Assembly (NCBI GenBank): GCA_009773615.1
Contig: WSYA01000004.1
Location: 1-64,000 of the forward strand
Direction: 5' to 3'
Origin: Gallionellaceae bacterium
GTDB lineage: Bacteria; Pseudomonadota; Gammaproteobacteria; Burkholderiales; Gallionellaceae
Length of the DNA stretch: 64,000 nt
Made by a program: the position numbers and the translations under genes. The notes beneath the pieces were generated by a model. It worked only from the letters and a program-made list of their open reading frames with translations. It was not told the origin of the DNA and did not search any database. Positions 1-64,000 of the stretch are shown here, in pieces (position 1 is the first letter of the stretch; each line of letters opens with the position of its first letter).

Positions 1-107
1 CATCTGATTAGACTACCACCCTGTCTAACTTTCACGTTTCACACAATAGGCATAAGGGATAGACAGGATTAAACCTCCACGAAATGTCACTTAGCTCAGG
101 AATACAC

Positions 108-542
108 ATGACCGACTCTCTGCATATCGTTTGCCCGAATTGCTCTGCGGTGAACCGCGTCCCGTCCGATAAACTCGGGGAACATCCCACCTGCGGCAAA
201 TGCAAACAGGCGCTGTTTACCGCCCATCCTGCCGAACTGAACAGCAACAATTTCATGCAGCACATCACACGCAACGACATTCCCGTGCTGGTGGATTTCT
301 GGGCACCTTGGTGCGGGCCGTGCCGCTCGATGGCTCCCGCATTCGAGGAGGCGGCGCAACGGCTCGAACCGGGGTTCCGCGTAGCAAAACTGAATACCGA
401 AGAAGCGCAGGAACTGGCGGCACGCTACGACATCCGCAGCATCCCGACACTAGCTTTATTCAAAGGCGGGCGCGAAATCGCGCGGCAGGCAGGCGCGATG
501 AGCGCGACGGGCATAGTACAATGGGCACGTTCCCATATCTGA
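108..542 (+). CDS. trxC: thioredoxin TrxC (thioredoxin 2)
   Basis: Cytosolic zinc-binding thioredoxin that reduces protein disulfides. The thioredoxin fold carries the active site WCGPC with Cys69 and Cys72. An N-terminal zinc-binding extension shows two CxxC pairs (Cys9/12 and Cys29/32), which separates TrxC from TrxA. The length of 144 residues matches the family. I start at the ATG at 108 because AGGAA lies just upstream and homologues begin close to the first CxxC; an in-frame ATG at 84 would add eight residues without support. A small lipoprotein gene follows after 10 bases and is probably cotranscribed. Confidence 0.95.
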   Translation: MTDSLHIVCPNCSAVNRVPSDKLGEHPTCGKCKQALFTAHPAELNSNNFMQHITRNDIPVLVDFWAPWCGPCRSMAPAFEEAAQRLEPGFRVAKLNTEEAQELAARYDIRSIPTLALFKGGREIARQAGAMSATGIVQWARSHI

Positions 543-552
543 TGAGGCGACC

Positions 553-741
553 ATGAAATACTTGCTCTTGCTCCCTGCACTGCTGCTGACCGCTTGCGCG
601 GATCCTGCACATAATTTGTACGAAGGCATCAAAGCTCAAAACGAAGCTAAACGAACGCCGCAAGAACGTGCGATGACACCTGCGCCGACCTATGATGCGT
701 ACAAGAAGGAGCTAAAAAAGGACAACACCACGACTCCGTGA
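553..741 (+). CDS. small lipoprotein, function unknown
   Basis: The 62-residue product starts with a short lipoprotein signal peptide (Lys2, a leucine-rich core, lipobox LTAC with Cys15). The mature part is about 47 residues, charged and probably disordered, ending in a lysine and threonine-rich tail. GAGGCG sits in front of the ATG, and the gene begins 10 bases after trxC, so the two look like one transcript. I do not recognise the family. It resembles the many short outer-membrane-anchored lipoproteins of proteobacteria; no function can be read from the sequence. Confidence 0.75.
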   Translation: MKYLLLLPALLLTACADPAHNLYEGIKAQNEAKRTPQERAMTPAPTYDAYKKELKKDNTTTP

Positions 742-760
742 GTCCTAGAAAGGCGGATGT

Positions 761-1327
761 CTAGAACAGGTCGATGTCGCTGCCCTTGTCTTTCATTTCG
801 CTCACATACTGCTCAAGCGCAAGTTTTACCGGCATGCCGTCCATAACAGCATCGAACATCGCGCACTCGTCGACAGTGGTATATTTGGAGCGTATCTTCT
901 GCTGTAGCGCCACCCATTCCTGCGGACTGAATATCCGCTGCCGATCGCCCACCAGTTCATTCAAGGTGGCCAAACTATGGCAAACGTGCCCCAGACGCTG
1001 GGTCAACTTGTCGTAAAACTGAAAAGCGATGATGGATTGGTGCACCATGTCGGCGACGTGGTTCGCGGCCTCCAGCACATTTTTCTTGGTATCCCCGACC
1101 TCGCCCTCATCGGGCAACGATGCGAGGGTGTCGGAGATCATGTGCAAATAACCAGCCATGGTCGTGAAACTATCGGTCAACACAGCCACGGACGAATTGC
1201 TGTCTTTCATCGCCGACTCGATCTGTCCGGTTGCAAGCTCCAGCATCAGCATGGTCTCGCGCACCTGGCTCCAATCCAAGTCCGGCATATGGGCGTGAGT
1301 TCCGCCCTTCTTGGCTATTTCGGTCAT
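761..1327 (-). CDS. helical protein of unknown function, chemotaxis-like segment
   Basis: Cytosolic protein of 188 residues, predicted almost wholly helical, without signal peptide or membrane segment. The stretch around residues 100-118 (IIAFQFYDKLTQRLGHV) resembles the FQDxTxQxxxxV helix of CheZ-type phosphatases and the signalling helices of chemotaxis-type proteins. That is a weak resemblance, so no role is assigned. The ATG at 1327 is chosen over an in-frame GTG at 1339 because the ribosome site GGGAG lies within those extra codons. The gene converges with the trxC pair and lies downstream of an Adhesin_E gene. Confidence 0.7.
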   Translation of the reverse strand: MTEIAKKGGTHAHMPDLDWSQVRETMLMLELATGQIESAMKDSNSSVAVLTDSFTTMAGYLHMISDTLASLPDEGEVGDTKKNVLEAANHVADMVHQSIIAFQFYDKLTQRLGHVCHSLATLNELVGDRQRIFSPQEWVALQQKIRSKYTTVDECAMFDAVMDGMPVKLALEQYVSEMKDKGSDIDLF

Positions 1328-1396
1328 ATCTACTCCCACTTGGACACATCAACACAAAAATACAAACATAACGTCACGTATGCATCTCATTTTTCC

Positions 1397-1864
1397 CTAG
1401 CTCTGTTCACAAGCGATTTCCCACATTGCTTCACCGTCAGTATCAGGCAAAACCCGCTGCCAGCTATAAGCCTCCGAGTGCGTATACATCGCTTTACCCG
1501 CGCCCATATTTTCAGGATACAACGACACATAAAGCAAGCGGTATTTCTCGTTTTGGCAATCGTATTCCTCATACAGCTTCTTCGACGAATATACGAAATC
1601 GCCATTTATCTCAGGCACTTTGTAGTCGGTCAATCTCCACATTTTCACCTTGAAGCCGTTCTTGAAAAGGCTGGTGGGATTTGCGTAAAGGGTTTGCTGG
1701 TTAGATTTAAATACCTCGACCCATTCGGTGATAGCACTAGGACTTTCGATCACCCTGTCGCTCGCAGCTGCGTTTTTTTCCGCTCTCCCGCCATTGCTCA
1801 TAGGCGCGACGTTGAACAACGCAATAGAAATAAATATGGATAACGCAATCAGCTCAAAAATCAT
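1397..1864 (-). CDS. Adhesin_E-like secreted protein
   Basis: Product of 155 residues with an N-terminal hydrophobic stretch (residues 3-20) that could act as a signal peptide or anchor. The body has the pattern of the surface-adhesin protein E family: W-V near residue 48, a YANPTSL strand, VKMWRLTDYK, an E-Y-DC pair, an ENMGAG turn, a W-x-RV strand and a terminal W-E-IAC with a second cysteine. The two cysteines probably pair. Family members are small exported proteins; the adhesin name comes from a Haemophilus protein and need not describe this one. GGAGGCGG precedes the start. Related genes lie at 3442-3834 and 18456-19169. Confidence 0.75.
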   Translation of the reverse strand: MIFELIALSIFISIALFNVAPMSNGGRAEKNAAASDRVIESPSAITEWVEVFKSNQQTLYANPTSLFKNGFKVKMWRLTDYKVPEINGDFVYSSKKLYEEYDCQNEKYRLLYVSLYPENMGAGKAMYTHSEAYSWQRVLPDTDGEAMWEIACEQS

Positions 1865-2019
1865 TTTCCGCCTCCGCCATTCCTGTTGCCACTAACTGGA
1901 GAAGCGCATTTTGCTCGCGACCCGACCACCGCCTTGCTGCCGTCGGCAAAGTTGTTCAGGAATTCGCAGGAATTGAAGGATCGACTGATGGCATCGGGGG
2001 AAAACGTGCTACTACTCAT
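1861..2019 (-). CDS. possible small ORF ahead of the Adhesin_E gene
   Basis: An open frame of 52 codons runs from an ATG at 2019 and stops in an ATGA overlap with the Adhesin_E gene at 1864, the arrangement of translationally coupled genes. The product is serine-rich with two cysteines and a glycine-rich tail. I see no clear ribosome site and recognise no family. The overlap is the only positive evidence; the frame may instead be leader sequence of the following gene. Confidence 0.25.
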   Translation of the reverse strand: MSSSTFSPDAISRSFNSCEFLNNFADGSKAVVGSRAKCASPVSGNRNGGGGK

Positions 2020-2039
2020 GCGTTTGTCGAAACGAAGAG

Positions 2040-2294
2040 TTACGACAATTTCAACTGCGCCTTAGATTTTCGGCCGGGCGCTGCCGGAGGCGTAAAACCG
2101 GCTAGCCGACATTTTAGCCCCTCGATTTTCTTACCCTTCTCGAATCGGGTCGAATGACACGACATCACCTCGCCCTTGGCGGTAAGTTCAGACAAGTGGA
2201 GACGCGCTTTCGCTACTGAGATGCCTGCGGCTTCGGCGATCTCGGTATCGAGTCGTTCGCCGTGCGTTTTCAAATACTGGAGAATTTCATTCAT
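2040..2294 (-). CDS. small winged-helix DNA-binding protein
   Basis: An 84-residue protein. The N-terminal 60 residues fit a winged helix-turn-helix: helix 1 (NEILQYLKTHG), helix 2 (DTEIAEAAG), recognition helix (SVAKARLHLSELTAKG) and a short wing with basic residues (RFEKGKKIEG). The C-terminus is basic and proline-rich (PGRKSKAQLK), possibly a DNA-contacting tail. It starts 16 bases after the hairpin that ends hupB, so it is read either by leak-through or from a promoter inside hupB. No ribosome site is obvious. A small transcription regulator is likely; its targets are unknown. Confidence 0.65.
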   Translation of the reverse strand: MNEILQYLKTHGERLDTEIAEAAGISVAKARLHLSELTAKGEVMSCHSTRFEKGKKIEGLKCRLAGFTPPAAPGRKSKAQLKLS

Positions 2295-2309
2295 AGAGAT
2301 GGTAGAGAT

Positions 2310-2337
2310 AAAAGGCCGGCTTTATCGCCGGCCTTTT
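2310..2337 (-). terminator. rho-independent terminator after hupB
   Basis: A perfect 11-base inverted repeat (AAAAGGCCGGC / GCCGGCCTTTT) with a six-base loop lies six bases past the hupB stop codon. The GC-rich core flanked by A and T runs fits an intrinsic terminator that could work in both directions. It separates hupB from the small regulator gene. Confidence 0.85.
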
Positions 2338-2343
2338 CAATCA

Positions 2344-2628
2344 TTACTTCTTAGCGCCGTTAACAGCCGCTTTGAGAGTTGCGCCAGCCTTGAATGCCGG
2401 AACCTTGGAAGCTTTGATCTTCAGTTCTGCGCCAGTTGCAGGATTGCGGCCAGTACGTGCAGCGCGCTTGCGCACTTCAAACGAACCAAAGCCGACCAAT
2501 GCAACGTTGTCGCCTTTCTTCAGCGTAGCGGTGACGATGTCGATCAGTGCCGCGATGTTGCGATCTGCGTCTGCCTTTGTGCTGCCTGTCTTGGTTGCCA
2601 ATGCATCAATTAGTTCTTTACGGTTCAT
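2344..2628 (-). CDS. hupB: DNA-binding protein HU-beta
   Basis: Nucleoid-associated histone-like protein that bends DNA and binds without sequence specificity as a dimer. The 94-residue product begins MNRKELIDALA and shows the family signature GFGSFEVRKRAARTGRNPATG, in which the arm reaches into the minor groove, followed by VPAFKAGATLK. I place the start at 2628, where GGGAG precedes the ATG; upstream in-frame codons have no HU homology. A strong terminator follows directly, so it is probably monocistronic. Confidence 0.96.
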   Translation of the reverse strand: MNRKELIDALATKTGSTKADADRNIAALIDIVTATLKKGDNVALVGFGSFEVRKRAARTGRNPATGAELKIKASKVPAFKAGATLKAAVNGAKK

Positions 2629-2812
2629 GTTTATAAGCTCCCTAGTGGTTGTGGTCGAAGTACCGGAGCGGATTGTTGTAGATATTGGGCTTGATGGCAA
2701 GGGGGTTGAGAGAATTTATATTAAATAATGCGGCGGGAGTTACCCGTGCGGCTATTGGATGCCCCAATTGCCATTGTTTTGTTCCACGACCACCAGCGGA
2801 ATATACAAGGAA

Positions 2813-3373
2813 TTAGCGCTCTAATATGCGCGACTGGAGATATGTCCGGTCGGATTCCCGCGTAAATTGGAGAAAAATGATACCTGAACGAAACGCATCT
2901 TCACTGCCGTCATAGATTGTCGAGATGATCTTGCCTGACACCTCCAGAACGTGATGGGGACTGGTTACATCGAGTGGCGGCACGTGAATGTGCAATTTGA
3001 TGGATTTGGCGTTTTGCACATTATGGTCGAGGAGCAGATTCGCCCCCTGCGTGGATATATCCTTAACCACACCGCGATACACATGCCCTTCCACCAGGGC
3101 ATCGGCATGCCATCTGAAGTGAGGATGAGCCTCGCTGTGAGGCTCTTCATATCGTGAGGGGCGCGCCGGGGTAGCCGCTGGAATGACATCGCCCGCCTCG
3201 GCAACTGCAACAGGCGTGATATCCTCAACAGCTTTAATCGGCGCATCTGGCACGGCTCCCGGGATGGGCTCACCCGCTTCGGCATACGTAACCGATGAAT
3301 CCCCTCCGGCTGCCTTTGGCGGCGAATCGGTTGCCTCAATAGGCGGGGTGGGAGCTGTATTTTCTTCAGCCAT
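2813..3373 (-). CDS. PilZ-domain protein with acidic proline/alanine-rich N-terminus
   Basis: Residues 1-80 are alanine, proline and acidic rich and probably disordered. Residues 83-186 fit a PilZ fold: the motif DISTQG (D/NxSxxG class) after the strand VYRGVVK, then LHIHVP and a final VSGKI...GIIFLQF sheet. PilZ domains bind c-di-GMP through RxxxR and DxSxxG. Here the arginine motif is degenerate (a single Arg before WHADAL), so ligand binding is uncertain. CGAGGAAATT precedes the ATG. A diguanylate cyclase and cellulose genes in the same window make a c-di-GMP role plausible but unproven. Confidence 0.8.
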   Translation of the reverse strand: MAEENTAPTPPIEATDSPPKAAGGDSSVTYAEAGEPIPGAVPDAPIKAVEDITPVAVAEAGDVIPAATPARPSRYEEPHSEAHPHFRWHADALVEGHVYRGVVKDISTQGANLLLDHNVQNAKSIKLHIHVPPLDVTSPHHVLEVSGKIISTIYDGSEDAFRSGIIFLQFTRESDRTYLQSRILER

Positions 3374-3441
3374 AATTTCCTCGCATACCGAAAGTGATCA
3401 TAAAAACTTCAGCAGAGAAATAAAAACCGCTACAAACAACA

Positions 3442-3834
3442 TCATTGATTTGAAGTGCCGCAAATGCCTTTCCATCGGGCTTCGTTTACCGAACCGGGAA
3501 TGACGGCTTCCCATTTCCCGACTTTGGAGTCGCTGTAGACTACGTCCCCTGCACCCATATTTTCAGAATGCAGCGAAAAGGCCAGCATGCGCGCCTGATT
3601 ATTTTGGCAGTCGAATTCGTATTGAAACTTCGTCGACTTATAGGCGAGACTAGCGGATTCTGATGCTTGTTTATAGTCATACATCGACCACATTCTCGCC
3701 TTGTTGTTAAATTTGCGAATACTGGCGAAGTCGGCGTAAACCGTAAAATCGTTATTGTCATCAATCTCGGTCCACGCCGCCATCGCACTCTGGCTCGCCA
3801 TCGTCAGCAGCAATATCAAAATAGCTTTACTCAT
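3442..3834 (-). CDS. Adhesin_E-like secreted protein
   Basis: A 130-residue exported protein with a clear Sec signal peptide (MSKAILILLLTMASQSAMA, cleavage after AMA). The mature domain carries the Adhesin_E pattern: W-T-EIDD, VYADFASIRK, ARMWSMYDYK, EFDC, SENMGAGDVVYSD, W-E-AVIPGSV, RWKGIC. The two conserved cysteines could form a disulfide. The ATG at 3834 follows GAAAGGCGGG; a longer frame from 3876 would overlap the methyltransferase. It follows that methyltransferase gene closely and may end the same operon. The role is not known. Confidence 0.8.
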   Translation of the reverse strand: MSKAILILLLTMASQSAMAAWTEIDDNNDFTVYADFASIRKFNNKARMWSMYDYKQASESASLAYKSTKFQYEFDCQNNQARMLAFSLHSENMGAGDVVYSDSKVGKWEAVIPGSVNEARWKGICGTSNQ

Positions 3835-3872
3835 CGCAAACCCGCCTTTCTCAATATCTCTAACATCCCGAT

Positions 3873-4496
3873 TCAACCACGGATTGGGGATACCGGGAAT
3901 TTCTTCCTCGCCACCAAGTCGATGAGCGCCGACATACCGCTATGCCCGGCTCCTTCGCTGATGTGACTGTCATGCTCGACAAGATGCAGAATATCCATGT
4001 CGGCGAACATCTCGCGCAGCAGCGCTTCGGTGTACAGATTCTCGGCCTGCGACGGCCCTCCGGTGCGGTACTCCAACTGGCGCGGCGTGTAGCCTTGCAG
4101 CAGCAATAGGCCGCCGGGCTTGAGCGAGCGCTTGATGCCCGCGAACATTGCTGCGCGCTGAGCGGGCGGCACGAACTGGATGAAGATGGCCACCACCACA
4201 TCGTAACGCGCCTCGCCCAACTCCGATTGCAGCAGATCGGCCAATTCGAAACGCACTTGCACTCTGCGTTCGTTCGCCAATCTCTGCGCCTTGGCGAGCG
4301 CCACCGTCGATGCATCCACCGACAACACGTCCAAGCCCTGTTGCGCCAGCCATACGCCATTGCGCCCTTCACCGTCCGCCACCGCTAGACAGCTCGCCCC
4401 CGCTTTCAGCCAATGCTGTTGCGCTACCAAAAAAGCATTCGGCTCGGTGCCAAAGTGATAATCATCTCCGGCGTAGCGTTGATCCCATATATTCAT
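3873..4496 (-). CDS. class I SAM-dependent methyltransferase (TehB-like)
   Basis: Cytosolic 207-residue methyltransferase. It begins with the small-methyltransferase pattern MNIWDQRYAGDDYHFGTEPN. The SAM site motif I is degenerate but recognisable (CLAVADGEGRNGVWLA), followed by the acidic strand VLSVDAS and motif LKPGGLLLLQGY. Proteins of this type are often labelled tellurite-resistance TehB or thiopurine-type methyltransferases; the substrate cannot be told from sequence. It lies between a TPR lipoprotein and an Adhesin_E gene on the same strand, 18 bases downstream of the lipoprotein gene. Confidence 0.85.
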   Translation of the reverse strand: MNIWDQRYAGDDYHFGTEPNAFLVAQQHWLKAGASCLAVADGEGRNGVWLAQQGLDVLSVDASTVALAKAQRLANERRVQVRFELADLLQSELGEARYDVVVAIFIQFVPPAQRAAMFAGIKRSLKPGGLLLLQGYTPRQLEYRTGGPSQAENLYTEALLREMFADMDILHLVEHDSHISEGAGHSGMSALIDLVARKKFPVSPIRG

Positions 4497-4514
4497 CAGA
4501 CCATTCCCAAAATA

Positions 4515-5471
4515 TTATTTCCGGCTCAGCGCCTCGTTTACCAGCACCGCGCGCCGCGCATACATAGCAGCCTCGTCATCGCGTCCGAGCTGCTTCGACA
4601 CGCGCGCCATTCCATTCAAATCCTCGCCGATGCGGGCACCCAAAGCCAGCGACTTGTCTATCTCCAGCACTGCCTGATAATGCTGTAGCGCACTCGCAAA
4701 GCGCGCCAGTTTCTCTTCGGAGGCAGCAACGATACGCAGCGCATTGGCCTGCTCTTCTTTGCCGGCTTGAGCCTCTTTGCTCAGCGCCTGCGCCAAGGCC
4801 AACGCGCCTTCCGCATCGCCTTTCAGCAACAGCAAACGCGCGCGCAACGCGTCTATACCGAAGCGCGTCGTGCATTTCTTTTCGCAAATTTTTTCGGCCA
4901 GTTGCAAGGTTGATTCCGCCTCATCCAATCGCACCATATTGGTCAGGATCACGGCCTTGCGAAAGCCCGCTGTCAGATGAAACTCCGGCGCATAAATGCG
5001 CTCCTTCTCCAGCAATATCTTATCCAGCCAAGTCAGCGCAGCCTCATCCTCGTGCAATTGATGGGTCACCGTGGCCAGGTTGATCAACGTGGTGGCGACT
5101 CCCGCTGTGTCGTCCAAAGATTGTCTAAGCGCCAGCGTCTTGGCGAAGCCGTGTTGCGCGCGCAACAGCTCGCCGCCTTTTAACGCGCGCCGCGCGTCTT
5201 TTTCCGCCGCATTGGCTTGTTCCAATGCTTGCGGCAGGCGCGGTGGCGGCGCACTGCCGCACGCCACTAAAAATATCGACAGCAATAAACCTAGAAAAAG
5301 CAGCTGTCCACGAAAGTCACGAAAAACACGAACAAATTCAAAGAACTCGCTTGTTTCAAAAACAACCCGATGGGTGAGTCGCCTTACGAATACAGCCTCT
5401 TGCTTTATTTCGTGCCTTTCGTGTTTTTCGTGGATGAATTGCCGTTTTAAGGATAAATAAAATCTAATCAT
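4515..5471 (-). CDS. TPR lipoprotein with repeat element inside its signal region
   Basis: From the ATG at 5471 the product has 318 residues. A lipobox (FLVAC) sits unusually far in, near residue 71, followed by helical TPR-like repeats (QHGFAKTLALRQ, AALTWLDKILLEKE, ALQHYQAVLEIDKS) to the C-terminus. The ATG overlaps the mlaD stop codon, which indicates translational coupling. Residues 12-55 are encoded by a foldback repeat; without it the N-terminus would be MIRFYLSLKRQ joined to LLFLGLLLSIFLVAC, a normal lipoprotein signal peptide. The protein is probably the outer-membrane partner of the Mla-like transporter, or is impaired by the insertion. Confidence 0.75.
   Translation of the reverse strand: MIRFYLSLKRQFIHEKHERHEIKQEAVFVRRLTHRVVFETSEFFEFVRVFRDFRGQLLFLGLLLSIFLVACGSAPPPRLPQALEQANAAEKDARRALKGGELLRAQHGFAKTLALRQSLDDTAGVATTLINLATVTHQLHEDEAALTWLDKILLEKERIYAPEFHLTAGFRKAVILTNMVRLDEAESTLQLAEKICEKKCTTRFGIDALRARLLLLKGDAEGALALAQALSKEAQAGKEEQANALRIVAASEEKLARFASALQHYQAVLEIDKSLALGARIGEDLNGMARVSKQLGRDDEAAMYARRAVLVNEALSRK
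5307..5434. repeat. foldback repeat (TTCGTG family) inside a lipoprotein gene
   Basis: Imperfect inverted repeat with 26-base ends (5307-5332 and 5409-5434, 22 of 26 positions pairing) built from CACGAAA units, with about 76 bases between them. Such CACGAA/TTCGTG foldback sequences are normally intergenic. Here it lies within the 5' part of the TPR lipoprotein gene and keeps the frame open. Counting the extra bases at the edges, 135 bases appear to be added. Confidence 0.8.
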
Positions 5472-6408
5472 GGCTATCCATCCTGACTGGGCCGGTCTCA
5501 GGTGGCGGCACGGCATTCTTCAACGGCCAACTCGTGCTCAGAGAGTCCACCACCTCCTGCGTAGTACCAACCATCTCGCGTGTTTTGCCCAGAGTCTCGC
5601 GCGCCTCTCCCAGCATGCCCGGCAACTGAGGGGCGGAATGCTGCACCGCATCGTTGATAGACTCGCTGGTTTTGCGCAGATTTTCCATACTGCTGTCGAC
5701 CTTTTTCAGCAAAGCGGGCATATCTTGATCTATCTTCGCCGCAGACTGGCGCAGGGAGCGCAACAATGGTTCCACTTCGTTGTTAAGGTTGGTATCGACA
5801 CTGCCCAGCACGCGATCCAGACGTTCACGCGTACCGCGCATTTCGCCGGAAAATTCGCGCAGATTCTTTAACGTCTGGCGCACGTCGCCGTCGGGGTCAT
5901 GCAGCGTGTGCTGCAAATCGTCGAGGATAGGCATGATGCGATTTTTTACGTCGAGTACCGCCTGCTCCAATCCACTGGCGCGCTCGAAACGCACTTTATC
6001 TCCCGCCACCAATACGGGCTTGCCTTCCGTTCCCCGGCTGACGTCGAGCACCCCGTCGCCGATCACCCCTTCTTTTTTCAAACTAATCACCGCATCACGC
6101 CGGATCAGGCTGAGATACTTCGATTCGATGCTGACCTCGACCTGCACATGCCCCTGCTCATCCAGCGTCAGCGTGTTCAGCTTGCCGATTTTGAATCCGC
6201 TGAACTTGACCGGCATGCCTTCGCTTAAATCCTGTCCGCTATCGGCTACAAAATAGATCGGAGACTTGGGGGTAAATGCGCCTTTCTTAATGCCTGTCCA
6301 CAGAAAAACCAAGCCCAGCCCGATCACCGCAAGCAAAATAAACAGCGCGGCTTTACCGAACAGATTTTTGAAGCGCTCATCCTTGTCAGCCAACAATGTC
6401 ACAGACAC
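5464..6408 (-). CDS. mlaD: MlaD-like MCE-domain lipid-binding protein
   Basis: Periplasmic, inner-membrane-anchored substrate-binding subunit of a Mla-type lipid transporter. One transmembrane helix lies at about residues 20-40. The MCE domain follows at about 48-130 (PIYFVADSGQDLSEGMPVKFSGFKIG... VSIESKYLSLI). The C-terminal half is a long coiled region (about 150-290), longer than E. coli MlaD and more like the PqiB/YebT or mycobacterial Mce style. It starts at a GTG at 6408 directly after the ATPase-like gene and ends overlapping the lipoprotein start. The transporter set is mlaE, the mlaF-like gene, mlaD and the lipoprotein gene. Confidence 0.88.
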   Translation of the reverse strand: MSVTLLADKDERFKNLFGKAALFILLAVIGLGLVFLWTGIKKGAFTPKSPIYFVADSGQDLSEGMPVKFSGFKIGKLNTLTLDEQGHVQVEVSIESKYLSLIRRDAVISLKKEGVIGDGVLDVSRGTEGKPVLVAGDKVRFERASGLEQAVLDVKNRIMPILDDLQHTLHDPDGDVRQTLKNLREFSGEMRGTRERLDRVLGSVDTNLNNEVEPLLRSLRQSAAKIDQDMPALLKKVDSSMENLRKTSESINDAVQHSAPQLPGMLGEARETLGKTREMVGTTQEVVDSLSTSWPLKNAVPPPETGPVRMDSHD

Positions 6409-6409
6409 C

Positions 6410-7111
6410 TCACTCGATCTTTTTCCAAGGCAGAACCGTCGCCTTGTCCGCTATCACCAGCACCGTGCGGCCTTGTGCGGCAAAGGCTTCCAGCGCAGCC
6501 ACCCAGTTGCTCGCCAGACGCGCTTTGACATCCTCGAACAGCACCGCATCCACCACCATCACCCGGGGCATTTGCACCAACGCGCGCAACAACCCCGCCA
6601 ATTTGCGCTGCCACGGTTCGAGGGCAAACAAAGGCGAGGCCATAAATTCGGCACATGCATCCTGCTCCAAACCCAGCATTTCCAGCCAATGCTTCACGCT
6701 TTGTTCCGTTTCGACCACGTCGCGCCGAGTGTGATACCACAGCGGCAAAGTGACGTTTTCCCAGACTTTCAGGTTGTTGATGAGCCCCCCATTCGCAGCC
6801 ACCCAACCCACCCGCCCCGGACGGCTCGCCTTCAGCGGCTGCCATATCATGGGCGCAGATTCATTCCTGCTACGCCTCTCGCCCTGCGGGCCGCTGACGG
6901 CCGTCTTGCTGCGCCTTCTGTCGCCTTGCGCAATCTCGACACGGCCTTTACCGCATACTGCCTCGCCGATTGCCAAATCGATCATATTGTCTTTTTCGAC
7001 TTTGGAAGAGAGTTGCAATAGCCGCGTCTCGCCCGAGTGCAGGATAAAAGAATACTCGCGATCCGAATCTTCGCAACACACATCGACAAATCTGAATAGC
7101 TCGGTCACCAC
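6410..7111 (-). CDS. degenerate MlaF-like ABC ATPase subunit
   Basis: Lies between mlaE and mlaD, where the ATPase MlaF belongs, and aligns by eye with MlaF around residues 101-128 (GLINNLKVWENVTLPL against the MlaF post-Q-loop stretch). Every nucleotide motif is gone: no GxxGxGKS P-loop in the first 70 residues, no Q-loop glutamine, LEPWQ in place of LSGGQ, VMVVDA in place of the Walker B FDEP, and IADK in place of the H-switch SHD. The reading frame is intact over 233 codons and overlaps mlaE by one base, so it is translated and selected, not an obvious pseudogene. It may be a structural subunit, or power may come from another ATPase. Confidence 0.75.
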   Translation of the reverse strand: MVTELFRFVDVCCEDSDREYSFILHSGETRLLQLSSKVEKDNMIDLAIGEAVCGKGRVEIAQGDRRRSKTAVSGPQGERRSRNESAPMIWQPLKASRPGRVGWVAANGGLINNLKVWENVTLPLWYHTRRDVVETEQSVKHWLEMLGLEQDACAEFMASPLFALEPWQRKLAGLLRALVQMPRVMVVDAVLFEDVKARLASNWVAALEAFAAQGRTVLVIADKATVLPWKKIE

Positions 7112-7881
7112 TAAAAAACCAGCACCGTAATCAGTCCGTCACACGCAAACACGGCCAGTAGGCTGCGCATGACCGCGCGAGAGGCGGCGACCGGAATCTC
7201 GGTCATGGCGCGCTTGACTGTCAGGCCATAATAGCAAGGCACTACCGACATCAACATACCGAAACACAGACTTTTCAGCAGCGCCGCAAATATCTCCAAA
7301 AAGCTGAGCATCTCGAAAAAGTGACTGACCTCGCCGAGCAGCGAAACGTCGATATTCCATGCGGTTACCACCATGCCGGTACCGATAGCGACGACTTGGA
7401 AGTAGAACGTCAGCACCGCGCTGGTGACCGTCATCGCCAGCATTCTCGGCACCACCAGATAGGAAACGGGGGAAATGCCCATGCGCCGCAGATTTTTGAT
7501 CTCGCCATTCACTTGCATAGCCGCGAGTTCGCTGGCGATGGCCGAGCTGCTGCGCCCGACGATCACAATCGCCGTCAGCAATGGCCCCAGCTCGCGTACC
7601 ACGGTCCAGATCAGCACCTGCAAGGTCAACAATTCGTTGCGTCCGACCAGATTGCTGACCTGCATCACCATGATCAGCCCCGCCAAAAAGCCCATGACGC
7701 TGATCGGCCCTACCGATTGAATGCCGGTAAAGTACAGCTGCTTGAGCAGCGTCCTACGCACCGGCCACTTGATCACCACCGGCAGCGTGGACAGCACTTG
7801 CCCTACTAGTGCCGTGCTGTCGCGCACGAACAGCCCCTGCACCCCCAGAAAATTCTGCAATCGAAATATTGAATTTCTCAT
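7111..7881 (-). CDS. mlaE: MlaE-like ABC permease
   Basis: Inner-membrane permease of the MlaE/YrbE family, 256 residues. Visible features are the N-terminal amphipathic segment, the hydrophobic helix GPISVMGFLAGLIMVMQ, the family motif RELGPLLTAIVIVGRSSSAIASELAAMQVNGEI, the conserved MGISPVSYLVVPRMLA, and three C-terminal membrane helices. It should move phospholipid or a related lipid between the inner membrane and the MCE protein MlaD. It is first in its operon; the gap upstream is filled by an intergenic repeat. Confidence 0.92.
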   Translation of the reverse strand: MRNSIFRLQNFLGVQGLFVRDSTALVGQVLSTLPVVIKWPVRRTLLKQLYFTGIQSVGPISVMGFLAGLIMVMQVSNLVGRNELLTLQVLIWTVVRELGPLLTAIVIVGRSSSAIASELAAMQVNGEIKNLRRMGISPVSYLVVPRMLAMTVTSAVLTFYFQVVAIGTGMVVTAWNIDVSLLGEVSHFFEMLSFLEIFAALLKSLCFGMLMSVVPCYYGLTVKRAMTEIPVAASRAVMRSLLAVFACDGLITVLVF

Positions 7882-7884
7882 TTT

Positions 7885-8005
7885 CTAGTCGTTGGTTGCT
7901 AGACGTTGGTCGTTAGTTGGTGTTGCCAGTATATTACCGTGAGTTTAGCCGAAGGTCGGGTTTTGCCTTTAACGAAAAAAACTAACGCCTAGCGACTAAC
8001 GACTG
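7885..8005. repeat. TAGTCGTTAGT-type intergenic repeat, copy 1
   Basis: Two TAGTCGTTGGT/GGTCGTTAGTTGG motifs on the left and a complementary GACTAACGACT on the right border a gap between mlaE and the AEC transporter gene. The inner part is AT-rich. The same arms recur at 13540-13609, 34823-34899 and 37924-38010. Confidence 0.75.
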
Positions 8006-8013
8006 TCTTAGCC

Positions 8014-8919
8014 TCACACACCGCGCAACACCCACCACCATGCGCTCAGCGTGACAAACGAGAATATCAATCCGACCGCCACCATCAAGGTAGACAACTC
8101 GGGGTCGAGATCGTGCTCGGTTGCGATGATGGCAGCGGTGATCATCGGCGGCATGGCGGCCTCGAACAGCGTCACCTGAATCGCCTGCCCGCCTGCACCG
8201 AGCAGTTGCACATACAGCAAATAGATTGCCAACGGCGCAAGCAGCAACTTGAAGCCCAAACCGAGCGCGAGATTGCGCATATTTCCCGCCAGATGACCGA
8301 GACGCAACTGCAAGCCGACCGAGACCAGCGCGAGCGGTGCCAGTGTATCGCCCAAGCGCTTGAGCAGTTCACTGAACCAAGGCGCGTACTCCACGGGAAT
8401 CAGCAACAGCGCAATCATCAGGGAGATGAACGGCGGAAATAGCGCGATGCGTTTGACAATCTCCGCTGCCGTCGGCCTGCCGGCAGAATAGATACCCGCA
8501 ACGGTGATACCGAGGATAGAGAGCGCAAAGAACGAGCCGAGCTGGTCGGCGATGATGGCCGTGCTCAAGCCCTCTTTGCCGTAAAACGCCTCGACCATCG
8601 GCAAGCCGAAGAACGAGGTATTTCCCAGCCCTCCCACCAAAATCAACGCGCCCACCGTGGCGCGCGGCAGAGCCAGCCAGCGCCCGACAAGCCAGAAAAA
8701 CCCGGCCGACAAACCAAACACTAGCCAAGCCATCAAGGCGACCAACAGTACATCACCGGAAAAATGCAATTCATGGATGTACAGCAGCGTCAGCGCGGGC
8801 AGTGAGATGTGGATAATGAAGCTGTTGAGAGCGGCAGGCGCATTGTCCGGCATGCGCTTGGAGCGGCGCAACAGCATACCGGCGATGAAGCAGAGGATGA
8901 GCAGGATGAGGTTGTTCAT
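8014..8919 (-). CDS. AEC-family (auxin efflux carrier-like) transporter
   Basis: Inner-membrane carrier of 301 residues with about ten hydrophobic segments in two halves, as in the AEC family. Family features include the N-terminal LNSFIIHISLPALTLLYI, GGLGNTSFFGLPMVEAFYG in the middle (a broken helix with the conserved Asn and Pro) and EAAMPPMITAAIIA in the second half. Bacterial members are linked to export or uptake of small organic acids such as malate; the substrate here is unknown. It follows thrC by 20 bases and may be read from the same transcript. Confidence 0.88.
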   Translation of the reverse strand: MNNLILLILCFIAGMLLRRSKRMPDNAPAALNSFIIHISLPALTLLYIHELHFSGDVLLVALMAWLVFGLSAGFFWLVGRWLALPRATVGALILVGGLGNTSFFGLPMVEAFYGKEGLSTAIIADQLGSFFALSILGITVAGIYSAGRPTAAEIVKRIALFPPFISLMIALLLIPVEYAPWFSELLKRLGDTLAPLALVSVGLQLRLGHLAGNMRNLALGLGFKLLLAPLAIYLLYVQLLGAGGQAIQVTLFEAAMPPMITAAIIATEHDLDPELSTLMVAVGLIFSFVTLSAWWWVLRGV

Positions 8920-8939
8920 GCCTCTGCTTTTATAAAAAA

Positions 8940-10373
8940 TTAGTTAGGAACATTCGCCGCGATGAAGGCTTTAAGCTTCAGTACGTCCGCATCCATCACC
9001 TCGCAGCGTTGCGGCAAGTCTTCGATGCCTTCCAATGCTTCGGGACGCTCCGGTTCGCACCCCAGTGCTTCCTGTATGGTTTCGGCGAATTTGGCGGGCA
9101 GTGCGGTCTCCAAACAGATCAGCGGCAGGCTGGGCCGGCGCTGCTCCAAACCCACTTTGAGACCATCCGCAGTGTGGGTGTCGACCATCACGCCGTACTC
9201 TTCCCACATCTCGCGGATAGTCTTGAGGCGGTCGGCATGGCGGCTCATGCCGGAGGAAAAATGGAATTTCGGCAACGCATGCCAGTACTCGGCGCCTTTA
9301 ATATCGAATGACCCTCCCGCGTCCACTTTGCTCCAGAACTCGCGCACCTTCGCGCCGTCGCGTCCGACCAAATCAAACACGAAACGTTCGAAATTAGAGG
9401 CCTTGGAGATGTCCATCGAAGGGCTGCTGGTCTCGTAAGTGTGGTCCGTGCCGCGCGGACGGTACACGCCGGTGCGGAAGAATTCGTCCAGCACATCGTT
9501 CTCGTTCGTTGCCAGAATCAATTGGCCGATAGGCAAGCCCATCATGCGCGCGATGTGCCCGGCGCAGATATTGCCGAAGTTTCCGGACGGCACCGAGAAC
9601 GCAACCTGCTCATCGTTAGATTTCGTCGCGGCGAAATAGCCTTTGAAGTAATACACGATCTGCGCCGACACGCGCCCCCAGTTGATCGAGTTCACCGTAC
9701 CAATCTTGTACTTGGCTTTAAACGCGTGGTCGTTGGACACCGCCTTCACCATGTCCTGCGCATCGTCAAACATGCCGTTGATAGCGATATTGAAGATGTT
9801 CGGGTCTTGCAGCGAATACATCTGTGCGCGCTGGAAACCCGACATCTTGCCGTTCGGCGACAACATGAACACGCTGATGCCGCGTTTTCCGCGCATCGCA
9901 TATTCGGCAGCGGAACCTGTATCGCCGGAAGTCGCACCAAGAATGTTCAGCTCTGCATGTTGTTTGCCCAGCGCGTACTCGAACAGGTTGCCCAACAACT
10001 GCATCGCCATGTCCTTGAACGCCAGCGTCGGGCCGTTGGATAGCTCGAGGATATGCACACCGGGCTCCAGCGTGCGCAAGGGCGTGATCTGCGAAGCATC
10101 GCTGTCGGCACGACCGTTGCAATAAACCTCTGCGGTGTAAGTCTTGCTGATGATGGCCTTGAGGTCAGCCGCCGGAATATCGGTGGCGAACTTGGACAAC
10201 ACTTCGAATGCGAGGTCGGCATAAGACAGCTTGCGCCACGCATCCAGCTCGGCGCGCGTCACCTGCGGATACTCTTCCGGCAGATACAAACCCCCATCCG
10301 GCGCGAGACCTCCCAGCAGGATTTCGGTGAAAGTTTTTGCGGGCGCATTGCCGCGTGTGGAGATGTATTTCAT
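8940..10373 (-). CDS. thrC: threonine synthase
   Basis: Converts O-phosphohomoserine to threonine and phosphate with pyridoxal phosphate, the last step of threonine synthesis. The 477-residue length fits the long (fungal and proteobacterial) class. The PLP lysine is Lys120 in TLAFKDMAMQ, and the cofactor phosphate loop is GATSGDTGSAAEYA. N-terminal ISTRGNAP matches the family. AAGGAAG precedes the ATG. In this operon it should follow hom directly; here an EcoRV-like restriction-modification pair separates the two genes. Confidence 0.97.
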   Translation of the reverse strand: MKYISTRGNAPAKTFTEILLGGLAPDGGLYLPEEYPQVTRAELDAWRKLSYADLAFEVLSKFATDIPAADLKAIISKTYTAEVYCNGRADSDASQITPLRTLEPGVHILELSNGPTLAFKDMAMQLLGNLFEYALGKQHAELNILGATSGDTGSAAEYAMRGKRGISVFMLSPNGKMSGFQRAQMYSLQDPNIFNIAINGMFDDAQDMVKAVSNDHAFKAKYKIGTVNSINWGRVSAQIVYYFKGYFAATKSNDEQVAFSVPSGNFGNICAGHIARMMGLPIGQLILATNENDVLDEFFRTGVYRPRGTDHTYETSSPSMDISKASNFERFVFDLVGRDGAKVREFWSKVDAGGSFDIKGAEYWHALPKFHFSSGMSRHADRLKTIREMWEEYGVMVDTHTADGLKVGLEQRRPSLPLICLETALPAKFAETIQEALGCEPERPEALEGIEDLPQRCEVMDADVLKLKAFIAANVPN

Positions 10374-10389
10374 TTTACTTACTTCCTTG

Positions 10390-10398
10390 CTTACTTAG
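10390..10398. repeat. direct repeat at the thrC-side edge of the R-M cassette
   Basis: The nine bases GCTTACTTA on the plus strand match those at 12201-12209. The two copies enclose the complete methyltransferase and endonuclease genes, so they could be a target duplication or recombination junction left by insertion. The sequence is simple, and a partial copy also lies next to the thrC start. Confidence 0.45.
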
Positions 10399-10400
10399 CT

Positions 10401-11327
10401 TTAAACGGAAAGGTAGCGCGCACGCTGTTGCTCAACAAACAGTGATTGCTGACGCGCCTCGTGCATCCCCACAGCCTCGTGATAGCCAAAATTTGTTATC
10501 AACGCTTCCAGCATAGGATGCCTCAGCTCTTCTGCTGCACCGACGTGATAGTAATGCGCCTTGGTAAAAACATGAAAGTTGTCAGATGCCCAATTTTTTT
10601 CAACTTGCAGGTTGGTTCTAAATTCATTGCTATGCCATGTAGAAAGAATGAATTTGCAAGGCAAGCTGGCGAGTAAATCAGCCAAATCCGCCTCATCCAG
10701 TTCTGACCACCCATTGAAATAATCTGTGTGCCGACCTGCATAAGGAGGGTCGGCATACACAACATCACCAGCCACAGCAGTCGCTATTGATTCTCTAAAA
10801 TCAGCGACCCTGAACTCCCAATCAGAAACCGAGACTACCCTAGAAATGGTTTGTACCTGATTCACTATTTTGGTGATGTAAGCTGGCGCGAATCTTTCCG
10901 GCTTGCGGCAAAATGGCACATTAAATCTGCCGGAGCGATTGAAACGCATCACCCCGTTGAAACATGATCGGTTCAAAAATAGAAAGTCCAAAGAGTTGGG
11001 CGCATTATTGAAACGCTCTCGCACCTCATAAAAATATGCCTCGCCAATAGCGAGTAGTTTTGCCCCTTGCTCACTCAAAAACTCTCTGACACCAATAGAG
11101 TTTATGCGCCCCGATTGAATATCTTTGTAAAATTGAATGATGTGAATATTCGAGTCGCAGAGCAAAGCCCGCTTGGGCTGGAGATTTAATGCAACCACAC
11201 CGGAGCCGCAAAACGGCTCGACCCATCGACCATCCGATAATTCCCCTGCCATATTGGCAATCTCAGCCACTAGCTTAGTTTTAATGCCTTGGCATTTAAT
11301 CGGTGGAACGAGCGGCGGTGAACTCAT
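10401..11327 (-). CDS. D12-class DNA N6-adenine methyltransferase (EcoRV-like)
   Basis: Modification enzyme of a type II system, 308 residues. Motif I is WVEPFCGSGVVALNL, preceded by the D12-class PPIKCQGIKTKLV; the catalytic motif IV is DPPYAG. LNRSCFNGVMRFNRSGRFNVPF is the typical D12-family insert. The order and size match M.EcoRV, so I infer methylation of an adenine in GATATC. The start overlaps the endonuclease stop by four bases. Base composition is visibly more AT-rich than hom and thrC, which suggests acquisition by transfer. Confidence 0.93.
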   Translation of the reverse strand: MSSPPLVPPIKCQGIKTKLVAEIANMAGELSDGRWVEPFCGSGVVALNLQPKRALLCDSNIHIIQFYKDIQSGRINSIGVREFLSEQGAKLLAIGEAYFYEVRERFNNAPNSLDFLFLNRSCFNGVMRFNRSGRFNVPFCRKPERFAPAYITKIVNQVQTISRVVSVSDWEFRVADFRESIATAVAGDVVYADPPYAGRHTDYFNGWSELDEADLADLLASLPCKFILSTWHSNEFRTNLQVEKNWASDNFHVFTKAHYYHVGAAEELRHPMLEALITNFGYHEAVGMHEARQQSLFVEQQRARYLSV

Positions 11328-12199
11328 TGCGAGTCCTCCTCTGCATTTGGCTCATCATCACCAAGCGCGGAAATTTCTTTCTCGTATTTACGTAGGGTAT
11401 CAATCCCTCGCTGTTTATATTCGAGATAATTTTTCAAATTAGTATATGGCCGTTCAATGTCTAATGCCTTGGCCATATCCTTGGTTAAATAATACATCCA
11501 GTAGTCGTCATAAACCTCTTCGCCCAGCTTTGCAAAAACACCCGAGCCATCCAGCAGATGGTCAATCCGAGCAATAGAACCTATATTTTTGGTATTTCCA
11601 CTTCCCGGCCTGGATGCTGCAATGCGATATTTTGGTTGTGCGAAAAATTGAAAATCCTTAATGACTGACGGGATTTTTTTAATATCTTTCAACTCATACT
11701 GTTTTCTTTCGTCAATCACATTCAAGGGCTTTGAATAGATCACACCAAGAACAAAATGTCCTTGATACTCACCATACGGATACAGCGTATTTTTATTGCT
11801 CTTGCGATTTCGAAAATATCCTGTAAATGCGCCGAGAGTCATACCATTCACATTTGCATCATCCACTCGATAGGTGCTTTTTATATCGACCGCAAATTTG
11901 TTTCCTCTCTTCTTATCGACAAACGTGAGGTCGGGATAAAAATTTTGATGCGGTGACAATTCCACTTCCAGACCATGCTTTTTACCAAACTCAACAAACA
12001 TCGGGAAAAGAAGCAGCTCAAGTACTTTGGAAACGATTTTAGTATCGACGGAAATAGTATAGATGCGCTGATATACGTCAATGAAACCTTTGATAATCCA
12101 GTCACCCTCATTGGTAGCAACTGCAGCAGCAAAGGATTCGGCATGAGATTGCAAATGTTGCAAGAACTGTTCAGATGTCATGCCTGTGCGTTTCGTCAT
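11324..12199 (-). CDS. EcoRV-like type II restriction endonuclease
   Basis: By eye this matches EcoRV along most of its length. The catalytic PD...D-x-K core is Asp90 (HQNFYPD), Asp105 and Lys107 (VDIKSTY), equivalent to Asp74, Asp90 and Lys92 of EcoRV. The recognition loop GSGNTKNIGS at 199-208 is nearly identical to the EcoRV R-loop, which contacts GATATC. The glutamine-rich loop before the first Asp is also kept. The product has 291 residues against 245 in EcoRV, with a longer C-terminus. It starts three bases after the hom stop, so it probably depends on hom transcription. GATATC cleavage is inferred. Confidence 0.92.
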   Translation of the reverse strand: MTKRTGMTSEQFLQHLQSHAESFAAAVATNEGDWIIKGFIDVYQRIYTISVDTKIVSKVLELLLFPMFVEFGKKHGLEVELSPHQNFYPDLTFVDKKRGNKFAVDIKSTYRVDDANVNGMTLGAFTGYFRNRKSNKNTLYPYGEYQGHFVLGVIYSKPLNVIDERKQYELKDIKKIPSVIKDFQFFAQPKYRIAASRPGSGNTKNIGSIARIDHLLDGSGVFAKLGEEVYDDYWMYYLTKDMAKALDIERPYTNLKNYLEYKQRGIDTLRKYEKEISALGDDEPNAEEDSQ

Positions 12200-12200
12200 G

Positions 12201-12209
12201 GCTTACTTA
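12201..12209. repeat. direct repeat at the hom-side edge of the R-M cassette
   Basis: GCTTACTTA on the plus strand, spanning the last hom codons and stop, is identical to 10390-10398 on the other side of the restriction-modification pair. See that entry for the caution about simple sequence. Confidence 0.45.
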
Positions 12210-13516
12210 CCCAACTCTTCCATGCGCAACTTAGTCACTTTACCGGCCACCACCGACAGTTTTTCCATCTTCACAATGGCCGCGTTGATGCGCTTCTCGC
12301 GCGTCAAGTGGGTGAGCATGATGAGGTCGGTCTGGTCTTCGCCTTCACCGGGTTCTTTTTGAATTACAGCATCGATAGAGATTTGTTCATCCGCCAGAAT
12401 GCGCGTGATGTCGGCCAGCACGCCGGGTTTGTCCTGCACGCGCAAGCGCAGGTAGTAGCTGGTCTGCACTTCGTCCATCGGCAAAATCTTCAGATCAGAC
12501 AACTGGTTCGGCTGGAATGCCAGATGCGGCACGCGGTTCAGCGGATCGGCCGTGTGCATGCGCGTCACGTCCACCAGATCGGCGATCACCGCGCTGGCCG
12601 TGGGTTCCGCGCCCGCACCTTTGCCGTAGTACAGCGTCGCACCAACCGCATCGCCCTGCACCAGCACCGCGTTCATCGCGCCTTCGACATTGGCGATCAA
12701 ACGTTTTGTAGGAATTAACGTCGGATGCACGCGCAGCTCGACGCCGTCCGGCGTGCGCTTGGTGATACCCAGCAATTTAATACGATAACCGAGTTGTTCG
12801 GCGTATTTAATGTCCACCGCATCCAGCTTGGAGATGCCTTCGATATACGCTTTATCGAACTGCATCGGGATGCCGAACGCGAGTGCGGACAAGATGGTGA
12901 TTTTGTGCGCGGCATCCACGCCTTCAATGTCGAAAGTAGGATCGGCTTCGGCGTAGCCCAGACGTTGCGCTTCTTTCAGCACGGTGTCGAAGCTCAAGCC
13001 CTTGTCGCGCATTTCACTCAAGATGAAGTTGGTGGTGCCGTTGATGATGCCCGCGATCCACTCGATACGGTTCGCGGTCAGGCCCTCGCGCACTGCCTTG
13101 ATGATGGGGATGCCACCCGCGACAGCCGCCTCAAACGCGACCATCACTCGCATCTTTTGCGCGGCCAGGAAAATCTCGTTACCGTGTACGGCCAGCAGCG
13201 CCTTGTTCGCGGTGACCACATGTTTGCCGTTCGCAATCGCTTTCAGCACCAGTTCTTTCGCCACGCCGTAGCCGCCGATGAGTTCGATCACGATATCCAC
13301 TTCGGGATCGTTCACCACCGAAAACGCATCGTCGGTCACGCGGCAGGTTCCGCCCGTGACTTTCTTCGCGAGCTCGACATTGCGATCCGCCACCACGGTG
13401 ATGCGGATGGGGCGTCCGGCGCGGCGCGTGATCTCTTCCGCGTTGCGTTGCAGTACCGTAAATGTTCCGCCACCGACCGTGCCGATACCGAGAAGTCCTA
13501 CATTGATTGGTTTCAT
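12203..13516 (-). CDS. hom: homoserine dehydrogenase
   Basis: Reduces aspartate semialdehyde to homoserine with NAD(P)H, the branch step towards threonine and methionine. The N-terminal Rossmann motif is GLLGIGTVGGGT; the catalytic domain includes NGTTNFILSEM and the conserved FDIEGVDAAHKITIL. A C-terminal ACT domain (about residues 350-430, SYYLRLRVQDKPGVLADIT) normally senses threonine. The 437-residue length matches monofunctional enzymes. alaA lies upstream and thrC downstream beyond the restriction-modification pair. Confidence 0.97.
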   Translation of the reverse strand: MKPINVGLLGIGTVGGGTFTVLQRNAEEITRRAGRPIRITVVADRNVELAKKVTGGTCRVTDDAFSVVNDPEVDIVIELIGGYGVAKELVLKAIANGKHVVTANKALLAVHGNEIFLAAQKMRVMVAFEAAVAGGIPIIKAVREGLTANRIEWIAGIINGTTNFILSEMRDKGLSFDTVLKEAQRLGYAEADPTFDIEGVDAAHKITILSALAFGIPMQFDKAYIEGISKLDAVDIKYAEQLGYRIKLLGITKRTPDGVELRVHPTLIPTKRLIANVEGAMNAVLVQGDAVGATLYYGKGAGAEPTASAVIADLVDVTRMHTADPLNRVPHLAFQPNQLSDLKILPMDEVQTSYYLRLRVQDKPGVLADITRILADEQISIDAVIQKEPGEGEDQTDLIMLTHLTREKRINAAIVKMEKLSVVAGKVTKLRMEELGK

Positions 13517-13539
13517 TTTTAATTCCTAATTGATAAATC

Positions 13540-13609
13540 AGTCGTTAGTATCTAGTCGTTAGTTGGCGTTGTCCGCTGATGGAACTACTACCCATTCGAC
13601 TAACGACTA
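13540..13609. repeat. TAGTCGTTAGT-type intergenic repeat, copy 2
   Basis: Left arm CAGTCGTTAGTATCTAGTCG followed by TTAGTTGGCGTTG, right arm CGACTAACGACTA, about 70 bases in all. It fills the gap between alaA and hom. The arms are complementary and match the other copies in this window. Confidence 0.75.
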
Positions 13610-14869
13610 TTATTTTCCGTGTCTCTTGCGGTAACTTTCCAAAAAACGCGCGATGCGGCCGATCGCTTCCGTCAGATCATCCGCATTGGGCAAAAACACG
13701 ATGCGTAAATGATCGGGATGAGGCCAGTTGAAACCGCTGCCCTGCACCACCAGCACTTTCTCTTGCTCCAGCAGTTCGAGAATAAATTTCTGATCGTTTT
13801 CGATGGGGTACATCTTCGGATCAAGCTTGGGGAATATGTACAACGCGGCCTTCGGCTTGACGCAGGTCACCCCGGGAATCTCGGTTAGCAGTTTATAGGC
13901 AAGCTCGCGCTGCTTATGTAAACGCCCGCCGGGAGCAACCAGATCGTTGATACTTTGATAGCCGCCAAGCGCGGTCTGAATCGCGAACTGTCCCGGCACG
14001 TTGGAACACAGGCGCATAGAGGCCAGAATATTCAGCCCGTCCAGATAATCCTGCGCATTCTTTTTCGCACCGGAAATAATCATCCAGCCGGAACGGTAGC
14101 CGCAGGCACGGTAATTTTTGGACAAGCCGTTGAGCGTGACGAACAACACGTCGTCCGCCAGCGATGCCATCGAAGTATGTGTCACACCGTCATACAACAC
14201 CTTGTCGTATATCTCGTCGGCGTAAATGATGAGATTGTGTTCCCGCGCCAGTTGAATAATCGCCTTGAGCGTCTCGTCCGAGTACACCGCCCCCGTCGGG
14301 TTGTTCGGGTTGATAACCACGATGGCGCGCGTGTTCGGCGTGATCTTGCTGCGCATGTCATCCATATCTGGATTCCACTCTTTGGCCTCGTCGCACAGGT
14401 AATGGCGCGGCGTGCCACCCGCCAGCGTGACCGCCGCAGTCCACAGCGGATAATCCGGCGCGGGCACCAGCACTTCGTCGCCGGTATTGAGCAACCCCTG
14501 CATGACCATCACGATCAACTCCGAAGCGCCGTTGCCGATGAAAATATCTTCCATGCCGACCCCGGCGATGTTCTTCTGCTGGGCGTAATGCATGATGGCC
14601 TTGCGCGCGGCGAACATACCTTTCGAATCCGAGTAACCGGACGAATTCGGCAAGTTGTGAATCACGTCCTGCTGGATCTCTTCCGGCGCCTCGAACCCGA
14701 ATGGCGCCAGATTGCCGATATTGAGCTTGATGATGCGGTGACCATCCTCTTCCATCTGTTTCGCTCGCGCCATAACCGGGCCGCGAATGTCATAACAGAC
14801 ATTCGCCAGCTTGGTAGATTTCAGCACGGGGCGAATAGAAACCGTATCGGATGGTTTAGTTTGTTTCAC
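13610..14869 (-). CDS. alaA: alanine aminotransferase AlaA-like (PLP class I/II)
   Basis: Cytosolic PLP-dependent aminotransferase that makes alanine from pyruvate and glutamate in the AlaA group. The 419-residue product matches E. coli AlaA closely by eye: LANVCYDIRGPV, KLNIGNLAPFGF, GYSDSKGMFAARKAI, LVPAPDYPLWTAAV, INPNNPTGAVYS, and the PLP lysine in LNGLSKNYRACGYRSGW. It precedes hom on the same strand, a common order in betaproteobacteria, where the gene is also annotated alaC. The exact amino-donor preference is inferred from the family. Confidence 0.9.
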   Translation of the reverse strand: MKQTKPSDTVSIRPVLKSTKLANVCYDIRGPVMARAKQMEEDGHRIIKLNIGNLAPFGFEAPEEIQQDVIHNLPNSSGYSDSKGMFAARKAIMHYAQQKNIAGVGMEDIFIGNGASELIVMVMQGLLNTGDEVLVPAPDYPLWTAAVTLAGGTPRHYLCDEAKEWNPDMDDMRSKITPNTRAIVVINPNNPTGAVYSDETLKAIIQLAREHNLIIYADEIYDKVLYDGVTHTSMASLADDVLFVTLNGLSKNYRACGYRSGWMIISGAKKNAQDYLDGLNILASMRLCSNVPGQFAIQTALGGYQSINDLVAPGGRLHKQRELAYKLLTEIPGVTCVKPKAALYIFPKLDPKMYPIENDQKFILELLEQEKVLVVQGSGFNWPHPDHLRIVFLPNADDLTEAIGRIARFLESYRKRHGK

Positions 14870-14998
14870 ACTGTTCTCTCAATCAATATTTCAAGCGCGT
14901 TCGAATCCGGTAGAATCCGCCCAAATCCCTTGAAACGGCGGTTCGCGGAGCGCGCAATTCTATCCGAGCGAGCCACCATCAGCAAATGGAGTTAAGCC

Positions 14999-15367
14999 TT
15001 GGCATTACAACGAACAATCGACCCGCGACAAAAGACCTTCACCGCCTACGGCGAGGGTTATGTTTCAGTCAACAGTGAGCGCTTCACCCAACCTGTTGTG
15101 GTCACGCCCGAACAGATTTTCACCGACTGGCCCGCTACGGATTTTGCCTCGCTAACACCCGCGCACTTCGAGTATTTTCTGGGGCTTGCTCCCGAAGTGG
15201 TGCTGTTCGGCACGGGAGCCAAGCATACTTTCCCGCATCCGCAGCTTTACCGCAGCCTGATCGAAGCGGGCATCGCCATCGAATTCATGAACACCCACGC
15301 CGCCTGCCGCACCTACAACATCCTCGTTGCAGAGGATCGCAAAGTGGTCACGGCGGTTTTGCTATAA
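14999..15367 (+). CDS. Mth938-like domain protein (DUF498/598)
   Basis: Small soluble protein of 122 residues. The fold signature is visible in VVVTPEQIFTDWP, APEVVLFGTGAKHTFP, IEFMNTHAACRTYNILVAEDR and VVTAVLL. Bacterial members have no established function; the mitochondrial relative NDUFAF3 helps assemble complex I. The start is a TTG at 14999, chosen because GGAG lies seven bases upstream; the nearby ATG at 14986 is out of frame. moxR follows after nine bases, so the two genes are probably one transcript, divergent from alaA. Confidence 0.87.
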   Translation: MALQRTIDPRQKTFTAYGEGYVSVNSERFTQPVVVTPEQIFTDWPATDFASLTPAHFEYFLGLAPEVVLFGTGAKHTFPHPQLYRSLIEAGIAIEFMNTHAACRTYNILVAEDRKVVTAVLL

Positions 15368-15376
15368 GGAAATCGA

Positions 15377-16294
15377 ATGCCCCACCCACTGCACAACGTC
15401 ATCACCCAAACCGAACAGGTCATCCTCGGCAAGCCGCGCCAGATCAGGCTGGCGCTCACCTGCCTGCTCGCGCGCGGGCACTTGCTCATCGAAGACCTGC
15501 CCGGCGTCGGCAAAACCACGCTGGCGCATGTGCTGGCACGCACATTGGGCTTGCAGTTCCAGCGTATCCAGTTCACCAGCGACATGCTGCCTGCCGACAT
15601 TCTCGGCGTCTCGATTTTCCAGCGCGACAGCGGCACATTTAAATTCCATGCGGGACCGATCTTCGCGCAAATGATTCTGGCCGACGAAGTGAACCGCGCT
15701 ACACCGAAAACACAGAGCGCACTGCTGGAGGCGATGGAGGAACACCAGGTCACCATCGAAGGAGAAACGCGCCCGCTACCTGCGCCGTTCTTCGTCATCG
15801 CCACGCAAAATCCCACCAACCAGATCGGCACTTTCCCATTGCCTGAATCACAGCTCGACCGCTTTTTGATGCGCATCCAGTTGGGCTACCCGGACGCTCA
15901 GGCGGAGCGCGGCTTGCTTTCCGGCGTTGACCGGCACGACATCATCGCCAAGCTCACGCCACAGATGGAAACCTCCGAGCTCATGGCACTACAGCAACAA
16001 GCCCGACAAGTATTCGTCTCCCCCGCCCTGCTCGACTACGTGCAAGCCATCCTGCGCCACACCCGCGAATCGGCGCGCTTTGTACACGGCCTGTCGCCGC
16101 GCGCCGGGCTTTCGCTACTCGCTGCCGCCCGCGCATGGGCGTTACTCGACGGACGCGATGCGGTGCTACCGGAAGACATCCAGGCGGTGCTGCCCGGTGT
16201 GGCCGGCCATCGCTTGCAGGCGACCGGCGAATACTCGACGCATAGCAGCGACACGCTTGCGCGCGAATTGATCGAAGTAATCGCGATCCCATAA
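15377..16294 (+). CDS. moxR: MoxR-family AAA+ ATPase
   Basis: Cytosolic AAA+ ATPase of 305 residues, thought to act as a chaperone for metal or cofactor insertion and complex assembly. Walker A is GVGKTT at 43-48, Walker B LADE at 101-104, sensor 1 IATQNP, and the family motif GTFPLPESQLDRF is present. The lid domain follows with LSPRAGLSLLAAARAWAL. AAGGAAATCG precedes the ATG. MoxR genes are usually followed by DUF58 and VWA genes; here only about 80 bases separate it from a convergent GGDEF gene, so the partners are absent locally. Confidence 0.93.
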   Translation: MPHPLHNVITQTEQVILGKPRQIRLALTCLLARGHLLIEDLPGVGKTTLAHVLARTLGLQFQRIQFTSDMLPADILGVSIFQRDSGTFKFHAGPIFAQMILADEVNRATPKTQSALLEAMEEHQVTIEGETRPLPAPFFVIATQNPTNQIGTFPLPESQLDRFLMRIQLGYPDAQAERGLLSGVDRHDIIAKLTPQMETSELMALQQQARQVFVSPALLDYVQAILRHTRESARFVHGLSPRAGLSLLAAARAWALLDGRDAVLPEDIQAVLPGVAGHRLQATGEYSTHSSDTLARELIEVIAIP

Positions 16295-16373
16295 ATCGCA
16301 TGACAACAACCAACTCGGCTAGCCAGCATCAGCCCCCGTTCAAACATTTCATACCGGATTTCTGGTGCTGGAT

Positions 16374-16994
16374 TTACTGTGCTGCAACGCAAACCCGGTT
16401 GCGCCCGGTACGTTTAGCATCGTAGAGAGCCTTATCCGCGAGATTAAGAATGGTGTCCATGTTGTCATCCTTGGCGTTACGGGAGGCGCACCCGATGGAT
16501 ACCGAAAAATAGAGCGGGGAATGCATCTCTAAATCGACCGCCCTGTTCTCAATGGCACCCCTCAAACGCTCTGCCACGTGGAGCGCTGTTGCAGGGGGCG
16601 TTTCCGGCAACAATATCGCAAATTCATCGCCACCCAGTCGGCCAACAATGTCAACCGCGCGCAGGACAATTTTGCATGTTTCGCACAAAGCCTGAAGGAC
16701 AACATCCCCGGCTTGATGACCATAAACGTCGTTGACCTCCTTGAACTTGTCGACATCTATCATCAATATCGAAAGCGGCTTGTCATAACGCGACGAACGA
16801 ACCATTTCTGCCTCTCCCATTTCGACAAAATAGCGGCGGTTCGCAATACCGATAAGCGGGTCGAAATGCGCCAAATATTCCAACTCTCGGTAATGTCCGC
16901 TTATTGCCTTAAATAAATTGTGCATTTTTTCATCGGGCACGACAAAGTCTATACCCATGTACTGCTGCAACTGGCGACTTAACAATGGATGCAT
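16374..16994 (-). CDS. diguanylate cyclase (GGDEF domain)
   Basis: Synthesises c-di-GMP from two GTP. The GGDEF active-site motif is intact at residues 121-125, with a canonical RxxD inhibitory site at 112-115 five residues before it, so product feedback is expected. The catalytic core also shows DPLIGIANRRYF and MIDVDKFKEVNDVYGH. The N-terminal 40 residues are short and helical, with no membrane helix or known sensor. I use the ATG at 16994 (MHPLLSRQL), as the in-frame TTG at 17054 lacks support. The start has only a weak ribosome site. PilZ and Bcs proteins in this window are candidate c-di-GMP targets. Confidence 0.92.
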   Translation of the reverse strand: MHPLLSRQLQQYMGIDFVVPDEKMHNLFKAISGHYRELEYLAHFDPLIGIANRRYFVEMGEAEMVRSSRYDKPLSILMIDVDKFKEVNDVYGHQAGDVVLQALCETCKIVLRAVDIVGRLGGDEFAILLPETPPATALHVAERLRGAIENRAVDLEMHSPLYFSVSIGCASRNAKDDNMDTILNLADKALYDAKRTGRNRVCVAAQ

Positions 16995-17093
16995 GACATT
17001 GAACCCGAATTGGATTTCTTGAGTATACTTTTGGTTACCTACAAAAACAACCAATAGCTATCTTCAAAATGTTAGCTTTCATTCATGAGCCTA

Positions 17094-17498
17094 ATGAATG
17101 AAAAAGAAGCCTTTAGCAAGCGCCTGACGCGCCTGCTCAACGATGCCGTGATCGGCATTGCCAGCCCCACTTTGGTCGCGCGTGAATTCAACCGGCGCTA
17201 TCCGGGCAAACCGGTAACCGCGCAAGCCGTGCGCAAATGGATCAACGGCGAAGCCATTCCCGCAGAAGATAAAATCCGCATCCTGGCGAAATGGCTGAAA
17301 ACCTCCCCCCATTGGTTGCACTACGGCGAAAGCGAAATATATGCAGTGGGGCTGAAGGTCGAGGAGGAAAGGGGCTTCTATGGTGATAAAACCACCGCCA
17401 TCCTGCTGGAGGACTTCCAGCGCCTGGCACCCAAACAAAAGATCATGGTGTGCGAAATCGTGCATGCCCTGGCCTTGTTGCGCACACCTGGCCGATAA
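17094..17498 (+). CDS. helix-turn-helix regulator, phage-repressor-like
   Basis: A 134-residue DNA-binding protein. The N-terminal domain shows a Cro/CI-type helix-turn-helix: SPTLVAREFNRRYPG then TAQAVRKWINGEAIPAEDKIRILAKWL. The C-terminal part (FYGDKTTAILLEDFQRLAPKQKIMVCEIVHAL) is helical and may mediate dimerisation. Similar proteins starting MNEKEAFSKRL are common in betaproteobacteria as small regulators. I prefer the ATG at 17094 over 17085, with GAG upstream. It is divergent from the diguanylate cyclase, so the roughly 100 bases between them hold both promoters; regulation of that gene is possible. Confidence 0.82.
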   Translation: MNEKEAFSKRLTRLLNDAVIGIASPTLVAREFNRRYPGKPVTAQAVRKWINGEAIPAEDKIRILAKWLKTSPHWLHYGESEIYAVGLKVEEERGFYGDKTTAILLEDFQRLAPKQKIMVCEIVHALALLRTPGR

Positions 17499-17596
17499 CT
17501 GGCGGACCGCGAGTTGCCCGCCCGCAAAAGTGCGGAAGCCATGTCAAACGCCGTGCAATACTAGAATGGTATCCACACCCTATCGAAAGGCTAACC

Positions 17597-17803
17597 ATGA
17601 ATGAAATGATGTTTGTAGTGAAAGAAGCCCCGGAAGGCGGATGGACAGCACAAGCGCTGGGCGAATCCATTTTCATTGAGGCTGATGACGTTGACGGCCT
17701 GCATCAGCAAGTGCGCGATGCGGTGCACTGTCATTTTGAAGAAGGCAAAGCACCGAAGATCGTTCGCTTGCATTTCACCCGCGAGAAAGTGCTTGCCGTA
17801 TGA
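17597..17803 (+). CDS. hicB: HicB-like antitoxin
   Basis: A 68-residue protein matching the short HicB-type fold: FVVKEAPEGGWTAQALGESIFIEADDVDGLHQQVRDAVHCHF, a degraded RNase H-like beta sheet followed by a helix, then a charged tail ending LHFTREKVLAV. It lacks an obvious DNA-binding C-terminal domain. It should bind and silence the HicA mRNA interferase encoded next. GAAAGG precedes the ATG. The stop overlaps the hicA start as ATGA, so the two are coupled, with the antitoxin first. Confidence 0.85.
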   Translation: MNEMMFVVKEAPEGGWTAQALGESIFIEADDVDGLHQQVRDAVHCHFEEGKAPKIVRLHFTREKVLAV

Positions 17804-18044
17804 AACTGCCGCGCAACCTGACTGGCGCGCAATTCATCAAAGTCTTGGAGAAACTCGGCTATCAAGCTACCCGCCAAGCTGGCAGCCATGTACGCTTAAC
17901 CTGCCCGCTCCCTAAAAAACATCACCTCACTGTTCTCTACACGACCCGTTGCAAATCGGCACTCTGGCCTCCATTTTTGCCGACGTTGCGACACATCATG
18001 GCATGACGAGAGATGCGGTATCCATCCGTCTATTCGAAAAATAG
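17800..18044 (+). pseudogene. hicA: hicA toxin gene broken by a frameshift
   Basis: HicA toxins are small double-stranded-RNA-binding-fold mRNA interferases. The first 45 codons read as a good HicA: MKLPRNLTGAQFIKVLEKLGY, then QAGSHVRLTC with the catalytic histidine, then KKHHLTV. At about 17935 the frame is lost: as read, translation ends at 18006 with unrelated sequence. Shifting one base restores the expected ending (LHDPLQIGTLASIFADVATHHGM, then RDAVSIRLFEK) to a stop at 18042-18044. One base appears deleted after GTT. This is a recent inactivating mutation or a sequencing error. Confidence 0.85.
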
Positions 18045-18053
18045 CCAACAGCC

Positions 18054-18428
18054 ATGAGCAAACACACCACTCCCGATCATGCACGCCTCGACCGCGTCGT
18101 CGCGGAAGCCCGCCAGCAACGCGATGTGCGCGAGGCAGGCTACCGCGAACGGGCGCTTAAATTATTTCCGTGGATATGCGGGCGCTGTGGCCGCGAGTTT
18201 GCCGGAGTGCGTTTGCGCGAGTTGACGGTGCATCACAAAGACCACAATCACGACAACAATCCCGCCGATGGCAGCAATTGGGAGTTGCTCTGCCTGTACT
18301 GCCACGACAATGAGCATTCGCGTGTACTGGATGAGGACGTGCGTAACCGGAAAGCAGGAGACCCAGCAGTGGCGACGCATAATCCTTTCGCCGACCTGCA
18401 AGCACTGCTGAAGAAAAAAACAGATTAA
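18054..18428 (+). CDS. yajD: YajD-family HNH nuclease
   Basis: Cytosolic 124-residue protein with a zinc-stapled HNH motif: two CxxC-type pairs (CGRCG near residue 43 and CLYCH near residue 83) frame VHHKDHNHDNNPADGSNWELLC, where the histidine pair and Asn form the metal and catalytic site. The length and helical, basic N-terminus fit E. coli YajD, whose biological role is not known. It follows the hicA remnant by nine bases and converges with the next gene. Confidence 0.9.
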   Translation: MSKHTTPDHARLDRVVAEARQQRDVREAGYRERALKLFPWICGRCGREFAGVRLRELTVHHKDHNHDNNPADGSNWELLCLYCHDNEHSRVLDEDVRNRKAGDPAVATHNPFADLQALLKKKTD

Positions 18429-18455
18429 CGCATTGCTGCGCCATTCAACTCGGCC

Positions 18456-19169
18456 TTACCGGGTATTACAAGCGATCTTCCACAACACCTTGTCCGCCCC
18501 TGTCGCGACGGGTTCCCATTTTTGAGTCTTGGTATCCGCAAAAACCTGATCTCCGCCGCCCATACTCTTGGGGTAATACGAAATAGAAAGCGTTCTAAAT
18601 TGATTTTCCTTGCAGTCATATTCTGCATTGAGCTTTATCGACAGGTATTTATGTCCCCCGCCTTGTTCTTTAGCGGATTTCAAATCGAACAACTCCCACA
18701 TCTTCGCTGTATCGCCGATCTTGCGGATGGAGAAAGGATTGGCATACCCCGACATGACTTCATTGTCGCCGACCTTGACCCAACCACCAGATAAGTCGCA
18801 CACGGTCTTCCATGCTATCTCGTCGGCACTCTTCGCCGCGACCCGCTTCCATGCAGTCTTGCTTGCATCGGTATAAACCACCTCACCCTTGCCCATATTC
18901 CCGGCATGAAGCGAATACGACAACATCCTCAGCTGCGCGTCGTCGCAGTCATATTCATTTTCCGATATCACCGAAAAGAACTGCCTGTCTTCGTATTTAT
19001 GCGGTTTTTTATAGTCAGAAAGTAGCCACATCTTGATGTTGTTACCAGCCGGATCCACAGTGGCGGGATTGGCATAAGTGGCCTGAATTGCACTGCTGTG
19101 AACTTTAACCCAGTCAGCCATCGCGCTATTGTTTAGCGCAAATAGCATCATCAATAAAAGTGTACGCAT
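18456..19169 (-). CDS. two-domain Adhesin_E-like secreted protein
   Basis: Exported protein of 237 residues with a Sec signal peptide (MRTLLLMMLFALNNSAMA). Two tandem Adhesin_E-type domains follow, about 20-125 and 129-237. Each has W-V-KV, a YANP strand, KMW-L-DxK, a Y-DC cysteine, a (G/S)MG-G turn, an acidic V(Y/F)xD strand, a W-x-V strand and a final W-K-xxC cysteine. Each domain can form its own disulfide. The domains differ enough to be an old duplication. Single-domain relatives lie at 1397-1864 and 3442-3834. Function unknown. Confidence 0.82.
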   Translation of the reverse strand: MRTLLLMMLFALNNSAMADWVKVHSSAIQATYANPATVDPAGNNIKMWLLSDYKKPHKYEDRQFFSVISENEYDCDDAQLRMLSYSLHAGNMGKGEVVYTDASKTAWKRVAAKSADEIAWKTVCDLSGGWVKVGDNEVMSGYANPFSIRKIGDTAKMWELFDLKSAKEQGGGHKYLSIKLNAEYDCKENQFRTLSISYYPKSMGGGDQVFADTKTQKWEPVATGADKVLWKIACNTR

Positions 19170-19222
19170 CGCCTGCCCCCTTAGGTGGTTGCCACAAACA
19201 TGCTTCGCCTGACTTCCGAATC

Positions 19223-19927
19223 CTACGCCGCCAACCCCACATATACATTCTGCACGTCGTCATCCTCGTCGATCGCTTCGAGAAAGGCTTGCACCTCTTC
19301 GAGATCGGCATCGTTGGCGATGGTAACGGGGTTCTTCGGGCGATAGCCCAGTTGGGCTGAGACGACGGTGAAGCCTTGCGCGGGCAGGGCTTTGCACACG
19401 GCATCGAGATCGGTGACGTCGGTGATGAACAGGGTTGCGCCTTCCTCGGAGGGTTCGAGGTCTTGCGCGCCAGCTTCGATGGCGGCAACCTCCGGGTCTG
19501 CATCTTTGGAATTCGGTGTCGCCTCGATCATGCCGACATAGCTGAAGTCCCACGAGACGGAACCTTCCGCGCCGAGCTGGCCTTTGCGAAACAGCACGTT
19601 CATGCTGGACTTGGTGCGATTAACGTTGTCGGACAGGCATTCGACGATGATGGGTACGCGGTGCGGGGCAAAGCCTTCGTAGACGAGGCGTTCCAGACTG
19701 GCGCCACCATCGAGCAGGCCCGCTCCTTTTTTGATGGCGCGATCCAATGTTTCGCGCGGCATAGAAGCTTTTTTGGCTTGTTCGACCACAAGGCGCAAAC
19801 GCGAATTGGAATCAGGATCGGCACCGCCTTTTGCGGCCACCATGATCTCTTTGGCAAGCTTGCCGAAAATCTTACCCTTTGCGTTCGCTGCGATTTCTTT
19901 GTGTCTGGCTTTCCACTGTGCGCCCAT
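19223..19927 (-). CDS. YebC/TACO1-family protein (YeeN-like branch)
   Basis: Cytosolic 234-residue protein of the YebC/PmpR/TACO1 family. The N-terminus [28 protein letters not shown] resembles the family motif, with the YeeN-like variant. Further family stretches are [20 protein letters not shown] and [22 protein letters not shown]. The C-terminal domain ends with [16 protein letters not shown], typical of the group. YebC proteins were annotated as transcription regulators; recent work points to relief of ribosome stalling at proline runs. Which role applies here cannot be told. Confidence 0.92.
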
Positions 19928-20109
19928 GTCTGTTCTCTTGTATGTTGGTTATCACATTATCAAATTGGGCATATTCCCGAGGGCGCATCTTGCCTTAACT
20001 GCGCGGATGCATCAATCTAGAATGGCAGCTTGCCGGGGAAGGACGTAATATTCGCGAGTTGCCCTACAGAGCGATATTCTGAATTTAAATACTGCATCTT
20101 GATGATCAA

Positions 20110-21060
20110 ATGAAGCAAAACACCTACGCAAAAACGCTGACTTGGCTGAAGACAAACCCTGCGCTGGACGAGCTTTGCGCCCGCTATCCCGAAGAATGGG
20201 CTGAGGTGCAGCAAGAGATTGCAGCCATCGTCGGGCGCGGTGTTGCCGCTGAACTGAAGGCTTATCTGGAGCGAGTTTCCGCCCCGCCAGCAAAACCCGG
20301 TTTCAGCAAACAGCAACCCGACAAGAATGCCGCTCTGGCGCAATTTGTGCGCAGCCGCATGGCGCACGAGTCGGTCAAAAAGTTATGCTTATCCACGCTG
20401 GCCGCCGATGTCGGCGCAAGCAAAGGCAAGCTGCGCTTCAATCTGTTCAACGGCTTCATTGCACAGAAGCTGCTGTTTGCACGGGGGCTGGAGCGCAAGC
20501 CGGTTTCGCTGTTCTGGTTCCGCTTGTTCTGGCCGCTGGTGTGGCAGAAAAAACGCCTGATGTCGCTGGTGCAACCCCGTGGCATTTATTGTTTTTACTC
20601 GCGTGCGCTGATCGAAGCGTTAGCCGGAATGATAGGCAGCAGAAACTGCCTAGAAATCGGCGCGGGTGATGGAACCCTGACGCGCTTCCTGAAAGAGGCG
20701 GGCGTGCAGCTCACGGCAACGGACAATCACGGCTGGAGTCAGGCCGTGAAGTACCCGGACTGGGTGATCAAGCTGGATGCGCGCGAGGCGCTGGCGACCT
20801 ACAAACCCGAGGTGGTGATCTGTTCGTGGCCACCGGCGCAAAACGATTTTGAACGCGTGGTATTTAATACGCCGAGCGTGCAGTTGTATATCGTCATCGG
20901 CAGCCAACACCAGTTTGCATTCGGCAATTGGACTGACTACAAACTGCAATCCGCATTTGATCTTGAAGAAGATAAACAGCTCGGTGCCCTAGTTCTGCCG
21001 CCGGAATTAGGCGCTGCTGTTTATGTATTCCGACGAAAAACTGCCCCGCCAACATACTAA
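20110..21060 (+). CDS. SAM-dependent methyltransferase-like protein with N-terminal helical domain
   Basis: A 316-residue cytosolic protein. Residues 1-120 are helical and basic without a recognised domain. The C-terminal half has a Rossmann methyltransferase core: motif I CLEIGAGDGTLTRFL, then LTATDNHGW and the motif-IV-like strand VVICSWPPAQNDF. SWPP in the place of (D/N)PP(Y/F) suggests an altered or degenerate active site. The substrate is unknown. It is alone on the plus strand, followed by hairpins and a convergent gene. Confidence 0.8.
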   Translation: MKQNTYAKTLTWLKTNPALDELCARYPEEWAEVQQEIAAIVGRGVAAELKAYLERVSAPPAKPGFSKQQPDKNAALAQFVRSRMAHESVKKLCLSTLAADVGASKGKLRFNLFNGFIAQKLLFARGLERKPVSLFWFRLFWPLVWQKKRLMSLVQPRGIYCFYSRALIEALAGMIGSRNCLEIGAGDGTLTRFLKEAGVQLTATDNHGWSQAVKYPDWVIKLDAREALATYKPEVVICSWPPAQNDFERVVFNTPSVQLYIVIGSQHQFAFGNWTDYKLQSAFDLEEDKQLGALVLPPELGAAVYVFRRKTAPPTY

Positions 21061-21156
21061 ATCAGGACATCAGGAAGATCACTTAAACACACTGCGGTTG
21101 CCTTGAAGTGCATGCTGTAACGATGCACTTTTGGCAAACTTTATTTGCCCATAAAA

Positions 21157-21233
21157 ACACCTCCGTTCCGTTAGGTGGAGGTGTCAATTATTTCGGGGGA
21201 AGAATAACCCCCGTTGAGTTTTCAACGAGGGTT
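21157..21233. terminator. double hairpin between convergent genes
   Basis: Two consecutive hairpins lie between the methyltransferase and the LysM-FecR gene. The first pairs ACACCTCC (21157-21164) with GGAGGTGT (21177-21184). The second pairs AACCCCCGTTGA (21206-21217) with TCAACGAGGGTT (21222-21233) with one mismatch and is followed by a short T run. They probably end transcription from both sides. Confidence 0.6.
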
Positions 21234-21254
21234 TTAGGCAATGCTAACGACGTG

Positions 21255-22571
21255 TTACTCGACACTAAAGGCGACAGGCTCGCACCATTTTCCCATCCGT
21301 TTGTCGCTAGTGACTAAACGCATCCGCAACCAGTAATTGCCTGCCGCAACGGCCTTAAAAGCCCAATATGGCTCTTTACGCAACACACTTTGCTGGGGCG
21401 AGGCGAAATCAGCACTGGCGGCCACTTGCAGTTCATATTGATAACCCGACACATTGCGCCAACCTGTCAACATTTGCGCGCCACTGGCGATAGGTTTAGA
21501 CGGGACGATAATCGGAAAATCCGCAGGAGGGGGCGGCGGCACGACTACAGCAGGGGTTTTAACCACGATAGCCTGCTTGGATTCCAAGCCTTGCAGACCA
21601 TGCGCATCTACGGCACGCAAGCGCAGCCAATAAGTGCCATCTGGCAAAGTCGCAAGCTGCACTTGATTGCCTTGCGCGCTGATAGGTGCAAGCAATTGGT
21701 TAAAATTTTCATCTTGCGCAACTTCACCGCGATAGCCTGTCACACCCGTCGCCATCGGCATGTCAAACGCAATCGCAGCAGGCGCAAAGTGCTCAGGCAA
21801 CACAGGGAAATTGGGCGCGGCGAGCAATGGAATTACCACCGGCGCATGAATACCATCGGACACGGAGCCTTGTCCTGCCGCGAGCGCAATCGGTTTGGCT
21901 TTTGCTTCGTCGCCAAAACTCACTAAACCATTTTCGACTTCTGCCAAGGTATTGCCGCCTTCTTGTCCCATACGGAAATGCGTACCACGCACACCGATGG
22001 TCGCCGCCTTAGCTTGTATGCGCAGCGGGGCTTGGCCGTCAGGGTATTTCTGTTTAATAGCATCTATGCGTCCCGTGATTAAACGAAACACCACATTAAA
22101 AAAATCACCTTGCTTTTTTTTCTCCATTTGCTTGGTGTGCAACTGAGTTTTTTCCAACATGCTCAAACTGGAGTGATCAGGCAAACTAATCCGCGCACTG
22201 GCCCCACTCGCTGTTTCCAACTTGTCTCCTTCCGCGACAAATTCGCCCACATGCGCAGCCTTTCCATTGAGCTTAACGTCGCCCGTTACCGCCTCGATAC
22301 GCGCTTGTGCAGGGTAATTTTTTAACCAAGCCAGCGGAATATGCAAGACCTGATTGGGCTGCACCAGATTTGCATTCGGCAATTGGTTGTAATGTGCCAC
22401 TTCATTCCAGCGTGCGGGGCTATCCAACAACTCATTTGCCAACTTGGTTAAGCTATCGCCCGCCTTAATTTGATAACTAAAATCCGCTACGGCGGTGACA
22501 TCCACCGCCCACACCGCTTGACTTGCCACACACCACATCACCGCTACACTTAGCTTTTTCAAACTCATCAT
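21255..22571 (-). CDS. LysM and FecR domain periplasmic protein
   Basis: Exported protein of 438 residues with a Sec signal peptide (about 1-22, ending QAVWA). A LysM domain covers about 33-80 (YQIKAGDSLTKLANELLDSP...VLHIPL). A FecR domain follows at about 90-225 (ARIEAVTGDVKLNG...TIGVRGTHFRM), then a proline run near residue 340 and two fibronectin-like strand repeats at the C-terminus. LysM binds peptidoglycan. LysM-FecR proteins of betaproteobacteria often sit near CHASE2 sensor proteins; none is seen here. It may be a cell-wall-bound sensor or scaffold. Confidence 0.85.
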   Translation of the reverse strand: MMSLKKLSVAVMWCVASQAVWAVDVTAVADFSYQIKAGDSLTKLANELLDSPARWNEVAHYNQLPNANLVQPNQVLHIPLAWLKNYPAQARIEAVTGDVKLNGKAAHVGEFVAEGDKLETASGASARISLPDHSSLSMLEKTQLHTKQMEKKKQGDFFNVVFRLITGRIDAIKQKYPDGQAPLRIQAKAATIGVRGTHFRMGQEGGNTLAEVENGLVSFGDEAKAKPIALAAGQGSVSDGIHAPVVIPLLAAPNFPVLPEHFAPAAIAFDMPMATGVTGYRGEVAQDENFNQLLAPISAQGNQVQLATLPDGTYWLRLRAVDAHGLQGLESKQAIVVKTPAVVVPPPPPADFPIIVPSKPIASGAQMLTGWRNVSGYQYELQVAASADFASPQQSVLRKEPYWAFKAVAAGNYWLRMRLVTSDKRMGKWCEPVAFSVE

Positions 22572-22632
22572 TTCTATGCTCCTGCTGTTGTTATTTCACA
22601 AAACACACTTGCTACTTGGCGTGAACGCGGGG

Positions 22633-24477
22633 TCAGGTCTCAATGCTGTTCTCGATATCTTCCACCACCTGTAAGAACGCATCGCCATACTTCGCCAGCT
22701 TGGATTGTCCCACGCCGCTGATCTGCCCCATTTCATTTAGCGTTTGCGGCTTGCGGTTGAGAATTTCCAGCAGCGTGCTGTCGTGGAAAATCACGTAAGG
22801 CGGCACGCCTTGTTCGCGCGCGAGCTCCATACGCTTGGCTTTGAGTGCTTGCCACAGCGGGTCTTCGTTGACTCCGGCGAAGGCTTCGCGCAAGCGTGAG
22901 CCACGTTCGGCTTTGCTGCTTGTGCGCTTGGCCGGTTCGGCATCGCGGCGCAACCACACCTCCTGCTGCCCTTTTAACACCGGGCGCGCGGCTTCGGTGA
23001 GCTTCAATCCGCCGTAGGCTTCCATGTCCACGTTGATGAATCCGGCAGCCGTGAGTTGACGATAGACGCTGCTCCATTGCGTTTGTGCCAGCTCTTTGCC
23101 GATGCCGAAGGTGCTGAGTTGCTGGTGGTCGAACTGTTCGATCTTGGGCGTAGTTTTGCCCAGCAGCACGTCGATGAGATGCGCGACACCGAAGCGTTGT
23201 CCGGTGCGGTAGACGCAGGACAACGCCATCTGCGCGGCTTGCGTGGCGTCCCATGTGTCCACGGGCGACAGGCAGTTGTCACACTGACCGCAATCACCGG
23301 GATGCTCTTCGCCGAAGTAGCGCAGCACGGTCTGGTGGCGGCACTCTGTAGATTCGCAAAATCCCAACAGCGCATCGAGTTTTTGCAGTTCGACGCGCTT
23401 GCGTTCCTCCGGCGCATCGCCGGACAGCAGCATCTGGCGCATGGACACCACATCGCCCAGCCCATAAGCCATCCACGCATTCGCGGGCAGGCCGTCGCGC
23501 CCGGCGCGCCCGGTTTCCTGATAGTAGCCTTCCATGCTTTTGGGCAGATCGAGATGCGCAACGAAGCGCACGTTGGGCTTGTCGATGCCCATGCCGAAGG
23601 CGACGGTGGCGACCATGATCACGCCTTCTTCGCGCAAGAATCTGCGCTGGTTTTGATTGCGCACAGCGGCATCCAAACCCGCGTGGTACGGCAACGCATC
23701 CCAGCCCTGTTCCTTGAGCCATGCAGCCGTCTCTTCCACCTTCTTGCGCGACAGGCAGTACACGATGCCCGCGTCGTCGGCATGCTCGGTTTCGAGGAAA
23801 CTTTGCAACTGTTTACGCGCGTTGTCTTTGAGCGTGATGCGGTAGCGGATGTTGGGCCGGTCGAAGCTGGAGACGAATTGCTCCGCATGCTCCAGCGTCA
23901 GCCGCTCGATGATCTCGCGCCGCGTCGGCGCATCTGCGGTAGCGGTCAGCGCGATGCGCGGCACATTGGGAAAACGCTCGTGCAGCACCGTCAGCGCGCG
24001 GTATTCGGGACGGAAATCGTGCCCCCATTGCGAAACGCAATGCGCTTCGTCGATGGCAAACAGCGCGATGCGGTTGTCCTGCTCCAAGCGCTCTAGCAGA
24101 TTCAGAAAACTTTCCGTCATCAGCCGCTCCGGCGCGACATACAACAGCTTCAATTCACCGCGCAGCAACTGTTGCGACACCTCGCGCGCCGCAGCAGCAT
24201 CCAGGCTGGAATTGAGGAACGCGGCCGATACGCCGAGCTGCTTGAGCGCATCCACTTGATCTTGCATCAGCGCAATCAGTGGCGACACCACGATACCCAC
24301 TCCTCCGCGCAGCAATGCCGGAATCTGGTAGCACAACGACTTACCGCCGCCGGTAGGCATCAGCACCAGCGCATCGCCGCCATTGGCTACATGTTCGACG
24401 ATGGCCTGTTGCGCGCCGCGAAATGAGGCGTAGCCGAAAGTGTCGCGCAGGATTTGTTGGGGAGAATGATTGCTCAT
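22633..24477 (-). CDS. recQ: ATP-dependent DNA helicase RecQ
   Basis: 3'-5' helicase acting in recombination and fork repair. It has 614 residues, as in E. coli. Walker A is TGGGKS at 42-47 and the DEAH box is at 143-146 with the aromatic-rich loop SQWGHDFR. The second helicase domain has [18 protein letters not shown] and [10 protein letters not shown]. The zinc-binding RQC cysteines show as CESTECRHQ and CGQCDNC, then a winged helix and a C-terminal HRDC domain (about 535-605). It starts 26 bases behind the NACHT gene on the same strand, so cotranscription with that accessory pair is likely. Confidence 0.97.
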
Positions 24478-24503
24478 TGCTTATCAGCTTCAAGGATGAA
24501 GTG

Positions 24504-27500
24504 CTATTTTGAGGCATCCAGCACAAACACACCAATGAGTTTCCTCTCTTCCTGCGTAAGCAACTCTTGCAACCGGGCAGCCAACTCTTCTGCCGTTTTT
24601 GGTTTGGTGCCACTCGGTGGGGCAGATGATCTTTTGCTGGAATCGTTAAACCAGATCACCATCAACAACCCGCGCCCGCCTGTTTCTGGCGCGATGGTAT
24701 AAAGCGGAATCAATTGCTCGTGGATGGCACGCCACAAGTCGGGGCTATGATCCAGCTTAATTTCGATGGGCAGATGAAATGCTTCGCCATTACCACGGAA
24801 GGACAGACGAATATCGGCACGCTTAGATTCAGCTTCGCGGGTTTCCGGCTGCACGTCCACATCGAAAGGAACCAACAAAGGCTTGAGCCGCTCGACCAGA
24901 TAATCGCGGCAACTATTCTCCGGCCTAGGAGTTAGCGGTTTGTTGTAACCGTCCACATTCCAGAAGCGTTTATAGCAATCGGTATTGCTGGCGTGCGTTT
25001 CCTCTGCCAACTCTCCCAGAAAATCCGAGGCCAGCGCCGCAAGGTCGGCCACATTTGCGGGTTTATCGTTATCCAGCGTTTGAATAACCTGATCGACTCC
25101 CGGATGCCGGAATGTAGCCTCGCGCCGACTAACTTGCTGGGTTTGCTGCACGCTTCGGATAGCCTCATGCCAAGCACTCAGTTCGGGCAGGGTCAGCAGC
25201 CCGCTTAACACACGCCCCGCATCCTCATCTGGCATGCTGCCGAGCTTGTTGAGCAAGGCTTGCACACAATCCCTTTCGTTTTCTGCTTGCCTAACAACAT
25301 GCACACCCCATATTCGGTCTGGCGCACAGCGCGGCCCCAGCAACTCGATAAGCAAGCCCATGCTAGTAACAGGTAAGTCATAATCCTTATCCCTGTTTCG
25401 ACCGGAATACATGAAGGAGGAAAGATGGTTGATGCGCACCACCTTGCCACCAACTTGCTTCCTCACAATGGACTCATATTTCTCTGGCACAACAAGCAAA
25501 CCCGTTGCTAACCAGTACACACTCTGGGCAACATCCAGTTTTAGCGCCAGCTTCCTTTCAATCAGCGCCAACAAGGAAGCCTTATCTACATACGCAATCG
25601 CCGCCTTGAGTAAATACTCCAGAGTAGAAATCTGCTGCTGAGTGCTACGGATTGGATAGCTTTCCAGCAGCGGCATAGCAACCAACCGCGCGATGTCCCG
25701 ATAATCAGAATCATGAACAAGCTGATACAAGCCGGTAATGTGCTGCACCTTACCCAAGAGCATGGTACGGACATATTCAGTCAGCACCTTTGCGGTCAGT
25801 ATCGGACGAGACAAGCAGAGCGGCTTGACCCAAGCAGGTTCGTTGCCTGCGCCATAGGTATACCAAAACGCCAACGCCATCTCCGCAAGCTCATCGCTCA
25901 ACGTAGACAACATGGCAGAATTTTCCTGATACAGCTTTTCCATGCAGATCAAAAAAGGCGAGCGAATAAAATGCTGGCGCTGCTCAACGGCCAAGGAAAA
26001 AATATCCTTAATCATCGGCAGGTCGGGGCGATTCAATATTTTGAGTAGACCGCTCTTCGCAGCCGAGATCAATTCATCGTCGTTATTCAAGAATTTTGAC
26101 AGGCGATCTTCCCCTGTCTTCCCGGACTGATCGCCCCACATTACTGCAAGATCATGCAATACCTGCGGGTGGGCGCTTCCATCTGCAATACTCGCTTTAT
26201 GCTGCTGAAAATAATCGATACGGGACTTTAAATTATCTTCCCTCTCTTTAGCCCATTTCGCTTTTTGCTGCTGATGCTCGATATGTTGCTCATCAATCAC
26301 ACAAGCAATGAGGCCTTGATACACTTCTGCGAATTCAGAGTGATCTAGAGCGTACTGTTCAAAATATTCCAACGACAATCCTTCGCATCCACGTTCGCGT
26401 GACAATGTAAAAAAAGCTTGGCAAAAATATTGTTTTTTTGCGTAAATTGCTGATGTAGCCTGCGCCTGCGTCAACCACCATTGCCCAAGATTTTCAGGCT
26501 CTTTCGCACCATAGAGCCTGTCAATCACTTTGGATACTTCATACCCGAAATTGTTGCCATCTGGTATATGCCGAACACCCTCGCCCAATATGCTCAGGTA
26601 GCGATTAGGGTTAGTTTCAACCCATACCTTAATTTGCTGCTGATGCTCTTCGGTCAGACTGCTATGATGATATTGATCCATGCCTACGGATAACCAATCA
26701 AAAAGCCTCGCCACAGGAATTTCCGAACCGAACAACTGCAAGCCGCGTATAAGAAGCTGCCCCGCCATACCAAATAAATCATGGATCGAAGACAAGCGTA
26801 AAAAATCTGCCCCACGTCGGGATAACTCGTCGAGAAGAATAGGAACATCCTGATCAGTTACGCGTTCGATGAAACGATCATCCCAAAACACATCATAGTA
26901 TGTGCGGTCATCATAGTTTGGCTTCAAATATTGAAAAATATTTCCCGCTGCAATTACAGCGGGAAAGAGCTCCTCAAGCAACAATCCAGACAGAGTATTG
27001 CCAGTATCTTCGACCTTATTGAGCCGTATATCATCCGCGAGCAATAACAAGCTTTGCGTATCATCCGAGTGCTGTTGGATATACACCTCCAACGCCATTC
27101 TTCTCACTGCCTCCCAATGTGTTTGATCGCGGACGATTGCCATCAAAACCGTTTTCAATTCCGGCAAAGCGGGTGATTGATACAATCCATCAAACACACA
27201 AATCAGAATATTCTCGTGAGGGCTCTCTCGCGAAGGTTGTTGCAATAGTCCTCGCAAATAACTCACCATATCTCTGGTAGTAAGTGTCGAGAATGAACGG
27301 GCATCTCTCCATCCAAGACCAAGGCCGTTTGGCTTTGCCGCCTCTAGTTGCAGAGCATCCAACAAATGCACTTTGTCTACCGTCAATAATAGTTGCACAT
27401 CTCCATACAACACCATCCCTAGCGGATCAATTTCGATCATTCGATCCCGCGCCTGCATATTGAGCGCCGCCAGCCAAGCCATCAGCCCGCGCAATGCCGC

Positions 27501-28493
27501 CACCACGCCGCCATCAAAGCCCGTGGTCAATGCCAACATGCGGTTAATAGGTAATCCCTGTTTGATTTTTTCGGCGATGTATCTGGCTCCCAGATACTCC
27601 GCGACACTGCGGTGGATATAAGCGTATTCATCATTGCCAAGACTGGTGAACAGGCGAGTGCCTAGCGCGGCCTGACTCACCTCGCCGCAAGTAGCTTCCA
27701 AATCGCTCAATCCGATTTCTCCTTGAGCTTGGGCATTACCGGCACGGATGGCTGGCGCGTTGGCTAGCAGTTGCACCGCAAACAACCAGCCCGCCGCATC
27801 CAGCATCTGAGGAATGGGGTATGGCTGGCGATGAACTCTGGAATCGACCGCCAGTTTTTTGCAGGCCGACTCATACACTTCCAGCTTGCTGGTCGGCCAA
27901 GTATCGCCCTCCACGGCAGCGATCATCATGTCCAGCGTTTGCGGGTTGTAGAGCAAGCCTTCCAGATTGAATTTCCCCGCGTTGTCCAGAAACCCTTGGG
28001 CATCCGGTACTCGGCTATCATGGATGAGGATTTCGGTAACTTGCTCGTGACTGAGCGGCTCCAGATAAAGCTCGGCGATTGCCCCATTAGGTGCGCACGA
28101 TTTCAGCGCTTCGGCATCGCTATTGCCGTGCCAGTCTGCCGCGCGGCAGGATAGGCGAAAACGGGGGCAGCCCAATTTATCAAGCTTGCCGCGTATCGCT
28201 CCCAGCGGCGTGTGCGGATCATTGCGACCTGCACGGACTTCATCCAGACCGTCTATAAACAATACCTTTCTCCGCCACTCTTCACGCTCGTAATCAATGA
28301 AATCTCGTGCCGTCAGGTAATAGCCGTTCTCAGTCTTGGCCGCCTCGTCTTTGAATAAGCGCGACTTGCCCGCGCCCGGATCGCCCAGCAACACATAGGC
28401 ATCCCACTGCCGGAAATGCTCTGTATCGGCAATAATATTTTTGGACGGGTCTTCTTCCCGTGTACTGCATTTGCGCGGAACAAAATGAAGCAT
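24504..28493 (-). CDS. NACHT-type STAND NTPase with C-terminal PD-(D/E)XK-like domain
   Basis: A 1329-residue cytosolic protein. The N-terminus goes straight into a NACHT P-loop NTPase: Walker A GDPGAGKS at 37-44 and the NACHT-type Walker B VLFIDGLDE at 77-85. About 300-1180 is a long helical array without a recognised repeat. The last 140 residues look like a restriction-type nuclease: RADIRLSF with Asp1227, then LPIEIKLD with Glu1244 and Lys1246. STAND proteins couple ligand sensing by C-terminal repeats to an effector that is usually N-terminal; here the putative nuclease effector is at the C-terminus. It begins two bases after the DUF4143 ATPase gene. Antiphage defence is an inference. 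Confidence 0.75.
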   Translation of the reverse strand: MLHFVPRKCSTREEDPSKNIIADTEHFRQWDAYVLLGDPGAGKSRLFKDEAAKTENGYYLTARDFIDYEREEWRRKVLFIDGLDEVRAGRNDPHTPLGAIRGKLDKLGCPRFRLSCRAADWHGNSDAEALKSCAPNGAIAELYLEPLSHEQVTEILIHDSRVPDAQGFLDNAGKFNLEGLLYNPQTLDMMIAAVEGDTWPTSKLEVYESACKKLAVDSRVHRQPYPIPQMLDAAGWLFAVQLLANAPAIRAGNAQAQGEIGLSDLEATCGEVSQAALGTRLFTSLGNDEYAYIHRSVAEYLGARYIAEKIKQGLPINRMLALTTGFDGGVVAALRGLMAWLAALNMQARDRMIEIDPLGMVLYGDVQLLLTVDKVHLLDALQLEAAKPNGLGLGWRDARSFSTLTTRDMVSYLRGLLQQPSRESPHENILICVFDGLYQSPALPELKTVLMAIVRDQTHWEAVRRMALEVYIQQHSDDTQSLLLLADDIRLNKVEDTGNTLSGLLLEELFPAVIAAGNIFQYLKPNYDDRTYYDVFWDDRFIERVTDQDVPILLDELSRRGADFLRLSSIHDLFGMAGQLLIRGLQLFGSEIPVARLFDWLSVGMDQYHHSSLTEEHQQQIKVWVETNPNRYLSILGEGVRHIPDGNNFGYEVSKVIDRLYGAKEPENLGQWWLTQAQATSAIYAKKQYFCQAFFTLSRERGCEGLSLEYFEQYALDHSEFAEVYQGLIACVIDEQHIEHQQQKAKWAKEREDNLKSRIDYFQQHKASIADGSAHPQVLHDLAVMWGDQSGKTGEDRLSKFLNNDDELISAAKSGLLKILNRPDLPMIKDIFSLAVEQRQHFIRSPFLICMEKLYQENSAMLSTLSDELAEMALAFWYTYGAGNEPAWVKPLCLSRPILTAKVLTEYVRTMLLGKVQHITGLYQLVHDSDYRDIARLVAMPLLESYPIRSTQQQISTLEYLLKAAIAYVDKASLLALIERKLALKLDVAQSVYWLATGLLVVPEKYESIVRKQVGGKVVRINHLSSFMYSGRNRDKDYDLPVTSMGLLIELLGPRCAPDRIWGVHVVRQAENERDCVQALLNKLGSMPDEDAGRVLSGLLTLPELSAWHEAIRSVQQTQQVSRREATFRHPGVDQVIQTLDNDKPANVADLAALASDFLGELAEETHASNTDCYKRFWNVDGYNKPLTPRPENSCRDYLVERLKPLLVPFDVDVQPETREAESKRADIRLSFRGNGEAFHLPIEIKLDHSPDLWRAIHEQLIPLYTIAPETGGRGLLMVIWFNDSSKRSSAPPSGTKPKTAEELAARLQELLTQEERKLIGVFVLDASK

Positions 28494-28495
28494 GA

Positions 28496-29785
28496 TTAGC
28501 CCAACCAGTCGACAGCGGGATGCGATAAAAACTCCGCTAAAGACACTCCGCCTGCACCGACCAATATTTTCTTCGCTCGCGGGAAGTGCCCGGCAAACAC
28601 ATCCAAGCCCCTGACCGGCCTCGTCCTAGCGGCGCTTTTCACTTCGATTGCGCAAAGTTTGCTGCCTCTGGATAAAACGAAATCGACTTCATTGCTGCCG
28701 TCGCGCCAGTAATGAAGCTTGGTATCTTCGTCGCAAGTGTTGAGCAAGTGCGCGCCCACCGCACTTTCCACCAGCCTGCCCCAATAGCTGCGATCTGCTT
28801 GCGCCTCGGCGAATGTGTAGTCCTGCATGGCCGACATCAGTGCGGTATTAAACACGTTCAATTTAGGAACGGAGTTTCGTTTGCGAACTTCCTGCTCGGC
28901 GAACTTGTGCAATCCGGCTAACAGCTTCGCTTGCATGAGTAAATTCAGGTAATCCGCCAACGTCTCCGTATGTTTTGCTTCGTTGATCGAATCAATCATT
29001 TTGGTCAAAGACAATTCCTGACCGGAATAGTGGCAACCCAGTTCAAAAAGTTGCTTGAGCAGCATTGGATTTTTGATGCGCACCAGTTGCACAATGTCTT
29101 TTTCGATATTGGGCTGGATCAGGCTGTCCCGCACATAATGCCTCCAGCGCGCCTCTTCACGAATCAACGAAGCACTCCCCGGATAGCCGCCGAAATAAAT
29201 GTATTCCTCTAGGCTCAAGTTGAAAGCCTGCTGCATTTCGGCCAGCCCCCAATGACTGACCGTAATGGTTTCAAAGCGCCCTGCTAAACTTTCGGAAAGC
29301 CCTTTCTGCATCAACAGCGGTGCCGAACCCAGCAAAACAACATGCATGCCGAGTCCCTTGGCGCGGTCGCTATCCCATAGCCCTTTGACCACATCAGACC
29401 ATTGTTCAATTTTCTGAATTTCGTCGATAGCAAAAACAAAATTTCCATCCCTCGCATCTGGTGACAAAGAGACAGCTGTCTTCGCTTGCCACTGCGATAG
29501 GCGATCACGGGCTGCTTGCCAATGGTATCGCAACCATGCCGCATCCTTTTTTTGCGGGGGAGATAGCGCACTTGAAGTATCGCCAAGCTCGTCAGCAGCC
29601 CAAACATTGCTAGGTTCCTCATCCACCGAAACGTAATATCCCTGCGCTGGATTCTGCGCAATGACATCCCTGACCATAGTGGTTTTACCAACTTGCCGAG
29701 GCCCAGCCAATATATTGATGAATTGGACTTTTTCGCCCAACCTTTGCTTGAGAACCTGTTCTTGCGGACGGGTGTAAATCATCAT
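28496..29785 (-). CDS. AAA_14/DUF4143-type ATPase
   Basis: A 429-residue ATPase of the widespread AAA_14-DUF4143 class. Walker A is GPRQVGKT at 28-35 and Walker B FVFAIDE at 116-122. EEYIYFGGYPGSASL marks the link to the DUF4143 part. The C-terminus carries the usual restriction-fold remnant NEVDFVL...AIEVKSA (Asp368, Glu381, Lys383), near-typical of an active PD-(D/E)XK site. The cellular role of this family is not established. It is the first gene of an operon with the NACHT-nuclease protein, two bases apart, and a palindrome lies just before its start. Confidence 0.85.
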   Translation of the reverse strand: MMIYTRPQEQVLKQRLGEKVQFINILAGPRQVGKTTMVRDVIAQNPAQGYYVSVDEEPSNVWAADELGDTSSALSPPQKKDAAWLRYHWQAARDRLSQWQAKTAVSLSPDARDGNFVFAIDEIQKIEQWSDVVKGLWDSDRAKGLGMHVVLLGSAPLLMQKGLSESLAGRFETITVSHWGLAEMQQAFNLSLEEYIYFGGYPGSASLIREEARWRHYVRDSLIQPNIEKDIVQLVRIKNPMLLKQLFELGCHYSGQELSLTKMIDSINEAKHTETLADYLNLLMQAKLLAGLHKFAEQEVRKRNSVPKLNVFNTALMSAMQDYTFAEAQADRSYWGRLVESAVGAHLLNTCDEDTKLHYWRDGSNEVDFVLSRGSKLCAIEVKSAARTRPVRGLDVFAGHFPRAKKILVGAGGVSLAEFLSHPAVDWLG

Positions 29786-29790
29786 TTTTT

Positions 29791-29820
29791 ACATTACCGA
29801 GTAAAATTACTCAGCAATGT
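29791..29820 (-). promoter_or_regulatory. 30-base imperfect palindrome ahead of the DUF4143-NACHT operon
   Basis: ACATTACCGAGTAA and TTACTCAGCAATGT pair at 12 of 14 positions around a central AA, and the core GAGTAA-AA-TTACTC is perfect. It lies five bases upstream of the ATG on the minus strand. This fits an operator or a translation-blocking hairpin controlling the operon. The bound factor is unknown. Confidence 0.6.
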
Positions 29821-29920
29821 AACTCACCTTGAGCGATAAGTCTATTTCTCGTTGATTAAAGGGCGCGTCAAAAAATCCGATTTCGCCAAAATGCCAGACT
29901 CCGCCACAACATCCGGGTAA

Positions 29921-31615
<1,695 letters not shown>

Positions 31616-31630
31616 TTGTAAACGTCTCTT

Positions 31631-31672
31631 GAAATGAAAAAAGCTCGCAGCAATGCGAGCTTTTTTCATTTC
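31631..31672. terminator. bidirectional terminator between pgm and fliC
   Basis: A perfect 18-base inverted repeat (GAAATGAAAAAAGCTCGC and its complement) with a six-base loop. The GC core flanked by A and T runs serves both convergent genes. Confidence 0.92.
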
Positions 31673-31681
31673 TATAATCGA

Positions 31682-32497
31682 TCATCCGCGCAACAAAGTC
31701 AAAACACCGTTCGGCGATTGGTTGGCTTGTGCCGACATCGCGGTACCCGCCTGTTGCAATATCTGCGCGCGGGTCAATGCGGAGGTTTCCGCAGCATAGT
31801 CCGTGTCCATGATACGGCTACGGGAAGCGGTCTGATTTTCAGCGGCGATCTGCAAGTTGGAGATCGCCGATTCGAAACGGGTCTGCGCCGAACCAAAACT
31901 GGCGCGCAACGAAGAGACTGCGGCGATATCCATATCCAGCTTGACGATTTCCGCTTGGGCAGCCGTCGATGAGTCACCCAAGGTCGTCGAGGTTGGAATC
32001 AATGCAGCTGCGGTGGTAATAGTGAGATCGTCGACACCGGCTGCACTGTTTGCCCCCACTTGAAAAGTTTGGTTCACCGCCGCCGAAAGCAGAGGAATGT
32101 TGTTAAATATTGTCGCTTGGATCACTCGCGAATTTTCAGCATTGAGCTGGGTGAACTCCGCATCGAGCGACGCGATATCGGCATTCGATGTGGCATTGGC
32201 TCCTTGCACCGCCAACTCACGCATACGCGCCAGATTGCTTTGAATGGTACCCAATGCACCTTCAGCCGTTTGCGCGAGGGAGATGCCGTCGCTCGCGTTG
32301 CGTATCGCCTGATTCAACCCGCGAATCTGGCTTTCCATACGCGAAGCGATCGCCAATCCGGACGCGTCGTCTTTGGCGCTGTTCACCCGCAGACCGGAAG
32401 ACAAGCGTTGCACGGAAGTGTGCAACGAACCTTGAGACCCGTTCAAGTTGCGCTGCGAATTTAATGATGCAATGTTGGTATTGATGAACGCAGGCAT
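31682..32497 (-). CDS. fliC: flagellin
   Basis: Filament subunit of 271 residues. The conserved N-terminal D0/D1 region begins MPAFINTNIASLNSQRNLNGSQ and includes RLSSGLRVNSAKDDASGLAIA; the C-terminal D0/D1 ends AQILQQAGTAMSAQANQSPNGVLTLL. The variable surface region between residues 140 and 190 is very short, so the filament lacks large outer domains. No other flagellar gene lies in the window, so this copy stands alone. GGAGAAAC precedes the ATG. I looked for sigma-28 and sigma-54 promoters upstream and found no convincing match. Confidence 0.95.
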   Translation of the reverse strand: MPAFINTNIASLNSQRNLNGSQGSLHTSVQRLSSGLRVNSAKDDASGLAIASRMESQIRGLNQAIRNASDGISLAQTAEGALGTIQSNLARMRELAVQGANATSNADIASLDAEFTQLNAENSRVIQATIFNNIPLLSAAVNQTFQVGANSAAGVDDLTITTAAALIPTSTTLGDSSTAAQAEIVKLDMDIAAVSSLRASFGSAQTRFESAISNLQIAAENQTASRSRIMDTDYAAETSALTRAQILQQAGTAMSAQANQSPNGVLTLLRG

Positions 32498-32619
32498 TTG
32501 TTTCTCCTAATGGCTTGAGTTCAAAGTGCCAAGCCTATCCAAGTTAGGCGGAGTATATGGGCGAGCAAGTTGAAGCAAAGCGGGGAACAGATGGGAGAAA
32601 CGGGCTCATTAATGAAGAG

Positions 32620-33975
32620 TTAGCCCGCCACTTCTTTCACCACTGCCGCAATTCTCTCGGCCCACTGCTTGACCTGCACGCCATCTTCGCCTTCAACCAT
32701 CACGCGCAGCAAAGGCTCGGTGCCGGACGGACGCAGCAGTACGCGGCCTTTACCGTTCAAAGCGTGTTCGGCTTCACCCACCACCGCCTTGACAGCTGGA
32801 CGTTCCAATAACTCGGCAGCTTTGCCGGTAACTTTCACGTTGATGAGTATTTGCGGATACATCACCAGCGGTTGCGCCGCTTGCGCGAGCGTTTGTTTGC
32901 TCTCACGCAGTGCGTGCAGCACTTGCAACGCGGAGACGATACCGTCGCCGGTGCTGTGTTTGTCGAGACAAATGATATGGCCGGAATTTTCGCCGCCGAT
33001 TTGCCAGCCCTTTTGCTGCAACATTTCCATCACATAACGGTCGCCCACTTTGGCGCGCGCGAAAGGCACACCAATCTTTTGCATGGCATGCTCAAAAGCA
33101 AGATTGGTCATCAGCGTGCCAACTACACCGCCTTTCATGGTGCCCTGTGCCTGACGGTGTTTGGTAATGACGTAAAGCAACTGGTCTCCATCGTAAAGCT
33201 TGCCTTCCGCATCCACCATCACGAGACGGTCGCCGTCGCCGTCCAGCGCGAGACCGATATGGGCGCGATGCTCTTTCACTGCCAATTGCAGATTCTTGGG
33301 GGCGGTTGCGCCGTAGCCGTCGTTGATGTTTTTGCCGTTGGGTTCGGCACCGATGGCAACCACGTCCGCACCGAGTTCGTGGAACACGTTGCGCGCGATG
33401 TGGTAAGTCGCGCCGTGCGCGCTATCCACCACGATCTTGAGCCCGCGCAGGTTCATGTCCGAGGGGAAGGTGCTCTTGCAGAATTCGATGTAGCGTCCGA
33501 CGGCATCGTTGATGCGCTTCGCCTTGCCCAGGCCTTCGGATTCGTTGGTCTGCATGGGCTGATCCAGCCAGGCTTCGATAGCAAGCTCGGCCTCGTCCGG
33601 CAGCTTGGTCCCCTGCCCAGAAAAGAATTTGATGCCGTTGTCCTCGAATGGATTATGCGAGGCGGAGATGACTACGCCCGCCTGTAAACGTAGTGCGCGG
33701 GTGAGGTACGCCACTGCCGGGGTCGGCACGGGGCCGGCCAGATACACGTCGATACCCGCCGCGATGAGTCCAGCCTCTAGCGCCGATTCCAGCATATAGC
33801 CGGAGATGCGCGTGTCTTTGCCGATCAACACGGCGGGGCGCTCGCCCTGTGTGTGCTCTGCGCTCGCCAGAACCTTGCCCGCCGCATAGCCCAGATGCAT
33901 CACAAACTGCGGGGTGATGGGGTATTCACCAACCTTGCCGCGCACACCGTCCGTGCCAAAATATTTTCTGCTCAT
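32620..33975 (-). CDS. glmM: phosphoglucosamine mutase
   Basis: Converts glucosamine 6-phosphate to glucosamine 1-phosphate on the way to UDP-GlcNAc for peptidoglycan and LPS. The N-terminus [13 protein letters not shown] is the family hallmark. The phosphoserine loop is VISASHNPF (Ser106), the metal loop ALDGDGDRL, and the phosphate site [15 protein letters not shown]. The 451-residue length fits. I start at 33975 after GGGTGA, four bases behind the folP stop; an upstream in-frame ATG at 33999 lies inside folP. The ftsH-folP-glmM order is conserved in proteobacteria. Confidence 0.97.
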
Positions 33976-33979
33976 GTCA

Positions 33980-34804
33980 TCACCCTTCGTATACCGCATT
34001 CCAGATTTTCAAAGCATCCACCGTTTCGCGCACATCATGCACGCGCACGATGGCGGCACCGCGCTGCACTGCGACCAGCGCTGCCGCCACACTCGCCGCC
34101 ATGCGCTCGTTCACATCGCGCCCGGTGATCGCACCCAGCATGGATTTGCGCGACAGCCCTGCCAGCACCGGCACGCCGAGGTCGGCGAATCCCTGCATGT
34201 TTTTCAATAAGGTGAGATTATGCACCAGACTCTTGCCAAAACCGAAACCGGGGTCAACCACGATGCGTTCGCGTGCGATGCCGGTCGTCTGCACCGCTGT
34301 CACGCGCATTTTTAAAAAGCTCATCACCTCACTCATCACGTCGGCGTATTGCGGCGCGAGCTGCATGCTCTCGGGGTTGCCCTGCTTGTGCATCAGGCAA
34401 ACTGCCGCAGCGCTGCCAGCCACTGCCGCCAATGCCTCCGGCGCTTGCAGGGCATTGATGTCGTTGACCATACTCGCTCCTGCCGCAAGCGCTGCGCGCA
34501 TCACGGAAGGCTTCCAAGTATCGATGGAGATAGGTACTGCAATATCGCGCAGGCCTTCGATCACCGGCAGAACGCGATCCAACTCCTCCTGCTCGCTCAC
34601 CGCTACCGCGCCGGGGCGTGTCGATTCACCGCCGATGTCGAGAATATCCGCGCCCTCTTCGATCAAACGCTGAGCGTGAGCGATAGCAGCTGCATGCGAC
34701 AAGTGTTTGCCGCCGTCTGAGAAGGAGTCGGGCGTCACATTGACAATGCCCATCACCTTGGGATGCGAAAGATCGAGTTTGAATTTGCCGCAGAGGAGGA
34801 ACAT
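33980..34804 (-). CDS. folP: dihydropteroate synthase
   Basis: Joins p-aminobenzoate to 6-hydroxymethyl-dihydropterin diphosphate in folate synthesis; it is the target of sulfonamides. Signature segments are [33 protein letters not shown], the DPGFGFGKS pterin loop, and [15 protein letters not shown]. The C-terminal [14 protein letters not shown] carries the conserved Arg-His. The 274-residue length is typical. It lies between ftsH and glmM, with an intergenic repeat separating it from ftsH. Confidence 0.97.
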
Positions 34805-34822
34805 AAGGCAGTCCTTAGACTT

Positions 34823-34899
34823 TAGTAGCTAGTCGTTAGTTTTTGTCGCGCGCCACGAGTGGCGCAACTAACAACCAACGTTTAGCCACTAACGACTGC
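34823..34899. repeat. TAGTCGTTAGT-type intergenic repeat, copy 3
   Basis: Left arm TAGTAGCTAGTCGTTAGT, right arm CCACTAACGACT, with an inner GTCGCGCGCCACGAGTGGCGC hairpin-like core. It fills the gap between ftsH and folP and matches the arms of the other three copies. Confidence 0.75.
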
Positions 34900-34902
34900 C
34901 TT

Positions 34903-36801
34903 TCAGGTTTCTTGCGCGGGCTGAGTCGGCGTGGCAGGTGCCGTAGGTGTTGCATCCTGCGACGGCGGTGGCGGCGCTACATAAGCGGGTTTAGGCTGAC
35001 GCGGTGGAATGCCCGCCATGATGTCGTTGAGCTGATCGGCGTCGAGAGTTTCCCATTCCAGCAAGGCTTTGGTCATCGCCTCGATCTTGTCGCGGTTGGC
35101 TTCAATCAGGCCGCGCGCCAACGCATACTGCTGGTCAATGATGCGGCGGATCTCTTCATCCACTTTTTGCATGGTGGCTTCGGACACGTTCTTGTGTGTC
35201 GTCACCGAACGACCGAGAAACACTTCGCCGTCGTTCTCGCCGTACACCATCGGCCCGAGCGCATCGGACATACCCCATTGCGTGACCATCTTGCGCGCCA
35301 TGTCGGTGGCACGCTCGAAGTCGTTGGAAGCACCGGTAGTCATCTGATGCATGAATATCTCTTCGGCGATGCGCCCCCCGAACAATACCGCGATAGTGTC
35401 GAGAATGCGTACCTTGTCCATGCTGTAGCGGTCTTCCGACGGCAACTGCATGGTCAGACCCAGCGCACGACCGCGCGGAATGATGGTGACCTTATGCACC
35501 GGATCGGTCTTGGGCAACAGCTTGGCCACCACCGCGTGGCCGGACTCGTGGTAAGCCGTGTTGCGCCGCTCCTCTTCCGGCATAACCATGGTGCGGCGCT
35601 CCGCGCCCATCATGATCTTGTCTTTGGCCGATTCGAAATCGTCCATTTCGACGAAGCGTTTGTTGCGACGGGCGGCAAACAGCGCAGCCTCATTCACCAA
35701 GTTAGCCAGATCGGCACCGGACATACCCGGCGTACCGCGCGCCAAAATCTCTGCTTTCACATCAGGCGCCATAGGTATTTTGCGCATGTGTACCATCAAA
35801 ATCTGCTCGCGGCCGCGAATGTCCGGCAACGGCACGACAACTTGGCGATCAAAACGACCGGGGCGCAATAGCGCCGAATCCAGCACATCGGGACGGTTAG
35901 TGGCAGCGATCACGATCACGCCGCTCACACCCTCGAATCCGTCCATCTCCACCAGCAAGGCATTCAGTGTCTGTTCGCGTTCGTCGTTTCCGCCGCCCAT
36001 GCCGGCACCGCGCTGGCGACCAACGGCATCGATCTCGTCGATGAAAATAATGCAGGGAGCGTTTTTCTTGGCCTGCTCGAACATGTCGCGCACGCGTGCA
36101 GCACCAACACCGACGAACATTTCGACGAAGTCCGAACCGGATATCGAGAAGAAAGGTACTTTAGCTTCGCCCGCAATGGCTTTGGCCAGCAAGGTCTTAC
36201 CTGTGCCCGGGCTACCCACCATCAACACCCCGCGCGGAATGCGCCCGCCTAGATTCTGGAATTTGGTCGGGTCGCGCAGAAAATCCACGAGTTCGGAAAC
36301 CTCTTCTTTGGCCTCGTCGCAGCCCGCCACATCGGCAAACGTGACGCGCTCTTTCGCATCATCCAGCAAACGCGCTTTGCTCTTGCCGAACGAGAACGCC
36401 CCGCCGCCTTTTCCGCCCTGCATCTGACGCATGAAAAACACCCATACGCCGATCAGCAACAACATGGGGAACCACGACACAAAAAGGTTCATCAGGAAAG
36501 ACTGCTCTTCTTCCGGCTTGGCTTCGATCTTGACGCCGTTTTTAAGCAGATCGGAGACCATCCACAAATCACTAGGCGCATAGCTGGTGATGCGCTTGCC
36601 ATCGTTGGTGACAGCTTTCAGGGTACGGCCCTCGATGGTCACCTTGGTGATGTGCCCCATCTTCACTTCTTCGAGGAACTGCGAATAGTCCAACTGCGCC
36701 TGCGCCGTCGATTGCTGGCGCGAATTAAACTGATTGAACACGGTCATCAGCACCAAAGCCACGACCATCCAAATTCCGATACTCTTAAATAAATTATTCA
36801 C
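34903..36801 (-). CDS. ftsH: ATP-dependent zinc metalloprotease FtsH
   Basis: Membrane-bound hexameric AAA+ protease that removes damaged membrane proteins and regulators. Two transmembrane helices (about 8-25 and 103-124) flank a periplasmic domain. The AAA module has Walker A GSPGTGKT at 196-203, Walker B IIFIDEID and the arginine finger region RPGRFDRQ. The zinc site HESGH is at 418-422. The C-terminus is proline-rich ([14 protein letters not shown]). The 632-residue length fits. rlmE lies upstream on the same strand, as in E. coli. Confidence 0.98.
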
Positions 36802-36873
36802 TATCGCCTCTCATTGAGCCGTAAAAACACATTGTGCATTAAACACGTTCCGCCCCGATTACTCAAGGGCATC

Positions 36874-37503
36874 CTAAAGTGCGGCATCCCGTTTTTCCAA
36901 GCCTAACAAATACTGTTCACTACTGCGGTCACGCGATGCTTTGGGTTTGCGCGTAACCACTTTGCCAAAATGGCTACGCATGAGTTTCAAATATTCCTCG
37001 AATCCCACGCCTTGAAACACTTTGACCAGAAATGCACCACCCGGCTTAAGGTGCTGTGCGGCAAACTCCAGCGCCAATTCGGCCAAGTGAATAGCGCGTG
37101 CTTGGTCGGCTGAATCGATGCCGCTCATATTGGGTGCCATATCGGAAATTACAAGTCCGATCTGCTGCCCCCCCAATTTTTCTTCGAGTTGCGCCAGCAC
37201 CGCATCGTCGCGGAAGTCGCCCTGAATGAATTCCACGCGCGGCAAAGGGTGCAGCGGCAACAAGTCCAAGGCGATGATCTTGCCGCTCTGACCCATTTTG
37301 GCCGCAGCTACCTGACACCACCCCCCCGGAGTCGCACCGAGATCCACCACGACCATGCCGGATTTAAGCAAATGGTCGCGCTCGTCGATCTCCAGAAGCT
37401 TATACGCGGCACGCGAACGATAGCCGTCCTTTTGCGCCATCTGCACATAAGGATCGTTGATATGCTCACGCATCCACTGTTTACTGGTTTTAGAAGGTTT
37501 CAT
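36874..37503 (-). CDS. rlmE: 23S rRNA 2'-O-ribose uridine methyltransferase RlmE (RrmJ/FtsJ)
   Basis: Methylates U2552 of 23S rRNA using SAM in late 50S assembly. The 209-residue product begins with the basic [34 protein letters not shown], which carries the catalytic Lys, followed by motif [16 protein letters not shown], the acidic [11 protein letters not shown], and [14 protein letters not shown]. The catalytic Lys-Asp-Lys-Glu set is visible. It sits upstream of ftsH and divergent from yhbY, a conserved arrangement. Confidence 0.97.
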
Positions 37504-37577
37504 CGGTTTATAACTTAAAAATCTGCGGATTAAGCATTCGTTTTTAGGTAAAATGCGCGCCCTATCAGGAGTACCAC

Positions 37578-37919
37578 ATGTTAAATCTCACCGTTGCACA
37601 GCGTCTCGAACTCAAAGCGCGCGCCCACACTCTCAATCCCATCGTCATCATCGGCTCTGGCGGCTTATCGCCATCGGTGCTGGAAGAAATCGAACGCAGC
37701 CTGAAGAGCCATGACCTACTCAAGATTCGCGTGATGAACGATGACCGGGAAACGCGTGCCGCCATGCAGCAAGAAATCTGCACACTTCTGAACGCCGGTG
37801 CCGTACAGCACATCGGAAAAATACTGGTGATCTATCGCCCGCTGGCTATTCAACTCGCCAGCCCTACCAAGCGCAAAAAAGGTAAGCCGCTCACCAAGAA
37901 ACAACTCGGAAATCGTTGA
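37578..37919 (+). CDS. yhbY: YhbY-family ribosome assembly RNA-binding protein
   Basis: Small CRS1-YhbY (CRM) domain protein that associates with pre-50S particles. Residues 1-95 show [49 protein letters not shown], whose GxxG-like GSGG loop is typical of the KH-like fold. The basic tail ([15 protein letters not shown]) is longer than in E. coli YhbY. The gene is divergent from rlmE, with CAGGAG in front of the ATG. Confidence 0.95.
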
Positions 37920-37923
37920 GAAG

Positions 37924-38010
37924 CAGTCGTTAAATGTTAGTAGCTAGTCGTTAGTTGGTTTTGCCGCTACGCGGGTTTTGTTTTACTAACGACTAACGTC
38001 AAGCGACTCC
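37924..38010. repeat. TAGTCGTTAGT-type intergenic repeat, copy 4
   Basis: Left arm contains CAGTCGTTAAATGTTAG and TAGCTAGTCGTTAGTTGG, right arm ACTAACGACTAACGTC. It lies between the convergent yhbY and greA genes and matches the other copies at 7885, 13540 and 34823. Confidence 0.75.
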
Positions 38011-38019
38011 CAACTAGAA

Positions 38020-38496
38020 CTAGATGTACTGAACCTCGACGATCTCATACTCGCGCACGCCGCCGGGTGCTTGCACTTCAGCCGCATCACCGCTCGACTT
38101 GCCGATCAAAGCCCGTGCGATCGGTGAGCTGATCGAAATCTTGCGGTGCTTGATGTCCGCCTCGTCGTCGCCGACAATCTGATATGTAACCACATCGCCT
38201 GTCTTAACGTCTTCCAATACCACAGTGGAACCGAACACGCAGCGCCCATCGGCGTTCAGCGTTTTCGGATCAATGACCTGAGCGCTGCCCAGCTTGAATT
38301 CCAACTCGACGATACGTCCCTCGACAAAGGACTGGCGCTCTTTGGCTGCATCGTATTCGGCATTTTCCGACAGATCGCCCTGCGCACGCGCCTCGGAGAT
38401 CGCATTGATCACCTTCGGACGCTCAACCGTTTTCAGGTTGTGCAACTCTTGGCGCAATAACTCGGCGCCAACAACGGTTAATGGAACTTTGCTCAT
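38020..38496 (-). CDS. greA: transcription elongation factor GreA
   Basis: Rescues backtracked RNA polymerase by stimulating transcript cleavage. The 158-residue product has the N-terminal coiled coil with the acidic tip (SEARAQGDLSENAEYDAAKERQSFVEGRI, Asp and Glu in the DLSENAEY loop) and the C-terminal FKBP-like domain (VTYQIVGDDEADIKHRKISISSPIARALIGK). It follows carB by 18 bases, the common order in proteobacteria. Confidence 0.97.
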   Translation of the reverse strand: MSKVPLTVVGAELLRQELHNLKTVERPKVINAISEARAQGDLSENAEYDAAKERQSFVEGRIVELEFKLGSAQVIDPKTLNADGRCVFGSTVVLEDVKTGDVVTYQIVGDDEADIKHRKISISSPIARALIGKSSGDAAEVQAPGGVREYEIVEVQYI

Positions 38497-38514
38497 GGAA
38501 ACCCCAGACTAAAA

Positions 38515-41736
<3,222 letters not shown>

Positions 41737-41747
41737 AACTTCATTCA

Positions 41748-41813
41748 CCACAGAGACACAGAGACACAGAGGAAAAGCACAGAGGTTTTCTCTGTGTCTC
41801 TGTGTCTCTGTGG
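41748..41813. repeat. 24-base perfect inverted repeat between carA and carB
   Basis: CCACAGAGACACAGAGACACAGAG-type arm at 41748-41771 pairs perfectly with 41790-41813 around an 18-base loop that itself repeats GCACAGAGG. The arm is a run of CACAGAGA units. It begins immediately after the carA stop and ends 12 bases before the carB ATG, so in carAB mRNA it would form a very stable hairpin next to the carB ribosome site. Confidence 0.9.
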
Positions 41814-42944
41814 TTAGGTTTTACTTGTCTCCATCATTTCCACGAAGCGATCAAACAACCCATCCACATCATGCGGCCCCGGGCTCGCTTCGGGGTGCCC
41901 CTGGAAACAAAACGCAGGTTTATCGGTTAGCTCGAAACCTTGCAGCGTGCCATCGAACAGCGAGATGTGCGTTACGCGCGCGTTATTCGGCAGCGTCGCC
42001 GCATCCACCGCGAAGCCGTGGTTCTGGCTGGTGATCATCACGCGCTTGCTCTGCGTGTCCTGCACCGGATGGTTGGCGCCGCGATGGCCGAACTTCATCT
42101 TCACCGTCTTCGCGCCCGAAGCAAGCCCCAGAATCTGGTGTCCGAGACAGATGCCGAACAACGGCATACCGACTTCGAGGAACTGCTTGGTCGCGTTGAT
42201 CGCGTAGTCGCAAGGCTCGGGATCGCCGGGGCCGTTGGACAGAAACACGCCGTCCGGCTTAAGCGCCAGCACATCGGCAGCAGCAGTTTTTGCAGGTACC
42301 ACGGTGATCTTGCAACCGCGCTCGGCCAACATGCGCAAAATATTGTGCTTCACACCGAAGTCGTAGGCCACCACATGGAATTTCGATTCAACAGCATCGC
42401 TATAGCCCGCACCCAACTTCCACTCGCGCTGCTTCCATTCGTAGGATTTGTCGCAGGTGACGACTTGCGCCAGATCCATGCCCGCCAGACCGGCGAAGCC
42501 GCGTGCCGCAGCCAGCGCCGCCTCGACGTTGTCGCCCGTGGCGATGCAACCGCTCTGCGCGCCTTTGCTGCGCAGGATGCGCGTCAACTTGCGCGTGTCG
42601 ATACCCGCGATGGCGACCACGTTGTTGGCCTTGAGATATTCGGGTAAAGACTGCATGCTGCGGAAATTGCTCACCGTCATGGACAGATCGCGAATGATGA
42701 GGCCGCTGGCAAACACTTGACGCGACTCCACATCTTCCGGATTACAGCCCACATTACCGATATGCGGATAAGTCAGCGTAACGATTTGGCGGCAATAGGA
42801 CGGGTCGGTAAGAATTTCCTGATAGCCGGTCATCGAGGTATTGAACACCACTTCGCCGACGCTGCTGCCGGAAGCGCCGATGGCAGTTCCGCGAAACACT
42901 GTCCCATCGGCTAAAACTAATATGGCAGGACTTGTTTGCGACAC
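41814..42944 (-). CDS. carA: carbamoyl phosphate synthase small subunit (glutaminase)
   Basis: Glutamine amidotransferase subunit that feeds ammonia to CarB. The N-terminal domain begins [20 protein letters not shown] with [21 protein letters not shown]. The class I amidotransferase domain carries the nucleophile in [15 protein letters not shown] and the His-Glu pair in [14 protein letters not shown] start at the GTG at 42944 because AGGGGG lies just upstream; the open frame extends to 43046 without homology. The product has 376 residues. A hairpin lies in the leader. Confidence 0.97.
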
Positions 42945-42972
42945 CGGATACCCCCTTGAACTGGACATAAAG

Positions 42973-43002
42973 AAGCGGGATAAGCACTTGGCTCGTCCCG
43001 CT
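42973..43002 (-). promoter_or_regulatory. hairpin in the carA leader / after the SEFIR gene
   Basis: AAGCGGGA (42973-42980) pairs with TCCCGCTT (42995-43002) around a 14-base loop, 29 bases before the carA start. On the minus strand it is followed by a weak T-rich stretch (CTTTAT). It could end the SEFIR-gene transcript or act as a leader attenuator of carAB; the sequence does not decide. Confidence 0.4.
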
Positions 43003-43094
43003 TTTGAATTGGCGCGCATTATAGCCGAAGAGGGGAGGTCTATCAAATCCGCCGTAGGACGCGGATTAACGGGGATTACAACGACACTCGCAGA

Positions 43095-46079
43095 CTAGGG
43101 CTTACGGAGAATGACGCTTTCCGCATCCTCAAGCTCCTCCTTGCGCCGCCAATAGCCGTGTTTCTCGATCAGCCGCCGTGCCTCGGCGAGGTCTTGTTTT
43201 GCGCTGTGCGGGGTGCCATCGGGATCGTTCCACGGGTAAGGCGTGGCTCGAAAAAACAGCCGCGCGCGGTGCAGATAGATGTCCGCCATATGCAGCTGCA
43301 TCGGGCCGCGTTCGGCGATTTCCAGAGCTTCGGCTAGGTCGGCTTTTGCGGATTCGGAACGGTTTTCAAGTGTGAGCAACCAAGCGCGAGTAAGCAGGCC
43401 ACGGGGGATATCGTCCATATTGCCGGAACGGCGCAGGCCGTCCACGGCGTGCTCGATAGATTCGTGACAAGCTGTATGGGAAGTTCCCTCCAGCAGCGCC
43501 GCGTAGAGCGCGGCGCGGCCCAGAGTGAGGTGGTCGAGGGCCGCGCTTAATATGTCCGCGTTACTTTGCTTGGCCCACTGAAGCGTCTGCGCCGCGCGCT
43601 CGGAGACGGAGCGACAAGCATCAGCTACTTCCGAATCCTGAATCCCGCATCCTGAATTCTGCGTTTTCTTCCAAGCCGCGCACTCGGCGGTTGCGAGCAG
43701 CAGGTCACAATAGTGGAAGCCCCGCATGGAATACAGAAGTGGATAGTCTGGTTGATGCTTGGCCTGCATGGACTCGGCCTCTTTGAATAGCGCATTCGCC
43801 TCGCCCATTCGTCCAGCCTGATGCAAGGCGTCGGCATGGGACGTGCGTGCAGTCATCTTCCAAAAAACATCGCCGCTTTGGTCGGCATAACGCACGGACT
43901 GCCCGGCATCACTGACCGCAGCGTTCAACTCACCCAGCGTCAGCTCCAACTCACTGAGATTGCTAGCACCGATTGCGGCGTTTTTCCAGTTCTCCTGCTT
44001 GACAGCCATCTCCAATGCAGCTCGCATCGGCTCGATAGTCTCGACCAGTCGACCCATGGCGCGTAGAGCAGAACCCGCTTCATCAAACAACCAACCATGA
44101 GTGTCTTTCGTAAGCGCTGGCGAAATGCGACTCCACGGGATATCAAAGAAGCAGGTGACCGCACCAAGATTGGAGCCGAACGCACCAAATTTCCTCGTGC
44201 TGTATTTCTCATTCTCGCGCAGAATACGGGCGTGATAAACCTCCTCACACGCCTCCTGCCCCATCCCCGCCAAACACCCATGCGCCACGGCCTGATACAG
44301 CGGCTGCAACTCTGCCAGCGTGGGTTGAGCGCCTTCCTTTGTTCTTATGAGGTGTTTGTAGAGCCGCCGATGCGCCTCGCGCCAAGAACCGGGATGTTGT
44401 TCGCGAATTTGTTTGGCAAAGTATTCGCGCAGCAGCGGGTGAGCATCCAGCGACAGCAACGTACCTGCCGTGTCGCGGTTCACCGTGAGCAGCCCCGCAC
44501 CCTCCAGCCGAGTAAGCGCGATGTTGCGTTTTGGCTCATTCTTTTCGACGAGCAACTCGGTCAGCTTCGGAATGGCAGGCGCTTTCAGCAAAACGTAGAA
44601 ACAGTCGGCGGGCGCGGGGCGATCAAACAAACCCAGCAGACGCAGCAGTGCGAGCGCGCGGCGACCTTTTTCTCCCTCGCTCTCGAACGATTGCACATAC
44701 GCATCCATCACACGGAAGGCATGTCCGCCCTGCTCTTCGGCATCGGCCTCTTCCAGCTTGATGAGGTCTCGCTTGCGGATGTCGCCATGGTGAGCGTCGC
44801 GCAGATAAGCGCCGAGCAGGTTCAGCGTGAGCGCGTGCCCCCTTACATCTTCCACCAGCTTCTCAAAGTCTTCACGAGAGCCATTCTTCACTCCGAGCTT
44901 GTGAAGCAAATCTACGCCCGCGTCAGTCGATAGGCGCAGCAGTCTTATTTCCGGCGCAGTGGTTTGCCGGTAGGCGTTCAAGTCCGGGATCGCGTAGCGC
45001 GTGGTGACCACGCACAGGCCGTGGCTGCTCGCGGCCAGCCCTTTGAGCAAGGTGGCAAGGCCAGCGTCCTTGAGTTCGCCCGGCATGGTCGAGGTGGGCG
45101 CGTATTGCAGCGGCTCCACACCATCAAGAATAAGCAGCGCGCGCTTCGCGCCGACGAGCTGCGCCAGCCGCTTGGCCCTTTCGCTGGCATGCTGCGCGCC
45201 GCCCGCCATTTCTTTCTCGCCAAAAAATTCGAGAGCCGCATCGAGAAACAAATCGCTGCTCGCCACCGCCTGTTCCCTAGTACCCTGGCTGTAGAACGAC
45301 CACGCAAACACCGCCTCGCATCCTGGCCAATTATCGTGCGCCAATTCCGCCGCCCAATGCGCCACCAGCGAGGTCTTACCTTCACCGCCGAGCGCGACAA
45401 AAGTCAGCACATGCGGACGCTTCGGTTCGCCGCTGATAGCTTGCTTCCATGCGTCGTTGAGAACTTTAGTTTCGGCTTCGCGACCGATGAGTTCGGCGGG
45501 GGCGTATTTGATGATGCGGGAAATGTCTATCTTTGCCGCATCAACAGATCGCGGCTCATCGAAGGTCAACGCAGTGCCTTGTTGACGAGGACGAATTTTC
45601 AGCGTGCCCACCGGGTACGGTTCAATACCGGCTTGCCCAAGCAGAAAATCGTAAAGGTTCTGGTAATTTTTCTCGGATGTCAGTGCGTAGTAGCTGGTCG
45701 AGCGTAGCGGCTCTGGAATGTGTGCATCAACCGCAGCATTCAAAAACACGGGCACGAACTTCAGTGTCTTGCTGCGACTGTCATACAACTCTTGCGTGAT
45801 GAGCGCGCCTTCCCAATCCACGCCCTTGCCTTTGCCGGGCTGCTCGTGCCCGCGAAAGCGCAGGTAGTAGGTTTCGGTGCAAACGACGAGAACGAACTGT
45901 GCCTCATCGAGTTGGTTCAACATCCAACGCGGCCATTTCTCCTCCGGCGCGCCGTTTACGTATTGGTCGAGCCGAGTTTCAATGCCGTCTTGCCGCAACC
46001 GCTCGGACAATTCGAGCACTTGTTTCTTGTGCTCTTCGGAGTCGTGGCTATAGCTGATGAAAATGGGTTTCTGGCTCAT
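43095..46079 (-). CDS. SEFIR-STAND (NB-ARC-like)-TPR protein
   Basis: A 994-residue cytosolic protein in three parts. Residues 5-150 are a SEFIR/TIR-like domain: IFISYSHDSEEHKKQVLELSE, then the SEFIR-type RLRQDGIETRLDQY and EKWPRWMLNQL, with acidic GVDWEGALITQELYD. Residues 195-470 are a STAND NTPase of NB-ARC style: Walker A GGEGKTS at 231-237, Walker B ALLILDGVE at 314-322, sensor VVTTR and a GHALTLNLLGAYL motif. The C-terminal 450 residues are TPR-like helices, likely the sensor. Bacterial SEFIR proteins can act in abortive antiphage defence by NAD+ depletion; that role here is inferred. It follows mazF by six bases. Confidence 0.85.
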   Translation of the reverse strand: MSQKPIFISYSHDSEEHKKQVLELSERLRQDGIETRLDQYVNGAPEEKWPRWMLNQLDEAQFVLVVCTETYYLRFRGHEQPGKGKGVDWEGALITQELYDSRSKTLKFVPVFLNAAVDAHIPEPLRSTSYYALTSEKNYQNLYDFLLGQAGIEPYPVGTLKIRPRQQGTALTFDEPRSVDAAKIDISRIIKYAPAELIGREAETKVLNDAWKQAISGEPKRPHVLTFVALGGEGKTSLVAHWAAELAHDNWPGCEAVFAWSFYSQGTREQAVASSDLFLDAALEFFGEKEMAGGAQHASERAKRLAQLVGAKRALLILDGVEPLQYAPTSTMPGELKDAGLATLLKGLAASSHGLCVVTTRYAIPDLNAYRQTTAPEIRLLRLSTDAGVDLLHKLGVKNGSREDFEKLVEDVRGHALTLNLLGAYLRDAHHGDIRKRDLIKLEEADAEEQGGHAFRVMDAYVQSFESEGEKGRRALALLRLLGLFDRPAPADCFYVLLKAPAIPKLTELLVEKNEPKRNIALTRLEGAGLLTVNRDTAGTLLSLDAHPLLREYFAKQIREQHPGSWREAHRRLYKHLIRTKEGAQPTLAELQPLYQAVAHGCLAGMGQEACEEVYHARILRENEKYSTRKFGAFGSNLGAVTCFFDIPWSRISPALTKDTHGWLFDEAGSALRAMGRLVETIEPMRAALEMAVKQENWKNAAIGASNLSELELTLGELNAAVSDAGQSVRYADQSGDVFWKMTARTSHADALHQAGRMGEANALFKEAESMQAKHQPDYPLLYSMRGFHYCDLLLATAECAAWKKTQNSGCGIQDSEVADACRSVSERAAQTLQWAKQSNADILSAALDHLTLGRAALYAALLEGTSHTACHESIEHAVDGLRRSGNMDDIPRGLLTRAWLLTLENRSESAKADLAEALEIAERGPMQLHMADIYLHRARLFFRATPYPWNDPDGTPHSAKQDLAEARRLIEKHGYWRRKEELEDAESVILRKP

Positions 46080-46085
46080 GTTAAT

Positions 46086-46409
46086 TCAAGCAAACCCGAG
46101 GAAAACCGCTAGCGCGCGATTCACCGCCAACAGAGTCCCTCCATCCAGTCGACCGATCACTGCGCCGATTTTTTCGCGCGATACAGACTGGGGCTTATCC
46201 ACCATCACCTGCGATGGTTTGGACAAGCCGTTCATTTCATCCGGGAGCACTGCAACACGAAATAACGGCGCATCACGCCACTCGCTGGTCACAGGCAAAA
46301 TCGTTATCGAAGGATGCTCGTTAAACAAATCAGACTGAATAACCAAAGCCGGGCGCGGTTTACCGAGATCGCCCTGCAAAGCCACAGTCACCAGATCGCC
46401 ACGCCTCAT
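46086..46409 (-). CDS. mazF: MazF/PemK-family mRNA interferase toxin
   Basis: A 107-residue toxin of the CcdB/MazF fold: MRRGDLVTVALQGDLGKPRPALVIQSD, the conserved TILPVTSEW strand with the catalytic Thr-Ser, VMVDKPQSVSREKIGAVIGRLD and a C-terminal helix. The start at 46409 overlaps the antitoxin stop as ATGA. The usual activity is sequence-specific mRNA cleavage. A SEFIR-STAND gene follows after six bases, so the three genes form one operon. Confidence 0.92.
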   Translation of the reverse strand: MRRGDLVTVALQGDLGKPRPALVIQSDLFNEHPSITILPVTSEWRDAPLFRVAVLPDEMNGLSKPSQVMVDKPQSVSREKIGAVIGRLDGGTLLAVNRALAVFLGFA

Positions 46410-46618
46410 TGCCAGCCTTCGTGATTGGCAACCGCCGCAAGCCACTTTGCGGTTTCGTTCTCATGCGCATCGTTTTTCACCAATTGCGACTGGCGGCGGC
46501 ACTCCTCGGCAAAGCCCTCGCGCCGGGTGTCCGGCACCCAAATCTGTACAGGGCGCAAACCCGATTCCCGCAATGCAGCGCGATGCTTTTGTACGCGCTC
46601 CGATGTGGCAGCTCTCAT
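46406..46618 (-). CDS. mazE: MazE-type antitoxin (DUF3018-like)
   Basis: A 70-residue antitoxin. The N-terminal RVQKHRAALRESGLRPVQIWVPDT is a short ribbon-helix-helix-like DNA-binding segment, as in the DUF3018 antitoxin group; the acidic and polar C-terminus (NDAHENETAKWLAAV) should wrap the toxin. CGGAGGTAATT gives a strong ribosome site. The promoter and a pair of likely operators lie directly upstream, as expected for autoregulation by the antitoxin. Confidence 0.88.
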   Translation of the reverse strand: MRAATSERVQKHRAALRESGLRPVQIWVPDTRREGFAEECRRQSQLVKNDAHENETAKWLAAVANHEGWQ

Positions 46619-46637
46619 AATTACCTCCGATAATTGG

Positions 46638-46685
46638 CGTTACATGAAACGCATGGTAGCCAGCTTTTGCGTTACATGCAACGGA
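46638..46685 (-). promoter_or_regulatory. mazEF promoter with paired operators
   Basis: Two near-identical 16-base sites on the plus strand, GCGTTACATGAAACGC (46638-46653) and GCGTTACATGCAACGG (46670-46685), start 32 bases apart, about three helical turns. On the minus strand a promoter fits between and across them: -35 TTGCAT (46677-46682), a 17-base spacer and -10 TACCAT (46654-46659). Binding of MazE-MazF here would block RNA polymerase. Confidence 0.72.
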
Positions 46686-46714
46686 AGAATTCACCAGCAA
46701 CGACCGCGCACCAA

Positions 46715-47878
46715 CTAAATATCATCATGCTTATGGGCGTAACCGCTCATTCCGGCAAGAAACCGCACCAAGGCGTAACTCCCCCGCAACAATAGGCGCA
46801 CCCACAAGCTTCGTTTATGCCAATCCGATCTGGCCACTATGCGAGCGCCATACTGCATTTCATCCATCAGGCTCTGGCGCAACGCCCCGGCGAATGCGCT
46901 GTCCTGCACGACCAGATTCGCCTCGCGCGCCAACCACAAACTGAACGGGTCAATATTGGAAGATCCGACCGTCGCCCACTTGCCGTCGATCACGGCCACC
47001 TTGGCATGCAGGAAGCTTTGCGTATACGCATGAATCTCTATTCCTGCCTGCAACAGCTCTTCGTAGAGCGCCTGCGTGGCATAGTGCAACAAAAGATTAT
47101 CGACTCTACCCTGTAACAGCAGCACCACTTTCACACCTCTGCGCGCCGCGTTCAGCAGCGCACGACGGAAGCGGCGACCGGGAAGAAAATACGCGTTGGC
47201 GATGATGATCTCGTGTTGCGCATGGCTGATCGCACGCAAATAGGCATGTTCGATGTCGCGGCGATGGCGCAGATTGTTTCGAACTACAAACGAGACTTCT
47301 TTTGACGCACTTTGTTGGCGCACAAACTTACCCACTCGGCTGCCGCTCCTGCGCAAACTCGTCCATGATACGATCTGCCATAACCTGCGCATGTTGTAAG
47401 AAATCTGCTCCACGACAGCCCCCTGCACCTCGACCGCATAGTCCAGACGCGGTGCCTGCAAGTGGTCCGACATGTCGTCAATGATGTTGATGCCGCCGAC
47501 AAAGGCGACACGTTCATCCACCATCACCAGCTTGCGATGCAGGCGCCGCAAGCGTTGGCGAGACATGCGAAAACGCGTCAGTTCGGGGCGAAACCACAGC
47601 ACTTTCACGCCCAGCATGCGCATCTCTTCCAGCCATGCGGCGGGTAAATCCGCCGAACCGAAGCCGTCCAGCAATACATGCACGCTCACCTCGCGAACAG
47701 CGGCGCTTTTCAATGCCTCTTTCAGCGCTTCGCCGACTTCATCGCTGGCAAAAATGTAAGTCTCAAGATAGATGGTGTGCTGCGCCGCATGAATCGCGGC
47801 CAGCAAGCGCGGAAAATACTCGGCACCGTTGCGCAACAGCGTGAGTTGATGACCGGCGACATCGTGAGTGCTGCTCAT
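46715..47878 (-). CDS. clsB: cardiolipin synthase B (phospholipase D family)
   Basis: Membrane-associated enzyme of 387 residues that makes cardiolipin or related phospholipids from phosphatidylglycerol. Both HKD motifs are intact: LHRKLVMVDERVAFVGGINI in the first half and LHAKVAVIDGKWATVGSSNID in the second. No N-terminal membrane helices are present, as expected for ClsB; a C-terminal hydrophobic stretch (LWVRLLLRGSYALVRFLAG) may bind the membrane. It overlaps the upstream phosphatase gene by four bases, the same pairing as ybhO-ybhP in E. coli. Confidence 0.94.
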   Translation of the reverse strand: MSSTHDVAGHQLTLLRNGAEYFPRLLAAIHAAQHTIYLETYIFASDEVGEALKEALKSAAVREVSVHVLLDGFGSADLPAAWLEEMRMLGVKVLWFRPELTRFRMSRQRLRRLHRKLVMVDERVAFVGGINIIDDMSDHLQAPRLDYAVEVQGAVVEQISYNMRRLWQIVSWTSLRRSGSRVGKFVRQQSASKEVSFVVRNNLRHRRDIEHAYLRAISHAQHEIIIANAYFLPGRRFRRALLNAARRGVKVVLLLQGRVDNLLLHYATQALYEELLQAGIEIHAYTQSFLHAKVAVIDGKWATVGSSNIDPFSLWLAREANLVVQDSAFAGALRQSLMDEMQYGARIVARSDWHKRSLWVRLLLRGSYALVRFLAGMSGYAHKHDDI

Positions 47879-48624
47879 GGCAAACTTAAATTCGCCGTGA
47901 GTGCCGCATGATCCGAAATCCTGTTCCAGGGAGATTTTGCATGTACGGCGGCGCTTTTCACGCTCAGTCCGCGCACATAGATTCGATCCAAGCGCAGCAT
48001 GGGAAAACTCACCGGATAGCTGCGCGCGAGCTTGCCGCCATAAGCTTCGAACACTTCATGCAAGCCCAGCTCGCGAGCCAGTAAATTGCGGGCATGGTTA
48101 TTCCAATCATTGAAATCGCCCGCAATGATGAGCGGAGCATCATTGGGAACCACACGCCGGATACGCTCGACCAATGCGCCGAATTGAAAGTTGCGCCCGC
48201 GATTGGACAACCCCAGATGCACACAAAGGCAATGCAATCCGGCGCCTCCCTGCGGCAACGCCAACTCGCAATGCAGCACGCCGCGACTTTCGAAGCGATG
48301 AGCGGATATATCCTGATTGTCCCAATTCAATATCGGATAACGGCTGAGAATGGCATTGCCGTGATGGCCTGCGTCATACGCAGCGTTTTTACCGTAAGCA
48401 TGATGCGGCCAAATCTCGTGCGCCAAAAATTCATGCTGCGGATGCACCGAGCGCCCGTTCCCCTGATGAGCGTCGCGGGAATGCGCGCCCTGCACCTCTT
48501 GCAGGAACACGATGTCGGCATCCAGTTCGCGCAGACGCTCGCGCAACTCATGCAACACGAAGCGGCGATTGAACTGCGAGAAACCTTTGTGGATGTTGTA
48601 GGTGGCGATGGATATTTCAAACAT
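47875..48624 (-). CDS. ybhP: endonuclease/exonuclease/phosphatase family protein (YbhP-like)
   Basis: Cytosolic 249-residue member of the EEP fold. Motifs seen are ATYNIHKG, IVFLQEVQG (metal Glu), LCVHLGLSNRGR, IIAGDFNDWNN (Asp-Asn pair) and the terminal SDHAALTANLSL (Asp-His). The E. coli homologue is uncharacterised; pairing with clsB suggests a lipid headgroup or nucleotide phosphodiester substrate. The ATG at 48624 is preferred to a TTG at 48633. It is the first gene of the operon. Confidence 0.9.
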   Translation of the reverse strand: MFEISIATYNIHKGFSQFNRRFVLHELRERLRELDADIVFLQEVQGAHSRDAHQGNGRSVHPQHEFLAHEIWPHHAYGKNAAYDAGHHGNAILSRYPILNWDNQDISAHRFESRGVLHCELALPQGGAGLHCLCVHLGLSNRGRNFQFGALVERIRRVVPNDAPLIIAGDFNDWNNHARNLLARELGLHEVFEAYGGKLARSYPVSFPMLRLDRIYVRGLSVKSAAVHAKSPWNRISDHAALTANLSLP

Positions 48625-48709
48625 ATAGGGCAATAGTCAGCACACTCTGTCGAAACTCCATCCGCCCCCAAGAATCAATCCGGATTGTTCGTTAGCCATC
48701 TTTTTATTG

Positions 48710-48759
48710 TAGGAGCCGGCAAGCTGGTGAAAAGGCTTCGCCAGCAAACCGGCTCCTAC
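48710..48759. repeat. GTAGGAGCCGG intergenic hairpin repeat
   Basis: Outer arms GTAGGAGCCGG (48710-48720) and CCGGCTCCTAC (48749-48759) are fully complementary, with a second inner pair GCTGG / CCAGC. The pattern is that of the GTAGGAGC-type dispersed repeats common in beta- and gammaproteobacteria. It lies between the ybhP and LPP20 genes and may also end transcription. Confidence 0.8.
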
Positions 48760-48790
48760 ACGGAAGTCTTTGCTTAATGAATTTCAGGGA

Positions 48791-49798
48791 TCAATTCGCC
48801 GCGAAGCCGATGATCGTCGAGCGCAACTCCTGCTTGAACAATTTCTCGACTTCAATCAGCGCGCGGGAACGGGCCGTCTTGGGATCATGCGCCGAGGCTT
48901 TGACGGGCCAGGTTTGACTGCCGCGCACACGCCGCGACTCCTTCTCCACCAAAGACACTTCTACGGTGGCACGCACCCAATTCCAGCCGTCACGCACTCC
49001 CAAATCCGTTAGTGTCAGCTTACCCTCCAGCACCAGATCAGCTGCTGCCGAATTGCTGGCCAGGAAGCCAGCGGAAGCCAATCCTCCCTTGAGGATGGAT
49101 GCAAACTCTTTCGTGTCGGCATCCTCAACGACTTCAGGCGCTATCCTGATACCCTTCAGCGTATCGTTTATTTGCTTCTGCACCGATGCTTGAGAAATCG
49201 GTGCTTGTACACCCTGCCCGGAGGGGTCGACTACCTTGAGCGAGGCTTGAAAGCCATCCCGCTTGACCGAAGCTTGCAACGCCTGCGTCAGCGCAGCGAC
49301 TTTAAGCAGCGGGTCACCGGCAGCTTTGGTCGCCTTCATTTGCTGCTGCAACTCATCGTCGATTTTGGCCAACTCTTCACGCAAGCTGGCGCTAGCCTGT
49401 GCTCGCGGAAGCACGGCGAGCGCATGAAAATCCTGACTTACCGGATCTCGCCAGGTTTTTGCGATACTGATACCGCTGACCACTTTATCGGTCTTCGCCG
49501 AAACTTGCTGAGTAGAGAGTTTATCGACTTGCTCTTTTTTGCCCGATTTAGCGACCGTGGTAATGTCCTGATTCACCACCTCAATACGCACTTCAAAAAT
49601 TTGTGCCAGATCGCCGCGAGCACGATTTTTTGCCTCCTCCTCCGTCGAGCCCACGCCGCGCCCGATTAGATACTGATCGTTGGAGTATTCTGCCGACTCC
49701 CCTGTGATCCAACTCGGCTGTGCGCCCAACGCAAGCGGCGACAAGGCCAAGCTCAACGCGATAAAGAACCAGCTACAGTAATTGCGAACGAATTTCAT
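48791..49798 (-). CDS. LPP20-family periplasmic protein
   Basis: Exported protein of 335 residues with a Sec signal peptide (about 1-26, SPLALGA). The segment 30-135 (PSWITG...YLIGRGVGSTEEEAKNRARGDLAQIF) matches the LPP20 lipoprotein domain, though here the signal is not lipobox-type. The C-terminal half (about 200-330) has the pattern of a second assembly-type domain. TAGGAGG gives a strong ribosome site. It is third in a set with lpoB and a COG3014 lipoprotein, a trio seen in other proteobacteria and tied to envelope assembly by association. Confidence 0.82.
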   Translation of the reverse strand: MKFVRNYCSWFFIALSLALSPLALGAQPSWITGESAEYSNDQYLIGRGVGSTEEEAKNRARGDLAQIFEVRIEVVNQDITTVAKSGKKEQVDKLSTQQVSAKTDKVVSGISIAKTWRDPVSQDFHALAVLPRAQASASLREELAKIDDELQQQMKATKAAGDPLLKVAALTQALQASVKRDGFQASLKVVDPSGQGVQAPISQASVQKQINDTLKGIRIAPEVVEDADTKEFASILKGGLASAGFLASNSAAADLVLEGKLTLTDLGVRDGWNWVRATVEVSLVEKESRRVRGSQTWPVKASAHDPKTARSRALIEVEKLFKQELRSTIIGFAAN

Positions 49799-49854
49799 TT
49801 TGACCTCCTAAGTTAACTGCCCCCGGCAAAACCTGGGGGATTGCATCATCTAAA

Positions 49855-51174
49855 TCAATTCGCTGCTTTAGCGGCAGCGGGTGGGTTCAGAAAATAATCG
49901 GAAACAAACGCCTTGCGCCCCGCTTTAACTTCGACATCCTTGAATTCGCGAGTTGCCAGAATGTTGCCGTGCGCACTGTAATACGTGGCAGTCAGATCAT
50001 ATTTTCCTGCTGGCAAAGCCAATCGCGCCATTTGAATATTGCCCGGCAACAATGACCAAGAACGCGTGTCCGCTCTTTCGGAAGCGTTGGTTAAAATATC
50101 AGCGCCCAGGTTGAACAACGGATTGCCGCCAGCCTGCTCTTTGGCCTTTTGCGACGCCACATTTTTCACCACCATTCTGGCAACGCCCCGCGCAATGATG
50201 GTCGGCAGACGATCATTAAAGCTCTTCTCGGCGATGCCGTTGACATCCTCCACCACTTCCGAGGTGGCCGAGCTTGAACCCGCACTCAGCACCACGCGGG
50301 CAACAGGCAGTGAACGCTTGACGAATTTCGGCACTGCAAGGCTGAACATGACAGGGCCATTTGCCCCTGGCATCGGATTGGCCACCCGAATATTATTCTC
50401 ATCCACAGAAGCCCCTAGTCCGTTATGCAGAATGAAGACCACCTCGCTGGATGCGGTTTTTCCTGCCTCCAGCCTCCTCAAGTCATCTTTGAGCCCCTGC
50501 GGGATCGGGAATCCCGAGTTCTGCACCTTGTAACCATCCAGCGCTTTTTTCATCTCAATGCGCGCGGAATCTCTCTCGCCGACCGCCTCGTATACCATAC
50601 CGTTCAGATAGCGCACAAAAGCGCCCGAGAGATACTTGGCGTTCTTGTTTTTCTCGACAATCAATCCCTGCTTCACATCGAACTGTCTGGCCTCCACCGC
50701 AGCATCATCGACATCGCCCATTTGCAGATAATTGAGCGCTTCAAACGAGTAAACCATCAATTGCTCGCTGGGCAACCCTTCATACGCCTTCATCGTGTCG
50801 TTCACCGTCACCGATGCGGCCTGCTCTGTGATGCTGATCGCGCTCAGTTTTTCCATCAGGCTTTTGGCAGCGTCAAAATGCTTATTGGAGTCTGCATACT
50901 TGCCCTGCAAGCGCAGTAAAACCCCCTTGTTGAGATGATGCAATGTTTCATCGGGCCCGGTCAGCTTGAGATCATCCAGCGACTTGACGGCGCCATCCAA
51001 ATCACGATTTGCAGTTGCGTTTTCTACGTTGACGAAGCCGGCGCTATAAGTAGCGCAGCCCGGTAGCACCAATACTGCCGCCAATGCAGCCAAACCGAAG
51101 ATCGCTCGCGGCAGGCTGCGCCCTTGTTTACCCCCGGCTGAAATCTCTGATATGCCGCTGACGACATTTTCCAT
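49855..51174 (-). CDS. COG3014-family lipoprotein
   Basis: Lipoprotein of 439 residues. A long N-region precedes the hydrophobic core and lipobox VLPGC. Residues 45-230 form TPR-like helices (LHHLNKGVLLRLQGKYADSNKHFDAAKSL, MVYSFEALNYLQMGDVDDAAVEAR). The C-terminal part is beta-rich (EVVFILHNGLGA, PVARVVLSAG, MARLALPAGKYDLTATYYSAHG). The family is found with LPP20 and LpoB-type genes and has no defined activity. I prefer the ATG at 51174 with AGGGA eight bases upstream over 51183. A perfect hairpin precedes it. Confidence 0.83.
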   Translation of the reverse strand: MENVVSGISEISAGGKQGRSLPRAIFGLAALAAVLVLPGCATYSAGFVNVENATANRDLDGAVKSLDDLKLTGPDETLHHLNKGVLLRLQGKYADSNKHFDAAKSLMEKLSAISITEQAASVTVNDTMKAYEGLPSEQLMVYSFEALNYLQMGDVDDAAVEARQFDVKQGLIVEKNKNAKYLSGAFVRYLNGMVYEAVGERDSARIEMKKALDGYKVQNSGFPIPQGLKDDLRRLEAGKTASSEVVFILHNGLGASVDENNIRVANPMPGANGPVMFSLAVPKFVKRSLPVARVVLSAGSSSATSEVVEDVNGIAEKSFNDRLPTIIARGVARMVVKNVASQKAKEQAGGNPLFNLGADILTNASERADTRSWSLLPGNIQMARLALPAGKYDLTATYYSAHGNILATREFKDVEVKAGRKAFVSDYFLNPPAAAKAAN

Positions 51175-51254
51175 TTTTCGCATCCCTATTTAATTTTTTG
51201 GATTTTACATACCGCCCGGTTATCGGCAACAACTCAAGGTTATGCTGCCCAACG

Positions 51255-51282
51255 AAATTCCCCGGCAAAAGCCGGGGAATTT
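51255..51282 (-). terminator. 12-base perfect hairpin after lpoB
   Basis: AAATTCCCCGGC and GCCGGGGAATTT pair perfectly around AAAA, 17 bases past the lpoB stop on the minus strand, with a short T run on either side. It is a good intrinsic terminator, though it may be leaky or an mRNA-processing signal, as the next gene is the COG3014 partner. Confidence 0.82.
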
Positions 51283-51298
51283 TCAGGCAGCTATACCG

Positions 51299-51901
51299 TT
51301 AGCGGAATTTTGCGTCTTTCACATCTTTCTTGAGTTTCTTCTGCCCGGTCCAAACCTTGCGGTTGTCAACGGTGCTGACCAAAGTAAGGTCTATCTGATA
51401 AAAACGAATCTGCTCGCCGCCCGACGCATCGATGATGGTATTGATCGTTCCCATCAACATGTAATCGGCACCCGCCTCATTGCCCGCCGCTTTACGGCTG
51501 GTTTCGCTGGCATGCAGATCCATATCGGCACGCTCTTCGCGCAGACCTTCACGCTCGGTCTTTGAAGCAACCACATCGACGCGACCGGAATTGACATATG
51601 CCCGCTCAAGATCGGCGATAAAAGTACGGGTATTGATATGCTCATGCGAGAGATTGCGCACATTGCCTACGATGACCGTAGGTGCTTTTTTGGATTTCTG
51701 CTCATGGCGGGTAAGCCAACCTGTAGACAGGGAATCGCGAATCATCTCTTCCGATACTAAGCGCGAATCGGTGTCGTTCCAATTGCCCGAAAGATCCTTA
51801 ACCTCTTCAACCCCTATTCGTTTAACCTCAGTAGCACAACCGCTCAACATCAGCACAGCCACGCCAGCCAACATCACAGCCCAAGTTCTTTTGCTCAACA
51901 T
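51299..51901 (-). CDS. lpoB: LpoB-family penicillin-binding protein activator
   Basis: Outer-membrane lipoprotein of 200 residues with lipobox LSGC near residue 22. The mature domain matches LpoB: DLSGNWNDTDSRLVSEEMIRDSL, PTVIVGNVRNLSHEHINTRTFIADLERAYVNSGRVDVV, GADYMLMGTINTI and a final VWTGQKKLKKDV. In E. coli LpoB reaches through peptidoglycan to stimulate PBP1b. The linker between lipid anchor and domain is much shorter here. GAAGGGAG precedes the ATG. Confidence 0.9.
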   Translation of the reverse strand: MLSKRTWAVMLAGVAVLMLSGCATEVKRIGVEEVKDLSGNWNDTDSRLVSEEMIRDSLSTGWLTRHEQKSKKAPTVIVGNVRNLSHEHINTRTFIADLERAYVNSGRVDVVASKTEREGLREERADMDLHASETSRKAAGNEAGADYMLMGTINTIIDASGGEQIRFYQIDLTLVSTVDNRKVWTGQKKLKKDVKDAKFR

Positions 51902-52104
51902 TTCAGTCTCCCTTCAGTTAAAAAATCTTTAGGCTCGCCGCAAGTCACCCGATAACGAACCATCCGGTTTCGAAATTTACTCCATGCAAAGCCAGCCCAC
52001 AATACTTTTAAGCAACCTGAAGATACTTGACTAGAAAGTGGCACTTTCCAAAGCATCGCCACACAATATGCTATCTCCTGCATGAGTCGAATCGCTGTCG
52101 CTGG

Positions 52105-53202
52105 CTAGGCGTTACCCAGATTGCGGGCGGGAAAATTGATCTGCTTGGCGAATTCCAGCATGCGCCGGATCGGCAGCACAGCGCGCGGGATAATTAACGG
52201 ATCGACACGAATCTCGTTCTTGCCGGTTTCCAGCACCTCAGCCAGATTGATCAGACCGTTCATCGCCATCCACGGACAGTGGCTGCAACTGGTGCAGTTC
52301 GCGCCTGCTCCTGCGGTGGGAGCTTCAAGAAAGATTTTATCCGGGCACAACGTGCGCATCTTGTGCAAAATTCCGTTGTCTGTAGCCACGATAAACAGGT
52401 TCGCGGATGAGTTTTGCGCGGCCTTGATAAGCTGAGAGGTGGAGCCGACCACATCCGCCAGTTGCACCACGGCGCGCGGCGACTCTGGATGCACCAACAC
52501 CAACGCCCCCGGCTGTTGCGCCTTGAGTTCTTGCAACTCCTTGGCCTTGTATTCGTCATGGACGATGCACGAGCCCTGCCACAGCAGCATGTCCGCACCC
52601 GTCTGCTCCTGCACATAACTGCCGAGGTGGCGATCCGGTGCCCACAATATTTTTTTGCCCTGCTCCTTGAGATGTTTGACCACGGGCAATGCGATGGAGC
52701 TGGTCACCATCCAGTCGGCGCGCGCCTTCACCGCCGCGCTGGTGTTGGCATACACCACCACGGTGCGATCGGGGTGCGCATCGCAGAATGCGGCGAATTC
52801 ATCCGCCGGACAACCCAGATCGAGCGAGCATTCCGCTTCGAGGTCTGGCATCAAAACACGTTTTTCCGGATTCAAAATTTTCGCGGTCTCGCCCATAAAG
52901 CGCACACCCGCCACCACGATGGTCTTGGCCGGATGGAGGTGGCCGAAATTTGCCATGTCCAACGAATCGGATACGATGCCGCCGGTCGCCTCCGCCAAAT
53001 CTTGCAGATCGGGATGCACGTAGTAGTGCGATACCAAAACAGCATCCTGCTCTTTCAGCATGCGCTTGATGCGCGCAATCAGCTCGGCCTTTTCGCCTGC
53101 CTCCGGTTCGCGCGGCTTTTTCGCCCAAGCGTGTACCGTGCTGCAACTAGCCTGCGCGGCATCGGGATGCTCATAGGCGATGGAAATCTTCGGTTCAGAC
53201 AT
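52105..53202 (-). CDS. nadA: quinolinate synthase A
   Basis: Condenses iminoaspartate with dihydroxyacetone phosphate to quinolinate for NAD synthesis; needs a [4Fe-4S] cluster. The 365-residue product shows [53 protein letters not shown], and the cluster-region cysteines in [11 protein letters not shown] and [16 protein letters not shown] start at the ATG at 53202, which overlaps the nudB stop by eight bases and follows AGAG; the open frame to 53238 is within nudB. Confidence 0.96.
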
Positions 53203-53665
53203 GACGTACTCTTTCGGGTAGTTCGAGAATGGCCGCACGGTTGCTCGGTGAAAAGACTTTTTCCGCCGCCAGATTCCATGGCAACCACTGGTAGTTCAGG
53301 TGTTCGCGCGGCGCTAGTTGCACGGCGACTTGCTGCGCGAGATGCAAGCCGAACACGTGCTCGGTGTTATGCATAATGCCGGGAGCATAGCGGTGGCGCC
53401 ACTTGGGGTATATCTCGTAGACGTTCTGCTCTTGCCAATCGGTCAACGCAAACACATTGGCATCCAGTCCGGTCTCCTCAAACACTTCGCGGATCGCGGT
53501 CTCCCGCAACGATTCTTCATCGTCGCGGCTACCCGTCACCGATTGCCAGTAGCCGGGATGATCCGCGCGTTCCAGCAACAACACATCGGGGCCTGCCCTG
53601 AGCCCAGTCGAAGGGGCTGCGGTATAGATCACCACCAAGACTGAAACCGGCTGCTTATACGCCAT
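53195..53665 (-). CDS. nudB: dihydroneopterin triphosphate diphosphatase NudB
   Basis: Nudix hydrolase of the folate pathway that removes diphosphate from dihydroneopterin triphosphate. The Nudix box is clear: [25 protein letters not shown]. Other NudB segments are [22 protein letters not shown] and [18 protein letters not shown]. Compared with E. coli NudB, about eight residues (PSTGLRAGP) are inserted after VVIYTA, encoded by a dispersed-repeat sequence. The ATG at 53665 overlaps the barstar gene end, so translation is coupled. nadA overlaps its 3' end. Confidence 0.92.
53592..53614. repeat. dispersed repeat fragment inside nudB
   Basis: On the minus strand the sequence CCTTCGACTGGGCTCAGGGC closely resembles the CCTTCGACAGGCTCAGGACGAA repeat found scattered in many bacterial genomes. 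It is normally intergenic; here it is translated in frame within nudB. Confidence 0.65.
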
Positions 53666-54062
53666 CGGCAAAGAACACCCAGAACGGCTTACCTTGTGAC
53701 TTCCAATAGCTCACGGTGTCGGCAAAGATGTTCGTCACGATTTCATAATCAGCGGCGCTCAGCCCCAGCTTCGCATCACCGCCGCATAGCAACAGCACAT
53801 ACCCGGCAGAGGGATGCCACGAAAGATCGCCCAGCACATCGGCCAAGGCATCCCAGTTGTGGCCGAACCAAACGGGAGCGACTAGCACTTGAGCCATAGT
53901 CGCGAGAAATTCGCCTTTACTATGCACCGCCGCAATATCCACCTCGAACAAAGTCAAACCGGATAACGCCACATTTGCCTCCAATATGGCTAGTGGGCAA
54001 CTCAAGCGGTAGACACCCGCTTCCTTCACATCCTGCAAGCGTGCGCATAAATCTTCACTCAT
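53655..54062 (-). CDS. barstar-family RNase inhibitor
   Basis: A 135-residue cytosolic protein of the barstar fold: LTLFEVDIAAVHSKGEFLATMAQVLVAPVWFGHNWDALADVLGDLSW is the inhibitor signature, with the helix and acidic residues that plug the RNase active site. C-terminal [28 protein letters not shown] completes the fold. It is encoded three bases after an exported guanyl-specific RNase and should protect the cell from that enzyme before export. Its end overlaps the nudB start. Confidence 0.93.
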   Translation of the reverse strand: MSEDLCARLQDVKEAGVYRLSCPLAILEANVALSGLTLFEVDIAAVHSKGEFLATMAQVLVAPVWFGHNWDALADVLGDLSWHPSAGYVLLLCGGDAKLGLSAADYEIVTNIFADTVSYWKSQGKPFWVFFADGV

Positions 54063-54065
54063 GGC

Positions 54066-54443
54066 TTACTCCTTGATGCGTTTAAACGTTTGATAATGGT
54101 CGCCAGTGTAATAGCACTCGGGCACGATACCGCACACGATACGCCGTGCCCCGCGATTTCGTGCACCCGGCGTTTTTACCGTGTATTCGCGATAGTAGCC
54201 GCGCGACTGCGCTGGCAAACGGTGTTCGCGGTTGCCGAACACGACGCCATCGCGCGGATAAGGGAACGGGCCGCCTTGTTGGATGAGATAAAAAGTGTCG
54301 CGGGCTTCTCCGGATAATTCGGTAACAGCGATACTTGAAATGGCCGCATCAGCGTGCGGGTGATGGCTGCGTGCCTGCGCAAACGGCAAGCACAGCAGCC
54401 AGCCAACCAGCAGCCACCACCGCGCTTGTGTCATGCGCCGCAT
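54066..54443 (-). CDS. exported guanyl-specific ribonuclease (barnase / RNase Sa family)
   Basis: Secreted RNase of 125 residues with a Sec signal peptide (about 1-25, ending FAQA). The catalytic domain matches RNase Sa: PYPRDGVVFGNRE, YYREYTVKTPGARNRGARRIV and YYTGDHYQTF, giving the catalytic set Glu86, Arg101 and His116. All three residues are present, so the enzyme should be active. It starts one base after the aspS stop, with AAGGAA across the aspS end, and is followed by its barstar inhibitor. The enzyme may scavenge extracellular RNA or act against neighbours; the role is inferred. Confidence 0.92.
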   Translation of the reverse strand: MRRMTQARWWLLVGWLLCLPFAQARSHHPHADAAISSIAVTELSGEARDTFYLIQQGGPFPYPRDGVVFGNREHRLPAQSRGYYREYTVKTPGARNRGARRIVCGIVPECYYTGDHYQTFKRIKE

Positions 54444-54444
54444 G

Positions 54445-56247
54445 TTATTCCTTGGTCACTTCCACCGTGGTCTGCGTCTGTTGACGCAAACGGATGTGCA
54501 GTTCGCGCAGTTGCTTCTCATCCACCGCCGACGGCGCTTGCGTCAACAGGCATTGCGCGCGCTGGGTCTTGGGGAAGGCGATCACGTCGCGGATGGATTC
54601 GGCACCGGTCATCATGGTGACGATGCGGTCCAGACCGAAGGCCAAGCCGCCGTGCGGCGGTGCGCCGTACTGCAACGCGTCGAGCAGGAAGCCGAACTTG
54701 AGCTGCGCCTCTTCCGCACCGATGTTGAGCGCGCGAAACACCTTGCTCTGCACGTCTTCCTTGTGGATACGCACCGAGCCGCCGCCGATTTCCCAGCCGT
54801 TCAATGCGAGGTCATAGGCTTTGGCCAGACACTTGCCGGGGTCAGTTTCGAGGAATTGCAAATGCTCATCTTTGGGTGCGGTGAACGGATGGTGACATGC
54901 GTTCCAACGCTTGGCTTCGTCGTCGTATTCAAACATCGGGAAATCCACCACCCACAGCGGCTCCCATGCTTTGCCGTTGAGGTAGCCTTTTTCGTGACCG
55001 ATCTTGCTGCGCAATGCGCCAAGTGCATCGTTGACGATTTTTGTCTTATCCGCGCCGAAGAAAATAATGTCGCCGTTTTGCGCGCCGGTACGGGCGATGA
55101 TGATTTTCAACGCCGATTCATTCAGGTTCTTCACGATCGGCGATTGCAGGCCGGTCTCGTTCAACTGCGTGATGTCGTTGACCTTGATGTAAGCCAAGCC
55201 CTTCGCGCCGTAGATGGTGACGAACTTGGTGTAGTCGTCGATTTCGCCGCGCGAGAACGCGCCGCCGTTCGGCACGCGCAAGGCCGCAACGCGACCGTTT
55301 TCGGCATTGGCGACTCCGGCGAACACCTTGAACGCCACGTCTTTCACCGCATCAGTGACATCGGTAATTTTCAACGTCACGCGCATGTCCGGCTTGTCCG
55401 AGCCGTAACGGTTCATCGCCTCGGCGTAAGTCATGCGTGGGAACGGGTTAGGCAGCGCGACATCCAATACCTCCTTGAACACGGTGCGGATCATCTCTTC
55501 CATCAACACCATGATCTGCTCTTCCGACATGAAGGAAGTCTCGACGTCCACCTGGGTGAATTCGGGCTGACGGTCGGCGCGCAAGTCTTCGTCGCGGAAG
55601 CATTTGGTGAGCTGGTAATAACGGTCAAAGCCCGCCACCATGAGCAGCTGTTTGAACAACTGCGGCGACTGCGGCAGCGCGAAAAATTCGCCCGCATGGA
55701 CGCGCGAAGGCACGAGGTAATCGCGTGCTCCTTCCGGCGTGGACTTGGTGAGCATCGGTGTTTCGATGTCGATGAAGCCCTTGTCGTCGAGGAATCGGCG
55801 GAACGCGCGCGCAGTTTTGTAGCGCAGCTGCATATTCTTTTGCATTTGCGGGCGGCGCAGGTCGATCACGCGGTGGGTCAGGCGCACGTTTTCGGACAAA
55901 TTTTCGTCGTCCAGCTGGAACGGCGGCGTGACGGCGGCGTTCAGCACTTCGATCTCATGGCACAACAGCTCGATCTCGCCGCTGCCGATATTGCTATTGG
56001 CCGTACCTTCCGGGCGGCGGCGCACTTTTCCAGTGATGCGCAACACGAACTCGTTGCGTACCGATTCGGCGATCTTGAACATGTCGGCGCGATCCGGGTC
56101 GCACACCACCTGCGCCAGACCTTCGCGGTCGCGCAGGTCGATAAAGATCACCCCGCCGTGGTCGCGACGGCGGTGCGCCCAGCCGCACAGACTGACGGTT
56201 TGATCCAGATGGGAGGCGTTAAGTTGACCGCAATAATGAGTTCGCAT
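54445..56247 (-). CDS. aspS: aspartyl-tRNA synthetase
   Basis: Charges tRNA with aspartate. The 600-residue bacterial-type class II enzyme begins [43 protein letters not shown], the anticodon-binding OB domain. Class II motifs follow: motif 2 [18 protein letters not shown], the bacterial insertion (GAD) domain in the middle, and motif 3 [13 protein letters not shown]. It may be non-discriminating, as in many betaproteobacteria, but nothing here settles that. The RNase gene is one base downstream. Confidence 0.98.
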
Positions 56248-56288
56248 AGTTAAATCTATTCAGTTGAAGGTAAATCGAAAGGGGGAAA

Positions 56289-56885
56289 TTATTTGTTTGC
56301 GGCTGTCAGTTTATTTACGGCTTCTTCGGGCGAGGCTACCACGCCCATCGAGATGATGGACTTGAAAGCCACATCGACCTTGATGTCCAGCTCGACAGTG
56401 TCGGCTTTGCGCACAAAGAAATAAAATCCGTTCACCGGGCTCGGCGTGGTGGGAATAAACACGGCGATGTATTCATCGCCCAGCCCTCGCGTCACCTCGG
56501 CGGGCACCGTGGTCTGAAAGGCCAGCGACCATGCCTGCGGATGCGGGTAACGCACCAGCAACACCTTGCCAAAACCAGTGCTGCTATCCGAAAGCAGCGT
56601 ATCGCTGACTTGCTTGACGCTGTTATAGATGCCGCTGACCACCGGAATGCGCTGCAAGATCGCGTGCCACATATCCAGCAACTGTTGCCCCAAAACATTG
56701 CGCGCGAGCAACCCGGTGAACAGCACGATCGCCAGGGTAAGCACCACCCCCAGCCCCGGAACGCGCCAAGCCTCGGGTAGCAGTTTCAGGGATTGATCCA
56801 TGGTGCTGATGGTCAGGTTCAACACCCAGAAAGTGATGCCTAGCGGCACCCATACCAGCAGACCTGTAAACAGATATTTTTTCAT
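56289..56885 (-). CDS. DUF502 inner-membrane protein
   Basis: A 198-residue membrane protein with two helices (about 1-22, YLFTGLLVWVPLGITFWVL, and 52-72, VLTLAIVLFTGLLARNVLG) and a C-terminal soluble domain holding the family motif VLLVRYPHPQAWSLAFQT and IPTTPSPVNGFYFFV. The function is unknown. The ATG at 56885 overlaps the FmdB stop as ATGA and GGAAA precedes it. The fmdB-DUF502-aspS order is conserved in betaproteobacteria. Confidence 0.92.
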   Translation of the reverse strand: MKKYLFTGLLVWVPLGITFWVLNLTISTMDQSLKLLPEAWRVPGLGVVLTLAIVLFTGLLARNVLGQQLLDMWHAILQRIPVVSGIYNSVKQVSDTLLSDSSTGFGKVLLVRYPHPQAWSLAFQTTVPAEVTRGLGDEYIAVFIPTTPSPVNGFYFFVRKADTVELDIKVDVAFKSIISMGVVASPEEAVNKLTAANK

Positions 56886-57127
56886 GCGTTTCCACTCATG
56901 GCAGGGCACGATGAACAACCCGACGGCTCACTCTTGGCAGCAGGAGCGTTTTTGAAGTCGGTGGCGTAATAACCATTACCCTTGAGCTGAAACCCCGCTG
57001 CGGAAAGCTGCTTGGTGAAAGCTTCTTGTTCACAATGCGGGCAAGTGGTCAGCACCGCATCGCTCATTTTCTGCATGACGTCTTTTTGTGTGCCGCAAGC
57101 GCTGCAACGATATTCGTAGATAGGCAT
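56882..57127 (-). CDS. FmdB-family zinc ribbon protein
   Basis: An 81-residue protein. MPIYEYRCSACG with a second pair in TTCPHCEQ forms a CxxC-CxxC zinc ribbon; a glycine and serine-rich tail with two more cysteines (SGCSSCP) follows. Family members are named after a formamidase regulator but their function is largely unknown. It is first in the operon with DUF502 and aspS, and the roughly 200 bases upstream hold the divergent promoters of this operon and bcsG. Confidence 0.93.
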   Translation of the reverse strand: MPIYEYRCSACGTQKDVMQKMSDAVLTTCPHCEQEAFTKQLSAAGFQLKGNGYYATDFKNAPAAKSEPSGCSSCPAMSGNA

Positions 57128-57330
57128 AATCCGCTCCTAGCGTTTGTTAAAGGCGCGCATTATACCGTATCGCAAGGCGCGAGCTACCGCAGAGAAACAA
57201 AATGTAGATTGAATTTACACACAGTTACGCGGCAAAGTATGATGCAAAATCCGTCTAAGTGACGGTACATATTTACAGAAATTTGACGCTACTCAGTATA
57301 AAAAATTATTTTCAAGAGGGGGTTTCTTAA

Positions 57331-58908
57331 ATGTATTTATGGAATGTTTATTTTATTACCAAGTTATATTTGTATAACTGTCGCGCCATGGACTTCCATG
57401 TATGGTTAAACATATCGTTTGCAATACTCCTATGTGTGCCAATCCCTGAACGGTATGTGCACTTAAAGCACTTTAATCTGGCCCGCCAACTGATTGCCGT
57501 TCCCGCTGGCATTGCGCTATTTTATTATGACACCTGGCTACCATCAATCACGCGAGTGCTCTCACAATCAGCTGACATCGTAAATTTCACATCGCCCTAT
57601 TTATTGGAAATTATGGGGCGCTTTTTCAACCCACCGATTGTCGCTGGACTATTGACTCTCTACGCAATCCTTTTCTTTGCCAGAAAAAAATTTAAGATTA
57701 CCCCTTTTGTATTTCTCGCCATGCTAACCCCGCTTTTATCTCTCGGTCAGAGCAAGGTTCCAGAGTCAAATGCGACTGATGCGGCAAACAGCATTTCCGG
57801 CTCGCCTTCCAATTCAAACCTTTCTGCCCAGCTGAATTCTTTTTACCATAACGAGGCTGAGCGTACCGTATCATTCTCCCCGTCGACCCAATTGGACGCG
57901 CCTTTCGACGTTATATATCTACATATCTGTTCGCTGTCTTGGGACGACATCGACTTTACCAAACAGCGCGAAAACCCTTTATTCAAACATTTCGACATCA
58001 TTTTTTCCAATTTCAATTCTGCGGCATCCTACAGCGGCCCAACCGCCATCCGCCTGCTCCGCAGTAATTGCGGACAGCCCAGCCACGATGCGCTGTACGC
58101 TCCTCCCGATCAGCAGCAATGTCTCACCATGGACAGCTTGCAAAAAATCGGTTTCGAGCGTCAGCTGGCAATGAATCACGATGGGCGTTACGGTAACTTT
58201 CTGGATGATGTGCGCGAACGCGGCGGATTGAAGGCGACTCCATTTGAAGCTTCAGGACTTCCGCCATATTTGCAGAGCTTTGATGGTTCGCCAATACATG
58301 ACGATTTCGCGCTGCTATCCAAGTGGTGGGAGAAACGCTTGCAGTCACCAACTGAACGCGTGGCCTTATACTACAACTCCATCAGTTTGCATGACGGCAA
58401 CAACTACCACGACAATGGTTCGAATCGCCGCCAAGGCACTTTGGAAAGCTACCCAAAACGCCTTAATCAGCTCCTTGAAGATATGGATCGGTTCTTCAGC
58501 GTATTGCAAGCATCAGGGCGGCGTGCAGTGATAGTATTTGTGGCTGAACACGGCGCTTCAGTGCGTGGCGACCGGATACAAATCGCCGGCCTGCGCGAGA
58601 TACCCACGCCTAAAATCACCACCGTGCCCCTTGGCATCAAGCTGATCGGCCTGCCCGATAACCCGGCTGCAAAACCCTTGGTTTTGTCCGAGCCGAGCAG
58701 CTACCTTGCCGTATCCCAGCTGCTTGCCAATTTTGTCACCATCTCCCCATTCGGCAATAATAGTCTGAAGTTGGCAGATTACATGCACGACTTACCTGCT
58801 ACTCAATTTGTGTCAGAAAACGATGGTGTAGCGCTGATGCGTCGCGACAACCAGTATTTTGTCCGTTTCAAAGGACAAGAATGGACCGAATACGATACCT
58901 CTAAGTAA
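57331..58908 (+). CDS. bcsG: cellulose phosphoethanolamine transferase BcsG
   Basis: Inner-membrane enzyme that transfers phosphoethanolamine from phosphatidylethanolamine to nascent cellulose. N-terminal membrane helices (about 5-135) align with E. coli BcsG (RQLIAVPAGIALFYYDTWLPS). The periplasmic alkaline-phosphatase-type domain keeps the active set: Cys200 (equivalent to Cys243), nucleophile Ser235 in ASYSGP (Ser278), His354 and the pair Glu406-His407 (Glu442-His443). The disulfide pair Cys247/Cys264 is also kept. AGAGGGGG precedes the ATG. It is convergent with bcsC and not in a bcsEFG operon. Confidence 0.95.
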   Translation: MYLWNVYFITKLYLYNCRAMDFHVWLNISFAILLCVPIPERYVHLKHFNLARQLIAVPAGIALFYYDTWLPSITRVLSQSADIVNFTSPYLLEIMGRFFNPPIVAGLLTLYAILFFARKKFKITPFVFLAMLTPLLSLGQSKVPESNATDAANSISGSPSNSNLSAQLNSFYHNEAERTVSFSPSTQLDAPFDVIYLHICSLSWDDIDFTKQRENPLFKHFDIIFSNFNSAASYSGPTAIRLLRSNCGQPSHDALYAPPDQQQCLTMDSLQKIGFERQLAMNHDGRYGNFLDDVRERGGLKATPFEASGLPPYLQSFDGSPIHDDFALLSKWWEKRLQSPTERVALYYNSISLHDGNNYHDNGSNRRQGTLESYPKRLNQLLEDMDRFFSVLQASGRRAVIVFVAEHGASVRGDRIQIAGLREIPTPKITTVPLGIKLIGLPDNPAAKPLVLSEPSSYLAVSQLLANFVTISPFGNNSLKLADYMHDLPATQFVSENDGVALMRRDNQYFVRFKGQEWTEYDTSK

Positions 58909-58941
58909 GCCTAGATTTAACAGCTTTGGCCATCGCGCTGA

Positions 58942-61900
58942 TCAATACTTGGAATACGATTTAACGGGCAACGGCGGATAAGGTATCGGACTGGTGTAGT
59001 CATCGAACATGTAGCGCAGGTACACAAAACCGGTATCAGGAGCGTAATACGGTGAACGCTCCATCATGAACCGCCCCCCAGCGAACAAACGCGAACTAAA
59101 TTGATACTCCAATGCAGCGCCGAGAGCATAACCGGGGGGAGATGCGTCGTACGGACTGATCCCGCCGGTATAGGTCGCATTCGTCGAATTTTGCAGGGCG
59201 GCGTTGGTCGGATAATACGGCATATCTTTTGTGTAAGTTTCGGAAGCCGAGATTGAATATTGCAGCAAGTACGACCAGTGCGCCACTCGCCCGGTCCAGC
59301 GCAGAGGCAGTGCCAGAGAAACATAGGACTGTGGACTGTAGTAACCGCCATGTCCGAAAGAGTAATGGCTGAGGTCTTCACGGAATGCCCAGTGAGTCAG
59401 CGTCAAGCCCGCCGTCAAAAGCATGTCTTCTTTCTTCACGAAGCTCCAGTCAAACCCTGTGCGCAATTCGAGCTTGGTATTGTCTAGCACGTTTGTGCCT
59501 GTCAGCCAGTAGTAGCCCACATCCACGAAACCATTAAGTCGACCATTGCTTCTCGCGACATGCACGCCTGCTCCGGAGTTGCGCACCCCGCCCCACACCT
59601 CGCCGGTAACCGGATCACGCACGCCCGCATAGGCGAGCAGGCTGCTGGTCAGCGTACGGCTCGACACATCGAATGAGAAGCCGGAGTTCTCGGTGTACTT
59701 CGACCACCTAACACCGCCGACGACCTGATGAACGGGGAACTCGAGCGGCGTCGTGCCGATATCGGCACGAATTCCGTCCCCTTCATATCCCAGCAACAGG
59801 GCTGTACCGCTCGCCGACTGATCCGGCTTGTTCGTGATATTCGGCGAGAGCGCCTGCACCTTGCCGAATTGGCGCAGGTCGTATTGCCCGGCAAGCGACA
59901 ACGCACCCGCATCGGCATTGACGCGGGTGGCCTGAACGATGGCCAGTCCCCCGTCGTAACCGACCGGAATGCGAGCCTCGACAGGAATTTCCGTGATCAC
60001 CAGATCGGAAATTCCGGGTGCTCCGCCGACCTTGCTGAGATTTTCTATTCCAGCAGTCACATATCCCTTGGCGCGCCCGCTTTCCAAGTCCGCGATTTCT
60101 TCGTTAGCACCTGCCCGCGTGAAATAGGCTATCGCCTTTCCGGTGCGGCCTTCCGCTCTAGCGACGCGACCCGCCTCGATCAACACGCGATTATTGTCCG
60201 GCGCAATGTTCAATGCATCCTCTACAATTTTGCGCCCTGCCGCGATGTCGCCCATCGCGAGATAGCCGTCGGCAATCGCCATACGCACATCGACATCATC
60301 CTCGGAGATACTCATCAGCAATTCGTCCATCCCATCGCGCGCTGCGGTCTGCTCCCCCTCCTCAAACATCAATTTGAGCAGCGCAAGCCGCGTACGGACA
60401 TCCTTGGGTTCCAGTTGAAGTATCTGCCGGTATGTTTCGCTGGCCCGTTGCGATTCATGTGCGGCGATATGTACGCGCGCAAGCGCGTGCAACAGATCGG
60501 TATTCCTCGCATCCTCCCGCATCGCTGGCTCAAGTACCACCCTAGCCTCATCGAGCTTTCCCGCATGACGCAAGTTGTCCGCTCTATGGGAAGCCAGCGA
60601 AGACTTCAGATAACGCAGCTCGGCCTTATCCCCATCCGTCAGATTGGACGAAGCCGACAACTTTTCCAGCAGAACCGCCAGCTCTTCATTTTTTTCCGCC
60701 CGGTTCAACAATTTCGCATAATACAACTGCGCAACCATCGGCGCGGATGGACGCTCTACCAGAGGTCGCATCAGCGCTATCCCTCGCGCCGGGTCTTTTA
60801 ATTCGACCCAAGCGTTGGCCACCATATTGACGAGCTCTTCATCGTCTTCGGCATCGGCAGTGGCGCGCACCATCGCTTCCTGCACGGCCAGGTTTTTTCC
60901 AGCTCGAGCATCGGCCAGTGCATGAGAGATCAACAACCGCATTGTCAGTTTTTTATGCAAGCGCTGCATGGCAGTTGAACGCTTGGCGACTGGGATTTTT
61001 CCAATCAGACGCAACGCATTTTCCATGTCATCCGACAGGCTGTCGTACAGGGCATAAGCATAAAGAACATCGTCATCGCCCGGTGCGACAGACATCCCTT
61101 CTTCCATCAAGGCGTGCCCCTGTTTTTTTGCGCCCCGCTTGTAATAAATGCGCGCCAAGTCGAATCGTACCCACGGATTTTTTGGCTCTGCTTGCAACGC
61201 CTGTGCAAGAGTGGCGATAGCCTCTTCCGTATGACCCGCCGCGAGTTGCTGATCGGCTACGTCGCGTGCCTTGGCGGATAGGCTTTCTACTCGCGCCTCT
61301 GGCGAATTCGCCACTGCCGTTTTTTGCATCTGCTTGGCGCGCAGTTGGTCGAGCAACTGTTGTTTAAGTTGCAACATCGGTGGCGAGCGCTTGGTCGCCG
61401 GAATTTTATCCAACAAACGCAGCGCACTTTCCACGTCATCGGCCAAGCCGATGTACAGCGCGCTGGCATACATCATGTCGGCATCACCCGGCATGGCAGC
61501 CATGCCCTTTTTCATCAAAATGCGTCCACGCTCACTATCGCCTTGCGCATGATACAAACGGGACAAATCGAAACGTACCCAAGCATTCTTAGGATTAAGT
61601 TGCAGCCCCTTATTCAGGCTGGCGGCCGCATCTTCCTGATGTCCAGCAGCCACTTGAGCTGCAGCTATTTCGCGCATTTTGCCGGCCTGCCGTTCTGATT
61701 CCTCGCGATTGACAATTGCGAGCGCATCAATCACGGAAGTATTACCCGGGTCAGCCTTCAGGTAATCGCGATAGCGCTCAATGCGGAGCGCATTATTGTC
61801 CGGCATACTCAGCGCCCAACGCCATTCCCCCAGCGCTTGCTGTTTGAGGTCAGGCTGTTTCACCATTTCGGCCAACATCTGTATACCCTCACGGCGAGTG

Positions 61901-62283
61901 GCGCTACGCCGCGCCAATTGCCTGGCAAACGCCATCCGGTAACTCACATCTTCTGGAGCGGCGTCGACCAGCCTCTTCAGGCCTTCAAATGCCTCCTTCC
62001 AGCCCTTTTCCGTATTGCCGACGACGTCGTAATACTCGAGCGCCATCTCGCCCCCCGGCGGAGGACCATTGGGATAGAGCAAATATATCGCGGAGGCAGC
62101 CTCATCGACCTTACCAGCTCTAACGAGCAGATTAATCTTCGCTTGTAGCGCGCGCTTGGCGGCGGCATCCTTCGCATGAATGGGCAAAATATCTTGGGCA
62201 GCCGCAGACGCGATGGCTAAAACCATCGCCAGTAAACAAGCGATCCGGCTCAGCTTGCGATGCAATGGCTGGACTTTCGGCAT
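58942..62283 (-). CDS. bcsC: cellulose export protein BcsC (TPR plus outer-membrane barrel)
   Basis: Exports cellulose across the outer membrane. A signal peptide (about 1-29) is followed by periplasmic TPR repeats to about residue 720, including two tandem units of about 130 residues with near-identical KNxWVRFDLxRxYxxxG cores, and a C-terminal 16-strand barrel typical of BCSC_C (YDLRQFGKVQALSPNITN... SPYYAPDTGFVYLRYMFDDY). The 1113 residues compare with 1157 in E. coli. It starts three bases after bcsB; no bcsZ gene lies between, unlike in E. coli. Confidence 0.95.
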   Translation of the reverse strand: MPKVQPLHRKLSRIACLLAMVLAIASAAAQDILPIHAKDAAAKRALQAKINLLVRAGKVDEAASAIYLLYPNGPPPGGEMALEYYDVVGNTEKGWKEAFEGLKRLVDAAPEDVSYRMAFARQLARRSATRREGIQMLAEMVKQPDLKQQALGEWRWALSMPDNNALRIERYRDYLKADPGNTSVIDALAIVNREESERQAGKMREIAAAQVAAGHQEDAAASLNKGLQLNPKNAWVRFDLSRLYHAQGDSERGRILMKKGMAAMPGDADMMYASALYIGLADDVESALRLLDKIPATKRSPPMLQLKQQLLDQLRAKQMQKTAVANSPEARVESLSAKARDVADQQLAAGHTEEAIATLAQALQAEPKNPWVRFDLARIYYKRGAKKQGHALMEEGMSVAPGDDDVLYAYALYDSLSDDMENALRLIGKIPVAKRSTAMQRLHKKLTMRLLISHALADARAGKNLAVQEAMVRATADAEDDEELVNMVANAWVELKDPARGIALMRPLVERPSAPMVAQLYYAKLLNRAEKNEELAVLLEKLSASSNLTDGDKAELRYLKSSLASHRADNLRHAGKLDEARVVLEPAMREDARNTDLLHALARVHIAAHESQRASETYRQILQLEPKDVRTRLALLKLMFEEGEQTAARDGMDELLMSISEDDVDVRMAIADGYLAMGDIAAGRKIVEDALNIAPDNNRVLIEAGRVARAEGRTGKAIAYFTRAGANEEIADLESGRAKGYVTAGIENLSKVGGAPGISDLVITEIPVEARIPVGYDGGLAIVQATRVNADAGALSLAGQYDLRQFGKVQALSPNITNKPDQSASGTALLLGYEGDGIRADIGTTPLEFPVHQVVGGVRWSKYTENSGFSFDVSSRTLTSSLLAYAGVRDPVTGEVWGGVRNSGAGVHVARSNGRLNGFVDVGYYWLTGTNVLDNTKLELRTGFDWSFVKKEDMLLTAGLTLTHWAFREDLSHYSFGHGGYYSPQSYVSLALPLRWTGRVAHWSYLLQYSISASETYTKDMPYYPTNAALQNSTNATYTGGISPYDASPPGYALGAALEYQFSSRLFAGGRFMMERSPYYAPDTGFVYLRYMFDDYTSPIPYPPLPVKSYSKY

Positions 62284-62286
62284 TGA

Positions 62287-64000
62287 CTAACTCTGTGCCC
62301 CCTCATACCGAACCCGCTTCGCGCGATACTTGCGCAACAACCAATACCCAACAAAACCCAACAATAGAACGCTCAATATCAGCAGCGCGTACATGGCGTA
62401 GATATTGGAATACAGAAAGGCAGCGATCCAATTGGTATCCCCCCCTCCACCCGTGGAATATTTTTCTCCTACGGAGAAAGCTGTCACGTCATAATCTGCC
62501 ACATCAAGCTCAATCAGTGCAACGTCCCCTTTTAAGGAATTCTGAATATGCGGCGACAGCAATGCATCGCCCAGCAACAGCAAATCCTTTTCTCGCTTCG
62601 CGGTAACCAGCACGATGCTGCGGCCCTTTACGTCGCCGGATTCAAATTCCATCAGCAACCCGTTGCCGTCCCCGAGTCCGCCCAATTGTTTGCTGATTAT
62701 CAGCGAATTTTCACTATCCCAGCCGCGCGAAATCGGATAATTCACATTGCCGAGCCGATCCGGCTGCAACGGCGCAAGTGCCATGATGGATTTAGGAATC
62801 TCGTCTAACTGGCCAACCACCATCAACTCACCGTCCCACTTCTTCGGTTGCTCGAAAACAATCTTGGTTCCAAACAGGGGGAAGCCGTTTCTCTGTGTGA
62901 TCATGCCGATCAGATTCAGCGTAGTGTCAATAGCACCGCTGCTCGGTTTGGGCAAATAGAACATCGTCTGGTAACCATCCGGCCAACGCGTGAACGGGAA
63001 ACCATTCAACGCGAACAAATCCAATCTGGCCATTTCCAGCAAATGCGGCATCGCCGGAAACACGAAAGTCGAATTGTCGAAGACCGTCGCAAACAGCCCT
63101 TGGACACTTGCTGCATCACACGCCTGCTGCCCCGTATTCAAATTGGGCATCAGGGTGATTACGTTTGCACCAGGTTTAAACACATAAGTGGGTATCTCAA
63201 GTTTGTAATCTTCGATGTAATTCCCGCTGGGACTATCCAGATGGATATCGCGTACCAAAACACCATTCACCGCAACTCTGAGCGTCGAATCCTTACGCAT
63301 ACCTGCCCCATAAGACAAGTTCAACGACAGTTTTGCATACTGGTTTTGTTTTATCAGAAAGTCTGATGGAAGCCGGAAGTTAATTTCCGAGACGCCCCCG
63401 GTGTAACCTGAAAACGGCCCCGTGTATAGCCCTAGCGTTTTAAGATCGTAAATTTTTTCCGGAATGATCTCGCGCCTGCCGCCGTAAGTCGAAATGTCCG
63501 GCACACTGAACTCGTAGACATGCATCACGTCTGAGCCGGGATAGGGCATCGACATATTGGCGAAAGTTTCTGCCGCTATTTTGAGCGTGATGGGCGTGTC
63601 GCCCGTAAGCACGATCAGTGCGTGCAAACCATCCTTACCCCCATCAGCTTTGGGCACATACAAAACCCTCATCTGGCCTCCTGGGGAGGATTCCTGTTTG
63701 ATACCGTATTGGGCCAACACACCAGCAACGAAATCGGAGGACCCCACCAATATATTATCGACCCCCTGTTTGATGTCCGAAGAATGGGAAAACGTCACTT
63801 TTCGGTAATCGAAACGTCTGGCTATACCGGAAGCAGCAACGCCGACCTGCGTCAACGATTCAGCGTTAGACGTGTCCGCCACCATATTGATGGTCGCCTC
63901 AGGGAACTGCTTGGGGTCAAATATCCAGTTACTGGCCTTGCCCAGATTCAGAGGAATAGGTTTCAATTGATAATCGAACTCCACCGAAGAATCCAGCAGG
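62287..64000 (-). CDS. bcsB: cellulose synthase regulatory subunit BcsB (5' end outside window)
   Basis: Periplasmic partner of the BcsA synthase, anchored by one C-terminal helix (ALLILSVLLLGFVGYWLL) with a basic cytosolic tail. The carbohydrate-binding and flavodoxin-like domains alternate; visible segments are FRLPSDFLIKQNQYAKLSLNLSYGAG, HLDSPSGNYIEDYKLEIP, GMITQRNGFPLFGT and LLGDALLSPHIQNSLKG. The frame is open to the end of the window beyond a GTG at 63984, so the N-terminus and signal peptide lie outside and this is a partial gene. bcsA is expected upstream. Confidence 0.95.
   Translation of the reverse strand, partial: LLDSSVEFDYQLKPIPLNLGKASNWIFDPKQFPEATINMVADTSNAESLTQVGVAASGIARRFDYRKVTFSHSSDIKQGVDNILVGSSDFVAGVLAQYGIKQESSPGGQMRVLYVPKADGGKDGLHALIVLTGDTPITLKIAAETFANMSMPYPGSDVMHVYEFSVPDISTYGGRREIIPEKIYDLKTLGLYTGPFSGYTGGVSEINFRLPSDFLIKQNQYAKLSLNLSYGAGMRKDSTLRVAVNGVLVRDIHLDSPSGNYIEDYKLEIPTYVFKPGANVITLMPNLNTGQQACDAASVQGLFATVFDNSTFVFPAMPHLLEMARLDLFALNGFPFTRWPDGYQTMFYLPKPSSGAIDTTLNLIGMITQRNGFPLFGTKIVFEQPKKWDGELMVVGQLDEIPKSIMALAPLQPDRLGNVNYPISRGWDSENSLIISKQLGGLGDGNGLLMEFESGDVKGRSIVLVTAKREKDLLLLGDALLSPHIQNSLKGDVALIELDVADYDVTAFSVGEKYSTGGGGDTNWIAAFLYSNIYAMYALLILSVLLLGFVGYWLLRKYRAKRVRYEGAQS

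Follow-up and report, generated by a model that had tools for sequence, protein, structure and literature searches.

Type II toxin-antitoxin systems of the MazEF/PemIK type are recognised by overlapping genes for a toxin and its cognate antitoxin, and by palindromic operators at the antitoxin promoter. The anti-phage system bSEFIR carries an N-terminal SEFIR domain, and SEFIR systems are listed as acting via NAD+ depletion (PMC12926258, PMC12774641). A layout of effector, NB-ARC module and superhelical sensor is found in the Avs, bNACHT and TIR-STAND systems, in Apaf-1, and in plant NLRs. Toxic RNase genes may also lie within or beside another defence operon, as with PrrC-PrrI and the HEPN RNase toxins; PrrC and many HEPN RNases are embedded in restriction-modification (R-M) operons (PMC3710099), and toxin-antitoxin systems are described as stabilisers of mobile elements (PMC12548467).

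Three adjacent genes on the minus strand of the window, the 64-kb stretch of DNA analysed here, recall these systems. The first encodes a MazE-like antitoxin of 70 aa (46618-46406; Pfam PF11455, E 5.9e-30), the second a MazF/PemK-type toxin of 107 aa (46409-46086; PF02452, E 7.7e-23), and the third a SEFIR-NB-ARC-TPR STAND protein of 994 aa (46079-43095), which was identified with Pfam, PADLOC, AlphaFold2 and Foldseek. The mazE and mazF genes overlap by 4 nt (ATGA), and the SEFIR-STAND gene starts 6 nt past the mazF stop codon (TGA-ATTAAC-ATG), with both genes in one reading frame. A phospholipase-D-like gene (cls) lies upstream of mazEF (46715-47878). Downstream of the SEFIR-STAND gene, carA has its own near-consensus promoter (TTGATA-17-TATAAT, 43046-43018, minus strand, 11/12 matches in a sigma-70 scan), indicating that the module ends before carA. 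The original prediction was thus accurate as to the coordinates, common strand and anatomy of the three genes, their families (SEFIR, NB-ARC and TPR included), the ATGA overlap, and the six-base spacing. It had further proposed that the three genes work together in defence. The analysis instead points to two independent elements, and the locus is probably an autonomous mazEF cassette that abuts a self-sufficient SEFIR-STAND immune gene.

Domain structure and relatives of the SEFIR-STAND protein

The SEFIR domain (residues ~1-147; PF08357, E 7.4e-16) is followed by a linker modelled with low confidence by AlphaFold2 (149-180), an NTPase module (~195-440; NB-ARC PF00931, E 3.9e-5), a helical region up to residue ~580, and TPR-like helices at 588-992 (TPR_MalT, E 1.2e-4). 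The NTPase module contains a Walker A motif, GGEGKT (231-236), and a Walker B motif, LLILDG, with D319. Residues G231, G232, G234 and K235 of Walker A and D319 of Walker B were invariant in 15 aligned proteins, namely the window protein and 14 relatives. The AlphaFold2 model (mean pLDDT 81.8) consisted of the SEFIR domain, the linker, the NTPase and a long helical superhelix, and its best Foldseek matches in the PDB were 6mfv, a STAND protein with a TPR sensor, followed by Apaf-1, CED-4 and plant NLRs. Whole-chain TM-scores were low (0.2-0.3 by query length), so these matches support the fold class and not a close relationship.

The 14 relatives have one common core with an exchanged N-terminus. 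A SEFIR domain is found at this position in L003 and L008, and by alignment in L009; TIR_2 is found in L014, L018, L019 and L020, an alpha/beta hydrolase in L011, DUF4062 in L007, and a PADLOC endonuclease effector, as a weak match, in L004 and L005. With an NB-ARC module that has both Walker motifs and a repeat sensor, as in STAND/NLR-like ATPases, the 994-aa protein is best read as an NLR-like immune ATPase with exchangeable effector domains. It shares its effector, NB-ARC and superhelical sensor layout with Avs, bNACHT, TIR-STAND, Apaf-1 and plant NLRs; none of the STAND models in PADLOC, Avs included, matched the core.

The likeness to bSEFIR is confined to the N-terminal domain. Residues 1-159 matched positions 35-193 of the 412-position PADLOC bSEFIR model (E 1.7e-45), and the match did not extend over the full model. 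Here the SEFIR domain is fused to NB-ARC and TPR regions. A canonical bSEFIR protein of 479 aa is encoded elsewhere in the same genome, with a nearly full-length match to the model (E 4.2e-120). Two glutamates, Glu90 and Glu97, had been singled out as a pair in the SEFIR domain; across six aligned SEFIR domains, Glu90 did not vary and Glu97 did. As judged from the families of its domains, the protein would be a single-gene NLR-like ATPase in which the TPR region probably recognises a signal of the invader, the NB-ARC module probably oligomerises, and the SEFIR domain probably depletes NAD+.

The mazEF cassette and the search for its linkage to SEFIR-STAND genes

The mazEF genes resemble MazEF/PemIK systems in both proteins, in the 4-nt overlap, and in palindromic operators at the antitoxin promoter. 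The cassette itself is ordinary, and is distinct only in its downstream neighbour. The predicted promoter (46681-46653, minus strand) consists of TTGCAT (46681-46676) and TACCAT (46658-46653) separated by a 17-nt spacer, and falls below the threshold of a generic sigma-70 scan. The same layout recurs in the mazEF cassettes of several other genomes, some of which have TATAAT. Two palindromes flank this promoter, CGTTACATGCAACG (46670-46683, operator 1), which overlaps the -35 region, and CGTTACATGAAACG (46638-46651, operator 2), just past the -10 region. Their 10-mer core, TTNCATGNAA, occurs only in these two operators across the 64-kb window. The operators agree with the original prediction, which had placed a single operator-bearing promoter at the head of the genes.

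Of 37 other mazEF loci, 28 had operator sites of this kind in front of mazE, and 14 had two sites (overlapping matches merged). The palindromes are putative operators, and mazEF is probably autoregulated. The limits of the cassette were defined by blastn against all fetched loci. Cassette DNA was 70-80% identical in seven of these (L129, L146, L145, L044, L025, L024 and L131), and the similarity set in at operator 1 (query 116-119) and broke off precisely at the mazF stop codon (query 715), delimiting a self-contained cassette of ~600 bp (46685-46086, minus strand). In none of the seven did it continue past the mazF stop into SEFIR sequence. The idea that toxin-antitoxin autoregulation sets the level of the STAND sensor, or that infection releases two suicide activities together, is not supported by a cassette that ends exactly at this codon.

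Cassettes of this kind are scattered over many Proteobacteria and plasmids. MazF relatives were found in 311 plasmid records, and a scan of IMG/VR recovered no STAND relative and a single MazF, whose contig also carries phage-like genes. The neighbours of other mazEF cassettes vary and include, as named by eye from their translations, genes for a glycosyltransferase, a methyltransferase, biotin synthase, superoxide dismutase, an electron-transfer flavoprotein, PIN toxins and others. At four loci a gene on the same strand overlaps the end of mazF or begins within about 10 nt of it (by eye, methyltransferase-like in L030, glycosyltransferase-like in L037, electron-transfer-flavoprotein-like in L048, and hsdR-like in L130), and the 6-nt gap in the window is therefore not exceptional.

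Linkage of the two elements was assessed by six-frame phmmer searches with the core, SEFIR, MazF and MazE sequences over all collected loci. The core was represented at 19 distinct loci in 15 genomes (L003-L022, of which L005 and L016 are one locus), and SEFIR domains at 13 further loci of the phylum. No mazEF was present at any of 33 SEFIR/STAND loci outside this genome, 31 of which extended 390 nt or more upstream, and no related SEFIR/STAND gene followed MazF at any of 42 loci outside it. Both parts occurred together only in copies of the window. Among full-length relatives the closest is L003, which is 63% identical over the alignment and 75% in the SEFIR domain, and which has no mazEF within 3.6 kb upstream. 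The STAND gene was absent from all seven other genomes of the genus, several of them incomplete (72-99%); two of the seven encode MazF proteins 84-85% identical to that of the window, in other surroundings.

The full-length STAND protein had no match among plasmids at E 1e-40 or among phages at E 1e-10. At 1e-5, the plasmid matches listed covered only the SEFIR/TIR part, and at the plasmid loci L143 and L144 mazEF did not directly adjoin the SEFIR/TIR match. Of the papers searched, the two that name both MazF and SEFIR are reviews, and none describes MazEF joined with SEFIR or STAND. An empty site was sought in 40 genomes of the family in which carA and cls were located, and no clean one was found; carA and cls do not adjoin each other in the genomes compared, and what lies upstream of carA or downstream of cls differs among them.

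The original prediction named a pairing unique to this genome as grounds against it, and within the collections searched the pairing was unique. Its occurrence in no other genome searched points to neighbours at this one locus, and not to a new defence system. The survey comprised fewer than 2,000 genome searches and scans of large collections that reached close relatives only, and it sought relatives of this STAND core and this MazF. A rare pairing elsewhere could have been missed, and another kind of STAND gene beside another kind of MazEF would have escaped it. A joint functional unit is not supported, given that the operators also occur at many unlinked MazEF cassettes and that the pairing was found nowhere else, the seven genomes of the genus included. 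Regulatory coupling in this one organism is compatible with that evidence.

Cassettes beside type I restriction genes

At three other loci mazEF adjoins type I restriction genes. In L146, from the same genus and with an 85% identical MazF, mazEF is flanked by the specificity gene hsdS on one side and an hsdR-like gene on the other. The L130 cassette comes after an hsdS gene and overlaps the N-terminus of a gene named hsdR-like by eye. At L050, the start of an hsdM-like gene lies 187 nt past mazEF. PADLOC or Pfam confirmed HsdS at both L146 and L130, HsdR at L146, and HsdM at L050. Counted with the SEFIR-STAND gene, defence neighbours of mazEF number four, as a raw count. Mobile cassettes gather in variable regions anyway.

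This recurrence raises an alternative in which a mobile MazEF inserts into defence operons and is retained because losing these operons then becomes toxic, its promoter also driving the defence gene, with SEFIR-STAND as one host among several. The hsd neighbours of L146, L130 and L050 favour it, as do the RNases PrrC and HEPN within R-M operons (PMC3710099) and the stabilisation of mobile elements by toxin-antitoxin systems (PMC12548467). Most cassettes, however, adjoin housekeeping or unrelated genes, and the cassette in the window has no adjoining transposase or integrase. The likeness to PrrC-PrrI and the HEPN toxins is that of a toxic RNase gene within or beside another defence operon; in contrast to these, MazEF has its own antitoxin and operators, and nothing indicates physical control by the neighbouring defence protein. 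We regard this alternative as unlikely. It is likewise doubtful that the MazEF subfamily is a mobile cassette, at once promoter and addiction module, that repeatedly inserts into defence operons (type I restriction and, here, a SEFIR-STAND gene), by which the downstream immune gene would be tied to antitoxin level and would rise on antitoxin loss in infection.

A possible preference for defence operons counts against treating the cassette and the SEFIR-STAND gene as two independent elements, and the recurrence beside type I restriction genes may matter more than the SEFIR-STAND pairing. A mobile toxin-antitoxin cassette is easily mistaken for part of a defence operon, and the two can be told apart by simple tests, namely the cassette boundary, operator sharing, and a linkage survey.

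Expression of the three genes

Pairing energies with the anti-Shine-Dalgarno (anti-SD) sequence were -10.9 kcal/mol for mazE, -6.2 for mazF and -3.7 for SEFIR, compared with a median of -2.6 and a 1% tail of -9.5 for random 20-mers. Only mazE lies beyond this tail, and the single strong ribosome site predicted at the head of the genes was confirmed in its position at mazE. On the minus strand, no sigma-70-like promoter was found inside mazF in a scan for the sigma-70 consensus only. With neither an evident promoter nor a strong ribosome site of its own, the SEFIR-STAND gene probably depends for its expression on read-through from the mazEF promoter and on translational coupling. A single mazE-mazF-SEFIR transcript, as in the original prediction, is plausible from the sequence, with translational coupling, and would reflect local expression and not a conserved joint mechanism.

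Separate transcription of adjacent genes, with an unrecognised promoter inside mazF driving the SEFIR-STAND gene, would be another explanation. A promoter unlike the sigma-70 consensus would have escaped the scan, yet no minus-strand candidate was found in mazF, and the weak SEFIR SD and 6-nt gap suggest translational coupling; this arrangement is accordingly judged improbable. A dedicated three-gene system, in which antitoxin loss on infection would derepress the operon, raise SEFIR-STAND and let MazF and SEFIR act together, is very improbable. In its favour are the single promoter region, the lone strong ribosome site and the close packing of the genes on one strand; against it are a pairing absent at every other locus examined, the occurrence of both parts alone, close relatives included, and the lack of any description in the papers searched. 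If the elements did work as one, a single switch would control both an RNA-cleaving suicide module and an NAD+-depleting NLR, which would be new.

Against the reading of the locus as an independent mazEF cassette and an independent SEFIR-STAND gene stand the common orientation of the pair, the gap of only 6 nt and the single reading frame. A fusion of MazF and SEFIR through read-through of the TGA codon, which the common frame would allow, was considered and rejected. Other MazF proteins end at approximately the same point, and the common frame is therefore taken as chance (1 in 3).

STAND relatives and a second SEFIR protein

The relatives of the STAND core (L003-L022) were found to share a single NB-ARC-TPR core, which is marked by the distinctive motif LLxLDGxEPLQ. 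The N-terminal effectors joined to this core are of at least four or five different types. One genome, G570, encodes two STAND-core genes (L018 and L022) with approximately 8 kb between them. The genome that contains the window also encodes a second SEFIR protein of 479 aa (contig C58, about 10590-12026, minus strand; positions 433-1869 of locus L055), and this protein is a nearly full-length match to the PADLOC bSEFIR model (E 4.2e-120).

The mazF-SEFIR junction

At window positions 46077-46088 the sequence reads TGA ATT AAC ATG, and the TGA stop of mazF shares its frame with the SEFIR start. Read-through of this stop would therefore yield a MazF-SEFIR-STAND fusion.

The mazEF cassette in other genomes

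The same mazEF cassette lies between hsdS-like and hsdR-like type I restriction genes in two genomes (L146:1-3321, from the same genus as the window, and L130:1-3318). Located within the hsdR-like frame of the former (L146:1862-3321), between the helicase parts, is a GIY-YIG domain match (residues 295-366), which is an unusual insertion. At another mazF locus, a second, almost identical MazE-like antitoxin frame (L043:2853-3077) lies approximately 1 kb downstream of mazF.
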